This document shows positions 1-64,000 of a DNA stretch of 64,000 nt, in pieces. The notes under the pieces were generated by a model. It had not been told where the DNA came from and made no database searches. It saw only the letters and a list, made by a program, of their open reading frames with translations. The stretch's first letter is position 1; every line of letters begins with the position of its first letter. The position numbers and the translations under genes are program-made. The stretch spans positions 62,001 through 126,000 of the forward strand of contig RSEH01000074.1 in NCBI GenBank assembly GCA_006503475.1, written 5' to 3'. Source of the stretch: Stentor roeselii (lineage: Eukaryota; Ciliophora; Heterotrichea; Heterotrichida; Stentoridae).

Positions 1-1678
1 CTTCAAGTTTATTTATCTTAACCTGCATCTTTTCCCTTTCTTTCTTAATCTTCATCAACTCCTTTCCTTCACTGCGAGCCTGGCTGCGATTCTGAAGATT
101 TTCAAGTCCTTCAATTTTTTCAAGTAAATCCTGGTTTTCATTAATAAGTTGAGCATTTTCCATTTCCAGGTTCTTTTTACTCAAAGTCAATTCATTTACA
201 TTTTCCTTTAACTTCTTATTCGAGTTCATCAAGTCCCTGATCATTTTAACGCTATCATACAACTTTTCACTTAAAATCTCAGGACTCAGGGAAAAATTGG
301 AAAAATCAGAATCAACGAATCTAGAAGTATGAGTCAAAGCTTGTTTTGGAGTAGAAGGAATACTTTCAATTGAACTTCTAAGAGTTTTAATACGTTTCAG
401 TTGCTCTTCATTAAGTGGAAGTTTTTCTACTTCTTTCAATTTATTGGCTTGTTCATGTGGGTCGAGGTGAAACATTTCACTGAGCATCTGGATTTGTTTA
501 TTCGCGATTTCTAATTCGCTTTCAAGTGACTGAATTTCTGACTACATGAAAAATACTCGAAGACTTTTTATTAGCTTCGTTTTCGGGTCAAGGTTCTTGA
601 CGGGCTCGTTTGAGATGCAAGAAGCTTTTGTTGCGTAGGCCAAGGTGCTCAGGTTGTCTTCAAAGTAAAAATCTGAAGGCGCTATGCAGGCGATCATTAA
701 ACAATAACTGTTTCCCCCGATGCTTTGTTTTAAAAGACTTGTTAGTTTCGAGTCTCGGTAGGGCACGAAGGAAGAGTCTCCTTCTTTTATTGAGGCGAGA
801 GTTGATATCACTTGGCGAAGGGTGAAAAGTGCCTTGTTGATCTCGATGCTTTCTTTTAAAGCGGCTCCTTCGTTGCCGGTTTGAGAAACTTTTTCACTTC
901 CGGCTAAGTCGACTAGTTGGAGTTTTGAGTTTAGGATTGTTCCGCTCTCGTTGTCGATTCCTTCGATTGTTAGAGTTAGGATGCAGTGAGACCTTGATGA
1001 GGCTGCGTTTGCGTTGTGGGATGCAAGGATCTTGTTTTTTACACCTGAGTTATAGAGAGATAGCACTTCACTGTATGTGTAGCAGGGATGCATGAAAACA
1101 TTTTCCAGATAAAACTCTTCAGCCTTATTCCATCTCAATTTCAATCCAGGTCCTTTAAGATGAGCAGGATTAAGTAAATCATAAACATTTTCCTTATAAA
1201 CCTGTACATAAGTGCAAAAAACAGTATATTCAACAGTCTTCATCTTATTTTCCTTTAACTTTTCAAACAAAGACCGAGTGATTCTAGGAATAAGTCCAAC
1301 ACGTTCATCATCTTTAATCAAAGGTTTCAAGTTTTTATCATATTCATATCCTTCCATCGTATAAGTCTTCCCCGAGCCAGTAGGTCCATAAGCGAAAATC
1401 GTTGCATTAAAGCCTTCAATGACCCTAGTAAGCATTTCATTAAGTTTAAGGCTCTGAAATAAATTTTCCTGTGAAGTGCTATCATCAAAAACCTCATCAA
1501 ACTCAAACTTTTTCTGTTGCTTCAAATCATGAGAGTGTATTCTACTTAAACTTTACGTTATCGACTTCTGCTCATTTCCAAGTTCAATTCTCGTATTGAT
1601 ATACCCTTGACTGATTTCCTTATTAAGCAAAGGACGAACCCTAACAACAACTCCAATGCGAGTCCCTTTTACTTCCAT
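1..1678 (-). CDS. Kinesin motor protein, N-terminal motor (3' end outside window)
   Basis: Microtubule motor with the head at the N-terminus. The ATG is at 1678. Two 15-nt introns (1542-1556, phase 2; 542-556) join three exons, the last running off the left edge in frame. Seen: start of the head (VVVRVRPLL), P-loop GPTGSGKTYTMEG, switch I NAASSRSH, switch II LVDLAGSE, and ALFTLRQVISTLA. After the head the chain turns into long coiled coil rich in K, E and L. The segment LRWNKAEEFYLENV resembles KIF12-type kinesins (inference, subfamily not certain). The upstream same-strand gene stops only 5 nt before this ATG. Family certain; cargo and cellular role unknown. Confidence 0.93.
542..556 (-). 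other. 15-nt spliceosomal intron in kinesin gene
   Basis: The minus-strand sequence is gtatttttcatgtag. It ends in an in-frame TAG; its removal joins the motor domain (IKSLR) to the coiled-coil tail (SEIQSLESEL) without changing frame. A GT...AG intron of this size is a hallmark of heterotrich ciliates. Confidence 0.9.
1542..1556 (-). other. 15-nt spliceosomal intron near the kinesin start
   Basis: The minus-strand sequence is gtaaagtttaagtag, in phase 2. Removing it joins an exon that encodes the canonical first strand of the kinesin head (RVRPLL) to the rest of the motor. Without it the motor would lack its N-terminus. Confidence 0.88.
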
Positions 1679-1683
1679 TATTA

Positions 1684-2355
1684 TTAACTAAACTTCTTAC
1701 TTCTCGGCGAGCAGACCCGATAAGGCGAAGCCGGATTTTTCATTCTCGGACTAGAACTGGTGAATTTGTTTTTCTTTATCTCGAACTTCGAAACCGCTCC
1801 TTCCAGTTTGTTGAACTTTTCGTCAAGTTCCACTTGAGACACTTGCTGCGCTTTGTACTTCTCGACCAGGTCTTGATAAGCAGGAAGTCTCGATTCAAGC
1901 TTTCCCAGTTTTCCTTCTTGGAACTTAACTCGTGATTTTAAGTCTTTCAATTTTTGTTTCTGCTTTTCTATTATTTTCTCGAGTTTTTGGATTTTTTCAT
2001 CTTTTGTCTGGATTTCGAGAGATTTCGTTGAAAGCTGGCTTTGAAGGTAACAAGCTGACTGCTTTAAAAAGTCGATTTCGACTGAGATTATTTTTAGGTT
2101 TCGCTCGGTTAACTCGTTTTGGTAGATGTTTAGATTGCTTTCGGGGAACTCTGGAAGTTTTACCTCGTTGTTTGAATGGTTTTGACTCCGGATTTGAGTA
2201 AGTTTGTCGATTATTGGCTCTGTGCTTTGCGGGAATATGAAGTTTTGGGATTCTTCCAGTTGTGAGTCGAGGGTTAGGTCGAGGGTGCTGATGTTTTGGA
2301 TTACTGTTGTTTGTCTTTCGGATTCTTGTTGGTGTAGACTATCTTCTGATTCCAT
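1684..2355 (-). CDS. Coiled-coil protein, unknown function
   Basis: 223-residue protein with no family I recognise. Residues ~75-150 form a charged K/E/Q heptad-type coiled coil (EIQTKDEKIQKLEK...). The N-terminus is acidic/Ser-rich; the C-terminus is basic with SP motifs (SPRMKNP, CSPRSKKF), possible proline-directed phosphosites (inference). It shares strand with the kinesin, with 5 nt from its TAA to the kinesin ATG, so co-expression or a cytoskeletal role is conceivable but not shown. No frame-compatible 15-16 nt intron joining the two was found. Confidence 0.8.
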   Translation of the reverse strand: MESEDSLHQQESERQTTVIQNISTLDLTLDSQLEESQNFIFPQSTEPIIDKLTQIRSQNHSNNEVKLPEFPESNLNIYQNELTERNLKIISVEIDFLKQSACYLQSQLSTKSLEIQTKDEKIQKLEKIIEKQKQKLKDLKSRVKFQEGKLGKLESRLPAYQDLVEKYKAQQVSQVELDEKFNKLEGAVSKFEIKKNKFTSSSPRMKNPASPYRVCSPRSKKFS

Positions 2356-2546
2356 ATGATGTATTAGATTATGATTTTTTTGGGAGCTTTGGGTGAAATT
2401 GATCAGGTTTAGAGGAATTCTTTAAATTTTGAAGGATTTTTGTTTGGGTTGGGATTGAAGAAGGATTATGGATTTGGATTTTGGTCAAATACTAATCTAT
2501 ACTTCTACAAGTATCCCAAAGTATTCACCCCTCTAATATCTCCACC

Positions 2547-5204
2547 ATGACAAATCAAAAACCCCCTAATTTATCTAAATCAAAGACTTCTCCAACCAAA
2601 TACCATTCTCCATTAACCATTATAAAAAAATCTATGGGCTGTGCAGAGTCATCAGAAATGCCTTTAAAACTAGCAGTAGCAAAGCGAAGCCTAGTGCTAA
2701 ACCTTGCACTTCTAGAAAGTCCATCCTCCGCATCCTCCCATTCAAGTTTAAACTCTCCAACCTTCCGAAAGCTAGCCCTTCGAACCCTAGTTCGTTATAC
2801 CCAAGCAATAATGTTCCGTTCTGTTTACTACTGTTTCAAATTTTGGAAAAAAGGCAAAATGGACAACTGGAACCTTTCAGATATCGAATCAGCCAACGTG
2901 ACATTCACCGATGACACTTTCAACTTGATCTACCCGTTAAAAGAACAAGATGACCTGCTTTACTATTTCCCAGAAGGACAAAAACAACTGATCTTCGAAA
3001 TTAAATTAAAACCGAATCCGATGCTGCTTTTTATTGATTCTGAAATTTCAGAGGAAAAGTTTGAAGTTTTCACTTTTTCTTTAGCGAAAAAAATTATCAC
3101 ACATACTGAAGCGTTGATTGAAGAGAATAAAGAGAAATTTGATGTGATTCATTATAAGGAACTTTCTGAAGTGCAGGGAGATCTGAAGGTAGAAGGAGGA
3201 AATGAGAGAAGTGAGAATATTAAAAACTCTGAATTAGAAATTGAATATTCTTCTGATGTGATTATTGATGATGATCAAGTTTTTAAGGATTCTGGGAATT
3301 TTAATCGGAGGTTTTTTAATTTTTCTCAGTTGAATTTGGTGAGATTTGAAAATAGTTCAGAAAAATCCTCAAAAGAAAAAATAAAGAGCTATTTAGGAAT
3401 GTGCATCATTTTAAAGACTAAACCTTTGATACCTCCTTTATACTTATTTGAAACTTTAAACGAATTTGAATCAACTCCTGAGGTGAAAGTGACGACAAAA
3501 GATGCAACAATAAACACTTCATTTTCACAAAATATAGAAAACTTTGAAGACCTTTCATCTAAAGTTTTTCAAGAAGATTCTTTCCATTCTTCAGGAAAAA
3601 TATCGCCAGACATTCAAGCCCACCCATCTCCAAGATCCTTAATCCAGATGTCAAGTGACTCAGTAAACGAGATCTTTCAAGAAACAGAAAATCTTTCCAA
3701 ACTTTCCCCAACAAAAGAACTGAAAATTCAAAAAAAAATTAAAATCGAGCCACAAATAATAAAATATTCAGAAACTTTAAAAAACGAGATAATCCAGATC
3801 ACTCCTCTGATCAAAAACATCACACTTCCTGAAATACTTGAAAAAAATAAATTGAAAGAAAAACCGCCCTTAGGATCTAAAATTCCATCTAAAATCGTCA
3901 TATTTCACCAAAAATCATCTTCAAGGGGTTCAATCAGGTCGCCAAGTCCAAAGTTTCAATCCGCTACCGTGACTCAGCAAGAAAAAACTGAAAAACTGAT
4001 AAAATCTCATAAAAAACACTCAAGCAATTTAAATCCTCTTCTTTCAAGTTTAGCACCTTCTCAGTCTAAAGACTCTCTTCCTTTTAATCAAGTCCTAAAG
4101 ATTTTCGAGGACTTAATGGATAAAAAATTCGCTTTAGACCAAAAAGAACTGAAAGAACAAGTAAAGCCAAGAGAATTAGCTGAGTTTTTCCCTGATTACC
4201 TCAACAGAAACTTCGGAATTCAGAAGGTGGGTCAAAGAATGCTGGGGAAATTTTTAGCTTCATTGAAAAACTACTCAAGTCATCCTTACATCAAACTTTT
4301 ATGCAGATTTTTAAGAGTTGAATGTGAAGACCCTGTTAGTTTAAATCTGCTGGTCTTTTTATGTAAGGCTAGAAATGACTTCAACTCTCTTTTAAAGAAC
4401 TCAGAAAAAAAAGTTGATGATAAGTCCTTGAAAATTACTGGAGGGACTGTTCAACTTATAAAGCTTTTTGGTTATTTATCAAAAGAATTCAAAGATCCTG
4501 AAGTTTATGCGGAAGTCGTTTCTCGCATGTGTCCTGGGTCTTTAAAATTTGAAGAGTATTTAATTTTTTACTCTTTAAATAAAATCGTGAAAACTGCAGC
4601 AAACATTCAAATCACTTGCGCGAAAGATGTTTTAAGTTCGATTTTAAATTCACTTGATTTTACCTTAACGACAGAACAACTAACGAACTTATCATCGTTT
4701 GTCTTGTCTTCGGAAAATAAACAAATTCTTAATCGTTTTTCTTTTTCAGCTTATAAATCTTGCAGGTCTGATCCGAGGTATTCGATTAATAAATGTGAGT
4801 TTTTAGAAGGACTCATTTCGACTTATGAAAATTTTAAGAATCTGGCTATTCTCATGATTTCTCAGGTTTTAAGTAATTTTGAAGTATTGGATCGAATATC
4901 TTTTATCAAGGCTGTTAGTGAACTTGATTCGAGTTTTAGCTTTGAATTAAAGGAGAGACTTTTTGATGAAGGGAAAAAAATCGAGGGGTCAGAATTGATC
5001 TCTGAGGAGACTTTCACGCTTTTAATGATTCAAAGTGGAATTTGGAAACTTTGCTATTTTCGTAATGGTTATATAGATCATAAACTATTTAATGAGGCTT
5101 ATAAGCCCAGACGAGTTGACTATGCAGACCTTTGCATAAAACCCTCAGATGCATTCGACTTGCGTTCATCAGTCCACCGTTCACAAACATTGAAAAATAC
5201 ATAG
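2547..5204 (+). CDS. Large protein of unknown function, possibly N-acylated
   Basis: 885 residues from the first ATG. An in-frame ATG at 2634 begins MGCAESSE, a textbook N-myristoylation plus palmitoylation start, and the 87 nt before it are pyrimidine-rich like a leader, so 2634 may be the true start (856 aa). Residues ~250-500 are Ser/Lys-rich and look disordered, with many SP sites. The last ~330 residues are predicted helical and resemble degenerate EF-hand-type helical repeats (weak impression; no canonical DxDxDG loop seen). It ends in TAG, 9 nt from the convergent stop of the next gene. Function unknown. Confidence 0.85.
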   Translation: MTNQKPPNLSKSKTSPTKYHSPLTIIKKSMGCAESSEMPLKLAVAKRSLVLNLALLESPSSASSHSSLNSPTFRKLALRTLVRYTQAIMFRSVYYCFKFWKKGKMDNWNLSDIESANVTFTDDTFNLIYPLKEQDDLLYYFPEGQKQLIFEIKLKPNPMLLFIDSEISEEKFEVFTFSLAKKIITHTEALIEENKEKFDVIHYKELSEVQGDLKVEGGNERSENIKNSELEIEYSSDVIIDDDQVFKDSGNFNRRFFNFSQLNLVRFENSSEKSSKEKIKSYLGMCIILKTKPLIPPLYLFETLNEFESTPEVKVTTKDATINTSFSQNIENFEDLSSKVFQEDSFHSSGKISPDIQAHPSPRSLIQMSSDSVNEIFQETENLSKLSPTKELKIQKKIKIEPQIIKYSETLKNEIIQITPLIKNITLPEILEKNKLKEKPPLGSKIPSKIVIFHQKSSSRGSIRSPSPKFQSATVTQQEKTEKLIKSHKKHSSNLNPLLSSLAPSQSKDSLPFNQVLKIFEDLMDKKFALDQKELKEQVKPRELAEFFPDYLNRNFGIQKVGQRMLGKFLASLKNYSSHPYIKLLCRFLRVECEDPVSLNLLVFLCKARNDFNSLLKNSEKKVDDKSLKITGGTVQLIKLFGYLSKEFKDPEVYAEVVSRMCPGSLKFEEYLIFYSLNKIVKTAANIQITCAKDVLSSILNSLDFTLTTEQLTNLSSFVLSSENKQILNRFSFSAYKSCRSDPRYSINKCEFLEGLISTYENFKNLAILMISQVLSNFEVLDRISFIKAVSELDSSFSFELKERLFDEGKKIEGSELISEETFTLLMIQSGIWKLCYFRNGYIDHKLFNEAYKPRRVDYADLCIKPSDAFDLRSSVHRSQTLKNT

Positions 5205-5213
5205 TTACATTAA

Positions 5214-6500
5214 TTAAATCGACTGATTAATGAAAAAAACAACAATCACCGTTAAATCTTCAAAAACTCCATTCATTCCTCTAATTTTCCTTTCAGCCTC
5301 TTCAATTAAGTCATCACAAGCCTGTTCAACAGACTGATTACTCCATCCAATGCGAGTAACACAAACCGCTTCAAGAGGACTAAGCACTTTCCAAAAGTTT
5401 TCAGTAGCAATAACCAGAAATTTATCATTTGCGGTGATAGTAAAACAGCAGATATCAGGAATACTAAGCATTCCAGCGAATTTTCCAATTTTATCTCCAA
5501 AAGACCTGGTGATACTAAGTCCAGGCACATCTTCTTTTTCAATAAAAAAGACATCCGAGTTGAATCCATACATATCAGTGGACTTCACAATTCGAGCATT
5601 CATCGAAATCATTCTTTTCCTTTCCTTGATATTTGCCAAGTGATGGTCAATAGAAATAGGAATAGCCTGCCATTGTCCTAAATCTTGCCCTACAACCGCT
5701 CGACAGGTCCCAAGATTCGCACAGATCAGATTCGGTCCATTCACAACAACTGACGTTGCCGAGGCTCCTGAAAAAACAGTGTCAAAGTTGCATTGTGTCA
5801 GGTCTGTTGAAGTCTTTTCAAATGACTTTAAAAGACACTTTTTTATTCTTTCTTCTGAGTGATTCGCTGGGAATGACTGTTTAAAGTAACTCGAAAAAGA
5901 CTTTTTCACTTGTTGTGATACCAGATGTCCACTGTTCCCATGCCCGTCAATTACGATGAAATTGTAAAGACCTCGAATATTTTGAATTTTGTTCATTATT
6001 TTTATTCGGTCTTGGTTTTGAGACTTTGAAGAATTCGGGAATTTGCTTGGTCTTGACTTGAAACCAACTTTTGTCACGAAATTTGTCTGGGATGTGAGAG
6101 GGTCGAGTTTTAATGAGGTCTGATTACGGTAAGAGTTGAATGAATCTGATCGATTATCGGATTTTGGACTTACTATGCTTCTTTCTGAAAGGGAATGACC
6201 TTGGTTTATTGGGATTTTTAATGATGGGATCGATAAGTGGCTTGATGGTTTCGGAGATGGAGGAGTTGTGAATGAGGTTTGACTTGAAAGTTTGAAGTCT
6301 GGTGAAGAATCTGGATGGTAAATTTTAAGTAATTGGGATAGATGGTTTTTGTAATCTTTTTCTTCGAGAGACTTTAGGTTTTTTAGCTCTTCTTTGAATG
6401 TTGCTCGGTTTAGTGTTGTTCGGATCAAAGGGTCTGACTGAGAACTGGGTAAGGAGCTCATTTTTTCTCTTGGTTTTCGTTTCTGGATCGATATTTTCAT
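5214..6500 (-). CDS. PP2C-like protein, probable pseudophosphatase
   Basis: 428 residues (414 if the second ATG, MSSLPSSQ, is used). The first ~150 residues are Ser/Pro-rich and disordered, then comes a PP2C (PPM) fold. Seen: IDGHGNSGH (metal-binding DGHG kept), SGASATSVVV, NLGTCRAVVG where active PP2Cs have NxGDSRAV, ITRSFGDKIG, then IATENFWKVL where the family has ASDGLWD, and FEDLTVIVV in place of DNxT. Loss of the Asp residues in the last metal motifs suggests weak or no catalysis (inference). It may bind or shield phosphoproteins. It converges on the 2547-5204 gene with 9 nt between stops. Confidence 0.87.
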   Translation of the reverse strand: MKISIQKRKPREKMSSLPSSQSDPLIRTTLNRATFKEELKNLKSLEEKDYKNHLSQLLKIYHPDSSPDFKLSSQTSFTTPPSPKPSSHLSIPSLKIPINQGHSLSERSIVSPKSDNRSDSFNSYRNQTSLKLDPLTSQTNFVTKVGFKSRPSKFPNSSKSQNQDRIKIMNKIQNIRGLYNFIVIDGHGNSGHLVSQQVKKSFSSYFKQSFPANHSEERIKKCLLKSFEKTSTDLTQCNFDTVFSGASATSVVVNGPNLICANLGTCRAVVGQDLGQWQAIPISIDHHLANIKERKRMISMNARIVKSTDMYGFNSDVFFIEKEDVPGLSITRSFGDKIGKFAGMLSIPDICCFTITANDKFLVIATENFWKVLSPLEAVCVTRIGWSNQSVEQACDDLIEEAERKIRGMNGVFEDLTVIVVFFINQSI

Positions 6501-6785
6501 CTGAATTTTATTGAAGTTAGGATGAATATTAGAATGGTTTAGATGAAATTAGTATGATTATTAAGGAAAGGATAGATAGGTAAATATTCTTTAAATTATT
6601 AATAAATTTCTGGGACCTGGCATGAGTTTTTCAATATTTTTTAATAAAGAAGGGCTTTTATTTACTCGAATTTATGCAAAAATCCAACCAGATAATTTTT
6701 ATTTCGATATTTACTTTATTCTTATTTCCTAGAAAAGTAATCAAAAAAATGAATTTGATCAAATTCTCCAGAAAACCTTAAACTT

Positions 6786-8081
6786 TTAAATTTTATCAAC
6801 AATGAAAATATGATCCTTGCTCTTCAAATCCTTTTCTCTAGCCCGAGTGATCATTTTCAGTCTAATATGTTCATAATCTCTCTGCATTTTACAAACCTGA
6901 GCATCATGTTCCTTTTTCCTCACCAAAGCCTTAGCAGCACTTTCACAATTTCTCCTCTCAAAGCCTTCCCTAAAGTTCTGAAATGTTTTTTCCTTATTCC
7001 TAATCCTATCCTCAATATTTTTCTCCCTCTGATTAAAAGCGAGTTCAATTTTCGAGTACTCCTGATTCCATCTAGTCGTCTGATTTTTTAATGAAATAGA
7101 AATTCTTTTCTGTTCATTTCCGAGCAACTCTTCTTTTCTTTTCTGCTTAAAACTTACACAAGACTCAAAAAAATCTTTCTTGATTTTGAAAACTTTTTCA
7201 ATGTTTTTTGCTTCAATTTGTGACTCGATTAGGTCTTTCGTGGCTCTGACCTTTCGAATCTTTCCAGTGAGTTGATTGAGAGAAGAAATTTTATGAGCTT
7301 GAACTTGTTTCGCTCTTTCTGAGGACTTGGATAGTCTTAAAGATATTTCTTTTAACTTTTCATCGATGTTGGGGTCTTCGTCGTGGGAATGAACTGAAAG
7401 TGATTGTTTACTTATGGAGATCTTTTGATTGATTTTTGATGGAGTGTTGAATGATGATTGAGTAAGTTGATCTTCTTTCCGCACGCTCATTGAACTTATG
7501 GCTCGTCTTTCGTGGTCTTCGATTTCTTGATATTTTTTTAAGAGGATTTCTTTGGTTTTTAAATCGCGTTTGGCTAAACGAGTACGTTGCTCTGTAGTGA
7601 ATCGTTGTTTTGCATGTCTACAACTTTTTTCAAGTATTTTTTCTTCATGAAATTTTTTCATCTTTTCTTCATTAATTTTGATTATTTTCAAATTTTCCCT
7701 AACCTTGACTTTTTTTTCCAGATTTCGCGTAGCGAAATCTCTTCTAGCAGAAGGAGAAGGTAACTGAAAAATATAATTTTTTTGCAGTCTCGTACTAGAA
7801 ACATTAGGACTTTGCGACGAAGGAGTTAAAACAACTCCTTTTTCAACTAAAAACTTTCCAATAAGCAGAAGTTTAGCCCTTCGTCTAGCTTCAAAATTTC
7901 TAAAGTTAAACTCAGCGAAGTCCTTTCCCCCAAAGTCACTTCCAAACTGTTCAACATTTTTTTCAGCTAGTTCATCAAGACTAATCCCGAGAACTTCACA
8001 AGCTTGAATAACATCAGGATGTCGATTTCCATGAAAAGCCAAAAAATGCAAAGCTTGCCTTATTTCTTCACTTTCCTTCAT
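6786..8081 (-). CDS. Long coiled-coil protein, unknown
   Basis: 431 residues from the ATG at 8081; the frame is open further upstream but without need. The N-terminal ~85 residues are globular (FHGNRHPDVIQACEVLGISLDEL, a helical segment), then continuous highly charged helix (K/E/R-rich) to the end. Similar all-helical proteins are common among ciliary and basal-body components, but no family motif is visible. It is head-to-head with the adenine deaminase gene, with only 8 nt (8082-8089) between the two start codons. Confidence 0.82.
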   Translation of the reverse strand: MKESEEIRQALHFLAFHGNRHPDVIQACEVLGISLDELAEKNVEQFGSDFGGKDFAEFNFRNFEARRRAKLLLIGKFLVEKGVVLTPSSQSPNVSSTRLQKNYIFQLPSPSARRDFATRNLEKKVKVRENLKIIKINEEKMKKFHEEKILEKSCRHAKQRFTTEQRTRLAKRDLKTKEILLKKYQEIEDHERRAISSMSVRKEDQLTQSSFNTPSKINQKISISKQSLSVHSHDEDPNIDEKLKEISLRLSKSSERAKQVQAHKISSLNQLTGKIRKVRATKDLIESQIEAKNIEKVFKIKKDFFESCVSFKQKRKEELLGNEQKRISISLKNQTTRWNQEYSKIELAFNQREKNIEDRIRNKEKTFQNFREGFERRNCESAAKALVRKKEHDAQVCKMQRDYEHIRLKMITRAREKDLKSKDHIFIVDKI

Positions 8082-8089
8082 TAATATAA

Positions 8090-9124
8090 ATGAATGACTT
8101 AATCCGACGAGTGCCGAAGGCTGAGCTTCACGTTCACATCGAAGGAACAATAGAGCCAGAGCAGTTATTTACGATAGCAGCGCGTAACTCGATAGAGCTT
8201 CCATATTCTTTAGAAGACTGCAAAAATCGACGAAAGGACTACAGCGACTTACAAGATTTCCTGAATTTGTACTACGATGCTTGCAGAGCACTGAAAACAA
8301 CAGAGGACTTCTACGACGTGGCAAAGGCCTACCTGCAGCGAGCAGTTCAAGAAGGAATCACTCACGCCGAGATCTTCTTCGACCCTCAGACTCACCTGGC
8401 CCAAGGAACGACTTTTGAGACTTTTTTCACTGGCTTGCTGAGAGCTTCAGATGAAATGAAAGACGAGATCAGCAGTCAGTGGATCATGTGCTTTCTTAGA
8501 GACCTGTCAGAGGAAAGCGCCTTGCAAGTCATTTCTATGGCTCTTCCTTTTAAGGATAGAATTCTGGGAGTTGGACTTGATTCAGCGGAAGTTGGAAATC
8601 CTCCGAAGAAGTTTAGGAAAGCTTTTGAAATTGCAGCGGCCAAGGGACTTTGTGGAAATGATTGCACGTTGAAAGTTGCACATGCTGGGGAAGAAGAAGA
8701 TGCAAGCTCGGTCATTGCTGCACTTTTTCATTTGCAGATTAAAAGGATTGATCATGGCGTCAGGGCTGTTGACTCGAATAGTCTTTGCAAGTTTTTAAAG
8801 GACTCTCAGGTTGGAGTCACTTGTTGCCCTGTTTCGAATAAGATGTTGAAGGTGCAGGAAAGGTTTTTTCATGAAAGATCTGCGATTAAAATGTTGTTTC
8901 AACAAGGGGTTATTGTTACTGTTAATAGTGATGATCCTGCTTTTTTTGGAGCTTATATTTGTGGGAATTTTGAAGAGGTTTTGAAGGAATTTGATGAGGA
9001 TCAAAGGATTGAAGTTCTTAGAAAACTCTGCAAAAACAGCTTCTTCATAAGTTTTATTCCAGAAAGCCTTAAAGAAGAGAATTACAAGAAAATCGATTCA
9101 GTAATAGACGGGTACTCTAGTTAG
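8090..9124 (+). CDS. Adenine deaminase (Aah1/ADE type), metal-dependent amidohydrolase
   Basis: 344 residues, full family length. Hydrolytic deamination of adenine to hypoxanthine (purine salvage, cytosol). Seen: ELHVHIEGTIEPE, with zinc ligands H14 and H16; the HIEGTxEPE form is typical of adenine rather than adenosine deaminases. Also GLDSAEVGNPP, VAHAGEEED with ligand H198 and catalytic E201, RIDHGVRA (H222) and TVNSDDPAFFG (D281, D282). All catalytic residues are present, so it is likely active. Adenosine specificity cannot be excluded from sequence alone. It starts 8 nt from the divergent coiled-coil gene and ends 12 nt from the convergent stop of the next gene. Confidence 0.93.
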   Translation: MNDLIRRVPKAELHVHIEGTIEPEQLFTIAARNSIELPYSLEDCKNRRKDYSDLQDFLNLYYDACRALKTTEDFYDVAKAYLQRAVQEGITHAEIFFDPQTHLAQGTTFETFFTGLLRASDEMKDEISSQWIMCFLRDLSEESALQVISMALPFKDRILGVGLDSAEVGNPPKKFRKAFEIAAAKGLCGNDCTLKVAHAGEEEDASSVIAALFHLQIKRIDHGVRAVDSNSLCKFLKDSQVGVTCCPVSNKMLKVQERFFHERSAIKMLFQQGVIVTVNSDDPAFFGAYICGNFEEVLKEFDEDQRIEVLRKLCKNSFFISFIPESLKEENYKKIDSVIDGYSS

Positions 9125-9136
9125 TGAATTAATAAA

Positions 9137-9844
9137 TTATTCAAAAGTTGATTTAGAAGTTATGCTGTTTTGGTCATTAATCGACTTTGAGTAAATCTGA
9201 GTCATATTAATCCTCATCAGAAGTTCCCTTTCCTCAGCCACCATCCTTTCAAAGTCTTTATCAATCTCATCTTTTTTCTGTCTCTCCTCAGCGATTCTAT
9301 TATTAGTATGAACCTTAACAATCGATTTTTCTTTAAGCTGCTGTAATCTTCTTTTATCCATTCCGTGTTTTTTTTCATTTAAAACCTTTTGTCTGCTCAG
9401 AAGTTTTCTCAAGTTTTCCTCAAGTTTTTGAGTCTGGATGTTTTCATTGATCTCTTTCGAACTTTCTTTAATTTTATCAGCATCGACTAAAGACTTGTTA
9501 CGTCTCTCTCTTTGTGCACTTTGGATTCTTTCTCTTTGAGACTCTCTTGCTTTTTTCAGTTTTTTCGAGATTTCTTCGTGTTTTTCTTGCTTTTCTTGAA
9601 GAATTCGTTGTTTATTCAAAGCTGAAACTGCTCTTTTCGACTGCTTTTCAAGGACCTGAAGGTTGATTTCTTGTGATTTTTTTGCTTTTAGTGCAAGTTT
9701 CTGTTCTTCTTTTCTTAGATAAGCGATTCGGTTTTTAATTAGTTTGAGTTCTTCTTCAGTTTTGACTCGCATTTCTTTAACATCAGCGAATCGGAGAGTA
9801 TCTGAGATTCTGGTGGAATCAATAACGGACTCTTCTAGTGCCAT
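9137..9844 (-). CDS. Coiled-coil protein, unknown
   Basis: 235 residues, almost entirely charged helix (K, E, Q, R) from residue ~25 to ~215, with a short Ser/Thr tail (SITSKSTFE). No globular domain or signal peptide. Such proteins in ciliates are often axonemal or basal-body associated, but nothing here proves it. It shares a short divergent promoter region of 121 nt (9845-9965) with the double-FHA gene. Confidence 0.8.
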   Translation of the reverse strand: MALEESVIDSTRISDTLRFADVKEMRVKTEEELKLIKNRIAYLRKEEQKLALKAKKSQEINLQVLEKQSKRAVSALNKQRILQEKQEKHEEISKKLKKARESQRERIQSAQRERRNKSLVDADKIKESSKEINENIQTQKLEENLRKLLSRQKVLNEKKHGMDKRRLQQLKEKSIVKVHTNNRIAEERQKKDEIDKDFERMVAEERELLMRINMTQIYSKSINDQNSITSKSTFE

Positions 9845-9965
9845 GGGTTTAATTACTATTTGGAAGGATTTGAATGATTTTTAGGTTTCTTGAAGAAATC
9901 TTGGAATTTAATCATTTTTATGGGAGGTCTATCTTTTGATGAATAGAAAAAAATTATGAATATAA

Positions 9966-10955
9966 ATGAACAAAGAATTTAATATTGTTTTCTCAAGCAA
10001 TAACAACAATAAGGTAGAGTACAGGTTCAATCATCTAGGCTTCATTAAATATGGAGACGTGGACCCATTGTCTTTACAAGTCAAAAAATACTGGAATGGA
10101 AAGATTATAATTGGCAGAAGTGTTGAAAATTTCATGGGAAAGCCTCTTGTTTTTATCAATCTTCAGAGATCTAGTGATTTCAGTCGAAGACATACAGAAA
10201 TTTCTTTAAAAGTCCTTAAAGAACATCATTACTTTTCTCACAGATTCTTGAATTTCTTGATGTGTGTTCAAATTTCAAATTCACCTTTAAACAACGATAA
10301 TTTGCTGAAAATAATTTATTCATTTTACAAAAAACCCAGAAATTTTGTTTTAGCTTCAGGAAAAGTTTTAAGTCCTTACTTCATGGTTCGAGACTTAGGA
10401 AGTACAAAAGGCACAAATGTGAAAATATTACAATCAGAACTGAAAAGCAACTCAATGTACCTTTTATCTGAAGAGCTTCTTATCATCGAAGAAGTCGCTA
10501 ATGAAGGGCTTGAATATCAAGACGGGTACTACTTTCGAGGGATTCCAAGTGATTGTATTGAGAAAATCGCACCAGATTACGCAGGGAATGTGATTGAAGA
10601 TAGAAAAAAAAAGGAAATTGTTGGAAGATGTGGCTTTCCTTATGTTTTGTGCATGTTTAAAGGTGATCGGTACTTTTTGATTGCTACTAAAAGAAAAAAG
10701 AGTTTTTTAATTGGTAGGGAAGAGGATTGCGATATTGTTTTAGATCGAAATAACTTTTCGAGAATTCAATCGGTTATTGAATATGATAAGGAACGCTTTC
10801 GATGGACTATTTCTGATGGAGATATCAATGCGGGAAGAAGGAGCACGAATGGAACTTACAAAGTACTTAAAGCTGAGAAGGGATACTCTGATTGGGAAGT
10901 AGCTGAGATGAATGAAATCTCGATAAATGAACTTAAAATAAGGATTGAATTCTAA
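9966..10955 (+). CDS. Protein with two forkhead-associated (FHA) domains
   Basis: 329 residues. FHA domains bind phosphothreonine peptides. FHA1 (~45-160): IIIGRSVENF, SDFSRRHTEIS and DLGSTKGTNVKIL keep the GR, SxxH and GS.GT signatures. FHA2 (~240-329): FLIGREEDCDIVLDRNNFSRIQSVIEY, and STNGTYKV near the end. In FHA2 the conserved His of SRxH is replaced (SRIQ), so the first domain is the better phosphopeptide binder (inference). No other domain is seen. Role unknown; probably a phospho-dependent scaffold. Confidence 0.88.
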   Translation: MNKEFNIVFSSNNNNKVEYRFNHLGFIKYGDVDPLSLQVKKYWNGKIIIGRSVENFMGKPLVFINLQRSSDFSRRHTEISLKVLKEHHYFSHRFLNFLMCVQISNSPLNNDNLLKIIYSFYKKPRNFVLASGKVLSPYFMVRDLGSTKGTNVKILQSELKSNSMYLLSEELLIIEEVANEGLEYQDGYYFRGIPSDCIEKIAPDYAGNVIEDRKKKEIVGRCGFPYVLCMFKGDRYFLIATKRKKSFLIGREEDCDIVLDRNNFSRIQSVIEYDKERFRWTISDGDINAGRRSTNGTYKVLKAEKGYSDWEVAEMNEISINELKIRIEF

Positions 10956-11037
10956 ACAAATTCTTTTTGCACTTGTCCTTCCACTCTCAACACCTCTCCT
11001 TCATCCCAACCCATTCCAAAAAAATTTAAATAAATCA

Positions 11038-14000
11038 ATGAGTGGCCTAGAATTCTTGTTCAGGAAAACCCTATCAAATCCTCTAGACGCGTCAAAAATA
11101 GCAGGTCCATCTAACTTCCAGGAAGCTTTCCAGGAGTTAGTGACCTTCTGCGAGCGTCAGCTTCCAAAAGTGGTCGATATAGACTTTGTTCCGATAAGTT
11201 TTGATCTAACCCGTGATGAGCAGTCGATGATAATCGGAGGTCGTCACGGTAACATTGCAACATTTGAGGTAGAAACAAAGAGAATAATCCGAGACGAAGA
11301 AATCTGCAGAAGTCAGATAATTTATTTAAAACTCGCAGCAGACGACACTCAAGTAATCGCGTTGAACAGCAGATTTGAGATGCTTTTCCTGGAGTTCCCT
11401 TCATATACGATCGCACATCGACTAGAGCTACGAGAAGAACAGGTCAGTTTCCGTGTCAGGACAGATAAGGACTTGGTGTACATTTCAAACATGACGAACG
11501 AAGTGCTGGTCGTCACGATTGACAGAACTGAAGATATTGATGAAAGGAACTATAAAGAAAAAAGGATTAAAGTCAGTGATATCGTCGTTTCACTTGACTT
11601 GAGTGATGATGGACTTTTTCTGGCACTCGCGTTGGAAGATGGAAGTATTAAACTGAAGCACACTGATAGTGAAGCAGACCTGCAGACCACTGAACAACAT
11701 TCTTGTTATAGCAACTTACTTTGCTTTAGTGAACATCGAAGACATCTAGCTGCTGCTTTTTTAGATTTCGTGATTAAGGTCTGGAGTCTTGCCTCTAGTG
11801 TGACTTTACAGCATACTTTTGACTTTCATTTACAACCTGTCACTGGCCTGGCTTTCGTGAAGGACAACAGGTACCTGGTGAGTGGTGCCAAAGATGCAAA
11901 TATTATCTTGTCTGACATGAAAGTAGAGAGAAAACCGTATCGAATGAACTTGAACGACAGTGAAATCACCTGGTTTCGCCCGAGTCATGACCATAAAAAA
12001 CTATTTTTTAACCAGGATAAACCGAATTTCATGGTCTGGGACGTCCCCACATTGAACAAAAACGCGCGATATCGAAAACACACTGGAAAGGTAAATAAAG
12101 TTTTATTCATTCCTGATACTTTTGAATTGATCAGTGCTGGAAGTGATGGACTTTTAGTGGTCTGGGACTATCGAAGCGACTTCTGCCAGGATGCTTTTAC
12201 CTTAGAAGGAGAACTGGTCAATATGGACATTTCTAGTTCAGGCAGGTTCCTCATCGTGATTTCAAGCAAGCCTTGCATTTATAAAGTGAATCTTACGAAC
12301 TTCAGTATCACTGAGCATGAACTGTCTAATCTTGGAATTTCGGTCAGGATCTCTCATAATGAACAACTTGTGGCAGTCACTGATAATTTAAGTCGAATTC
12401 TCCTGTTCGAAGCGGATGGAGTCACTAAGCAAAATATGATAAAAGGACATTTAAATATCGTCAGTGAAGTGTTTTTCTTGCAAGATGATGATGTCGTTCT
12501 CTCAGCGTCACATGATAGGACTTTAGGGAAGTTTCGGGTTGAGACTGGAGAACGAATTGAGACGTTTACTGGACATAAGTCGCCTATTACTAATATGATA
12601 CTTACAAATGGAGGCTCGGTTATCTCGGCTTCGACTGATTGTAATGTTATTATTTGGAATATTGATGGAATCTTGCTTTACTCGATTTTTCTTTCTAAGT
12701 CACTTGGGCAGATCAAGGGATTGTTTTTATCTGAGGATAATATGCATATGATCACCTTGCAGGAAGACTACCTGATCTACTGGCAGATGTACAACTTATC
12801 CATAATCTTCCAACAAGACGTAACCGGCCCAGCGAATTGTTTTGCCTTATCCCGAGACGAAAGAATCATCACAGTAGGCGAAGGCGACACGATATTCATA
12901 GAAGAAAACCCATTAAAAACCATAAGTTCAAGGATCGTAGGAAAGAGTTCAGGATCTCAACACAAGTTCATGAAATACGTATTAGAAAACATAAAAAACA
13001 ACTCAAAAAGTATTTACAATCCTGATTTCAACCACTGGGTCTTCACTCCATACCTGATCGGAACTGCTCATCTTTTATCCTATTCCAACAAAATCGACGA
13101 ACTAAGCAAATCCTTATTCGACGAAGACAACCCTGCGCCTTTTTTCTCAACAATAAACAACGAGAACCCATTATCCCTAAGCACAGAGCTGGCCTATAAG
13201 AACTGCATAAATATTTGCCTGAAGTACTTAAGATCAAACATAAAAAAGAACCCCAGAGCTTATGTGCCGATTGAAAGTTGTTTGACAAAGCTAAACACAT
13301 TAGACTTCCCTGAAGTGATTCGAATTTACGACTCGATATTCCAAAGATGCACAGCTCCTCATTTACCTGACTTTTGTCTGATTGAAACAAGTCTTCCTGC
13401 ATTGTATCATTCTGAACAGTTGGTAATTTTACCTGAAAATATAGTCCCTAAGGAAATGTTCTCTTCCAACGGGAGGTCAATAGTTTTTTACAAGTCTCTT
13501 TGTCCTTTAGATTTAGACACCGGGACTGAAGGAAGCATTGAATTCCTGCAAAGTCTTTTAGAGTGTACCTCCAGCGAGATCTTTCAAAGCAAACTACTGC
13601 AAGTCCTGCTTCTTAACAAATGGGATCGTGTCAGGTGGGCTGTTTATGGCCAGGGGTTGCTTTACATCCTTTACATGGTTCTTCTTTCTCTTTACTGCAT
13701 TTCCTTCCGTGAAGGTTATCAATGGTTCTTAGTCTTGCTGTTCATCGTCCACGTTCTTCTTTTCTTATACGAAGTGACTCAAATCGCGACTGACTTTTTC
13801 GATTACTGGGGAGACATGTGGAATATCCTCGACCAGCTGCGAGGTCTGAGCTTCACAGTCTACGCCGTGCTTGTCTGGCGAGGCGAAGACAACCACAACG
13901 CTTTGCTCACAGTGATAATCTTTTCTTGGACTCGAGGAATTTCTTACTTCCGAATGTTTGACGGTACTCGGTATATGGTAAGACTTTTAGCGGAGGTGAT

Positions 14001-14625
14001 AAAAGATATGAGAGAGTTTTTCGTGATTCTTTTATACTCGACACTTAGTTTTACTTTCATCTTCTTGCTACGTACCCCCGGGACTGGGTTTATTGATAAC
14101 TTGACGAAGTCGTATCGACTTGACTTGGGAGACTTTGACTCGGACTATACTTCAGTTTTTGATTGGATTATTTTGTTTCTGGTCACTATGATCAATCCTA
14201 TTATTATGCTCAATCTTCTCATCTCGATCATGGGAGATACTTATGGAGAGGTTCAGGAAAATAGTGTTATTGCTAATTTTCAAGAACTTACTGAAATGAT
14301 CATTGAAATTGAAAAGTTGATGTTTTGGAAGAAAAGACTCACGCATAAGCATTTTTTGCAACAATGTGATTTTATTAGTCATGAGGATAGTGGAAGTTTA
14401 AAAAGTCTGGAAAAAATGAAGGTGTTGAAGGGGCTGCTTATGGGGATTGAAAAAAGATGTTATGATATTAAAGCTATGGTCAATAAGAATAGCATTATGG
14501 AAATGGAAGGGTATGTTCATATGATTAAAAAAGAACAGGAAAATATGAAGAAAGATTTGAGACTTGCTATTGAAAAGAATGCCTCGTTGATTCATAAAAT
14601 TTCTCATAAGTTTTATAGGGAGTAA
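11038..14625 (+). CDS. WD40 repeat - TRP-like ion channel fusion protein
   Basis: 1,195 residues from the ATG at 11038 (the frame opens at 10945 only with a TTG). The first ~620 residues are WD40 repeats, probably two beta-propellers (e.g. HTGKVNKVLF...GSDGLLVVWDY, GHKSPITNMIL...STDCNVIIWNI). A helical linker follows. From residue ~865 there is a six-TM channel-like module: WGDMWNILDQLRGLSF, then VRLLAEVIKDMREFFVILL, a pore-region FDWIILFLVTMINPI, and a last segment NLLISIMGDTYGEVQ that closely resembles the TRP S6/TRP-box start. A coiled-coil C-tail follows. A cytosolic sensor propeller coupled to a cation channel is the likely arrangement (inference). The gene ends 13 nt from the convergent stop. 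Confidence 0.9.
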   Translation: MSGLEFLFRKTLSNPLDASKIAGPSNFQEAFQELVTFCERQLPKVVDIDFVPISFDLTRDEQSMIIGGRHGNIATFEVETKRIIRDEEICRSQIIYLKLAADDTQVIALNSRFEMLFLEFPSYTIAHRLELREEQVSFRVRTDKDLVYISNMTNEVLVVTIDRTEDIDERNYKEKRIKVSDIVVSLDLSDDGLFLALALEDGSIKLKHTDSEADLQTTEQHSCYSNLLCFSEHRRHLAAAFLDFVIKVWSLASSVTLQHTFDFHLQPVTGLAFVKDNRYLVSGAKDANIILSDMKVERKPYRMNLNDSEITWFRPSHDHKKLFFNQDKPNFMVWDVPTLNKNARYRKHTGKVNKVLFIPDTFELISAGSDGLLVVWDYRSDFCQDAFTLEGELVNMDISSSGRFLIVISSKPCIYKVNLTNFSITEHELSNLGISVRISHNEQLVAVTDNLSRILLFEADGVTKQNMIKGHLNIVSEVFFLQDDDVVLSASHDRTLGKFRVETGERIETFTGHKSPITNMILTNGGSVISASTDCNVIIWNIDGILLYSIFLSKSLGQIKGLFLSEDNMHMITLQEDYLIYWQMYNLSIIFQQDVTGPANCFALSRDERIITVGEGDTIFIEENPLKTISSRIVGKSSGSQHKFMKYVLENIKNNSKSIYNPDFNHWVFTPYLIGTAHLLSYSNKIDELSKSLFDEDNPAPFFSTINNENPLSLSTELAYKNCINICLKYLRSNIKKNPRAYVPIESCLTKLNTLDFPEVIRIYDSIFQRCTAPHLPDFCLIETSLPALYHSEQLVILPENIVPKEMFSSNGRSIVFYKSLCPLDLDTGTEGSIEFLQSLLECTSSEIFQSKLLQVLLLNKWDRVRWAVYGQGLLYILYMVLLSLYCISFREGYQWFLVLLFIVHVLLFLYEVTQIATDFFDYWGDMWNILDQLRGLSFTVYAVLVWRGEDNHNALLTVIIFSWTRGISYFRMFDGTRYMVRLLAEVIKDMREFFVILLYSTLSFTFIFLLRTPGTGFIDNLTKSYRLDLGDFDSDYTSVFDWIILFLVTMINPIIMLNLLISIMGDTYGEVQENSVIANFQELTEMIIEIEKLMFWKKRLTHKHFLQQCDFISHEDSGSLKSLEKMKVLKGLLMGIEKRCYDIKAMVNKNSIMEMEGYVHMIKKEQENMKKDLRLAIEKNASLIHKISHKFYRE

Positions 14626-14638
14626 TAAGGTATTTTAC

Positions 14639-16834
14639 TTAAATGCTTGAGTAAATCGCTATTCCGTATTCACCGTTTTCTATCGCATTTCGTAATGACT
14701 TGTTCTGTACAAACAGGTATATCACAAAAACAACGAGGAAAAGAAATAAACCAGTTGCCAGGACTTTAAAATAATCGGAATTAGAAGAAACCATGCAAAA
14801 CTCGCTAATGCAATCAAATTTGCAAGAAGGGCCTGAGTTTTGTCTATTGCATATGACTTCACAGTCATCTTTACAAGCATCTTCATGCTTTACCAGCTGT
14901 TGAACATGTGTGGAGCTAGTTTGATTATCTCCTGATTTTAAAGTATCAGAAACTTTTTCATTTTTAAGGTTTTCAGAGTGCTGAACTGAGCTGGTTTCTG
15001 CTTTTTCAACTTTTCCATCTTTTTCATCTTTTACATCTTTTTCATGTTTTTCGTCTTTTTCGTATTCTGAGTCTTTTTCGTCATCTTCGTCTTTTTCGTC
15101 TTTCTCGTCTTTTTCGTCTTTTTCGACTTTTTTTTCTTCTGAGTCTTTTTCGTTTTTTTCAAATTTTTTGTCTTCTGAGTCTTTTTTGTCTTTTTCGTCT
15201 TTTTCGAATTTTTTGTCTTCTGAGTCTTTTTCGTCTTTTTCGACTTTTTTGTCTTTTTCGTCTTTTTCGAATTTTTTGTCTTCTGAGTCTTTTTCGTCTT
15301 TTTCGTCTTTTTCGACTTTTGAGTCTTTTTCGAATTTTTTGTCTTCTGAGTCTTTTTTGTCTTTTTCGACTTTTGAGTCTTTCTCTTCTTTTGAGGTCTC
15401 TGATGTTTGAGTTATTTTTTGTTGCTGGTCGGGCGCATCTGATTCAGAGAAGCTGCTAATTGGATGTGTTTCTGTTATTAACTTACTGATAGGTTCCTGG
15501 TATTTCGAATCAGAGTTACCTGAATTTATATTTGGGACTTCTTGAGGAGAATTTGAAGAAAGATGAGTTTTTGAATTAATTGAATTGTTTTCTACTTCAG
15601 GGTTTGAAGTTTCGGATAAATTTGGAGAGTCGCTGATTTGTGGGCTTGATACAGTTGAAGTATGTGCTGAAGAAGATGCATCGTTGAGGGAAGGATTCGT
15701 GCTGTCTTTTTTGAGGCTTTCTGGAGGGTCTGATGGGTTGTTTATTGTTTGTAAAGACTCGGATATGAAGGAATCAGATACTTTTGGTTCTTGAGAAGGA
15801 TTTTCATTTGATTGGGTGATTGGAGTATGACTTTGATTAATCGTTTCATCAATTTTATCTTCTTTTAAGTCAATCTTTTCATTTGAAATTGATTTTTCGT
15901 TTAGATTAGGGTTTGGATCTTCGTTTGTTTCTACCTTTTTGAAAAAGTTCACAAGATCTCTGTTTAATTTTTCAAGTTCTTTAACTATTTCTTCTTGTTC
16001 TTCTTTATTTTGAGTCATCTTTAGTTTTTCTAGAAGCTGCTCTATTGATCGATAAGCTAATTCTTGTTGACTTAAGTTATGTTCGACAATAGCGCTTGTA
16101 TTTTCATTACTTTTATCATCAATTTCCTTACTTTTATCATCAATTTCCTTACTCTTATCATCAATTCCCTCACTTTTATCATTAATTCCCTCACTTTTAT
16201 CATTAATTCCCTCACTTTCATCATCAATTTCCTTACTTTTATCATCAATTCCCTCACTTTTATCATTAATTCCCTCACTTTTATCATTAATTCCCTCACT
16301 TTTATCATCAATTTCCTTACTTTTATCATCAATTCCCTCACTTTTTCCATCATTTTCCTTACTAAAATCACCATTTCCCCCATTTTTCAATTCGATATTC
16401 TCAGAACGATCTAGATTCCCTTGACCCGATAATTTTTCACTATTTTTATCAATATTCATTTCAATATTCCCGTCATTCTCTTTACCAACAACCTGATTCT
16501 GAGGAAGATCTGCCTGCAATCGATGAACTTCAATAAACTCAATACAAAAATTCTGTGAAATGCAATCAATAATTTCCATACTTTCATTTTCAAAGCAAGT
16601 TGGCATTTGACTCAATTTGCATCGAGTAAGTGACTCAAACTCCATCCTTTGCTGTTCACGAATGAAAAACCCCACAACTTTGATTTGATGAGAAGTGACA
16701 ACTTTTTCAAGTACAAATTCAACACAATCATTTTGTAAAGCACAAGACGTCATCGACTGTCCTTCTCTAAGACAACTGAATAAATCTTGATGAAAACATG
16801 CTTTAGTCAACACCAGTATCAAAGAAATCCACAT
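14639..16834 (-). CDS. Repeat-rich single-pass surface protein
   Basis: About 731 residues from the ATG at 16834. Seen: signal peptide (MWISLILVLTKACF), a Cys-containing N-terminal domain of ~110 residues, a run of ~11 seven-residue D-K-S-x-x-I-D/N units, a Ser/Thr/Pro/Asn-rich spacer, a second low-complexity tract of KDEKDSEDKKFE-type units, a juxtamembrane cysteine cluster (CKDDCEVICN...CKFDCISEFC), one TM helix (VLATGLFLFLVVFVIYLFV) and a 20-residue cytoplasmic tail. The architecture suggests a type I membrane protein with a long flexible charged stalk. Function unknown. The ATG lies 22 nt from the divergent acetyltransferase gene. Confidence 0.85.
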   Translation of the reverse strand: MWISLILVLTKACFHQDLFSCLREGQSMTSCALQNDCVEFVLEKVVTSHQIKVVGFFIREQQRMEFESLTRCKLSQMPTCFENESMEIIDCISQNFCIEFIEVHRLQADLPQNQVVGKENDGNIEMNIDKNSEKLSGQGNLDRSENIELKNGGNGDFSKENDGKSEGIDDKSKEIDDKSEGINDKSEGINDKSEGIDDKSKEIDDESEGINDKSEGINDKSEGIDDKSKEIDDKSKEIDDKSNENTSAIVEHNLSQQELAYRSIEQLLEKLKMTQNKEEQEEIVKELEKLNRDLVNFFKKVETNEDPNPNLNEKSISNEKIDLKEDKIDETINQSHTPITQSNENPSQEPKVSDSFISESLQTINNPSDPPESLKKDSTNPSLNDASSSAHTSTVSSPQISDSPNLSETSNPEVENNSINSKTHLSSNSPQEVPNINSGNSDSKYQEPISKLITETHPISSFSESDAPDQQQKITQTSETSKEEKDSKVEKDKKDSEDKKFEKDSKVEKDEKDEKDSEDKKFEKDEKDKKVEKDEKDSEDKKFEKDEKDKKDSEDKKFEKNEKDSEEKKVEKDEKDEKDEKDEDDEKDSEYEKDEKHEKDVKDEKDGKVEKAETSSVQHSENLKNEKVSDTLKSGDNQTSSTHVQQLVKHEDACKDDCEVICNRQNSGPSCKFDCISEFCMVSSNSDYFKVLATGLFLFLVVFVIYLFVQNKSLRNAIENGEYGIAIYSSI
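15000..15390 (-). repeat. Imperfect tandem repeats coding for K/D/E-rich tract
   Basis: On the plus strand this reads as recurring ctttttcgt and gtcttctgagtctttttcg blocks. Translated on the minus strand it gives KDEKDSEDKKFEKD-type units of irregular length. It is internal to the surface-protein gene and likely to vary in copy number between strains or assemblies. Confidence 0.85.
16105..16350 (-). repeat. 21-bp tandem repeats (heptapeptide DKSxxID/N)
   Basis: About eleven consecutive 21-bp units whose plus-strand core is ttatcatcaattccctcact or ttatcattaattccctcact. Coded units alternate as DKSEGIN, DKSEGID and DKSKEID. The unit lacks stops in several frames, which produces spurious open frames on both strands. 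Confidence 0.9.
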
Positions 16835-16856
16835 TATAAACAACCAGAAAGAAATA

Positions 16857-17297
16857 ATGGAACCTGAAAATTATGAAGGATTTATCATCAGACCTGCAAC
16901 TCAGGAAGATTTACACAAAGGCCTCGTGAGTCTTCATAAGTCTTTCAACTCTGAACATGTTCAGACCATCCTCTCGTCAAGATTCTCGAACAGCTCTGAG
17001 TTCATCTCTCTTGTTGCTGAAGACCCTGAAAGATCTTCCATCGTTGCTTTTATCTCCGCGTTCATTGAACAAAAATTCATAAGACAAGGAGGAAAAGTTT
17101 GCCACATTGAGCAAGTCCTTCTGACAGACCCTTCAAATCAAGGACTGCATCAAAAGATGGTCGTTTCAGTCATGAATTTAGCAGAAAAAAGTGAATGTTA
17201 CAAAATAATCACTTCAACGTCTGAAGATGAGGTAGACATGTTCAAGTCTTCAGGATTTTCTTTAAAAGACTTACATATGGAGGAAATTTTTAGTTAA
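16857..17297 (+). CDS. GNAT acetyltransferase, GNA1 (glucosamine-6-P N-acetyltransferase)-like
   Basis: 146 residues, the usual GNA1 length. Seen: IRPATQEDLHKGLVSL at the N-terminus, CHIEQVLLTDPSNQG in the central strand, and ECYKIITSTSEDEVDMFKSSGFSL, matching the CYKIxL.c....vxFYxkxGF pattern of GNA1, which acetylates glucosamine-6-P in UDP-GlcNAc synthesis. Odd: the acetyl-CoA loop, normally (R/Q)GxG(I/L)G, reads NQGLHQKM, and the second Cys/Asp of the CYKI motif is changed. Catalysis is therefore uncertain. Its last 8 nt overlap the end of the convergent gene (17290-17297). It could also be another GNAT subfamily. Confidence 0.75.
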   Translation: MEPENYEGFIIRPATQEDLHKGLVSLHKSFNSEHVQTILSSRFSNSSEFISLVAEDPERSSIVAFISAFIEQKFIRQGGKVCHIEQVLLTDPSNQGLHQKMVVSVMNLAEKSECYKIITSTSEDEVDMFKSSGFSLKDLHMEEIFS

Positions 17298-19809
17298 AAC
17301 CGTAAATTCTATTAAAAAGTTCTTTAAATTTCAGAATTTCATGAATAAAAAACAGCTGATTGCAAAATTGTTTGCTGTTCTCGATCCTTGAGCCGTGTTC
17401 TATGATCAAGGATTTTAAATTTTCAACAATTGAAAGTCTTGGGTTACATTGAAGACATTTCAGGATTCCAACTAAAACAGGAAGAACCTGTCTCGGAGTG
17501 GTTTTCAACTGTGATAAAAAAGTGTAAATCTCCTTAACTTGATTTGTTTCAATGAAAAAAATCGTTTGAAAAGAAGCCAAAGTTTCTAATTGTTTCATCT
17601 CTTCTTGAATCTTGTTTTGTAGTACGCCTCCCTCACTCAACCGCTTCAAGTCTTCCAATCTCCAGCTCTGTTCAACCTCAGCTTCTGTGAAAGTCTTTCC
17701 AGCAAACACCGAGCATCGAGTTTGAAGTTCAAACAAAAGACAACTACATATAGACTTAAATTCTTTTTCAAGTGCAATGAAAACCTTAACAAAATACTCA
17801 CAAAACCTCAAAAGAACATCTGAATCATCATCATTTTCAATCAAAGAATCAATACAATAAAAAGCAAAGTTAACAGCTAAAATTGAAAGCTTGTTCGAAT
17901 CAGTCTTCGAAAAGACTTGCACAATTCTTTCAAACCTATTAAACTGCTCAGTATTCGGCATATCAGTATAAAAATCATTGATAACTATCAGCAAGTTCTC
18001 ATTACAACTTTTTAAACTTCTCTCTTGAATAGGAATCAATCCTTTTATCTGTGAATAACTTTCCAAAGAGATTCTTGAAATTTCTAAAGAGTGAAAGTCG
18101 CTCGTATTCACTGTTGTTAAACTTGTTCTAGAAGTCGTTCTTCCTGCTGGAACCGTCGGGGTAGGCGCGGTTTGACTGAAACTTGCAGGTACTCCTCGAG
18201 AGCTGTTCTCTGAATAACTCGGCCTGGAGACTGGCTCTTGACTTGAAAGGTTGTATTTGTAAACAGGGTTCACAGGAGTTGTGTAGCCTGACTCTGGAAT
18301 CGACTTTAGACTTGACTGTGGAGGGGCTGAAGGGTTACTTTCGAACTTCATTGAAAAACTCTCGGATTGACTTGTGAAAGGGTTTTTTTGCACTGAGCTG
18401 TTGGAAGTTCTTTCAGATGTGAAAGGATTATTTGATGAAAAATTTGGTTTTGTGTCTAAATTAAAAGAGTTTGATGGTCTTGAAGTAAAAGGATTTTGAA
18501 GGTTGGTTTGAAGGTTAAAACTTGAAGATGAACCTGATGAAAATGGATTTATGCTTGATGAAGATGACTCTGAGATAGACACTGTAAAAGGGTTGTTTAC
18601 GGAAGTTGGAGCTTTGAACGGGTTGTTTTCTACAGCTTTGAACGGGTTGTTTTCTACAGCTTTAAACGGGTTAATTCCTGTTAAATATTGAACCGGGTTG
18701 CTTTCATTTGCAAGAAAATTTGAAACTTTATCAGATTTCATAAAAAATCCATGATTTCCACTATTCTGTTCATAATTCACAGCAAGTGTAGAAATTGATT
18801 CTTGTGGTAAGAAAGATTTAGAAGTTAAAGGCTGCATTTTGGTTTGATACTCAGTAAGACTCACATCTGCAGGAGTGTTTAAAACAGGCTCACGAGTGGT
18901 AAAAGGTTTGACTCGATGAACAGGCAACACAAGATGCGCCGGAGGGTCAGAATTCGACTCTTCTAAATTCTTAAGTTGCAACTCAAAAGCGCTTTTTTCT
19001 AAGTCCTTCGAGCCCAGAGGGCGAGGGTTGAAGTCAGAGACTGCTTCCAGTCCTTTGAACTCGATTGCTTCATTGAGCTTCGGGTTGAAGTCACTCGCCG
19101 CTTCAGTCTTTTCATTCTTTTCAGTCTTTTCAGGTTCTTTCGTCTCAATTATACCTGGCAAACGAGTCTTTTCCACAATTTTCAAACATTTCTCTGAAAG
19201 ATTCATTAAACCCTGAAGGTCGTAGTCTACTTTCGAGTTTTCTATCATTTCCTCGTAGTTTTTTCGTAGGTCTTCTAGTCGTTGCAAGTGAGCCTGGGTG
19301 TTTTTTTCACTGTTTTTTCTCATTTTTTCAAGAATTTTCTTTGATTCCAGTCGAAGTTCAGGTTTTTTCTCGTGTTTTAAGCACTCTGAGCGCTGTGGAC
19401 GAGGTGAAAGTTTTATGTGTCTGCTGGGTTCTATTGAAAATTCTGATGGGTCAGATAAGGAGCTGAAAGAATCTGCTGGGGTTGGTTCAAGGTTATCGAA
19501 ACTTAGTTTTTTTATTGGAAGGTCGCTGTTTTGGTACTTTTCGCAGAGGGTTGCATTTTTAGGGATTCGCTCGGATGTTGGCGGGAATGGATTTTTTGAT
19601 ATTTCTTGTTGGTTGGTAGGGATTTTTAAGGTGGAGATCTCGGATTTTGGAGGTGTTTTAGAGGAAGAGTGAAAGAAGCAGTATGTGCATATTGATGAGG
19701 TTATCAGAATTTTCAAAAAAAGGAACCAGTCGAGGTTAAAGTCTTTTGAAATCAAGTTTAGCAGAAGTAAGAGTAAGACTGATGATGATAGAACCTTGCC
19801 GATATTCAT
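17290..19809 (-). CDS. Membrane-anchored protein with NPF motifs and helical C-domain
   Basis: 839 residues. Two hydrophobic N-terminal segments (VLLLLLLNLIS; FLFLKILITSSICTYCFF) suggest a membrane hairpin or anchor. A basic coiled coil lies at ~140-210. A Ser/Asn-rich disordered region at ~370-530 contains many NPF tripeptides (NPFKAVEN three times in tandem, NPFTS, NPFSS), which in other eukaryotes bind EH domains in endocytosis. The C-terminal ~280 residues are all-helical, with an arrangement (coiled coil plus helical repeat) loosely reminiscent of Gle1; this is a weak impression. The stop codon overlaps the convergent gene by 8 nt. Function not assigned. Confidence 0.83.
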   Translation of the reverse strand: MNIGKVLSSSVLLLLLLNLISKDFNLDWFLFLKILITSSICTYCFFHSSSKTPPKSEISTLKIPTNQQEISKNPFPPTSERIPKNATLCEKYQNSDLPIKKLSFDNLEPTPADSFSSLSDPSEFSIEPSRHIKLSPRPQRSECLKHEKKPELRLESKKILEKMRKNSEKNTQAHLQRLEDLRKNYEEMIENSKVDYDLQGLMNLSEKCLKIVEKTRLPGIIETKEPEKTEKNEKTEAASDFNPKLNEAIEFKGLEAVSDFNPRPLGSKDLEKSAFELQLKNLEESNSDPPAHLVLPVHRVKPFTTREPVLNTPADVSLTEYQTKMQPLTSKSFLPQESISTLAVNYEQNSGNHGFFMKSDKVSNFLANESNPVQYLTGINPFKAVENNPFKAVENNPFKAPTSVNNPFTVSISESSSSSINPFSSGSSSSFNLQTNLQNPFTSRPSNSFNLDTKPNFSSNNPFTSERTSNSSVQKNPFTSQSESFSMKFESNPSAPPQSSLKSIPESGYTTPVNPVYKYNLSSQEPVSRPSYSENSSRGVPASFSQTAPTPTVPAGRTTSRTSLTTVNTSDFHSLEISRISLESYSQIKGLIPIQERSLKSCNENLLIVINDFYTDMPNTEQFNRFERIVQVFSKTDSNKLSILAVNFAFYCIDSLIENDDDSDVLLRFCEYFVKVFIALEKEFKSICSCLLFELQTRCSVFAGKTFTEAEVEQSWRLEDLKRLSEGGVLQNKIQEEMKQLETLASFQTIFFIETNQVKEIYTFLSQLKTTPRQVLPVLVGILKCLQCNPRLSIVENLKSLIIEHGSRIENSKQFCNQLFFIHEILKFKELFNRIYGFN
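18615..18675 (-). repeat. 24-bp tandem repeat coding NPFKAVEN
   Basis: On the plus strand gaacgggttgttttctacag recurs directly. Nearly identical copies give NPFKAVEN, NPFKAVEN and NPFKAPTS in the minus-strand gene, which points to recent duplication of the NPF unit. Confidence 0.8.
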
Positions 19810-19908
19810 ATTATGTAGAGAGGGATTTAATTTGAAATGTTATTGTTATAATACTTGGTAAGAATAATGATTATTAATCAACTCTGATTAACATCATAAT
19901 ATTTTCAT

Positions 19909-21582
19909 ATGGCTCAGATACTCAAAAGAATCTATCAATGCGATCAATGTTTTAAAGTCGATGCTTTAAAGCTAGACTGTCAGCACCAAAAGTGTCTAGA
20001 CTGTCTCAAAATGTTCATCAAGGAAAAATCAACTGAAAGAAATATAGATAATTTTTACTGTCCATCATGTTTCCAAGAAATCCCTTCAGAACTTTCAGAA
20101 ATTTTTTTATGTAAGAAGGAAGATTTCCAAGGATATTTAAAAGAACTTAAAAGATGTGAATATTGCAAAAATATTCAAAATTACCTGATTTTCTATGAAA
20201 ACAGAAAACTTATGTGTTTGAATTGTTTAGAAAGGGCAGGCAACTCTTCATCCCAACCCAAAGTGAATCACCCAAATCAATCAAAGCCTCCCCAAGTTCC
20301 CAACCCGATTCCAATAATTCCAAGTAAGCCCAAACAAAAAGTTCCTTGTTTTTCCTGCAAAAGCAATCCAGGAATAACTGAATCATGCATTCACAACTAT
20401 TGTCTTCCCTGCCTGAACACCTTAAGTAAATCCTCAATATCAAAAGATCCTTTTTCTCCAGTTAAATGTGAAAAGTGCAACTTTCCAATAACCCAATCAG
20501 AAGTGATTCTTTCATTCACTTCAGAGTTGAACTTCACAAAATATCAAGAAACCTGTGTTAATAATCTTTTCTTCGCCGTGAAATTTGACTGCGGGGTTTG
20601 CATGAATAACTTTCGAATAGAAGAAGGAATCACTTTTGACTGTGACCATCGTTTTTGCTTGAATTGTGTAAAAGAATACTTTCGTGAAAAAATCATGAGT
20701 TCCAATGTTTCTGAAGATGAACTTGTTTGTCCTAGTTGTGGAGTTGCCATTGATCATAATATTATTCAGGGAATTGATCGTGAGTTGTATGATAAGTATG
20801 TCAATTTCGCTTTTCGTAATTGGAGACCTCAGGATGGAGCGATTTTGAAATATTGCTGCTTTTGTGATGCTGCTGCTGAAATCGCTGAAAACGCGAAAAG
20901 GTTCAAATGTCCCAAATGCCAAAAAGCCTATTGTCCTCAGTGTAATAAAGATCATCTTGAACGAATCAGTTGTGAAGATTTCGTGAATATGGAAGAGAGA
21001 CAGAAGGAAGAAAATGAGAAGGTGGAAAATAATAGGAGAATGGAAGAAAGAAAAAAAAAAGAGATTGAAAATGAAAAATTTTTTGAAGAACAAAAAAAGG
21101 CGGTACCGAAAGCAAATGATAAGAAAGATAAAGGACAGGTAAATTGCATATAGGACCAGCACTTGAATTTAATTAATGATGACCATCTTCGTAAAGAAGA
21201 AGAAAAAAAGAAACAAGAAGAAGAAAAAAGAAGAAAAAAAGAAATACAAAAACAAAAAGCAGATGAAAAAAAAAGAATAGAGGAAGAAAAAAGACAAAAA
21301 GAAGAAAAAAAGCAAAAAGACCTCCAAAAAATCGAAAAAAACAAAAACGACAACTACCTAAACGCAATAAAAAACGAAAGTAAAAAATGCCCCAAGTGCA
21401 AAAACTTCGTCCTCAAAGACTCCGGGTGCAATTTCATCAAATGTCGATGGCCAGGGTGCAAAGATTCCTTCTTCTGCTACCTCTGTTCAAACCCTTTAAA
21501 GTCCACGCAGCACTACTCCCACTACAAAAGCTCAGGTCCCTTCGGTCGTACATGCAACAAGCTAGATAATATAAAAGACTAG
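19909..21582 (+). CDS. RBR-type (RING-IBR-RING) E3 ubiquitin ligase, spliced
   Basis: Exons 19909-21138 and 21154-21582 are joined by a 15-nt intron, giving 552 residues. RBR ligases accept ubiquitin on a RING2 cysteine before transfer. Seen: two N-terminal Cys-rich fingers (CDQCFKVDALKLDC; CFSCKSNPGI), then RING1 (CGVCMNNF...CDHRFCLNCVKEYF...CPSCG), IBR (CCFCDAAAEI...CPKCQKAYCPQC), an unusual ~100-residue K/E-rich helix, and RING2 (CPKCKNFVLKDSGCNFIKC), whose GC Cys is the expected catalytic residue. In most RBRs the IBR-RING2 linker is short. It begins a same-strand run of four closely packed genes. Confidence 0.92.
21139..21153 (+). other. 15-nt intron in RBR ligase gene
   Basis: The sequence is gtaaattgcatatag, phase 0, ending in an in-frame TAG. 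Removal joins KDKGQ to DQHLNLINDDH and restores the RING2 domain. It falls within the charged helical insertion. Confidence 0.92.
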
Positions 21583-21612
21583 ATCAACTAATAAAATCCA
21601 CCATTAATAAAA

Positions 21613-22437
21613 ATGACTCAAATAATAGAAGCTCAAAGTTTCTGGGTTCTTTTCATAATCCACCTCTTTCTAATCGTCGAGTGCATATTTTTCCGAGTCT
21701 TCAAGTCAGAAAGACTATCTCAAGTGCACAGCATCCAATCAATAAACAACAAAACCGACAGCAACACAAAACTTCCAACAATGCATTCAACAATGAACCC
21801 TTACCTCAACTTTCCTAAGCTTTCCTGGCCAGTATTCCTGAAATGCGCGAAGTTGAATCATTTGGTGATCAGGACATTTACAGGGTCGTATTCATTGAAA
21901 GACAGAATATTAGAAGCTATTTCAATGTCGATTCTTTTTGTTGGTATCTTGGGAATAACAGGTTCAGAATACCGAGCATGGCCGGATTTTAACTTTGTCT
22001 TTGTAGGACTTTTAGGAGGGTTAATCGCACGAGTTTTTCATTCTTGGTACTCAGCACTTCAGGTGAAACAAAAGAGAATACCAAATGAGTTCAGCTCTGA
22101 AAGTAAACTCGTCAGAATGGTTGAAGCTGAAGTGATTCGAAGACTGAACATTCACCGAATCACTCGAAGAACACTCGGGTACTTCATAATGTTACTCTAC
22201 TATACGGTCAACATTTACTACTGCGTTGAATTCTTCATTTCTTTTTCACCTTCTGTTAACTTGAACTGGACACTTGCTTTTTTTATTGCTGTCTTTTTTG
22301 AGTCTCTTGTTCTTGAATTCTTTATCGTCCTTGCAAAGATCCAGGCTGTGAACTACTTGAAAGTTGGAGGAAATGACTTTTTAGAAACGATTTCGAGAAT
22401 GATGATCGATGAAAAGTTTTTGAAGAGTTTTAATTAA
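21613..22437 (+). CDS. Five-TM membrane protein, polycystin-1-like module
   Basis: 274 residues, five hydrophobic segments: FWVLFIIHLFLIVECIFF, ISMSILFVGILGI, FVFVGLLGGLIARVF, LGYFIMLLYYTVNIYYCVEFF and AFFIAVFFESLVLEFFIVLAK. The order, spacing and loop character resemble the C-terminal membrane portion of the giant REJ/polycystin-like gene at 35679-46904 (my comparison by eye), as if that module existed alone without an ectodomain. No signal peptide other than TM1. It lies 30 nt after the RBR gene and 4 nt before the carboxypeptidase ATG. Function unknown. Confidence 0.8.
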   Translation: MTQIIEAQSFWVLFIIHLFLIVECIFFRVFKSERLSQVHSIQSINNKTDSNTKLPTMHSTMNPYLNFPKLSWPVFLKCAKLNHLVIRTFTGSYSLKDRILEAISMSILFVGILGITGSEYRAWPDFNFVFVGLLGGLIARVFHSWYSALQVKQKRIPNEFSSESKLVRMVEAEVIRRLNIHRITRRTLGYFIMLLYYTVNIYYCVEFFISFSPSVNLNWTLAFFIAVFFESLVLEFFIVLAKIQAVNYLKVGGNDFLETISRMMIDEKFLKSFN

Positions 22438-22441
22438 TTTA

Positions 22442-25042
22442 ATGGAAATTAGTAGAAGTTTTCCTATTAGAATGAGAAACGTTTTTCCTGAAGCGACTCG
22501 TGAACTCCCTCCACCTAATCCTTTGATTAACAAGACTTTTCGACCATGCCAGCCCCCTGTGCATATTGGAGACTATCCTTTTGAGTATCGTTTAAATAGG
22601 ACTTTGCCGAAATTCAAAGGCTTTCAAAGACTAGGCAAAAAAACTGATGAAAAGAAAAAACCTGTGAAAGTTGCTGGAGTTTTTAACAAACTTAAAGACT
22701 TTTTTCATTCGGATGATTTGATTTATGTTAGAAATGAAAAAGATTTAGGAGATTTTAACTTCTGGTTCTATGACCTGGGCCTGGCAATAAGTTCTAGAAA
22801 TGAAGACTTGTTGAGTGAAGGAAGAAAAAAACAGGAAAATGATCAGGTTGTTGAAAAACTGGAAAAAGAGAATAATTCAGGATTTCTTTGTTTTGAATCA
22901 AGATTTGAAAGTGGAAACTTGTCAATGGTTGCAAAGGTTTCAGAGAATGAATACAATCTTTTACTTCAAAACGATGTAAACACCTCAGGTAACACCCAGT
23001 GGTTTTTCTTTAAAGTGACAGGAGCTAAGAAAGGTCAAAGAGTGAAGTTCAACATTTTGAATCTCTACAAAAGTCGAAGTTTATACCAAGAAGGAATGCA
23101 AATTTCGATATTTTCCTTAAAAAACTTTGAAAGTACCAAAGAAGGTTGGACAAGAGGTGGTCAAAACATCAACTACAGCCCTACCATCATTCTTCGTCCA
23201 AACGGTAAGCCTTATCACGTCCTTAGTTTCACTTACGAGTTCTTTTTCAATGAAGATTCCGTTTACTTCTCTTACTCAGTGCCTTACACCTACTCAGACC
23301 TACTTCGACTTCTAGACCGTTTCGAAAAGGACTCAAGAGTTTCAAGATTTTTACTTCGAGTGCCTCTTTGCAGGACACTCGGAGGCAACATTCTTTATCT
23401 TTTAACCATCACCAGTCCAGGCTCAAGAGAAGACCTGAAGAGCAGGTTGACTGTTTTTATCAGTGCAAGGATCCACCCTGGCGAAACAGTTTCTTCTTTT
23501 TTAATGCACGGATTTTTAACTTTTTTAACTGGGACCTCATCTGAAGCAGAAGCACTTCGAAAAAAATTTATTTTTAAAGTCGTGCCGATGATGAATCCTG
23601 ATGGAGTCATCAATGGAAACTATCGATGCAGTCTACTTGGAGTTGATTTAAACAGAAGATGGAAAAAACCGAATTCTTTTCTACATCCTGAAATTTTCAG
23701 TTATAAGAAACTCATTGAAAGTACCTGCAACAAGACTCGTGTTGGACTTGTTGCTGATTTTCATGGACATTCAATCAAACATAATATTTTTGTTTATGGA
23801 TGCAATCATGAACAAGCTCCTCATCTTTCTAAAGCTTTTCCTTTTTTACTTTCGCGGTTTAGTGATTTTTTCTCTTTTGATGACTGCAACTTTTCAATGC
23901 ACCCTTCGAAGTCAAGGACTTTGAGAGTTGTTTTGTTTAGAGAAATGGGAATTGATAATGTTTTTACTGTTGAAGCATCGTTTTTAGGAAGTGATTTCGG
24001 GAAATATAAAAATCATCAGATGAACTCTAAGATGTTTAAAGCTTTTGGAGCTGAATTTTGCAGAAGTTTGATCAGACTTGAGGACTGTCTTGATCTTCCT
24101 AAGAACCTTCAAGATTTTCAGGATTTTTTCATGAGGAATCCGAGGAAAAATGAAGAAAATGAAGGAAATGAAGAGAAAAACTTGGAAAAAAAGAAAAATG
24201 ACTGGAAAGATCTTCAGGGTAACAAAACTTTGAAATCTGAAAGTTTTGATATGTTGAAAGATTTGGTAAGGAATGAAAAATTACTGAAAATTGGAGATTC
24301 TTGCACTTCTGGATCAAACTCTGAAGGATCTGATGATAACTTAGATGATCAGGCATTTTTGAAAAACTTCAGAAGGGTCAAGAAAAATAAAGCTGGAGAA
24401 AATACCCAGAGTAGCAAAAATTTCGCGAATAATCGATGCAGAAATTGCGGGAAATTAGAGTATTCTGGCCATGTTTGTGTTATTTTAATCAAAAATCGCA
24501 CGAAAAAAGCGTTTAAAAAACATGTTTTTGCCTCAGAAGTTCAAGACTCTCAAGAAAAGTCACCTTTACCCAGGTTCAGTGAGTCAAAATCGCATATAAA
24601 ACTCAATGAATCGCCTTCTCGACCTTTAATCAAGGAATCATCATCTAAGCCTAAACTTTCAGAATCTCCTACCAAGTTCAAGATAATTGAGTCTCAATCG
24701 AAACCTTTGCTTCAAGAATCCTCTGCAAGGACGGGACAGTTTAGTAAAGTGAGATCTGAGTCAGCGTATAGGACTACTTTTGATTATCGGAGTTTTATTC
24801 AATCAAAGACTAGAGATATTAGTCCTGTTTTAGAGTCTCATCTTTACCAGGCATCAAGCGAAAACAAAATCAAGCAAACCGAAAATCACTACTTCGACAA
24901 ACACCTCGAGTTCAAAGGTTTAAAATCAGCTTCAAACATAAAAGGAGTGCATCTTTTAGGAATAATCGAAGGAATCCAGTGTAAATTACAAAAATTCAGC
25001 AAAAACCGTGGACATATTTTCAGAAAAAATCTCAATAATTAA
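22442..25042 (+). CDS. Cytosolic carboxypeptidase (CCP/AGBL, M14D), tubulin deglutamylase-type
   Basis: 866 residues. Zinc carboxypeptidase of the family that trims glutamates from tubulin. Seen: the CCP N-domain (FESRFESGNL...NTQWFFFKVTG), then the catalytic domain with ISARIHPGETVSS (zinc ligands H345, E348), MMNPDGVINGNYRC, GVDLNRRW, ADFHGHS (ligand H441) and TVEASFLG (catalytic E511). All are intact. The C-terminal ~300 residues are Ser/Lys-rich with a small Cys motif (CRNCGKLEYSGHVC) and repeated ES-P units. The start ATG is 4 nt after the previous stop; an ATG 30 nt further in is an alternative. It pairs functionally with the TTLL3-type ligase at the right end. Confidence 0.93.
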   Translation: MEISRSFPIRMRNVFPEATRELPPPNPLINKTFRPCQPPVHIGDYPFEYRLNRTLPKFKGFQRLGKKTDEKKKPVKVAGVFNKLKDFFHSDDLIYVRNEKDLGDFNFWFYDLGLAISSRNEDLLSEGRKKQENDQVVEKLEKENNSGFLCFESRFESGNLSMVAKVSENEYNLLLQNDVNTSGNTQWFFFKVTGAKKGQRVKFNILNLYKSRSLYQEGMQISIFSLKNFESTKEGWTRGGQNINYSPTIILRPNGKPYHVLSFTYEFFFNEDSVYFSYSVPYTYSDLLRLLDRFEKDSRVSRFLLRVPLCRTLGGNILYLLTITSPGSREDLKSRLTVFISARIHPGETVSSFLMHGFLTFLTGTSSEAEALRKKFIFKVVPMMNPDGVINGNYRCSLLGVDLNRRWKKPNSFLHPEIFSYKKLIESTCNKTRVGLVADFHGHSIKHNIFVYGCNHEQAPHLSKAFPFLLSRFSDFFSFDDCNFSMHPSKSRTLRVVLFREMGIDNVFTVEASFLGSDFGKYKNHQMNSKMFKAFGAEFCRSLIRLEDCLDLPKNLQDFQDFFMRNPRKNEENEGNEEKNLEKKKNDWKDLQGNKTLKSESFDMLKDLVRNEKLLKIGDSCTSGSNSEGSDDNLDDQAFLKNFRRVKKNKAGENTQSSKNFANNRCRNCGKLEYSGHVCVILIKNRTKKAFKKHVFASEVQDSQEKSPLPRFSESKSHIKLNESPSRPLIKESSSKPKLSESPTKFKIIESQSKPLLQESSARTGQFSKVRSESAYRTTFDYRSFIQSKTRDISPVLESHLYQASSENKIKQTENHYFDKHLEFKGLKSASNIKGVHLLGIIEGIQCKLQKFSKNRGHIFRKNLNN

Positions 25043-25059
25043 GAGATTGTTTAATAATC

Positions 25060-27678
25060 ATGGGTTGTTGTGCAGGAAAGAGTTTCAGTCTTTCAAATGG
25101 AGTGAAGGAAAAAATAGAAGGAATGAAGAAAAACCTAATGAAATCCCTTACAATCAACAGAAGAACCATAAAGCGAGAATCTTCAGGCACTCGACCTCTG
25201 GACAGTGAAATTCCAGTCAGTTTGTTAAAAGATAGAAAAAAGTCTAAAGAAGAAAGCGAAGAGATATGCTCAGCTTTAAGTTCTCATTTTCTATTTAAAA
25301 CTTTAGACAAGGCAAACTTGGAGTTGATTGCAGAGCAAATGCTTTTATTAAACTTAGAGTATAACAAAATCCTTTTCACTCAAGGAGACAATGGCTATTA
25401 TTTTTACCTTATTGACACAGGTGCTGTCGAAATCATTGTAAATGACATAAGCAAAGGAGTCCTTCGTAAGCCGGAGTGCTTCGGGGAACTTGCTCTTCTT
25501 TACGACTCTCCAAGAACTGCAACTATAAAAACTTTAGAAAATTCCTCATTCTGGGTGATAAATCGGGAAAAATTTAGAGAAGCTGTTAAAGTAGTGGCTT
25601 CGAGTAACAGTTCGCAATCTGAAGAATTCCTGAAAAATTTAAGTTTTTTCAATTTGATTGAATTAGAAAGGCAGAGCATCTTTTTAGGATTGTCTTCTTA
25701 TATGGAATACTCTGACTCTCAGACTATTGTCAATGAGGGAGATCCTGGAGATATGATTTTTTTGATTATTTCTGGACAGGTTAAATGCTCTATTCAAAAA
25801 GTTACTGTTAGGGTTCTTAAATTTGGGAATCTGTTTGGGGAACTGGCAACTATTTTTAAGAGTAATAGAACTGCTACTGTCAGAGCTATTGGGAATGTCA
25901 AACTTTTAGCTTTTGGAGCTGAGAGATCTTTGCAGTATTTTGAGATGGGGAAGGAAATTTTTGTTAATTCTTTGCTTATGGCGATGGAAAATAATCAGGT
26001 GTTGAAGAGCTTGAATGAAGAGCAAAAGATGAAATTAATTGATAAGATAGAAATAAAAAAGGTTATGAACGGAGAAGAAATTATTCCTCAAGGAACCCTG
26101 ATAGGCCAATATATTTTTATCATCCTGAAAGGTACACTAATCCACGGGGATGATGTATTCCAAAGAAATGATATTATAGGAATTTCAAACATTTTAGATG
26201 AAAATTTCGAAGTTTGTAAGTTTCCTGCAAAGCTACTAAGCGATGGGTACATCGGAGTCTTGACTCACAAAAGCTTACTCGAAGCTCTTGGAGGAAATTT
26301 AATCTCAATTATAAAAAGAAACGAAATCATGAGTGTAATCAAAGACATTTACCTATTCAAGCCACTCCCAAAGGAAAAACTCGAAATAATCTGTGATAAA
26401 TTTAAACTTGAAACACTCAAACCAAATTCAGTGATTTTAGAAGATAAAGGAAAATTAAACTTTTTGATAATTGTTAAGTCAGGCCAAATTTGCTTGATAA
26501 ACAATGGGGAAGTTTCGAAATCTTTTATTAAAAGTGGGTTTTTTGGAGAGAGTTCTTTGATTTTAGAAGAAATTTTTCCGTTTATGGTGAAATCTTTTGG
26601 AAATGCTGAAATTTGGAAATTATCTAAAAAGGACTTCTCTGGTCTTCTAGATGAAAGTATAATCAATCAAATAAAAAAGCGAATAAATTTACAAAAAGTT
26701 GAAGTAGAACTAACCAACCTAAACCTAATCAAGGTCCTTGGAACCGGTACCTACGGAAACGTATACCTTGTGCATCATCCAATAAGTGACAAACTCTACG
26801 CATTGAAAGTTTTTTTAAGGTCAACAATAATTCAACTAAAAGTCTTCGAACTTCTTCAAATGGAAAAAAAAGTTATGCAAGAGCTAGACCATCCTCTAAT
26901 AACCAAGCTCGTCAAGACCTTCAAAGACGAAAGTCGATTTTACCTACTTATTGAATACATAAACGGCATCGATTTCTTCGAATATCTCTTCGACAAAGGT
27001 CTTCTACCCATTCAAGAGGCTCGTTTTTACATATCCTGCATTATTCTCGCAGTCGAACACATCCATTCAAGAGGAATCGTTTACAGAGACTTAAAACCTG
27101 AAAACATTTTAATTGATAACGAAGGGTATCCTGTGTTGATAGACTTCGGAGTTTCGAAACTAGTCCAAGAAAGGACTTACACCTTAATCGGCACTCCTCA
27201 TTACATGGCTCCTGAAATCGTTCAAGGCGCGGGGTACTCTTTTTCTTGTGACTGTTGGAGTCTTGGAGTACTTTTGTATGAATGTCTTGTTGGAAAAGTG
27301 CCTTTTGGACATGAGGAGAATGATTTATACTCGATTTATAAAGATATCATCAGTTTTCAATTCAAGTTTCCTAAGAAATTCATGGACTCTCCGGTGAAAG
27401 GAGTTATCGAAGGTCTCTTAGAAGTGGAACCAGAAAAAAGATTGAAAATTTCAGAATGTAAGAATCATGAATGGCTTCATGGGGTGAACTGGGACTACTT
27501 AATTGGAAAGTTCTCAAAACCGCCTTTTATCCCGAAAAATCAGGAGATCGAGACTTTATCAGGAAAACCATTTGATGAAGTGATATATGTAAAATTTATT
27601 CAGGACTATGAAAGTTGCACACTTTTGGAATACGATGAAGATGTCCAGCTTAACGAAGACATTTTTAATGACTTTTAG
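25060..27678 (+). CDS. cGMP-dependent protein kinase (PKG-like) with four CNB domains
   Basis: 872 residues. The MGCCAGKSF start is an N-myristoylation/palmitoylation signal, so it is probably membrane-bound. Four cyclic-nucleotide-binding folds precede the kinase. CNB1 (FGELALLYDSPRTATI) and CNB2 (FGELATIFKSNRTATV) keep the phosphate-binding Glu and Arg. CNB3 lacks the cassette, and CNB4 (FGESSLILEEIFPFMV) lacks the Arg. The AGC kinase starts near residue 551: GTGTYGNVY, ALKV, YRDLKPEN (Y replaces H of HRD), DFGVSK and GTPHYMAPE. The four-CNB layout matches apicomplexan and ciliate PKGs. The cAMP versus cGMP preference is not settled from sequence. It lies 17 nt after the carboxypeptidase gene. 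Confidence 0.93.
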   Translation: MGCCAGKSFSLSNGVKEKIEGMKKNLMKSLTINRRTIKRESSGTRPLDSEIPVSLLKDRKKSKEESEEICSALSSHFLFKTLDKANLELIAEQMLLLNLEYNKILFTQGDNGYYFYLIDTGAVEIIVNDISKGVLRKPECFGELALLYDSPRTATIKTLENSSFWVINREKFREAVKVVASSNSSQSEEFLKNLSFFNLIELERQSIFLGLSSYMEYSDSQTIVNEGDPGDMIFLIISGQVKCSIQKVTVRVLKFGNLFGELATIFKSNRTATVRAIGNVKLLAFGAERSLQYFEMGKEIFVNSLLMAMENNQVLKSLNEEQKMKLIDKIEIKKVMNGEEIIPQGTLIGQYIFIILKGTLIHGDDVFQRNDIIGISNILDENFEVCKFPAKLLSDGYIGVLTHKSLLEALGGNLISIIKRNEIMSVIKDIYLFKPLPKEKLEIICDKFKLETLKPNSVILEDKGKLNFLIIVKSGQICLINNGEVSKSFIKSGFFGESSLILEEIFPFMVKSFGNAEIWKLSKKDFSGLLDESIINQIKKRINLQKVEVELTNLNLIKVLGTGTYGNVYLVHHPISDKLYALKVFLRSTIIQLKVFELLQMEKKVMQELDHPLITKLVKTFKDESRFYLLIEYINGIDFFEYLFDKGLLPIQEARFYISCIILAVEHIHSRGIVYRDLKPENILIDNEGYPVLIDFGVSKLVQERTYTLIGTPHYMAPEIVQGAGYSFSCDCWSLGVLLYECLVGKVPFGHEENDLYSIYKDIISFQFKFPKKFMDSPVKGVIEGLLEVEPEKRLKISECKNHEWLHGVNWDYLIGKFSKPPFIPKNQEIETLSGKPFDEVIYVKFIQDYESCTLLEYDEDVQLNEDIFNDF

Positions 27679-27715
27679 TAAGTGAATCATAAATCCACCG
27701 TCAATAATTTACTAT

Positions 27716-29293
27716 CTAAACGTGGCCTATATTCAAAATCTTCCTCAGCTCAGTCTGCTGATGTCTTCCTACTATGCAGTACTGCGACTTGATTAGGTAG
27801 TCGTCAGGGTAGTCGTCGATAAATGAGTACAAAATCAAATTCGGGGTTCTTTCAAGTCTTTGCTTTGTGAGATGCGGGATGGATTTTTCAAGTAAAAGCG
27901 CGAATCCAGTTTCACTTTCTTCAGCAATTACTGACCTTATGCGATGAGGATAGCTGGGAGTGATGCAAAGGTCAATAGGTTTATTAATATCTTTTAACCA
28001 GAGCTTAAGTTTTCTCCAAGTGCAATACAGATCAAAATGAAAAAGATAATATTCAGTGAGACAAGCCGTGATGCCAGCTAAGGAATTCTCGTACTTTGTG
28101 ATGTTCCTGCTGTATGACGGCGAAGCCACTTTTTTCATATTAGAAAAATATTTATCTTTCGCTTTCCACCTCGATGCCCAAGGCTTCAGCTTACTGAGTT
28201 CATCGATTTTTCCTACATCAAGAATACCTTTAAGGTCAGAGATGCTAAAAATAACAGCAAAATTATTAAGTCTCCAGATGTCTGTCATTTTCACTCCTCC
28301 TCGAAGCCTCAATTTAAAGATCATATCATCTAAATCATTATCCTTCTCCAAGATCACTGACTGGTCTTGACAAGTCGAACCAAAAGACTCGTCACTTCTT
28401 GAATCACTGAAGTCCGAAGGAGACTTGAGACTTGGTTTGACTTTGAAGTTTATAACTGAATCAACTGTTGAAAACCTTCTTCTTTTCAATGGCAGAGCTT
28501 TTAAAGACTTAACGTCGAAATGACTTTCAACTTTTTTCAACTCGTTCCACTTTTTATCGATGGTGCTCTGGATTTTTCTCAATGATTTATTTATGTTATT
28601 AACTTGTTTATCCATTTCCAAGCTTTTCATGTCGAAAAGAGTCATTTTTTCATCTAGTCTTTTTAGTGCGGAGTTTAGTTTAGAACTTATCAAGTCGTGG
28701 ATGATTTTTTCGTTTGTTTTTAAGATTTCGGATCGAGTTTTTTCTTCGTCGCTTTTTAGTTTTACCTCTTCTTTAATTTCTCTGATTGTGCGGGTTTCTG
28801 CGTCGGTTTCTTTTGACTGGGTTAGAATATTTTTATGATTTTTGTTTGTGAAACATGACCCGCAAGCTTCTAACAAGTTGTCGAAGAGTTTGAAGAAATC
28901 GTATTCGTTTTTACCTGATTTGAATAAGTAAACGATTTCGTCTTGACGATTCTGGATTTCGTAGTCTTCTTTGATGTTGTTGACTTCCGCGTATACGCGC
29001 ACTAGCTCTTTTAAACTTTCGATGTGGGGCACTGATGTACGGATTTGACTTATGTAATCTGGACGGTCATAATGCATATCAATATCTTTAAGACAGTTTT
29101 CAAAGTCTCCCCAATTCACTTCTTCTGGCGTTATTGAGCCAGACTCATGAGAATTCAAAGTTTGATTTAAAGTTTCAGCAGTTTCCGGTTTTTTCGGAGA
29201 TGCTTCTTGTATTTGAGGATCTTTTTTCAGAGTAATTTTAGGTTCTAAAGACTTAGATTGCTTCTCCTTAGATTCATTGGCTCTAATTTCCAT
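27716..29293 (-). CDS. Orphan protein with central coiled coil
   Basis: 525 residues from the ATG at 29293 (MEIRANES). Upstream the frame continues but only a TTG precedes it, and no 15-16 nt intron linking an earlier ATG was found. Layout: acidic/disordered N-terminus, helical segment ~95-170 with CGSCF, coiled coil ~190-275, a basic patch (PLKRRRFS, possible nuclear signal), then a globular C-terminal ~200 residues rich in aromatic residues (DIWRLNNFAVIFSISDLKGIL; YLFHFDLYCTWRKLKLWL). No family recognised. It converges on PKG with 37 nt between stops. Confidence 0.8.
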   Translation of the reverse strand: MEIRANESKEKQSKSLEPKITLKKDPQIQEASPKKPETAETLNQTLNSHESGSITPEEVNWGDFENCLKDIDMHYDRPDYISQIRTSVPHIESLKELVRVYAEVNNIKEDYEIQNRQDEIVYLFKSGKNEYDFFKLFDNLLEACGSCFTNKNHKNILTQSKETDAETRTIREIKEEVKLKSDEEKTRSEILKTNEKIIHDLISSKLNSALKRLDEKMTLFDMKSLEMDKQVNNINKSLRKIQSTIDKKWNELKKVESHFDVKSLKALPLKRRRFSTVDSVINFKVKPSLKSPSDFSDSRSDESFGSTCQDQSVILEKDNDLDDMIFKLRLRGGVKMTDIWRLNNFAVIFSISDLKGILDVGKIDELSKLKPWASRWKAKDKYFSNMKKVASPSYSRNITKYENSLAGITACLTEYYLFHFDLYCTWRKLKLWLKDINKPIDLCITPSYPHRIRSVIAEESETGFALLLEKSIPHLTKQRLERTPNLILYSFIDDYPDDYLIKSQYCIVGRHQQTELRKILNIGHV

Positions 29294-29579
29294 GGGGGGC
29301 TTTATTATATTCGAAATGGGCTGAAAAGATTGCAGATAAACGAGCCGGATAGCTTTATCCGAACAGAACAAGAAGGACTGACTTGTTAAAGTGACTAGCA
29401 GCGGCCATTAAATTATAAAATTTAAAAAAAATACCAAATTTTTCTCTGTTTTTTTAAAGTTTGAAGATACTCCATAAAAAAACTTAAATTTAGTAATTTT
29501 ATTCTTTAATACTCACTATTATCCTTCAAAGGCTTTATTATGAAAATCTTATTTTCAGTCTAGCATTTCCTTTAGATAA

Positions 29580-30881
29580 ATGGAAGAAATCACCTGGGCA
29601 GTATTTTTAATAGTTTGGCTGTCATTATTCGTGTTCTCATTCATCTTCACAAATTATTTCCTCTTTGAAGACTATGAACTACGAGGAAAGTTTGTAAAAT
29701 TGATTTCAAGTTTATCATTCAGTACATCTTGCAGCCTTCTGATTCTCTTTTTACTGGAACTTTTAGAGTTTTCTATTTCGATTCAAGTCTGGAAATTGAA
29801 CTTCTTCATGTTCTGTCTTCTGATGATTTACTTGATACCTCTCTTGATGATTTTTAAGATGTTCAAAACAAATAAAGTTCTCTGCATTTTGTTTCTTGTA
29901 CTTTATATCTCGATCGTTGAAAAGTCACGAAGTTTATATGAGACTGATGACAAATGGCTTCTTTTGAACCCGTTATCCAACCTTCAATTCAACTACTTAA
30001 GCAACTGTGGTATCTTCTTCAGTGCATTACTATCCGGATTCGGAGCAATAAACTGCACTTACAATTACTTCAACTTCTTCAACGAAGATATCCTAAAAGA
30101 AACATCACAAGAAGCAATCGAAAAATGCAAGTCAAACATGAAAGACTTAATAAAATCAAAAGTCCAAAATTCAATATCAAACAAGAAAAATCAATCCTTA
30201 TTCGGAAAGATAAAAAACATCTTCAGCGAAACCTCCGAACTCCAACTAAGTGTCAAAAGTTTTGAAGCAATTCATCAAGAGCACTTAAAAAAAATCCAGC
30301 AAATCTTAATAAACGAAGAAAAAAAGCGAATTCGCCAGACCCAAAAAGGAAAATTTTATTATCTTCTAGGAAAAGTGATGGTTGTTTATTCAATTTACAA
30401 GGTCTTCATGTCCTCCGTCAATTACCTGTTCGAAAGAAACGTCGGCGTCGACCCGATAACGAAGTCGATCCAGTTAGTCTCGGGTGTTAATTCTTCCTTC
30501 GCTCAGAGCTTGCAAACAATGACTACCACTTTTAGTGTCTTGTTGGTAGGAGTACTTATTTTCACTAATGTTAAAAGCTTTTTGCAACTTCTCATCAGTC
30601 TCATCAATTTACTTGGAAGGTTCATTTCTGGAGGACTTTCGACTCAGGTGCTCATGTTTTGCATCTCGGAAGCAACTGGACTTTACTTTATGGCCACGGT
30701 TTTGTTGATGAGGGCGAATATGCCTGAAGGGTTTAGGAATAACTTTGAGAATGCATTGGATAATCCGAAGTTTCTTAAATTTCATCATATGTTTGATGCG
30801 ACTTTTACTGTTACTGCTGTGGTCACTTCAGTTATTCTTATTGTCAGGCATAAGTTGAAGTTTAAGAAGAAGACTAATTAG
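29580..30881 (+). CDS. GPR89: GPR89/GPHR family membrane protein (Golgi pH regulator)
   Basis: 433 residues, multi-pass. Members are anion channels or pH regulators of Golgi/ER membranes. Seen: FTNYFLFEDYELRGKFV after TM1, and the signature LSGFGAINCTYNYF, the family hallmark (animals: LSGFGAVNCPYTY). A cytosolic helical loop (~180-270) with KKIQQILINEEKKRIRQTQKG follows, then the C-terminal ABA-GPCR-type region (GKVMVVYSIYKVF...YLFERNVGVDPITKSIQLVSG; YFMATVLLMRANMP; FHHMFDATF). Length and order match the family. Single clear homologue; confidence is high. Confidence 0.93.
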   Translation: MEEITWAVFLIVWLSLFVFSFIFTNYFLFEDYELRGKFVKLISSLSFSTSCSLLILFLLELLEFSISIQVWKLNFFMFCLLMIYLIPLLMIFKMFKTNKVLCILFLVLYISIVEKSRSLYETDDKWLLLNPLSNLQFNYLSNCGIFFSALLSGFGAINCTYNYFNFFNEDILKETSQEAIEKCKSNMKDLIKSKVQNSISNKKNQSLFGKIKNIFSETSELQLSVKSFEAIHQEHLKKIQQILINEEKKRIRQTQKGKFYYLLGKVMVVYSIYKVFMSSVNYLFERNVGVDPITKSIQLVSGVNSSFAQSLQTMTTTFSVLLVGVLIFTNVKSFLQLLISLINLLGRFISGGLSTQVLMFCISEATGLYFMATVLLMRANMPEGFRNNFENALDNPKFLKFHHMFDATFTVTAVVTSVILIVRHKLKFKKKTN

Positions 30882-31317
30882 AGATATACTTAGGTTAGAT
30901 ATAGAGAAATACTAAAAAATTGAGGTATTATATTAAATTATGGAAATCATCATGATTTACAAATATTAGCAAAATTGGTTGTTTTAGAATTGAAAAGAAT
31001 AGAAAAGGACGGGTTCTATATCATTTTTCGCTGAATGTTTTAAGAGATATACGAAAAATAAGTTTTTTCTTGATATTTAAATCTTAAAACTATTCATGTT
31101 CATACATTAAGACTTTTCCAAGTCCCACATAAAAAACCCTTCCAAAACTCTTCACCCATCCAAATCCATCCATCTCACTAAAACCCGCACCTGCCATCAA
31201 AACCCAAAAGAAACTTTAAAATCCCTTCAAAATCTCCTGTTTTTCCCCAAACTCTCTACTTAATAAAAACCTTTATCTACCTCCTTAATAATTAAAAAAT
31301 CCATTAGCCCATAATAA
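30882..31317. other. 436-nt intergenic region, no gene seen
   Basis: The left half is A/T-rich. The right ~200 nt are pyrimidine/CA-rich (runs such as cccttccaaaactcttcacc) directly before the PP2C-like gene ATG, probably its promoter/leader (inference). No ORF or RNA gene seen. Confidence 0.6.
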
Positions 31318-32502
31318 ATGAATGCAAAAGATCATTTTAAAGCCATAGCTAGAACCTCACGCCGTCCATCTCAAAAAGAAACCCAGTTGCCCCAGATAAA
31401 GCGATCCTTTTCGCCGAGCACTCAGACGAATTCAGTCAACTCTCACTCCCCAATGCCTAAAGTAAGTTCGACCCGTTCATCAAGCACATCTCGTTTAACC
31501 TTGCCTGATACTCGAAACTCAAAAAACGGGTCTTCAAGTTCTGCTCGCAATGAAAGTGGAAAAGCTTCGGACAAGGCTTGTGGAATTGTCAAGGGATATG
31601 CGGCTAACTCGAGAAGAGCTCGACATCGAAATGAGGATCGTGTCAGTATCATTATTAATATTCAACATCCTCCTCACATTGACCAATCAATTTGGCCTCA
31701 GAGTTCTTACTATGGACTTTACAACGGACATAGTGGAAGGAATTGTGCGGAGTACTTGAAAGCAAACCTTGCTAATCATATTCTGAGTTCATCAGACTTT
31801 CCAAAAAACACAAAGCGAGCTTTATTTTCCTCATTTCTAGAAATAGACCAGTGTTTTTTAAAACAAGCAAAGGAAAATGGTGACATTTCCGGTTCCTGTG
31901 CCCTAGTATTGCTGATAATCGGTGACAAATGTTTTGTAGCAAACACAGGAGATTCAAAAGCAATAATATCAATGGGTCAAGGAAAAGCAGTGACATCAAT
32001 AACAGAAACACATCGTCCAGGCGAAACAAGTGAGTACAACAGAATAATTCAAGCAGGTGGGCGAGTTTTCACTGATTACATCGTCAACAGCAGAGGAGAA
32101 AACGTCAACTACGGTCCCCACCTTGTCGAACCTGGAAAGCTGAAAGTTTCCAGAACTTTCGGAGACTTGGACGCGAAGGATGAGGAATATGGAGGAAATC
32201 CTAATGTTATCATCGCTGACCCACATTTGAAAAGCTTTCCTGTCAAAAAAGATCAAGATTTCGTTTTTATTGCAACGAGCTCTGTTTTTGATAGGCTCAG
32301 CAGTAGGGAGATTTGTGATATTGTATTTAAAAATGCCAAGTTTCACTCATGTAAAGGCATTGAATATGTTTTGGCTACTGCTGTTGAGGAAGTCCTTGCG
32401 GAAACTGTTGATAGAGGGTGTAATGAAAATGCAACTGCAATTTTAATTGCTTTTAAAGGGTTTCAGAACTTTTTGGAAGAAAGCCTCAGTACTCAAGGAT
32501 AA
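31318..32502 (+). CDS. PP2C-like protein, probable pseudophosphatase (second copy type)
   Basis: 394 residues. The N-terminal ~90 residues are Ser/Thr-rich and disordered, then comes a PP2C fold: RARHRNEDRVSI (motif 1), YGLYNGHSGRNCAEYL where active enzymes have DGHGG, SGSCALVLLI, VANTGDSKAII (intact GDS), VSRTFGDLDA, IATSSVFDRL instead of ASDGLWD, and GCNENATAILI in place of the DNxT motif. The DGHG Asp and the SDG Asp are both lost, so two-metal catalysis is unlikely (inference). The set of lost residues differs from the gene at 5214-6500, so the two decayed independently. Its partner is unknown. Confidence 0.87.
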   Translation: MNAKDHFKAIARTSRRPSQKETQLPQIKRSFSPSTQTNSVNSHSPMPKVSSTRSSSTSRLTLPDTRNSKNGSSSSARNESGKASDKACGIVKGYAANSRRARHRNEDRVSIIINIQHPPHIDQSIWPQSSYYGLYNGHSGRNCAEYLKANLANHILSSSDFPKNTKRALFSSFLEIDQCFLKQAKENGDISGSCALVLLIIGDKCFVANTGDSKAIISMGQGKAVTSITETHRPGETSEYNRIIQAGGRVFTDYIVNSRGENVNYGPHLVEPGKLKVSRTFGDLDAKDEEYGGNPNVIIADPHLKSFPVKKDQDFVFIATSSVFDRLSSREICDIVFKNAKFHSCKGIEYVLATAVEEVLAETVDRGCNENATAILIAFKGFQNFLEESLSTQG

Positions 32503-32604
32503 GTCTTCATATGAATCATATGATTATCCAATTTTGGTCTAATTTAATCTTTCTTCTTACTTATCCTAAAGTAACGTGATTCTTTCTAACCGATAACCAG
32601 TTAA

Positions 32605-33543
32605 CTACTCTAAATCCAAAGGTCTCGTTCCTTCATCCCCTTCAGCAGCTTTTTTCAATTTTAAAATTTCAGCTTTGACTTTTCGTTTTTCACTTCTAAG
32701 CTCTTCAACCTTTTCCTTAGCCTCCTTGATCTGTTCCTTGATCTTGAAAGTATTTCCATTAGCAGCAAGTTTATTGCTAAGTTCAGCGAGATACTCATCA
32801 GTTTGTTGAAGTTCCGCTTCCCTGACCTCCAAGTCCTTGATCTTGGAGCTAAGCTGATTAAGTTCCTTATCAACAGCAATAATTTCTTTCTTTATCTCCG
32901 CTTCCGACATATTCAACAACCTTTCAAAAGAGTTCATATCAGAAGTGGCGCTTTCATCATCAAAGTCCCAGTCCTTCACATCTTCTTTTAGGTCTTTATA
33001 AGTCTCCTCCGCTTCTTTAAGCTCGTCAATCAATTTCGTCTTTTCCTTCTGCAGCCGAGCGATTTTTTCTTCAATGTTTTCCTGACCTGCTAGAGTTTCT
33101 TGTTGGACAAGCAGAGCTGAGTCGATTTCCATGATGTTTTTTTCCATCTCTTGAATGAGGACTTCGTAGTTCGCTTGTTCGACTTTAAGCTCGTCTCTTC
33201 TGATGAGGATGTCGCGGATTTGACTTGATTTCGACTCGAGGGCTTCTTGAATCTCGATCACTTTTTGAATGCCGTTCTTCGCTGAGACCACGTTTTCGTT
33301 TGAGTTTTCAGTTTGGCATAAAAGCGACATTTGTTCTTTTAACTCTGAAAGTTCTCTTGCGAATTCCTGGTGCATCGACTTGAAATCTGAAAGAACACTT
33401 CTTTCTTCGTCGTTTCTGTCGTTTGCACGCTGGTTTTTTAACTTGTCTCGTTCACGTTCGAGCTGAGCGTTTTCGGATGTTATTTGGAGGATCAGCTGGT
33501 TGATTTCGTCGAGAGCGAGCTTTTTGGAACCTGTGCAACCCAT
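32605..33543 (-). CDS. Acylated coiled-coil protein (MGCTGSKK start)
   Basis: 312 residues from the ATG at 33543, chosen over an upstream in-frame start because MGCTGSKK is a strong N-myristoylation plus palmitoylation sequence. The rest (residues ~10-300) is near-continuous coiled coil (NAQLERERDKLKNQ...; EVREAELQQTDEYLAEL), with a break around an acidic segment (VKDWDFDDESATSDM). It is probably a membrane-tethered rod. It ends in TAG, 102 nt from the convergent PP2C-like stop. No family recognised. Confidence 0.83.
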   Translation of the reverse strand: MGCTGSKKLALDEINQLILQITSENAQLERERDKLKNQRANDRNDEERSVLSDFKSMHQEFARELSELKEQMSLLCQTENSNENVVSAKNGIQKVIEIQEALESKSSQIRDILIRRDELKVEQANYEVLIQEMEKNIMEIDSALLVQQETLAGQENIEEKIARLQKEKTKLIDELKEAEETYKDLKEDVKDWDFDDESATSDMNSFERLLNMSEAEIKKEIIAVDKELNQLSSKIKDLEVREAELQQTDEYLAELSNKLAANGNTFKIKEQIKEAKEKVEELRSEKRKVKAEILKLKKAAEGDEGTRPLDLE

Positions 33544-33620
33544 TAAATATAGTAAAATTGTGGACGGCGTTAAAGGTTTTTTTAAATTTTTCAATATGAA
33601 AACAAAGAATTGTGTTAATG

Positions 33621-34235
33621 TTAAACTCGATAATGGTTCCAGTCAACCCCATTCTTGATCCTGTTATCAGTCATAAGTTCGTTCAAAGCAGACTCTAATT
33701 CTCCAACAGAAATCTCAAAGTTCAGCATATTCATGATTTCTCCAGCAGTATACCCTTTAATCCTCGATGGAAACTTCATGAAAGATTTATAAACTTCTTC
33801 AGTTTTCTTTTTCGGCTTTGGGAAGGTCTTAAGATAGCTTGTCAAGACAACCGACAAGAATTCATTGATTTCAGCTCTTGAGTAAAGAGGTAAAACCGAT
33901 CCTATGATAAAAGATGAAGTTTCTTGCATTTTGCGAAAATTTCCTACAACTTGTATGTAGTTATTTTCTCTGAAAACAGTAGTTTTCATTGAGTCTTTAG
34001 AAGAAGTAAGCTTTTTGTAGTAACAAACATTGAAATTTCCTGAATGGTCTTCTAAGATAAGGTCGTATCTTAGTGAAGACTCTTGGATGGTCTTTATACG
34101 TGCTACGATTTGGATTGATGAGATGGCCTGGCCTTTGTAGGAAGGTTTTTCTCCTTCTTTTTGAACTGAATTTAACATTTTCAAGGTGCAGAAGAAGGTT
34201 TTAGCTGATGTTTTGTCTGACATTTCACTGGCCAT
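33621..34235 (-). CDS. Replication protein A 32-kDa subunit-like (RPA2)
   Basis: 204 residues, shorter than typical RPA2 (~270) because the phosphorylated N-terminus is reduced. RPA is the eukaryotic ssDNA-binding trimer. Seen: OB fold with ISSIQIVARIKTIQESSLRYDLILEDHSG and YIQVVGNFRKMQETSSFIIG, then a C-terminal winged helix (GYTAGEIMNMLNFEISVGELESALNELMTDNRIKNGVDWNHYRV spans positions 33621-33750). This order (OB then wH) is the RPA2 signature. A TEN1/Stn1-type OB-wH protein is the alternative. Confidence 0.82.
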   Translation of the reverse strand: MASEMSDKTSAKTFFCTLKMLNSVQKEGEKPSYKGQAISSIQIVARIKTIQESSLRYDLILEDHSGNFNVCYYKKLTSSKDSMKTTVFRENNYIQVVGNFRKMQETSSFIIGSVLPLYSRAEINEFLSVVLTSYLKTFPKPKKKTEEVYKSFMKFPSRIKGYTAGEIMNMLNFEISVGELESALNELMTDNRIKNGVDWNHYRV

Positions 34236-34359
34236 TTTGAATTATTTGTGAAGGTCATGATTAAATGTCAGTTGTTGATAAAGCGAGAAAAATCACGAAA
34301 ATTTCCTTTATTAATATTCTATAGAAAACCATTCAACTATTTAAATAATTTCTTTAATT

Positions 34360-35556
34360 TTATTGACTCAAGTCCAATGTTTCGATTTGCAATACACAAG
34401 CCTCTAAGGTGGTCAAATAATACCCAAGCATCCCATTTTGCATATTTTTTCTTCCAAGTTGTTTAATAATCCACAAAAACGACTTGACATTTTTGAGTCC
34501 ACTTTTCAACACAATATAAATATAAATACTCAAAAAGTTATCAGCATCAATAACAAGTTGATCCGGTTCAAGTCTATCCTTCCAGTAGTCGTCAACACTT
34601 TCACATATAAGTTCATTTGTGATGCTGATAACTTCAAGTTTATGAATCGGAGTGTATCGATTTTCAAGTTCTTTTAGTCTTTCGATAGCATCAGTAAATC
34701 CATTAATTCCGTCATTTCTGACAGAATCCATGCAAAAACGATCTTTTATCTGCAGGTCTTTGCAAGTGATTCTTTCAAATTCAGCTAGTTTTCTTTGATA
34801 AAGAAGATAATCTTGAGGCTTTGATATGTTAAATGCCTGGACTAGCAGGTCATGAACATCTCGGTTGATGATTTTATCTAAAATAAAATCGTACATTTGA
34901 CTTGGATTTTCTTGCATCTTCTTTGCCAGAAGTCCTCCGTAGTAATAAATCATTGTTTGAAGCACAATCATTACGAAGTTTTTTATCTCTTTCATTAGGT
35001 TCTTGAAAAGTTGATCGTAATTACCTGATTGGTTTAATGCATCTTCTATGCTCACTCTGAAAATTTCTTGATTATTTGAGCAGAAGAGATTTTGGAAGAC
35101 TAATATCATGTTTGCAATGTAATGTGTGGATTGATCGAAATGACTGTTTAAAAAGTCAAAAATAGAACTAGCATCAAAGTCAATCAGCTCATTTTCAATA
35201 TTTTCAGGAACTTTTATAATAGTTCTTCGAATTCGACTCGGATTAATGCCTCCAGTCTTATGTTGTTGCAAGTAGTCAAAGAGAACAATATTCGAGCGAT
35301 ACTTATTATCATTGACTGTCTTCCATTCCCTGCATCCCTTCTCTAAAGCAAGAGGCCAAGTCGATGAGGGAAACATTTTTTTCGAGTCTTGGATTTCTTC
35401 AAGGACGAATTCTTTCCATTTCTAAATACAACTTACTCTGAAGTCACAAGCGAAGATCACACTTTCGTTTTGTTTGAAGTATTCTCTTTTTTTCTTTTGA
35501 ACAAGTTTCAAATACTCTTCTTTTATCGACTTTCTGTTTTTCTGGCTGTTTCCCAT
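34360..35556 (-). CDS. VPS9-domain protein (Rab5-type GEF), spliced
   Basis: 393 residues from exons 35556-35437 and 35421-34360. The first exon begins MGNSQKNRKS, an N-myristoylation-type start, and is basic. The C-terminal part matches VPS9 domains that activate Rab5 GTPases on early endosomes: LEVISITNELI, DADNFLSIYIYIVLKSG, LKNVKSFLWIIKQL, and GYYLTTLEACVLQI near the end. The Asp of DADNFL and the YYLT segment are the key GEF positions. The N-terminal helical part (~60-220) has no recognised motif. Membrane targeting plus a GEF domain suggests an endosomal regulator. Confidence 0.9.
35422..35436 (-). other. 15-nt intron in VPS9 gene
   Basis: The minus-strand sequence is gtaagttgtatttag, phase 0, with an in-frame TAG. 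Splicing joins IFACDFR to KWKEFVLEE and supplies the MGNSQ N-terminus. Confidence 0.9.
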
Positions 35557-35678
35557 GTTAGGAGAGTTTTGTAAGGATTGAATTTTTTGATTTGTGTGGA
35601 TGTTTAAAGGGTGAAGAATAATAAAAGAAATATTTGGTAGGATGATTAAAAAATGTGATTTTCTTGAAATTTATCTAA

Positions 35679-38600
35679 CTAGTTATAAAAGAACTGCTCG
35701 TAGTTCATCTTTTCCTGAGGAACTATTATACTTGAGGTGTTTCTAGCATCTCCTGAGTTATCTGAAGTCACATTGAAGTTTCTGATTGAGATGTTAAATT
35801 CATTCGTGATTCCTCTTACCTTGCTTGACATCTGAGACTGTTCTTTTACCAGAAGCGATGCAATCAAAGAATAGACCAAGTCTAAAACTGCAACTTGAAT
35901 GACCAAGTCGATAATAAAGATAATGAACCAGCCAGTCATGTTATCAGTGCAAAAAGAAGTACATGCTACAACAATGAGAATGAAAGAAACAATGCACAAT
36001 AAGAAATTTGCAATAACAACCGAATATTCCAAACGTCTTGAAACATTCCCGAAGTATCTAAAGCCGATGTTTGAAATACTGATGATTTGAGTAATCGCCA
36101 TTGCGAAGAACAGCCGAAGGATGTCTTTCGAGTCAATATTCCCTACACTGGGAGAGACGAAATTTTTAATGAAAGGGATGTGGTCGTAAGAAACCCCGAT
36201 CAAAGCAAGCAAGAGCATCGATTCAGTCGCAATTAAACTCACAGAGCTTAGCCTTCTTGGGTTATACTGCGGAATCAAAATATTCGTAACCGGGTAGAAA
36301 GTCGTGATTTTCCTCATTTTCAAAGGTTCATACGCGTATTTATAATCAACGCTATAAATCCCAATCGCTAACGCAATGAAAAGAATCAAAATAAACCCTG
36401 AAATTATCAAAGGAATACGAGTAGTTCCACAAGGCACAGGTATTTCAGTGATAAAGTAAGTCCCAAATCTCTCAATTGTCACTGCAATATGTGAAGTATT
36501 CACTTTTTCAATCAAACAAAGTTTAGAACACTTAGCAGCGGCAGCATCTATTTCATTTCTAACAACAATTTTAATGGCACTTGTCGGGATGATATCTGAT
36601 TCTTCATCCTTAAGAAGTTCAAGTGAGTAGTTCTGATAATTTCCAGTTTTCTTGTAATTTGCTGAAACGACTAGAGAGTCATTGACTTTCAACAGGAAGA
36701 CTTCAAGGTTGTAGATTTTTTTCGGATTGTAGTCAAGGTCAGGGTTCATCAAGATGTCTAATGAAGAACTGGGCACTGCCAGTCCTGGGTAGTAGACTCC
36801 ACTCATTTTGCTCATGTAAAAAGTGATTTTGTCTGAAAGGTTCAGCCTGGACCCTGGGATTATGTCGTTTGACCAGACAGAACCTGAATAATTCAGCATT
36901 TTTAGAAGGTCTTCTGTGTTGGTTATATCTACGTATGGAGAGTATATTGAGATTAGTGATAAAATGTTTGAATCTGTCACTCTTTTAGTCATTTTTTTTA
37001 GGATTAAGGTTGAAAGGGTTGTTGAGTTGTTTAGAATCAGAAGTTTTTTGTAGGGAACGTCGAGCATTGACTTTAGACATCCTAGGTATAGTTCGAAGTT
37101 GTGAGGACGAAGGGGGAATGAGGAGAAGTAGGTGTACATCAGGTTGTAGAGAAGAAGATATGAGTCTTCTTCTAGGGAGGTTTTGGTGTAAACGATTATT
37201 GCGTTTGGCACGTTCACAAGGTCTCGAGTGTTTAACTTTATGCTTTCAATTGAAGTTTCTAGTCTTCTGTTTGACTTGAACCTGATTTTACTATTGAAGG
37301 TACCACAAGTTTCAATCATATCACAGACCCTTGTAGAAATCATTTTTGCATCCTCAGGTATAATTAAATAGCTTTTAAATTCAAATGAAACCTCTCTGAT
37401 CCACGTGACGACCCTCTTAGAGTTAACATATCCATACTGATAAGAAAGCGGATAGTCCTGATCATCAGTATCAACACACTGAAGGCTAGTCAAAGCCCAG
37501 ACATCATCAATCATCTGATTCGAGGCTCCCTGGCACTGAGGAGGCTGATTAACTTGAATATCAAAGAAAGTCTTAATCGTGCCTTTAAAATCCGAGCTGT
37601 TGACTTCTAAAGTAAACTTATAAACAATTCCTCCAATAAGTCCTTTTTCTCGAAATCCAGCATAAGAGATGCCAGGAGTGACTACAGTGTGATTAGTGTC
37701 TTTTGAAATAACTGACCATTTAAAAATTGGCAGGCCTGAAAGGTTGAACTTTGGAAGAACGTTGAAGACGTAGTCCGGGTCTACCTTTCCCAGAGGGGCT
37801 GACATTTCAACTGACCCTGAAATTGAAGGGTCGACGAAAATTGTTAGAGCCGCGTTGGCTTTCTTTTTAGTTGTATAACCCTCGATTGAGAATAAGTATG
37901 TCGCTTGTGGTCTTAATTTTGAAACACGAAGTTCACCGTTGTTTTGGGATAGTTCTAAGTCGATTCCGCCTATACCTTTACAGAAACGGACTCCTTCGAT
38001 GCATGTCCAGATTTTAGTGATTCTGGCGTTTAAGTCATCTGGGTCTGTTACTGTCGCGTTTATGAAGAGGTCTTGATTGTAAGCTACTGAACCGCTTGAC
38101 CTGCTTAGAGCGATTGTTAGGTCGCTCTCTAAAACCTGAATTACAGCAGAAGCACTTCCAGTGAGTTCTCCATCAGTAACATTAACAAAAAACTCATAAC
38201 TTTTCGAAGGTCTCAGTAAATTCGCCGGAATCTGAAGCATATCAGGTCTACTGAAAGTCTGCATCTGATAAACTTCAACATTACTATCACTGCAATTCCA
38301 ACTATACTTATAACTCAAAGCCTTAGATCCACAATTTTCCAAAACACTTGCAATCAAAGAGTAAGGCTGAGTCGATTTAATCCTAACAACTTTCGGTGAG
38401 TTCAAAGAAACAATCATATTTCTCGTATTCGTGATTTTTATCTCTTTGGTGCAAGTCTTTGTGGTACCTAGATTCAAATATTCAGTTTTCAATGTGACTA
38501 AAACAGTTCCTTCCTCAAGGTACGTCCGAGGAATGTCTAAAAAGTACCCAGTCGACTTGGAAATAAACCCTGTTAACTTTTCATTTACTGGAGAAGTTAT

Positions 38601-41600
38601 GACTGTCCAGGAGTAAACCGCGTATTTGCTTATCGCTGTTGCAGTTATTGTTAGATTTTTACTGTTGCAGAGAAGGGAATAAGAACCTCCTCCTGTCAGG
38701 TCTGAGTCTGGAGTAGGGACTGCGAAAACTCGACTGAGGGTTATGTCGAGTTTTTGGATGTTGAAGTTGCAGATGTCTCCTATTGCTTGCACTTTCTTGT
38801 TGTCGATCTCGATCTTGCTAAAGGATAGGTCGGGGTATTCGTCGAACTTCACTTCGAGAAGGTAACCGGATAACCATTTGCATGACATTCCAAGGGTGAA
38901 GTAATAGTCTGGACCTTTTATTATTTTACTGCAGGAAGTTAAACCTGCTGTTTTTACGGCTCTCTCGAATGATACTTGTACTGAAAGGTAGTCTTTGTTG
39001 TACTCGCTTCGGATTTCTGAACGTTTGAAGTAGTTACCGCATGTTATGCAGTAACCGTTGCTGGCAGTCAAACCTTCGGGACACACACATGTCCTAGTAT
39101 ATGGATCAAAAACTGCATCTTCAAAGCACTGACACACTCCATTAACGCTGAATGCATTTTCAACACAAACAGAGCAAGTTTCATTATCTTTTGCAATATA
39201 ACACATATCATCAGTATTATTAGATTCAAGGACATTCACAATTTCAGTTTTTGTAATAATATCACAAGTGAAAACCATTAGATGATTTCCTGAGTAGTTA
39301 AAAACAACATCAAAGTAAGCTACTCCATCATTATTTGTCTTTTCTGATTGAGAATAACTATCATTTATCACTAAATAGACATATGTGTCTATGACAGGAG
39401 TCATATCAGTAATATTGCTAACTTGAGCAGAAAAAACATATAAGTACTTCGCAGAAGGAGTGTAAGTTGGTACAGTAATTTCCATTCCTAATTCGTAATT
39501 GTACTCAACTGTAATCATCGATGATTTAACTATATCCATGTATCTTGTAGAAGCCACGATTTCGAAATCTCCAATAGTTCCAGCAGCAATTAAAGTAAAA
39601 TGAGCCATTCCTGAAGTCGTTGATAAAGTCTTAGTCCCGAGTAAACGGCCTGATGGGTTAAGATAAATCTGGATAGAGTAAGGGCCATGACTAGTTTCTA
39701 TAGTTGAAAGACTATTGTCATATACTGTCACCTGCACAGCAAACCTTTCATATCTACTGACAATCGACGGAGGACTAGAAGTGAAAACAAGTTTCTGCTT
39801 TTTTATTTCAATTGTTCCCGTTGTAGTTACAGTCCCTGAAGTCGCTGTTAATGTCAAAGTCCCTGGAACTGTGCAATAAAAACTAAATGTGACTGAACCT
39901 GAAGACGTTACCAGTGAACTTGTTCCAACAATTGAAAGACTCCCTGAAATCGTGACGGTCGAGCTCTGTGCCCAGATTACTGGTCTTTGGTCATATAAAT
40001 CGATTTTCACTGTGAAATCCTGATTCGCTGAAAGGCTTGAAGTGCTTGTTGTCATCTCTAATGTGGTTAGTGCAAGGTAGGCTAGTGTGAATGAAGAAGT
40101 CTCGTCAGAAATCATGTCAGTCGCTTTCACTGTGAGCTGGTAAGTTCCTGGAGTTGAAATAACCTTGTTTGAAAATGTTAATAATCCTAATGAACTTGAA
40201 TCTGAAGCGACTAGGGAATTTGATGATTTTATGTAGAGTCCTATTGAATGAGTCCCGTGAGTACTAGCTACCAACGTTTTATCATTATTCATGACTTGAA
40301 CAATAACATCAAAAGTTGAGATAGTGTATAAAGGCTGAATAAATCTTACAGTAGGAGTGAACGAAGTGATTTTCAGCGCTGCTTGCTTAGCAGTAATTGT
40401 AAGAGAAGCAGAGTACCCTTCAGTACTCGCAGTAATAGTCCTACTCCCCGAAAGTGTAAAGTAACAAGTAGTCTGCACAGATCCAGTCGATGTAGTAAGA
40501 GAACTCAAAGTAAACTGAACATTACTTCCTGAAATCGCGAGAGTAGCACTTGTTGTATAAGCATTATTATTATTATCCTTCACCAAAAAGGTCAAAGTAT
40601 CATCAAAGTAACAGGTAGGTGAGTTATCAGAAGCAGTAATCGTGATAGTCAAAGAAATAATAGTAAGACTCGTTGAATCCGCATCAACTTTATCAAAGCT
40701 ACTCGCCCGAATCACGTAACTCCCAGTCGTAGTTATTTTCAAAGAGGTAAAAGTAAAGCAACCGGAAGTTGTGCTTGAAGTAAGAGTTCCAGATAAAGTT
40801 CCTGTTGTTGTCAACGCAAGAGTTATACTGAACGGACCGTGCGCTGTTATCACTGAACTCAGATCGGACTTGTAAACGCAAACGTTCACTGAAAATTCAC
40901 TTGTTGTCAATGTCGGCTGAGTAAAAGTTACTGTTGGGGATATCGACTCTATTTTTAACTTGTTTTGAAGGATTTCAATCGACTTTGATATCGTTTTGGT
41001 ACCTGTTGTGGCTGTTATTGTTATTGTTCCGCTGTATAAACTGGCAACTGTGAATGTTGCTACTCCTGAAGAGGTCGGTAAGACCGTTGTTCCTAGCAGG
41101 GTTCCGGTTGAAGTTAAAGTTATTGAAGCTACATCAGTCCAAACACCTAAGGATTGTTCTAATGTTGTGACTGTCACAGTGAAGTCCACATTTGCTGAAA
41201 TACTTGAAGAACTTGTTGCTATTGTTAAACTTGTCAGCGCTAGTGCATCAATATTCAAGGTCGAAGTATACCCGGATATCATATTCGTACAGCTTGCTTC
41301 AATAATATGATTTCCAGCAGTAGTAATTTTCAGGACAGTGAAAGTAATCACCCCAGATCCAGTTGGGTTTGATGATGTTCCAGTTAAAGTGCCAGTCCCT
41401 AAACTCAAATCAATAGTATGAGGTCCTTTAGAGCTTTCAACCACATTTCCCTCATAATTATAAACAGTAGCAGTTAACTCAAACACACTATTAGTCAAAG
41501 TCGGCTAAATACCCCTTACAGTAGGTGTAACATTGCTGACAACTATTAAATTTTTCTTGACTACGAATTCCAAAATGCTTCCAACAACTGACCCACTCTT

Positions 41601-44600
41601 AACTTCGATTTTATGAGTTCCTGGAACCGTGCAATACACAGTCGGCGATATCGTCCCTGCATCAGTCGTGACTGAAGTCGACCCTGATATGCTAATCGAC
41701 GACGTGATCGTCAATGTAACTGAATGCAGCCAGGATCCGCTTGACTGGTCGTACAAATCAATTTTCAATACAAAGTCAAAGTTCGCTGAAGGGCTTGAAG
41801 GCGTTGCTGCTACTGAAATCGTTGTTAAAACAAGAGCTGCAATTGTTAAACTTGAACTTGAAGCTAAAACCATGTCAGAACTCGTTGCTTGGATCTGGAA
41901 AGTTCCTGGAGATGTGATAATCAGTGATGAAAAAGTGAATAAATCTCGGGTTGTTGACTTTGAAGTTGTTCCTGAAAATGTTCCTGAATTTGTGAGTGAT
42001 AAAGTAATTGTGAATGTTGTGGATCTTGTTAGTTCGATTGATTTGTCGTTGTTGTAGATCTTGATCACAACTGAAAATATGCTGTTTTCTAAGGTTGGCT
42101 TTTTGATAATTACTGTTGGTGAAATTGAGTAGATATCCAGGGAGAGCTTTAAAATAGACATTGATGTGCAAGTGCCTATGATCCCTCCTGATGATGTCAC
42201 AGTGAGAATAAGTGTACCTGAAGCTGTTCCATAAATCGTGAAAACCCCATAGCCAGTATTATTAGTAACAGAGGTAGTCCCTGCAATTCCCAAATCTCCA
42301 GTGACCGTTAAACTAGTGCTAGTAGTCCACAACCCCAAAGACTGATCCTTTAAAGTAGCAGTGACATCAAAATCAAAATACGCTGACTGAGAACTAACAG
42401 TAGAACACGTAATATAAGTTAAAGCCAGAGGCACAATAGTAAAAGAACTGCTAATTCCATCAATCATATCACTTGACGTTGCCTTCAAGGTATAAGTGCC
42501 AGTACTAGTGACCATAAGTCCAGAAAAACTCAAAATTCCATTCAAGCTATTCCTCGTCTTCGTCCCTGTCAAAGTCCCAGTCGAACTAAGATCAATACTA
42601 ACAGTGAAAGGTCCATGCGATGTAAGTAAATTATTTCCTCCATAATCATAAATCCCAACTTGTGCAACAAATTCCGTATTAGGCAATCCTGGCTATTTAT
42701 ATCTTACAACAGGTGTCAAAGAGTCGAACTTCAGCTGTAGCTTGTTGATCGTAATAGTCAAAGTTCCAGTCCTCACCCCGTTCGTTGCTGATAACGCAAG
42801 ACTCCCACTAGTCGTGCAGTAGACAGTCCAAGACACTGACCCTGAATTAGTCGTCTGAGCGGCACTTGGAGAAAACACAGCATTGCTCCCTGATATTGTT
42901 ATCGTCGACGATTGAGTCCAAGTCGCAGGGACTTGGTCAGTGAGTGCAGCAGTGACTGTGAAGTCAAAGTAAGCAGAATACGAAGTGGAAGTAGAAGACA
43001 AGCTGATGTACACCAGGTCCTTGATCACCAGCGACGTGTACTGGCCTTCAAGCAGGTTGGAGCAGGTCGCTTTAATCACGTACGTTCCGTAAGTAGTAAT
43101 CATCAGACTGCTCAGTGAAAGAACGCCGCTTGCGCTGGTGCCTGTCAAAGTTCCAGTCATCGTGCCACTCACCACGTCTAAGGACAAGGTGATGACTCCG
43201 TAAGACCCCCGGGTTACTCTCGTGCTGCCTGCATTATCATAAACCCCGACCTGAACATCAAAAGAACTGGTCACCAATGTAGGCTGTTTAAATATTACCA
43301 CTGGACTCACTGAGTCAAATTTCAAACGGTTCTGAAGTATCGTCAAAGTCAACGTCGCTGAAATCGTCCCGGAAGACGCTGTTAATGTGAGAGTCCCGTA
43401 TGAGGTGCAGTAAATTGTAAAAGAATGAGAACCAGTCACTGTTGGGTTCAATGCACTTGAAGGCTGAACGTTGGAACCTGATAATAAAAGACTCAAGCTT
43501 TGAGTCCAAGTCCCTCCAAGCTGGTCTTTTAAAGTCGCAGTTATTGTAAAGTCGCAGTTTTCTGAGTAAGATGTCGAGGTACTGGCTAATGTGATAGTTG
43601 TAAAGTCAAGTACTGTAAAAGTACTGGAATAACCAGTTGTCAAGTCAGTTCCTACAGCTTTTATCTTATAAGACCCGTACTTCGCAATTCCAAGTCCACT
43701 GAAAGAAAAAGAACCACTTGAAGTGGTTCCGGTCAGAGTCCCTGATAAGGTTTCTGAAGGGTCAAGAGAAATAGTAACTGAGTAACTTCCTCTTGTGACT
43801 AGTGTCGTGTCTGAACTATCGTAAATCTCGACTTTGACTGAAAAAGTGTCAGTCACCAGGCTGGGCTGTTTAGTTATTACTGTTGAGACAAGAGTGACTC
43901 TTATCACGTTTTCCGCGATGCTGACACTCAGAGTGCCCGTGACTGTCCCCGACTTCGCCGTTAACGCCAAAGTTCCAACAGCGCTGCAGTAAACCGCAAA
44001 AGTCGCAGTTCCTGTCGAGGTTGTCTGAGTCAAACTACTTGAACTAGTCGCTGATAAATTAGAACCTTCCAAAACCACTGTCGTGCTTTGAGTCCAGGCA
44101 TTACCGAAGTTGTCTATCAATGTCGCTGTCACTGTAAAGTCTTTGTTTGCTGAATATGGAGAAGTTGATGCGGATAATGTTATTGAGTATAAGTTTCTTA
44201 TGTATAATGTTGAGGATTCTCCTGTTGTTAGACCTGATGATGAGGCCTGGATCTTGAAGGTACCGTATGTTGTTATTTGGAGATTTGAAAGGGTTAAGAG
44301 ACCTGATGATGTAGTTCCTGTTTTAGTCCCGGTCATTGTTCCTGTTGTGTCTAGTCCTAGTGTTATTGGGAAAGTACTTCTGGTTATTAGAGTTGTTCCA
44401 CTGTTATCGTAGATTCCGACTTGAACTTCGAAGGTATCTGTCACTAAGGTCGGCTAATTAGGGCTTACTGTTGAGGTCACTGAGATTACTTTGATCTGGA
44501 TTTGAAGACAGGTTATATCTAGAGTTCCTGTTACAGTCCCTGAAGTAGCTGTAACAGTGAATAATCCAACTGTAGTACAGTACAATGTATAGCTACAAGA

Positions 44601-46904
44601 AGCACTAGTAGTAGTACAACTCAAGCTACTATCAGAAAAAACATTACTTCCAGACAAAGTAACTACTGTACTAGAAGTCCAACCACTGCTAAGCTGATCT
44701 TTAAGAGCAACATTGAGAGTGTAGTCTTTATAAGCAGAGTAAGAAACTGATGTTGAAGAAAGCGTCAAGGTGGTTAAAGCGAGTTGAATCACTGTATAAG
44801 AAGAGGTCGAACTCACTGTTGTCATATAAGAAGCTGATGCTTGAAGGTTATAAGTCCCTGCAGACGTGATAAAAATACTAGAAAAAGAAGCCACTCCACT
44901 CGAAGTACTCTGAGTTAAAGTCCCTGACATAGTCCCTCCACTATTAACACCCAAAGTTATCGAAATCGGTCCATTCGTAGTCAAGACTGTTGTTCCATCA
45001 TTTTGATAAACAGTAACTTGCACTGAAAATGATGATGTAGTTGTTGATGGCTATTTAAAAATTACTGATGGAGAAATCGATGTGAATTTCAACACATTTG
45101 ATAAAATAGTAACTGTTGTAGTCGCTGATTTCCCTGAACATGAAGCTGTAAATGTATGAAGTCCCGACTCGATACCGTGAACTGTGAAAGAAGCTGACCC
45201 TGTCGTTGTTGTCAGAGAAATTTGCCCGCCAAATACTTTATCAGAAGTAAGACTGATTGTTGAGGATTCTGTGAAGGAAATTCCTATTTGATCGAAAAGA
45301 CTTGCAGTTAAAGTAAAATCTAAATAGCCGCTGATTGATGTAACTGATCGAGTCAGAGTCATGCTTGTCACAGCTGCTGCGATGATAGTCAAAGAATAGG
45401 TTCCTGGAGTAATACCTGATGAACTCGCTGTTAAGGTATAAGTGTTCGCTGAGGTTATTTTAAGTGATGAATAAGATGAAATTCCTCCAGATGTTGCAAC
45501 AGAAGTAGTTCCAGATATGGTCACACTCGGCGATAAAGAAAGGCTGATGGTAAAAGTTCCATATGTTGAAATCAAGGTGGTTCCAAGATTATCATAAACT
45601 TTAGCCTCAACACTAAAAGTAGAACTTGTATAAATAGTCTAAATAGTTCTTACTGAAGGAGTCACTGATGTTATAGTTATCTTATTCTGCTTCACGTCTA
45701 CTGTCTTAGAATCTGTTTTTCCTGAACAAGTCGCTGTGATTGTATTAGAACCTACTGTGGAAGAATAGACAATCATGCTTCCAGTACCAGTAGAAGTCGT
45801 TAAAGTTAAGGTTCCAAGAATCGTTGTTGAACTTGTAAGAGTAACTGTAGCTGAAGAAGTAAAAACGTTATTATCTTGATCGTAAATGTTAAATGTTATA
45901 GTGAAAGCAGTATATGCTGAAGGAATAGTAGAACTTGTTGATATTGTTATCAAGGTCACAACTGGACTATTTAATGTAACTGTGTAAGTTCCAGAAGTTA
46001 CACTTGTCATTGATGCTGTTAAAGTATAACTTCCTGCTGCTGTGAATTTTATCCCTGAATAAGTTCCAATAGAACTTGCTGTATTTACAGTTAGTGTTCC
46101 TGTTATTGTCGTAGGAGATGAAGTAATTGTCATTGATCCTCCAGGATGTCTCGTTAGAAGAGTAGATAACGTGCTAGAGTATATCCCGACAGTGAATCCA
46201 TAGGAAGTCAGAATTGATGAAGCCTAGATAATTCTTACTGTTGGAGAAAAAGTAATAAATTTTAGAGCTGGGCTTTGAAGTGTAACTTGAACACTTCCTG
46301 TTTTACTGCCACTTGTAATTGTTATTGTATTTAGTCCTGTAGTTGTGCTATAAACTACATATGTCGTTGATCCAGTTGAAGTAGTTTTCGTTAAGCTACC
46401 AGAAGATGCGAATATATTCGTTGATGAACTCGCTGTAAGAGAGGCAGAGTTAACAAAGGTATTTCCACATGCATCCGTTAATGAAATTGTAAGGGTAAAG
46501 TCTTCATATATTGTTGGAGTTGATGAGCTTGATGTCACTGATATAGAACCTAAACTGGTTCCAACAGTAACTGTAATGGTGGAGGATGTATAATAAAGAG
46601 TTCCAGCAGTGGCATGTTCAATTGTCATATAATAAGAGCCTGATGATGTAAACATAAAAGTACTGAATGTTACAGTACTCGCTCCATTCATTGTTATAGT
46701 GAAGCTGGTTATATCAGATCCTTTTATAAACTTAACTTTAAGATCAGGACTGTTCGAACTAGGATCTAGACTCATGGAAAACGCTGTACATGTTTCAGTT
46801 ACCTAGGTGAATATTACTGTTCCCCAGCCTGTAACAGTGAGGGTTACTCCACTTACACCTTGTAAGATGCATGCTTTGATGAGGAGAATGAAGAGAGACA
46901 CCAT
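35679..46904 (-). CDS. Giant Ig-like repeat / REJ / polycystin-1-like membrane protein
   Basis: An 11.2-kb gene starting at the ATG at 46904 with a signal peptide (MVSLFILLIKACILQGVSG). Twelve 15-nt introns lie at the same place in each repeat; spliced length is ~3,681 residues if all are removed. Layout: ~12 Thr/Ser-rich beta repeat units of ~190 residues (each two Ig-like folds, e.g. FTVTATLIDNFG; ALTLTSSGT types); a Cys-rich EGF/furin-like patch (CSVCVENAF...CQC...CVCPEG...CITCG); a REJ/PKD-like region (YKYSWNCSD, ATVTDPDD, KIWTCIEG); a GPS-proximal-like segment (HIAVTIERFGTYFI); then five to six TM helices and a short tail. Polycystin-1/REJ proteins act in adhesion or signal sensing; that role here is inference. 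Confidence 0.9.
39750..46802 (-). repeat. ~588-bp tandem coding repeats (Ig-like pairs)
   Basis: Intron-to-intron distances are 579, 585, 588, 597, 588, 582, 591, 594, 594, 588 and 582 bp. Each unit codes two ~95-residue Thr/Ser-rich beta domains, with recurring cores such as TGTxTGTT(S)SG, YDN..., and YC(T/S)xxGTLxLTA. The last unit before the Cys-rich patch has lost the intron (SPPSIVSRYERF). Confidence 0.88.
40335..46817 (-). other. Twelve phased 15-nt introns, one per repeat
   Basis: Introns (plus coordinates): 46803-46817, 46224-46238, 45639-45653, 45051-45065, 44454-44468, 43866-43880, 43284-43298, 42693-42707, 42099-42113, 41505-41519, 40917-40931, 40335-40349. All are phase 0 and begin gtaa. 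The ones at 43866, 43284, 42099, 40917 and 40335 end CAG or AAG and contain no stop, e.g. gtaacttttactcag, gtaatatttaaacag. The other seven end TAG and would terminate translation. Splicing always gives (S/T)P(T/V) followed by PT or a close variant. The five stopless ones are inferred from position and consensus and could be translated instead. Confidence 0.82.
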
Positions 46905-49380
46905 TTATTAATTCACTTTTTCACATGTTAAATGGGGTAGATTTTACACTTACGAGGGAAGTTAATATTCAACAGTAAAGTCTAAAATTCAATTTTTATG
47001 ATAAATTTGAATTGGATTTAGGTTGGGTTCATTCATGTTAACGAAATGCTTGCTTGATTGAAAGTTTTATGTAGAATTCCATAGCACGGCTTTCTTTGAT
47101 CAAATTAAGCTAATTTTATGATGATCTTTGTAAACTAATGCAAAAAATGAAGAGAGAAAATCTGATTTTTTTCACCCTTGACTCATCAAAATTCAAAATA
47201 TTCAGCTCGATTGTCACAGTAGGAGAGACTTATCAAATTAGTATTTGATTTGATATTATTTCCATAATAGTTTAGGATAATGGAACAATTTCATTCTGAA
47301 TAGGCCTTAGTAATAATAATACATCAAAGTTTGGATTTTATAATACTGAAGCTGAGTTCTTTTGTAATCGTCGTGATTAGAAATTAGTATCATAGAGAGA
47401 AGCAAGTTTTAAAACGATAGTCAATTCATTTAAGACAAAGTTGTCTTAATTTGAAACTTTTTCTTGATGAAAATCCAAATCTTGAGCTAAAACCATTCAA
47501 GACTTTAAACCACTTCATGAAAGATAAACATTCTAATTAAACACTAAATCTCACTTAACTAGATGATTAAGAATATAAGATATCTGAATGATTAGTGAAT
47601 CTTGAAATTTCAATCAACCTCAAGATTTGTATTTGATGAAAGAAGTTTGAAGCGATATTGACTATGATAAGGAGTTTCGAATAAATTCTGAAGGATTTAA
47701 AACATCTAATAAAGGACCTTATAGACAGATAGAGATTTAATTGTGAAATAATTCAAAAAAGTAAATATATTTTAGCTAATCCTTGTCAAAAAAACCCTAA
47801 ATATATAGAGCATGAAACGAAGGAACCTAAAACTCAGACATCCAAAAGATAACATAAAGGATTATAACAGGCTGAGATAATAAAATCTATCAGTTGAATG
47901 AAGAAAAAATATTAGATTTATTTATAGAGATACAAATTATCTCAAGGCCTTTAAAAAAAATAAAACTTATTAAGGTGGAACCAAGTTCGAAAATAAAAAT
48001 TTAACCAAAACAATAAGAGATATTCACTGATAAATATTAAAATAATTAGCAGATAGCCCTAAAGGAAAGTCCTTAAGTTTCAATAAATAATTATACCTCC
48101 TGAGAAAGCGAAAACTTACAAGTAGTAAAGTAAACTATAAATAGGTATGCGATCATGAAGAAGAATAATGATTAAATTATATGTAAAGTTAATAGATATG
48201 CACAGAAATTAACCTTATTACAATAATTGGATTCCTTAGGCGGTCTTGATGATGATTTATGATCAATTTAGCTAAATTATGAATAAATACTTTGATTGAA
48301 ATTTATTGCTCTAATTGAACCTGAGTATATTATTAGATGATCAATCTCTATAATTATTGAATCTTAAGCAATTATTTCAACATCATCTGGTTAAAGATTG
48401 ATTTCATTACTCTTAATGGTTTTAAGATTCTCTAAGGTACTTGAAGGTGATTGAGAAAACTAGAGACTGGTTAAGAGAAACTGAGAATAAAATGCAGGTC
48501 CAAAAATAATTGTACCTAAATAATCCTGCAACACAAATTTTTTGAACACGAGCAACTATGGAATAAGATTGAGGTAATTTGATTTAAACTACTTGGATGA
48601 GTTAAAATAAAAATCGACGATAAATTTAGCCTTATAATTTTAACAAATGTTTTATTTATGGTTTATACCTTAAAAAATAACTAGGTATCACAAAAGCATC
48701 TTTTGACACTTCTATGAATTTTCTATTTGTTTTCTTTGGATGAACTTATATTTTCCAAGAGTAGATTACGAAGTTGTAATGATGAAAAGAGGGCCAGGTT
48801 TTCTTGTTGCATAAAAGTGAGTAACTATTATAAATGAAATTAACCCTTCGCTAGCCATCTGATTGAATAAAGGTTATCATATTTTAGAATTTTTATTTAT
48901 GAAGATTGTTAATATACGAAGTTTATTAATAACTATATAGTAATATGATCGATAGAATATAAATAAATGCTTATATTTTTCATTTATTCAAAAAGGTAAT
49001 AGACATTTCTTTGAAAAATCGAGTCATTGGTAGAGAATTTGATAGTATTTAATTACTTATAGGATTAAATTTTTAAGATTGAAGAATTGAATTAATTGAA
49101 ATTTAAATTGCGTTAGATATGAATAACAAGAAATATAATCGATACACTAGTTGATTTTTCTTTCATAATTAAGTACAGGATAATTAGACTTTGAATTCTA
49201 TTATTGATACTCAATTAGCTTGAAAATTGTCGAATTTATCTCATAAATATTTGATGTAAATATTTATCTTAAGTTTTCTTAGTAATAATCTTCAACGAGA
49301 ATATCATCACTATTTTCAGGTAATTGGAAGTCTCAAGCTCAAATATTTTAATTTAAGTCATGTTTTAGTTTAATAAATTT
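46905..49380. other. Gene-free A/T-rich region (2.5 kb)
   Basis: Stop codons of all three kinds occur at background density in the frames I followed, and no start/stop pair of useful length exists on either strand. No RNA gene, inverted repeat or transposase motif was recognised. Together with the next entry it forms the only gap above 0.9 kb in the window. It could hold divergent promoters for the giant gene and the MORN gene, decayed sequence, or inserted foreign or germline-limited DNA. Confidence 0.6.
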
Positions 49381-49390
49381 TTATTCTTAC

Positions 49391-50643
49391 TCATTTTCTA
49401 GATAATTTCATTAAGATCCCCTTGGGTTCTATGAATTTTTCTCTAAGCTCTCTAATTTCAGTCTCAAGACCCTTAAGCTTCGAGATGTATGACCTTATTT
49501 CAGTCATCATATTTTGAAAATATTCTTACTTAGATTCCAGTGTTCAAGTTCTCTGAGCCTTATCCAGATAGTCCCTGCTATCCAGTCGCTAACTCTATCA
49601 AAAATCAGATCACTTGGATCATCCCCGTTGAAGTAGTTCAGGTATCTTGAATATTTTGTTTTTTAAAAAAAGTCATTTATTTGAGTCGATTAATTCAAAA
49701 AAATAACTGATTCTCTTTTGTAAAGGCTTGATTCTAAAATCTTGAACTTAGATAAACCTTGATGCTCCATGTTCCTAAATGAAGAGTACTTGTAGTCATC
49801 ACTTAAGATTTCACTGACAATTGCCTTTTTTACATGAGTAGTGCTTTTCTTATTTTCTTGAGAGAAAATTTACTAAATTTATTTCCGGAGTATCGACTTG
49901 ACTGAGATATCAAGGCTTTTTTGTGAATTGCTTCTTATTAGAGGTGAAGAAGTTTTAGTATTGCTATTTTGCACTTGAAAGGCTTTCGCTGGCTTGTTAG
50001 CTTAATTAGTATATGTTCTTAGATTCAATTTATTATTTAACATAAGAATTTTTTTTTTACTAGATAATAGTTCAATCCTTTCTTAATATCAATAAATTTA
50101 GGTAGTCATGAAGCATATAACTAGTTTCTAGCTGGAATTTTCTAATAAAATGTTAATATATCCAACTCTTCAATAAAATATATTTGAGGCCTCCTGTATT
50201 ACAAACTCAATCATAAAAAAAAGTCTTTTTTTTTCTTCATAAACTTAATAGGACTATTTACCGAACCTAAGACCTGTCCAAATACCATCTTTGAGAAAAC
50301 TAAAGATTTTTAGAAGCGTAGAAATTTTAATAAAGGTTACCTTCCTCGATATTGTAGCAAGCGAAAAATTAAGACTATTAGAAGCTAATAGTTAAGCTAG
50401 ATCAATACTTGATAGATTTGAAGATTCATTAATTTTAGTTAAGGTGTTAAAACACAATTAAATTTATTTAGATTTGTTGTAACTTAACCTTATTAAGTTC
50501 TTGAGTCCTCTAATCTCCTGCTCGTAAAACTTCTTTCGTTTATTTTCAGCTTAAATATGATTAATTTTAATAATTTGAAGTTTTTTATCAGTTTTAAACA
50601 ATATTTCTATATCTCTTACACTGAATTTAACACTTAAGCTCAT
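49391..50643 (-). pseudogene. Candidate decayed or code-variant coding sequence
   Basis: From the ATG at 50643 one minus-strand frame runs to a TGA at 49507 with ~15 in-frame TAA/TAG but only two internal TGA. Plus-strand tca triplets (minus TGA) fall 2, ~6 and ~16 times in the three frames of this stretch. Stop-free pieces look protein-like: FYEQEIRGLKNLIRLSYNKS, SEILSDDYKYSSFRNMEHQG, VSDWIAGTIWIRLRELEHW. A coiled-coil piece (KLKGLETEIRELREKFIEPKG) follows at 49391-49500 in another frame. Either an ordinary host gene decayed here, or it was written in a code where TAA/TAG mean Gln. No family recognised. Confidence 0.45.
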
Positions 50644-50781
50644 CTAAGATTCTCCTGAAAGATCATAATCATCTCTAATAAAAAAAAAAAAATCTTTAAA
50701 AACATTTGTTCCTTGATAAAACCTTTCTAATCAAAGACATTCCAATATTTCTTTCACTAACCCTAAAATTAAATCTTATAT

Positions 50782-51609
50782 ATGGGAAGCCAATGCTCTT
50801 GTTTTTCAGAGGATCTGGAAAAAAATGAAGAATACTTAGCCGGTTTACACATTTCTCCGAATCCACCGCAGCCAGAAGAGTTTTCTAATCGTAGCGAGCT
50901 AGCTCTAATAGCTGAGAACCGTTTGAACCCATTCCAGTTCCCAACTGAAGACACACAAACAGACATGACCACACCAGTAAAGTCAGCGGAGGGTTGGACG
51001 TATATGGGCCAACTCAACAATGAAGGTCGACGAAGCGGCCGAGGGATTTTCCTCTGGGAAGACGGTTCGAAATACATCGGGTACTGGAAAGATGATAAAG
51101 CTCATGGCTTCGGCCGTTTAATCCATGCGAATGGAGACGTCTACGAAGGTGACTGGGTCAACGACAAGGCTCATGGCAAAGGAAAGTACATCCAATTCAA
51201 CGGCACAAGCTATGAAGGCGACTGGGAATCAGATAAGCAAGAAGGCTATGGGACGGAGACTTGGAACGATGGGGCAAAGTACATGGGCCAGTTTAAAAAC
51301 GGTGTCAAAGAAGGATATGGTGAGTTCTACTGGAGTGATGAGTCGTTTTTCAAGGGCGAGTTCCAAACAAATAATATCCAAGGCCGGGGGATCTATACAT
51401 GGAAAGACGGCCGGGTCTACGAAGGCGAGTGGTTCAACAACAAAATGCACGGTTCAGGAAAATTCACCTGGCCAGACGGCCGTATATTCAAAGGCGAGTA
51501 CTTAAACGGTAAAAAAGAAGGTTACGGTGTATTCACATGGCCAAACGGCAAAAAGTTATGCGGGATGTGGAAGAACGGTAAACAACTGAGTCTAAACACT
51601 GACGTTTAA
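50782..51609 (+). CDS. MORN-repeat protein, N-acylated
   Basis: 275 residues starting MGSQCSCF (N-myristoylation plus palmitoylation type). After a ~70-residue lead, eight to nine MORN repeats run to the end (e.g. [55 protein letters not shown]). MORN arrays bind membranes or act as cytoskeletal scaffolds; in ciliates they occur in cortical and ciliary proteins. The gene is richer in G+C at third positions than its neighbours, which may reflect high expression (inference). Its stop is 21 nt from the convergent CK1 stop. Confidence 0.94.
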
Positions 51610-51630
51610 GTAATGTTATTTAAAAGTAAT

Positions 51631-52650
51631 TTACTTCAACGCCCGACTAGGAAAGATCACGGGCTTAGCGGCAGGACCCGCGCCTTGTTTTTGTGTAGGC
51701 CTGGGCCGTGGTTGTTTGTATTCCTCCTGAACACCAGACTCACTTTTCTTCGTTTCCTGCTCAGTCTGCTTAAGTAGACACCAGTCATACAGGTAGTCCT
51801 GCACCATGCCCAGTCTTCCAAACAAATCTTTAAAGTTTCTGCGAAGCAAGGCATAGTCTGGACGGTCTTCGAACCTAAGAGCTTTACAGTAGTTTATATA
51901 ATTAGCGAACTCAATTGGCAAGTCCGCGCAAAGCACTTCGACAGCCGTAGATGTTTTTTTATCAGTGATGTTTTGATACTTTTCTTTCTTAGTATCGCCT
52001 TTGAGACCTTGCCATGGAAGGACTCCTTTCAACAAGTAGATCATCACGTAACCCAGACCTTCTAGGTCGTCTCTTCTTGACTGCTCGATGCCTAGATGAG
52101 TGAAGATCGAAGCGTAACGAGCTGTTCCTGTCAAACTTTTGCCTTCACGGTAGGGAATGTGCTGGTTTGTTTTTGAGTCGCGGTACTTCTTGGATAGGCC
52201 GAAGTCTATCACGTAGACCATGTGAGCCTTTTGGCCCAAACCGATTATGAAATTGTCGGGTTTCACGTCGCGGTGGATGAAGTTTTTAGAGTGGATGTAC
52301 TCGATTCTTGTTATCATCTGGTCTGCTAACATTAACACTGTCTTCACGGAAAGATTAGGCTTGCAATACTGGAGAAGGTCTTCGAGTGAGGGACCTAGAA
52401 GCTCCATAACCATGACGTTATAGTCGCCTTCCACGCCATACCAGAAAATGTTAGGAATCCCAGCGCCACCCTGCAAGGACCTTATCACTCGTGACTCATA
52501 AAGAAGCTGAGGATGTGACGATCGAACTTTTTCCAGCTTCACTGCAACTTCTTCATTGTTTTGGATGTTGATTGCCAGGTAAATATCCCCAAAGGACCCA
52601 TGGCCGATTTTCCTCCCAAGTCTGTATTTTCCCCCGACTTTAAGGTCCAT
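51631..52650 (-). CDS. Casein kinase 1 (CK1) family protein kinase
   Basis: 339 residues. Seen: [18 protein letters not shown] (K38), HRDVKPDNF (D128), [11 protein letters not shown] (D149), TGTARYASI and [18 protein letters not shown], the CK1 hallmark, with no APE motif, as expected for CK1. C-terminal extension of ~45 residues is basic/Pro-rich ([10 protein letters not shown]). Complete and probably active. CK1 acts in many pathways (cilia, circadian, vesicle traffic), and the specific role here is unknown. Codon use is G/C-richer, as in the neighbouring MORN gene. Confidence 0.95.
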
Positions 52651-52968
52651 TTGTATTATTTGCTGATTTGATTAAGGTAAGGAATTTTTAGGAGAAAGGA
52701 AAATTGAAAGAAAATCGAAGAGAAGTTCTTTGAATGTTGAAGACTTTCGATTTGGATGAGGTTTACGTGTATTGATTTAGAGGAAAAATGGAGGTTTCGG
52801 AGTTTCAAGAAATTTTAACTGGCAGAGTTTATTCGATTTGAAAAGTATCCTGTAGTATAAATAAAGCTAGAAATGAAAAACTCTGAAATTTGAGCTTTTT
52901 TTCAAGTAATTTTAAGATGTCAAGACTTCTGGAATTATGGTTCTTAATTACTAAAGACCCTTTTTAAT
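52651..52968. other. 318-nt intergenic region, no gene seen
   Basis: A/T-rich, no open frame above ~30 codons noticed. It holds the upstream region of CK1 and the 3' side of the small MGSC gene, both read on the minus strand. Confidence 0.6.
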
Positions 52969-53199
52969 TCAAGCCTCAGTCTGCAGGTGGTCTAGTTGTA
53001 AAGCAAGTCGTCGGTTCCTCAACTGATTGTTCTTAAGAGAAATTCTCGGAGTTTTCGAGTCCTTCCTTTTAAAAATCCTTGCCCTGACCATTGGGTTGGA
53101 AAAATGTTGAACTCCTTGCTTGTCAGTTCTTAAATCATTAGAAAAAGTATCTTTTCTACTAGATTCTCTATTAGATAGTTTCAAAGCACAAGACCCCAT
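52969..53199 (-). CDS. Small basic protein with N-acylation start (MGSCALKL)
   Basis: 76 residues, MGSCALKL at the start (myristoyl-Gly2, Cys4 palmitoylation candidate), then basic and hydrophilic (RKDTFSND, ARIFKRKDSK, LRNRRLALQL), ending TGA. No known domain. It shares a 121-nt divergent region with the polo-like kinase gene. Short, so its reality depends on expression data, but the acylation start and the complete ORF between genes favour it. Confidence 0.6.
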   Translation of the reverse strand: MGSCALKLSNRESSRKDTFSNDLRTDKQGVQHFSNPMVRARIFKRKDSKTPRISLKNNQLRNRRLALQLDHLQTEA

Positions 53200-53320
53200 A
53201 ATTATTACTTGATTTAATCATTTCTCCTCATCTTAGTTCTTCAATTATAATACTTATCAAGGCTCCATTACCATCAACCAAATCTCTAACTTCTTAATCC
53301 TGAATCCAATAAATTTCGAA

Positions 53321-54970
53321 ATGGTTTCCAAAGAAAGCTCTTCAAACGAGTTCGACATGCCAAACGTTTTAATCGAAAAACTTAAAAAGCACAACGGCGA
53401 ACCTCTAACCAAGACCTACCTCAAAGGCCAGTACCTTGGAAAAGGAGGTTTCGCGAAAGTATACGAAATGACTCTGCAAGACACAAAAGAAACCTTCGCC
53501 TGCAAAATGATTCCAAAAGAAAGAATGAGCAAAGTCAGGGCAAAGCAGAAACTAATGAGCGAGATAAAAATTCACAAACACTTAAAACACGAAAATATCG
53601 TCCAATTCATTCACTACTTCGAAGACGAGGACAATTTGTACATTATTCTGGAATTATGTAAAAACCACTCCTTGCGAGAAGTCCTAAAACGTAGAAAGCG
53701 TCTGACAGAGCTAGAAACTCAAAGTTATTTATTCAATATCGTCAATGGACTCTCTTATCTTCACTCACATCGCGTCATTCATCGCGACATAAAACTAGCA
53801 AACATCTTCATCACCGACAAGATGGAAGTGAAAATCGGTGACTTCGGCCTTGCAGCTCTTTTAGAATTTGAAGGCGAAAGAAAAAAGACCATCTGTGGTA
53901 CTCCTAACTACATCGCTCCTGAAGTTCTAGAAGGTAAATCCGGTCATTCTTACGAGTGCGACGTTTGGAGCTTAGGAGTGCTGATGTACACCCTGCTGGT
54001 AGGCAAGCCTCCATACGAGACAAAAGACGTGAAACTGACCTATCGTCGAATCAAGATGAACCTTTACAATTTCCCTGAAAAGGTAAAAATCTCTGAAGAG
54101 GCCAAGTCACTTATTTCAAGCATTCTCGTTTTAGACTTTCTTAAAAGACCTACACTTGACGAAATCCTCGATCATGACTTTTTCAATAAAAACACAGTCC
54201 CAAGGTTCTTGCCCCAGGGTTGCCTGGTGGTCCCTCCCAGTCCTCACCTGATTCAAAGATACGAAGCCCGGCCTTTTCTCTCGCCCCGGGCGAGTTCTCA
54301 AGAAAACAAAGCCGAGCCGTCAACGCCGACAAGTCCGAAAAGACTACGACCGTTATCGAAAGATTCCAAAAGAAGTTCAGATACGAAAAAAGACGTGAAA
54401 ATCTCGAGTTATGGAGGAAGAGATGAACAAGGACCAGAAGTTTGGGTTTCCAGTTGGATTGACTATTCAAGAAAATATGGACTGGGATATTTGATGTCGA
54501 ATAATTCACTTGGAGCTATTTATAACGACGATACTCATCTCATCGCTGAGCCTTCCTTCGCAAGTGTCCAGTACATCTCAGGTGACAAGGTCTTTATCTA
54601 CAAAATCGACGAGTACCCAAGCGAGCTTTATAAAAAAGTCATGCTTTTGCATCTCTTTCGAAAACTCTTCGCTTCTGACCAGCCTAGTCATAAACCCTGC
54701 AGCTTTAACTCTTTGGTTTTCTTGAAAAAGTGGACAGCTGCACAACATGCTTATGTTTTTAGAATCACTAATAAAATCGTGCAGATTTGCTTTAAAGATA
54801 CTACTGAGATACTGCTTTGCAGTGAGTCAAAACACGTCACTTATGTGAATAAAGCTCATAAAATCGAGTCTTACACCTTGAATGAAGTCATGGAATCGGG
54901 TAATAAGGAAGTCACCAAAAGAATCAAGTATTCAAGGGAAATCTTGATGAGGATGCAGAAAAACGATTAG
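53321..54970 (+). CDS. PLK1: Polo-like kinase (PLK)
   Basis: 549 residues. Cell-division/centriole kinase with C-terminal polo boxes. Seen: GKGGFAKVYE, FACKMI (K62), HRDIKLANIF, GDFGLAA, KTICGTPNYIAPEVL, and the PLK-typical LGVLMYTLLVGKPPYETKDVK; a basic linker follows, then polo box 1 (WVSSWIDYSRKYGLGYLMSNNSLGAIYND starts near residue ~382; SVQYISGD) and polo box 2 (FLKKWTAAQHAYVFRITN; ILLCSESKHVTYV). The activation-loop Thr is present (KKTICGTP). The order and the two polo boxes match PLK1-type enzymes, and the symbol is by family resemblance. The next gene follows after 37 nt. Confidence 0.95.
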   Translation: MVSKESSSNEFDMPNVLIEKLKKHNGEPLTKTYLKGQYLGKGGFAKVYEMTLQDTKETFACKMIPKERMSKVRAKQKLMSEIKIHKHLKHENIVQFIHYFEDEDNLYIILELCKNHSLREVLKRRKRLTELETQSYLFNIVNGLSYLHSHRVIHRDIKLANIFITDKMEVKIGDFGLAALLEFEGERKKTICGTPNYIAPEVLEGKSGHSYECDVWSLGVLMYTLLVGKPPYETKDVKLTYRRIKMNLYNFPEKVKISEEAKSLISSILVLDFLKRPTLDEILDHDFFNKNTVPRFLPQGCLVVPPSPHLIQRYEARPFLSPRASSQENKAEPSTPTSPKRLRPLSKDSKRSSDTKKDVKISSYGGRDEQGPEVWVSSWIDYSRKYGLGYLMSNNSLGAIYNDDTHLIAEPSFASVQYISGDKVFIYKIDEYPSELYKKVMLLHLFRKLFASDQPSHKPCSFNSLVFLKKWTAAQHAYVFRITNKIVQICFKDTTEILLCSESKHVTYVNKAHKIESYTLNEVMESGNKEVTKRIKYSREILMRMQKND

Positions 54971-55007
54971 AAATTAATAATAAAGTAAAAACGACGTTAA
55001 GATAAAA

Positions 55008-55523
55008 ATGTCTTGGTCTCTCTCGAAAACTACGCGATTTCCTGCAAGTCGTAGGAAAGATTCATGTGAATTTACCTTACTTCCTTCAACACTTAACCTT
55101 AGATCTACGGGAATTGGCTTTGGAAAAAGGTGGAATCCTCAGAAAGCAAGTGGTTTTGACTCACCACCTCCTGGAACTTATAACTTGCCTGACCTTTCCT
55201 CGAACAGAGGACCGAAAATCGTAAAGGAAATGAATAAGAATGAAAAGGGAAGATTTTGTACTCCTGGACCTGGAACTTATGAACCTCTTAAGCCACTTGG
55301 ACTTAATAAACCTAAATTCGCTATTAAGGGAAGGATTAATAGAAGAAACTTGTCGGATACTCCTGCACCTGGAACTTATTCACCTACTTTTGGACTCACA
55401 CATTTTAGTGGATATGCCAATATTTCTTTTGGGTTTGGAGAAAGAACTGAAGCTGCGAAAAAATTTGATGGGCCTGGACCTGGAGCTTATGACATTTTCT
55501 CTAAATTTGATAAACATAAGTAA
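55008..55523 (+). CDS. SHIPPO/STPGR-repeat protein (CIMAP/ODF3-like)
   Basis: 171 residues with at least four Pro-Gly-Pro repeats: SPPPGTYNLPD, CTPGPGTYEPLK, DTPAPGTYSPTFG and DGPGPGAYDIFSK. This pattern is typical of SHIPPO/CIMAP proteins, which are found as microtubule inner proteins or outer-dense-fibre components in cilia and flagella. No other domain. Small size and complete repeats indicate a functional gene. Confidence 0.9.
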   Translation: MSWSLSKTTRFPASRRKDSCEFTLLPSTLNLRSTGIGFGKRWNPQKASGFDSPPPGTYNLPDLSSNRGPKIVKEMNKNEKGRFCTPGPGTYEPLKPLGLNKPKFAIKGRINRRNLSDTPAPGTYSPTFGLTHFSGYANISFGFGERTEAAKKFDGPGPGAYDIFSKFDKHK

Positions 55524-55717
55524 CCTGTATGTATTAATTTACCTCCGGAAATCAACATGACTAAGCCAATGAAGATTTTTCTCTAATCAATTCAATAGAC
55601 TCAATAAATACCTTCATATAATTTAATTTAAACTCACATCGAAAATATATCTAAATGACTTCCAACACCTTAAACTATTTACCTCTTCAAACCATTAATT
55701 AAAAACGAAAACAATCC

Positions 55718-56152
55718 CTAAATCAAGACACAAACCTTTTTGCATGCACATTTCGCTTCGATAACGCTCGTATCTGTTGGAATTGTTGATTTCGCTTCAG
55801 TCATTTGAAGAAGTTTCTTGAGGTTTTCATTTTTCTGTTGTTTTTCATGAAGAACATGTAAATTATGCTCTAGTCTTGTGTTTATTTCTCTCATTTTTGA
55901 CTGCAGATGTGATAATTCTTGCAGTATAGGAGAGTCTTTTCCTCGGCTGTCTAGAATTGGTGAAGGCGAAGCGTCTTTTGACTTGAATCTGCTGTTTTTT
56001 ATATTTTCGTTAAAGCTGAATTGAAATTCTCCAGAATCCAGGTCTCGGTTACTCACTCGTCCTAGAGGCGGCCTCTCAATACCCACAATTTGTTGATATC
56101 CACTAACAGGAGAAGTTCCAAAGTTAGCAGTATTTCTTTGACTTTCAGTCAT
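55718..56152 (-). CDS. Small coiled-coil protein with C-terminal CaaX box (CVLI)
   Basis: 144 residues. Disordered first ~80 residues, coiled coil ~85-130 (SPILQELSHLQSKMREINT), then a Cys-rich end CACKKVCVLI, a CaaX box of the geranylgeranyl type (X = I/L) with a neighbouring palmitoylation-type Cys. Likely a prenylated, membrane-anchored rod. It lies 30 nt downstream and in frame with the TGA that ends the arrestin-like gene, so a read-through product (arrestin fold plus prenyl anchor) is conceivable. Confidence 0.78.
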   Translation of the reverse strand: MTESQRNTANFGTSPVSGYQQIVGIERPPLGRVSNRDLDSGEFQFSFNENIKNSRFKSKDASPSPILDSRGKDSPILQELSHLQSKMREINTRLEHNLHVLHEKQQKNENLKKLLQMTEAKSTIPTDTSVIEAKCACKKVCVLI

Positions 56153-56182
56153 TGGAATAATTATTATATAGTTAAACCATCC

Positions 56183-57181
56183 TCACTCCTCTCCTTGAAT
56201 CTCATCACTAATCTGAGCCAAAAACGACTTCAAATGATGTTCTTCAGGTTGCCACCCTTCAGGAAAACAAACGACGATTTCTTTTCCACAGACCGGATTA
56301 ACCTGCAAAAAGAGTTCAAATTCAGCTCTTTTACTTCTACATCCAACATCATAAACCGCAAAAACCTGTAATCGATACTCACAATTAAGAACCCCAGTCA
56401 AATTACTCGAAGGATTTTCGCCAAACCTTTCAATTCCACCAATATGAAAATCAAACAAAAAAATCCCATCATTTTTTTTTGCATGAAATTCACTTAAATC
56501 AGGTACAAGTCTCGTCAAAACTTTTCTCTGTTTAATGTCATTTATTCCAGGTAGTGAAAAAGTAAGATCAACAACAAGTTGAGCAATAACTGACTGCAAG
56601 ACTTGATTAGAAGGACTACTGACTGAGACTTGGTATTTTTTATCTTCGTAGCACTTTACATGGCTCTGGTCGAAGGACTTGACCATGATTTTGCAAGAGC
56701 CTCGAGAGACGCAGAAGCAGGAAGTCAAGTCGAGTGAATACTCGTTGACTGCGGGAATCACCACCCTGGACAACTTGTTCAAAATTGTGAAATTTTGAGT
56801 GTCCTCTGCAAGGACCTTCTCGTTTGATGTCAGCTGGACTTGTATGAAATAACTGATTGATGCTGATATTTTTACACCTGATGAGCAAAGGTCTTCGTAG
56901 TTAAAGGACGCTGGAGCGTATTGAGGCACTTTGAAGGTAAATGGAAAGACTGACTGGGAAGACTCTGGATGGTCTTTTATTTTTTCGCTTAGTTTATAGA
57001 TTTTAGAGGAAAATGAATGAGACTTGCCATCAGCTTGTGTTATTTTTATTTCCTCATCGCCGAAGGACTTTATAAGTATTTGAACTTCTTCGGATACTGC
57101 GCAGTTGACTTCGCCTGAGACTCGCTCTCCTGCTACAAAAAAGGTGGAGTCGAGAGTGATTTTTACCCAGTTTTCAGACAT
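56183..57181 (-). CDS. Arrestin-fold protein
   Basis: 332 residues, ends TGA. The N-terminal arrestin-like beta domain is recognisable by FFVAGERVSGEVNCAV and FPFTFKVPQYAPASFNYEDL, followed by FIQVQLTSNEKVLAEDTQNF; a second beta domain contains LDLTSCFCVSRGSCKI. Arrestin-related (alpha-arrestin/VPS26-like) proteins act as adaptors for receptor trafficking or ubiquitin ligases. No PPxY motif was seen. The gene is in line with the CaaX coiled-coil gene downstream. Confidence 0.82.
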   Translation of the reverse strand: MSENWVKITLDSTFFVAGERVSGEVNCAVSEEVQILIKSFGDEEIKITQADGKSHSFSSKIYKLSEKIKDHPESSQSVFPFTFKVPQYAPASFNYEDLCSSGVKISASISYFIQVQLTSNEKVLAEDTQNFTILNKLSRVVIPAVNEYSLDLTSCFCVSRGSCKIMVKSFDQSHVKCYEDKKYQVSVSSPSNQVLQSVIAQLVVDLTFSLPGINDIKQRKVLTRLVPDLSEFHAKKNDGIFLFDFHIGGIERFGENPSSNLTGVLNCEYRLQVFAVYDVGCRSKRAEFELFLQVNPVCGKEIVVCFPEGWQPEEHHLKSFLAQISDEIQGEE

Positions 57182-57285
57182 AAGTATAATAACAAGTGTT
57201 ACGGATAATAAGTCCAGGATTATTAAATTTTTATTAAATCACCAAATTTTCAAGAGTTTTTCTTTAGATTTATCTTAATTCTCTT

Positions 57286-58650
57286 TCAAGTCGCATAAAA
57301 AACTTTTCTGATTTCTTCTCGGGTCATTCCTTGAGTTTCTATCAAATAAACCCAGGTGAAAACAATGCCAAAAATCATCGACACAGAAAAAAAAAAGAAG
57401 TAAAAATGAATCCCGGCCTCTTCAGAAACTAATGGAAAAGTAAAAGCGACAACACAAACAAAAAAAAAGTTGACACTCGTCGAAACACTCATCAACTTCT
57501 CATTCATGACCTCGCCCAGGTACGTCCAAAGTGCAGCTCCTAACGAAAAAGAGTAAAACAAGTAAAAAGCATTTAAAAGTCCAACCGAAACCCCAACCGG
57601 CCAGTCCAACAAGCTGCAAAGTCCTAACCCAGCCATAACCAAAGATAAAAATCCTTGTCCTACAATCAAAAGCGTCTTTCTTCCAAAGTAATTCAACCAG
57701 ACAATCGAACTAGCAGCAGAGACCAAAAAAACAACCCCAGAGCAAATCGTGTAAATTCTTGCTGAACGAACAGACCCTCCAAACTCCTGAAAAATATAAG
57801 AAGAGTAAATAATCGCTGCGTTTATACCTGAACACTGCTGAATAATCGCGAGTCCCACAGCCAAAACTAAGGGTTTTCGATATTTTCTGATTTTAAATAA
57901 AGCAACGAGTCCATAGTCCTCTCGTATAAGTCTCTCGCTTTCTTCTTCTTCGCTGTTTTTTCGCATGGAGAGGTAAATTGAAGGGTCATCTTCAGGGAAT
58001 AAGTCCTCGAAGACCTTTACTGCTTCAGCTTGTTTACCGTGGAGAAGAAGCCATTCAGGACTTTCATGTTTGAAGATGAATGAAAAATAAAAGAGTTGGT
58101 AAAGAGCTATGACCCCTGGAAGACCCAGCATGAACCTCCACCAGTTGTTAAGCCAATGGTCTGAGTAGTCAGATGTGGGAAGAGGAAGGCAGAGCAGGTA
58201 AGCGAGTAAGACTCCAACGTCAGTTGAAATCTGGATGTAAGGACCGTAGCGAGACATTAGGTTAGAAGGAGTTAGCTCTGATACATATACTGGACATATC
58301 GTCAGAAATGAACCTGAAGCCACACCGATTAAAAAACGACCTGATAGAAATACCTCAGTCAATGGAATAAGTGTTAAGATACTTGAGAATATCGTCAGAA
58401 TATCACATGATTGAACTGTAAAACGACGACCGTAATTTGAATACCAGCCTGTTAGTAAACCTCCAGTAAAAGCTCCGATTGGGACTAAAGAGTTACTAAA
58501 AATTATGTAAATTTCTTTGTTGTCTCCCCAGTCTAATGAACTTGCAATATTTTCAATACTTGTGTTTAGAACTGAGAGATTGTAAGCAAATAGTAATCCG
58601 CCGATTACAATATGAAGACAGACGACTTCTAGGTTTTCTGTCTTAGCCAT
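57286..58650 (-). CDS. MFS sugar porter
   Basis: 454 residues, 12 TM, ends TGA. Sugar-porter family (hexose transport across the plasma or vacuolar membrane). Seen: GGLLTGWYSNYGRRF (loop 2-3 G-R-R), GRFLIGVASG, PVYVSELTP, HESPEWLLLHGK (the PESP.WL loop 6-7), and QQCSGINAAIIYSS (TM7 sugar-binding QQxSG.N). N- and C-termini are short. Substrate not predictable. A decayed paralogue lies just upstream at ~58700-59520. Confidence 0.92.
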   Translation of the reverse strand: MAKTENLEVVCLHIVIGGLLFAYNLSVLNTSIENIASSLDWGDNKEIYIIFSNSLVPIGAFTGGLLTGWYSNYGRRFTVQSCDILTIFSSILTLIPLTEVFLSGRFLIGVASGSFLTICPVYVSELTPSNLMSRYGPYIQISTDVGVLLAYLLCLPLPTSDYSDHWLNNWWRFMLGLPGVIALYQLFYFSFIFKHESPEWLLLHGKQAEAVKVFEDLFPEDDPSIYLSMRKNSEEEESERLIREDYGLVALFKIRKYRKPLVLAVGLAIIQQCSGINAAIIYSSYIFQEFGGSVRSARIYTICSGVVFLVSAASSIVWLNYFGRKTLLIVGQGFLSLVMAGLGLCSLLDWPVGVSVGLLNAFYLFYSFSLGAALWTYLGEVMNEKLMSVSTSVNFFFVCVVAFTFPLVSEEAGIHFYFFFFSVSMIFGIVFTWVYLIETQGMTREEIRKVFYAT

Positions 58651-58699
58651 ATCTTATAAATAATATATTCGAAAAATTTCAGAACAATCTTAGCCTTGC

Positions 58700-59520
58700 C
58701 CCTTGGTTACGAAGAGTTAAAAAATGAGTAAAAGACCCAGCTGTAATGCAAGATAAGAAGAAAATAAAGGAACTTGGATTACAGACCTCTCGACACTTAT
58801 TGAAAAAAACAAAGTGAATAGAAAAAACACAAAGTTCACTGAAGACTCCCTAAACCTTGTCAATATAAACCTCCCCAAGATACACCCAAAGCTTTAACCC
58901 TAAAGGATAAACAAAAAACACGAAAATCAGCATCACTCAAGGTACCAGAACTATTTAACCTCGACCATAACAATTAAAACAGCTAGAATAGGCAAATAAG
59001 CAAAGTGTAATCGCTAAAGTAAGATAATTGAACTCTTAAATTTATGGCTGCTGCGAAAAATACCACAGCGGCAGTGAATATATATAATTGAGTCATAAAT
59101 ACTTACCCATTTATTTTCAGGTAAATCGCTGTCCAGCCAAAATCCATAAGCAAAAAGCTCTTCATTAGCTGAAATCTGCACAAGCGGGCCAGTTTAGTAA
59201 GTATATCAGGAGGAGTTATTTCATTGATATAATCGGAGTAATGGTCATGAAAATACCATCCGCGATACCCAACAAGAGCCTTCCAGCATCAAAAGTGAAT
59301 AAAAATGATAGTCTTGAAACAATAATTAAAAGATCAGTTTGCATATTCGTTTTCTGTCTTCAACCCACTCATAAGATGCCCTGTAGCAGTCGCGCTGCTG
59401 ATAATTAAAAATCTCAGAAAATTATCTAAAAAAATCCTCATTATAACCCCAGGTGAATACCACGACGAGATCTAAAGCCCCTTAATAATAACCCTCGAAA
59501 TTTCACCATAAAATCAACTT
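58700..59520 (-). pseudogene. Decayed MFS sugar porter (tandem paralogue)
   Basis: Scattered minus-strand pieces align in order with the intact transporter: AGRLLLGIADGIFMT to SGRFLIGVASGSFLT, QTDLLIIVSRLSF to QSCDILTIFSSIL, YINEITPPDILTK to YVSELTPSNLMSR, VQISANEELFAY to IQISTDVGVLLAY, and near 58880 PLGLKLWVYLGEVYID to SLGAALWTYLGEVMNE. Several frame changes and in-frame stops occur, and the region corresponding to TM5-TM9 is missing. The layout implies tandem duplication followed by loss. Confidence 0.8.
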
Positions 59521-59550
59521 AATACCAATACCAAACAATAATGGTTCATA

Positions 59551-61822
59551 CTACTTATTTATCGATTTCCCTTCACACAACAAGTTTAACCCAACCGCTT
59601 GCAAAGGTCGATCAACGACAGTTTTTGCCTTATGAAGCAAAGAAAAGTTTCCAGTATTCACACGTTTCTTTTTCTTTCCTTTAGCATAATGATAGTCGAC
59701 CATGACCTTCACAGTGTCCTCCAGAACCTGTTTGACGAGTTCCTTGGTGACTGGAGTCGAATAGTCCATTGCAGGACTGGAGTTGATTTCAATAAGCCAA
59801 GGGTTATAGTCCTGGTCAATCATTATGTCGTATCCGTAAAGTTCTGCTGCGGATTTTGTGTTCTCGACCATGTCTTGAACGCACTCCAATGTGTACAATA
59901 CGATTTTTTTTATTTTTTGCTTTATTGACTCCTCGTATATGTCGGAACCTGTCTCTTCGTTTAGGTATTCAGCGAATTCTTCTGAGTGCCACATGCTTCC
60001 TTCGATTTCTGTTGATTCGAAATGCTCTGAGTTCTTTTGGACTGAGTTGTTTGTCAGGTGGATGAAACGGTTTTTTAGGTTGTCTATTGAGAAGTCTTCT
60101 ACTCCGAATCTTAGATAGGAACGCTCGTAAAACCAGACTGTTAAAGGGTTCCAGCAGGTTACCAGTACCCACTGCCTAATATCAAACTTTTTCTTAAGCA
60201 CACACAACGGATTTTCAATATACTTTTGCACAACCCAAGTCCCTTCTTTCTGTATATGATCCTGTATCTCCACCAAATTGCAATGACATCTAATCCCTCT
60301 TCCCCTCGACAATCCCGCAGGTTTAACAATCCAAATATTCGCTTTTCCATTAATATCAAACTGTGGAAACTTCTCCTGAAGAGCAATAAGAACCTCTCTG
60401 CACTTCCTAACAAGTTCAGTTTCCACAATTTCTTCAAAATTTCCTTCTTTATTTTTTTTATCATCCTTTTTCTTCTTCTTTTTCTTAGGTTTCTGATTGA
60501 ATTCTTTATCAAGTTTCGAAATCCAATTTTCATGTTTAATTTTTTTCAGTTCTTCAATACTCATAGAGTCCTCATTCAAAGATTCCCATTCCTTATCATT
60601 AAGCATATCCCATTGAGTATGTGGATCATCAATGATATCATCAAGTTCCTTCAATCGCCTTACACAGACCTTATAAGCGACTTCGACTCTTGTTTCAGGA
60701 ATCTTTGCTCCAGACAAGAACTGTTTAAGAACTGATTCCGCCTTGATGAGTTTAAAGTAAATGATGAACTCTTCATAATCCGACTGTTCTGAGACGTCGA
60801 AGCACTTCGGGTAAAACGAGTCGATATCGACATTGTTGAACCATATCAAATTTTTTAAGTTCTTGCAAAGTCCGACCTTTGTGGTGAGGTTTGTGCTTTT
60901 TTCAAAATGGTTGCAGATCTGATTTTCTGTCATCGCAGCGAAGTCGACGTCTTTTCTTCTTAGAGTCCATTTCAGGTCGTAGCAGTTGCTGTCTTTGTCA
61001 GTGTTTTCAAACCAGTCTGCCTAGGTAAAAGTTACTTCTTTTTAACAAGGCCTTGCGAATGTCAGGGTAGCACCCGTTGATGATAAAAACTCTGTCATTT
61101 TCACTAAGACCGTTTTTTTTCTTGAAGACAATCATATCAGTCACAATTGGAACATTTGAAAATCTTTTAGGCATCTGGGTAAGTCTCTGAAAGCTCTGCT
61201 CATCTGATTTTTTCTGTTTTTTTTCGATTTCTTTTTTTTCCTCCTCATCTTTTTTCCCTTTCATTTCTTCTTTCAGCTTATTTTTCCTTTCTTCCAGTCT
61301 ATTTTTCCTCTTTTCCACCAATTCAGGGACTTTAGGCCTTTCAACATCAGTCTCAACGACCTTGCTCTTAATTTCATGAAGTCCTAAGTTCGTTCTGAGT
61401 TTTTTCATTTCTTTAACTTTCCTTTCCTCAAGTTCAAGCTTCATCTGAAGTTTAGCTTTATTAGATTCTTGCAAAGCTTGAATATATTCCAAGTTCCTCG
61501 ACTTCAAATCCGGTTTTGACCCTTCAGGGCGGTCTTCTTCGATTTTTTCTTCTTTGATCATTGACTTGATTTTACTTTCTGCATTTCTTTTGAGCACTTT
61601 TTGAGCAAGTCGCTGACGAGCAAGTTCGAGTTTTCGTTTTTCTTCTTGTAAGTCAGAAAGACGCTTTGAGTTTTGACTTGTCAGGGATTTTAAGTGCTCC
61701 AGGTTTCGCTCGTGGAAGTTTTTACGTGTTGAGGAAAGTTCTAGTGATGAAAGACGCTCTTGGGGGAAGGAAGGCGGAGACACTGTCCGCGTGACTCGGG
61801 CTTGTTCGAGTTCTTCAGACAT
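59551..61822 (-). CDS. TTLL3-type tubulin glycylase/ligase, two exons
   Basis: Exons 61822-61036 and 61016-59551, ~750 residues. The N-terminal ~230 residues are a charged coiled coil, unusual for TTLLs. Then the TTL fold: INGCYPDIRKALLKR | NWFEN..., YDLKWTLRRKD, WIVKPAGLSRGRGI (ATP grasp), WVVQKYIENPL, KKFDIRQWVLVT, VWFYERSYLRF, HLTNNSVQKN (family HLTNxSxQ), and IMIDQDYNPWLIEINSSP (metal/ATP site). These match TTLL3/8 glycylases. Intron choice: the 15-nt option (61021-61035) leads to an early stop, while a 19-nt GT...AG (61017-61035) keeps frame, so splicing is unusual here or there is a sequencing error. Confidence 0.88.
61017..61035 (-). other. Putative 19-nt intron in TTLL gene
   Basis: The minus-strand sequence is gtaacttttacctaggcag. 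It contains a normal-looking 15-nt GT...TAG candidate, but only the 19-nt version joins the two halves of the TTL domain in frame. Other introns in this window are 15 nt. Confidence 0.6.
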
Positions 61823-61906
61823 TTATTTGAATAGGGAATTTTAGGTTGAGTAGAATTTTTGGTGATTTTTGATTGAATATTTTTTATGTAATTATTTACA
61901 TTAATC

Positions 61907-62389
61907 ATGTCTCATAGCAGAGAAAATACGATTTTTACACAGTTTTCTGTCAGCTCGGATTCGGTAGCTGTTGATGACTCGTTGCTTATCAGTGGATTTA
62001 TTGAAGATATGACCAACTCAAGAATGTCGCTTCAAAAAGAAAACTCGGACTTGCAGCTCGAAATGGAGTTAATTAATGAAGACCGTCACCGACTCCAAAA
62101 AGAAAACCAAGAACTAAAAGCAAAACTCGAAAAAACACATCTAAAAACAGTCCAAATCGAACTTCTCTCTAAAATCGCAACATCAGCTCTAGAAAAAAAC
62201 TACAAAACCCATGACCTCCAAAGTAGTGCTCCCTGGAACTCAGAAAACGTAAAAAAAGGAAGAATAAGTCCAATAGTAAAAAGATACTTAATATCCAGGA
62301 CTTCCACTTCAACCTCTCCTCTAATAATCTGCAGAGGGAACTCAAAAATAACAACATACCGAAAGATAATAAACAGAAACACAAAATAA
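61907..62389 (+). CDS. Small coiled-coil protein, unknown
   Basis: 160 residues. A Ser-rich start (MSHSRENTIFTQFSVSS), coiled coil ~40-85 (SLQKENSDLQLEMELINED...), then a basic tail with Ser/Thr runs (ISRTSTSTSPL). No known domain. Its stop is 61 nt from the convergent stop of the FYVE-like gene; the start is 84 nt from the divergent TTLL gene. Confidence 0.68.
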   Translation: MSHSRENTIFTQFSVSSDSVAVDDSLLISGFIEDMTNSRMSLQKENSDLQLEMELINEDRHRLQKENQELKAKLEKTHLKTVQIELLSKIATSALEKNYKTHDLQSSAPWNSENVKKGRISPIVKRYLISRTSTSTSPLIICRGNSKITTYRKIINRNTK

Positions 62390-62450
62390 GCCATATTTGG
62401 CTGATAACCTTAAAACTTCAGATCATGAAAGGTTACTAATTTTACTAAAG

Positions 62451-63305
62451 TCAAAAAATTATGCACTTCAGCTTAGTTTTCTTTTCAGCCACCTTTGTAA
62501 GGGCCTCATTTTCCTTTTCAATCGACTTCTTCAGTCCTCTTTGCATGACGATTTGGTCCCATATGATCATTTTGGCCTCTGCGCAGTTCCACAGGTCGAT
62601 CTGTGAAAATCGTTTTCGGTCTACTCTAAACGACCCTCCAAGAAGGTACTTTTTCTGATCATTTTTCAGTTTTTTAATCAGTTCTCGATTTTTTTCAACC
62701 CTTTTATTTGCGACGATTAGTTCAGTTCCAATCCTTTTATAGTCATCAGCAAGATTTTGAAGAGTAGTGGAATAAGAGTCGTTGACAACGACTTCGCCTT
62801 CTTCTTTCTTTTCACCTGTAAAGACTGCGATTTCCTTTTTGACGTTTTCGATGTCTTTTTTTCGTCTGTTGATCTCCTCAACGACGACGCCGATATGTTC
62901 TTCATCCTGCTTCTCCTGAATGACCATTTTCCAAGACTTCGACCTGGGCTGTACAGGTCCGATAGTGACCCTGAAGTACCTTTTAACAGTGTCATTGACA
63001 CAAGCAATGCAAAGTCTCTTTTTCTTCCCACCGCCATTGCCAAGTATTTTAAAAGGTGAGCAAGCACTGCAGACTGCCTGAAAGCAGAACTTGCAAAATT
63101 TTTTACGATTTTTTCCTGACAAAAACCCGTCTTTCACGTACGTTTTACAGACTCTGCACAGCCCTTGAGTTTTATACACCTCGGTGTCCTCAGCCACTTC
63201 AATGTTCGCTTTTAAGTAGTTCAGAGCGGTTCCCATGGTGGGACTGGTGAACTCGCTTTCGATTCCAGTGAAGTCGGTGTAGAAACTTGCAAGTCGGTCT
63301 ACCAT
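62451..63305 (-). CDS. FYVE-like zinc finger protein with CaaX box (CIIF)
   Basis: 284 residues from the ATG at 63305. The zinc-finger region (~65-130) has paired cysteines CRVCKTYV, KKFCKFCF, CSACSPFK and CIACVN in FYVE/RIM-type spacing, but the R(K/R)HHCR phosphoinositide motif is reduced to RKKFCKF. A coiled coil follows (~140-275), ending KLKCIIF, a CaaX box of the geranylgeranyl type directly followed by TGA. This end is strong evidence that TGA stops translation here. Probably a prenylated membrane or vesicle protein. The start is 1 nt from the divergent neighbour's start; an in-frame ATG at 63236 is an alternative. Confidence 0.82.
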   Translation of the reverse strand: MVDRLASFYTDFTGIESEFTSPTMGTALNYLKANIEVAEDTEVYKTQGLCRVCKTYVKDGFLSGKNRKKFCKFCFQAVCSACSPFKILGNGGGKKKRLCIACVNDTVKRYFRVTIGPVQPRSKSWKMVIQEKQDEEHIGVVVEEINRRKKDIENVKKEIAVFTGEKKEEGEVVVNDSYSTTLQNLADDYKRIGTELIVANKRVEKNRELIKKLKNDQKKYLLGGSFRVDRKRFSQIDLWNCAEAKMIIWDQIVMQRGLKKSIEKENEALTKVAEKKTKLKCIIF

Positions 63306-63306
63306 A

Positions 63307-63903
63307 ATGTTTTTTTTATTCACTGTCATAGCCTGTCCTGTTATAGACTGCGGGGACCAGGACATCGGCGTTTGTGCATCGATTGAAGACGGTGGAGTTG
63401 TTTTAAATGAACGTGGATGTACGAAGAGCACTTCTTGTGAATTACTGGATTTGGTGGATTGGAATGAAAACTCTGGAACTTTTTTGTATTGTCAGGAATT
63501 TGAAGATCAAGACAGCCATGAAGATAGTGTTCATTGTCCTGAAAGGGATAAAAATGAAGCACTTGAAAGTGATTATCATCCTGTTAGATGCAACTCGACT
63601 CAAGACTGTTTGACGAAAAATGGAAATGAAAGTGAGTGTAAATGTGGAATGGACGGGTTTTCTTATTGTATGCCTCTTTGGGGGTCGGAGGTCTTTGAAA
63701 ATTATTGGAATTTTTGTGAGGATGGCGATGGGAAAACTAGTTATAAGGTCTGGAATTATTATCGATTGATGTATCTTTATTACAATTTTTATATATCGGC
63801 TCCTGATTGTGCTTTGAATATTTTTTATGAGTTGCAGGATTTGCAGGATGCACCGTCTTTTGCTTGGAGAATCGGAGTTGTTGGGTTTATTGCTTTGGTT
63901 TAG
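63307..63903 (+). CDS. Cysteine-rich membrane protein, unknown
   Basis: 198 residues. Begins with a hydrophobic stretch (MFFLFTVIACPVIDC), a probable signal peptide, followed by a Cys-rich ectodomain (pairs such as CGDQDIGVC, CTKSTSC, CNSTQDC, CKCG) and a C-terminal hydrophobic segment (WRIGVVGFIALV) that may anchor it. N-glycosylation sequons are visible (NSTQ, NESE). No family recognised. Head-to-head with the FYVE-like gene, with one base between the two start codons. Confidence 0.72.
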   Translation: MFFLFTVIACPVIDCGDQDIGVCASIEDGGVVLNERGCTKSTSCELLDLVDWNENSGTFLYCQEFEDQDSHEDSVHCPERDKNEALESDYHPVRCNSTQDCLTKNGNESECKCGMDGFSYCMPLWGSEVFENYWNFCEDGDGKTSYKVWNYYRLMYLYYNFYISAPDCALNIFYELQDLQDAPSFAWRIGVVGFIALV

Positions 63904-64000
63904 CGGGTTAGAAAATAAGGTTTTCAACAGGTTTTAAATTAATAAACGAGGGGTTTTAGAAGGTTATTATTAATCTGTTGATAAATCGAATGAGATTTTC

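Follow-up and report, generated by a model that had tools for sequence, protein, structure and literature searches.

Stop-bearing and stop-free 15-nt introns, copied with their repeat unit, are probably spliced alike in a giant REJ-domain gene of Stentor roeselii

Is an intron of 15 nt that lacks an in-frame stop, and whose retention would leave the reading frame intact, still removed, or may it be translated? The question arises from a giant gene of 11.2 kb on the minus strand (35679..46904) of the 64-kb window, that is, the whole stretch of Stentor roeselii DNA analysed, in which a sequence-only reading had placed twelve 15-nt introns in register with repeats of ~588 bp. All twelve were found where they had been placed, each 15 nt long, on the minus strand, in phase 0 and at one homologous codon per repeat, with GT...AG ends and an A at position 10, the branchpoint, in 12/12. 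Once they are removed, a single open frame of 3,681 aa runs from the ATG at 46904 to a TAG at 35681-35679, and since the frame is open only without the TAG-ending copies, these must be removed from the mRNA, as had been argued for seven of the introns. Judging from the sequence, we consider it highly probable (roughly 0.88) that all twelve are ordinary, constitutively spliced spliceosomal introns copied with the repeat unit, the stop-free status of some being a by-product.

The stop-bearing copies, all ending in TAG, are introns 1 (46803..46817; GTAATATTCACCTAG), 2 (46224..46238; GTAAGAATTATCTAG), 3 (45639..45653; GTAAGAACTATTTAG), 4 (45051..45065; GTAATTTTTAAATAG), 5 (44454..44468; GTAAGCCCTAATTAG), 8 (42693..42707; GTAAGATATAAATAG) and 10 (41505..41519; GTAAGGGGTATTTAG). 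Five copies are stop-free and a multiple of three in length, as had been counted, namely introns 6 (43866..43880; GTAATAACTAAACAG), 7 (43284..43298; GTAATATTTAAACAG), 11 (40917..40931; GTAACTTTTACTCAG) and 12 (40335..40349; GTAAGATTTATTCAG), which end in CAG, and intron 9 (42099..42113; GTAATTATCAAAAAG), which has the rare acceptor AAG. Successive introns are 579, 585, 588, 597, 588, 582, 591, 594, 594, 588 and 582 bp apart, and the junction region of the last repeat (39750..39779, near 39764, minus strand) reads contiguously without an intron, consistent with the earlier description of an identical codon in nearly every repeat. Within the gene, the 15-nt pattern GTAA + A10 + AG matched at the twelve intron sites only, while a looser GTA + A10 + AG added three sites.

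The product combines ~195-aa repeats (units of 579–597 bp), a REJ domain and a hydrophobic C-terminal part. It is a REJ-domain protein by the curated Pfam cut-off (PF02010, 47.0 bits vs. 25; best-matching stretch 38133..38684, minus strand), and Pfam scans of the protein returned nothing else over its cut-off. REJ-domain, polycystin-1-like membrane proteins are a known class, which the product resembles in having REJ, above the cut-off, ahead of a hydrophobic C-terminal part, and from which it differs in the array of two-domain Ig-like units upstream. A PDB sequence search with the C-terminal part gave no match up to E 1, and the window yielded no hit to Rfam at the gathering threshold and none in a tRNA scan. 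The matches listed by Foldseek against the PDB were generic Ig-like arrays with TM-scores of at most 0.42 by query length, and we assign no fold family to the modelled repeat array.

In an AlphaFold2 model, the intron site lies not quite at a domain boundary, where it had first been put, but within the second Ig-like domain of the unit, in the loop that follows its first strand. A surface-type loop of this kind could accommodate five extra residues, and copies that are stop-free, 3n and in phase 0 might be partly retained, yielding protein isoforms. With the segment retained, however, the sole run of at least three residues with pLDDT <50 falls inside it, and the splice signals and acceptors described below also speak against such optional translation, which we regard as very unlikely.

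Across the giant gene and its paralogs we counted 86 in-register introns on 10 contigs (56 TAG, 29 CAG and 1 AAG, one spurious 15-mer having been dropped), and a paralog on C88 has 23 within one open frame; copies outside the giant gene were chosen by a length of 15 nt and GT...AG ends, with A10 no criterion. A10 was nevertheless present in 84/86 copies (stop-free 30/30, stop-bearing 54/56), and GTA, A10 and AG were all present in 30/30 stop-free copies. Base make-up at intron positions 3–12 did not differ between stop-free and stop-bearing copies (p = 0.12 to 1.00), and identity at positions 5–9, 11 and 12 was 0.44 in the stop-free (0.40 expected from composition) and 0.38 in the stop-bearing copies (0.36 expected), such that neither relaxed splice signals nor coding-like conservation was found in the 30 stop-free copies. 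A profile built from the stop-bearing (TAG) copies only favored the spliced reading in 29/30 stop-free copies, with a mean gain of 8.4 bits. Public ORF sets carry the stop-free copies as exon and break the genes at TAG copies, as had been anticipated of gene finders: the P0017 ORF (JGI ‘hypothetical protein’), which differs from the giant-gene ORF 42693-44444 at 3 of 583 residues, reads through two of them. These calls would fit stop-free 15-mers that are plain exon, no longer introns and always translated, yet drift would then be expected where the splice signals are in fact kept, and the preference of the profile for removal likewise leaves this reading with a next to negligible probability. 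In view of the kept signals and the lack of coding-like conservation, we reject a general exonization of the stop-free class.

Acceptor use was assessed genome-wide with the motif GTAAG-N3-TA-N2 plus acceptor, using as controls a branch A shifted by one base and the reversed pattern. TAG (643 vs. 50 for the shifted A) and CAG (469 vs. 38) were in clear excess over both controls, indicating that CAG is an ordinary, common acceptor in this genome, whereas AAG exceeded the shifted-A control (214 vs. 95) yet fell below the reversed pattern (298). With AAG occurring once among the 86 family copies, intron 9 (42113-42099) may splice poorly, and its rare acceptor is a point in favor of optional translation, against which the normality of CAG counts. 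Enrichment of stop-free acceptors in the family was rejected (30/87 vs. 550/1,143 of the genome-wide motif excess). TAG made up a mildly larger share of the family acceptors than of this excess (57/87 vs. 593/1,143, p = 0.014; p = 0.14 for TAG vs. CAG alone and p = 0.03 with the reversed control), and stop status may thus not be wholly neutral. Three 15-nt intron calls in phase 2 all ended in CAG and had weak coding scores, too few for an unbiased acceptor count.

The flank alignment and unit phylogeny that the sequence-only reading had proposed showed flanks homologous between units and were consistent with duplication of intron-bearing units. The eighth residue downstream of the junction was Phe in 73/86 copies, and Pro stood two residues before the junction in 55/86; profile alignment together with these flanks shows that the introns share a homologous position and phase among homologous units. 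Repeats from C490, C50 and C432 paired by position, with support of 81–99 for cross-gene pairs, and the neighboring giant-gene units 106468, 105880 and 105298 (contig numbering) clustered (SH-aLRT 84). Multiplication of the intron together with the repeat unit, as originally suggested, is supported by this sequence comparison. Parallel gain at a favored site in many units, by introner-like or proto-splice-site insertion, could explain why the intron bodies are almost wholly different between copies and why certain units have no intron, and the tree, weak at depth with 46/81 forks open, leaves room for some such gains; but the flanking units are homologous and match by position from gene to gene, together with their intron, and near-saturated bodies are what would be expected of old, inherited 15-mers, making parallel gain a decidedly improbable alternative to unit copying.

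Stop status differed between counterpart copies in both directions, which again speaks against optional translation and, along with the common CAG acceptor, the kept splice signals and the preference of the profile for the spliced reading, against the earlier view that acceptor mutation had made some introns optionally translatable. Stop-bearing introns 3, 5, 8 and 10 have a CAG-ending counterpart in C50, a stop-free one in P0018, a CAG one in C432 and a stop-free one in P0002, respectively, and P0025 lacks intron 8. Conversely, stop-free introns 9 and 12 both have TAG counterparts in C50 and C432, intron 11 has TAG in C432 and CAG in C50, and intron 6 is stop-free in P0018 too. The P0025 ORF terminates at a stop in the position matching intron 9; the final stop of P0018 was assigned to intron 7 (43298) by order only, its flank more closely resembling that of intron 6 (43880), and was left out of the flip count. 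Acceptor state required 26 changes on the 84-unit tree, direction unrooted, compared to a shuffled mean of 24.9, showing no inertia, and acceptor flips are probably close to neutral.

Most intron-less copies (9/12) read best straight across the junction, while C262:24042 tied between contiguous reading and omission of five residues. C264:161105 and C62:99956, both on other genes, scored higher with five junction residues omitted and may be exonized former introns; this resemblance lends the optional translation of stop-free copies some plausibility. The contiguous copies speak against the reverse history, in which five residues of ancestral protein became introns and TAG arose later. Such intronization would be compatible with a stop-free form that could be coding and with the unrooted direction of change, but in every unit the sister domain aligned, by eye, without the segment, and we judge this history extremely unlikely.

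Constitutive splicing of unit-copied introns would instead begin with an ancestral phase-0 intron that interrupted an Ig-like domain in its first loop and was copied at each duplication of the ~195-aa two-domain unit. The last three intron bases form a whole codon because the intron is in phase 0, such that, with TAG, CAG and more rarely AAG in use as acceptors, the choice between T and C at intron position 13 would by itself set stop or no stop in the unspliced frame. T and C would interchange there over time, and some copies would be stop-free because of this exchange; we infer that all twelve introns are removed in the cell. A more speculative proposal, which we hold to be very unlikely, is that stop-free copies, chiefly the AAG copy at 42113-42099, are partly retained to give combinatorial loop lengths along the Ig-like array, with the stop-bearing copies under mRNA surveillance and the mild TAG excess in the phase-0 family the mark of such selection.

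Introns multiplied via internal duplication are a general class in repeat-protein genes. The giant gene resembles them in having the same codon and phase per tandem unit, and differs in that the introns are tiny and 3n, with one base opening or closing the unspliced frame. In length, GT-AG ends, A10 and use of the standard code, the introns match the 15/16-nt heterotrich introns of Stentor coeruleus and Blepharisma stoltei, according to the parts of PMC9505925 and PMC9942806 drawn on here. The same parts of PMC9505925 state that most intron-bearing Stentor genes hold one or a few introns and call actual splicing ‘uncertain’ in genes with >8; unlike such typical genes, the giant gene has 12 and the C88 paralog 23. 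The conservation seen in our sequence comparison supports the view that tiny introns stay functional even at 12 to 23 per gene, which that portion of the study had not settled for Stentor. In genomes of this type, a stop-free 15-mer should be treated as an intron. In the relevant portions of PMC11334263 and PMC5014332 (with Jaillon 2008 as cited there), 3n introns of Paramecium and other ciliates are described as depleted or stop-enriched, and ‘translatable’ introns, 3n and stop-free as here, as escaping nonsense-mediated decay when retained; unlike in those ciliates, 30/86 introns of the in-register family are translatable. The family is a good natural experiment on the ‘translatable’ 3n introns avoided in other ciliates, and its dozens of homologous phase-0 3n introns, differing mainly by a stop, would allow a direct test of whether tiny introns are subject to translation-dependent surveillance.

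The window comes from a 44.4-Mb genome of 522 contigs and, read with the standard code, contains long open frames. Its giant repeat gene runs for 11.2 kb on the minus strand, from an ATG at 46904 to a TAG at 35681-35679, and forms a single open frame of 3,681 amino acids once twelve 15-nt segments are taken out. All twelve introns lie in phase 0 at a spacing of 579 to 597 bp, with TAG (7), CAG (4) and AAG (1) as acceptors, which bears out the sequence-only reading of twelve in-register introns, five of them stop-free. A scan of the gene found the GTAA + A10 + AG motif (A10 being an A at intron position 10) confined to these sites. According to passages of PMC9505925, 92.8% of annotated Stentor coeruleus introns are 15 nt long, their branchpoint A usually occupies position 10, and Stentor has the standard genetic code; the long standard-code frames and 15-nt GT-AG introns seen here fit a Stentor-like heterotrich. 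Directly downstream of the gene, GTAAGTTGTATTTAG (window 35422-35436, minus strand) is a possible extra 15-nt intron with weak coding scores on both flanks.

Each repeat consists of two Ig-like domains. We modeled a two-unit piece with one stop-free intron retained using AlphaFold2 (alignment A1, 10 rows), which gave beta strands all along and a mean pLDDT of 87.7. The sole run of at least three residues below 50 (193-195) fell within the retained residues 192-196, flanked by strands 182-189 and 204-211, such that retention would be predicted to extend the loop after the second domain's first strand. The repeats are followed by a REJ domain, scoring 47 bits against a cut-off of 25, and several hydrophobic stretches were seen by eye near the C-terminus; we take this layout to indicate that the gene probably encodes a large membrane protein with a REJ/polycystin-1-like build.

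Related units were sought in the same genome by tblastn, which yielded 83 matches across 11 contigs. The post-junction domain of the window gene was then made into a profile and run on the window and on stretches around related loci, and in-register introns were called as 15-nt GT...AG segments at most six codons from the expected site. The 103 distinct anchors comprised 86 in-register introns (TAG 56, CAG 29, AAG 1), 12 intron-less copies, four weak sister-domain matches and one duplicate; the window gene's first intron (46817) escaped the profile and is added in totals of 87. After intron removal, a single frame was open from first to last intron on contigs C88 (23 introns), C201 (14), C50 (9) and C432 (7), while the C264 set (11 introns) contained four stops within its first 5.4-kb interval and hence represents at least two genes.

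Stop-free copies had been proposed to be optionally translated, and exonic copies should show drifting splice signals. We found GTA at positions 1-3 in 30/30 stop-free copies and A at position 10, which was no selection criterion, in 30/30 stop-free and 54/56 stop-bearing copies. Base composition at positions 3-12 was alike in both classes (P = 0.12 to 1.00). Identity at positions 5-9, 11 and 12 was close to that expected from composition in stop-free (0.44 vs. 0.40) and stop-bearing copies (0.38 vs. 0.36), indicating that drift had time to act and giving no sign of coding constraint. When stop-free copies were scored against a profile from stop-bearing copies alone, the spliced reading came out ahead in 29 of 30; the gain averaged 8.4 bits and was −0.4 at worst. 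The retained signals and this preference argue strongly against the stop-free copies being exon as a class and, together with the lack of coding constraint, speak against optional translation. Judging from sequence comparison, the simplest account would be constitutive splicing of all twelve window-gene introns, with T and C at intron position 13 swapping nearly freely. The AAG copy (42113) may splice less well, and surveillance may disfavour stop-free copies.

G was absent from position 11, after the branch A, in all 86 introns, a pattern that would be consistent with selection against a premature AG. The motif is broken in three stop-bearing copies: A10 is missing from C432:116533 and C88:60126, and C432:118882 has a GTG donor.

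The unit tree included 84 of the 86 units, leaving out single copies on C62 and C220. Units on C490, C50 and C432 formed position-matched pairs (support 81 to 99), and window-gene units 106468, 105880 and 105298 (contig coordinates) grouped together (support 84), in agreement with multiplication of the intron with its repeat unit, with 46 of 81 inner branches open. Acceptor state required 26 changes on the tree, compared to a mean of 24.9 in 300 shuffles (234 as low or lower), indicating that it has no inertia. In the public relatives, which may be orthologs or paralogs, units were matched to those of the window gene by eye from sequence and order. Counterparts were stop-free for TAG introns 45653 (C50), 44468 (public relative P0018), 42707 (C432) and 41519 (P0002). 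Conversely, stop-free intron 42113 was stop-bearing on C50, C432 and in P0025, 40931 on C432, and 40349 on C50 and C432. Both 40931 and 40349 were unchanged in P0002 and P0003, the former also on C50, and 43880 was unchanged in P0018. Intron 42707 was exactly absent from P0025.

Intron-less copies were scored with the stop-bearing profile, reading straight across the junction or omitting five residues. The straight reading scored higher in 9 of 12 (by 0.4 bits in C201:37793 and 1.6 to 11.2 in the other eight), and C262:24042 was a tie (45.4 vs. 45.9). Omission was better in C264:161105 (72.0 vs. 65.8) and C62:99956 (46.2 vs. 38.8), and for the former an all-copy profile preferred omission slightly further downstream (78.0 vs. 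71.9). Neither has GT-AG at the junction, and on these alignments both may be introns turned exon: the five extra residues at or just past the C264 junction (minus strand, L025) are TLYTE or TTTPL, and the divergent C62 copy (plus strand, L038), a possible second case, carries EKIFY. A 15-mer at C62:99956, ending in GAG and lying four codons off register, was dropped as spurious, and the copy was counted as intron-less. Last units lacked the intron in the window gene (39750-39779), C50, C432 and C264, as did the last matching units of P0002 and P0003, such that arrays may have expanded from internal intron-bearing units.

Protein searches listed at least 15, at least 8 and at least 3 matches, and nine proteins were examined. 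Their ORFs held 14 in-register segments, all V-x-x-x-Q, including two in P0017, which is near-identical to the window gene. In seven of these nine proteins (P0017-P0022 and P0025) the ORF terminates at an in-register V-x-x-x-stop, i.e., a TAG intron, and six of these seven read through stop-free introns, as anticipated for gene calls that take such copies for exon. Both features are an annotation artefact.

Genome-wide counts of GTAAG-NNN-TA-NN plus acceptor triplet on both strands were TAG 643, CAG 469, AAG 214 and GAG 36, compared to 50, 38 and 95 for the first three with TA shifted by one base, and 168, 62, 298 and 140 with the pattern reversed. TAG and CAG exceeded both controls, AAG the shifted control only, and GAG fell below its reversed control; CAG is thus a normal acceptor in this genome, and stop-free phase-0 introns are to be expected. 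The TAG share was higher in the family (57/87) than in the genome excess over the shifted control (593/1,143, P = 0.014), with P = 0.14 for TAG vs. CAG only and P = 0.03 with the reversed control, which only hints at TAG being commoner in the family because genome counts cover a single motif subset with all phases pooled.

The literature matches listed included no account of a ciliate repeat gene with in-register introns, nor of heterotrich introns that are stop-free. Passages of earlier studies report that translatable 3n introns are avoided in other ciliates (PMC11334263, PMC5014332), whereas about 95% of heterotrich introns are 15 bp and hence 3n, according to PMC11441545, which makes this repeat family a useful test.
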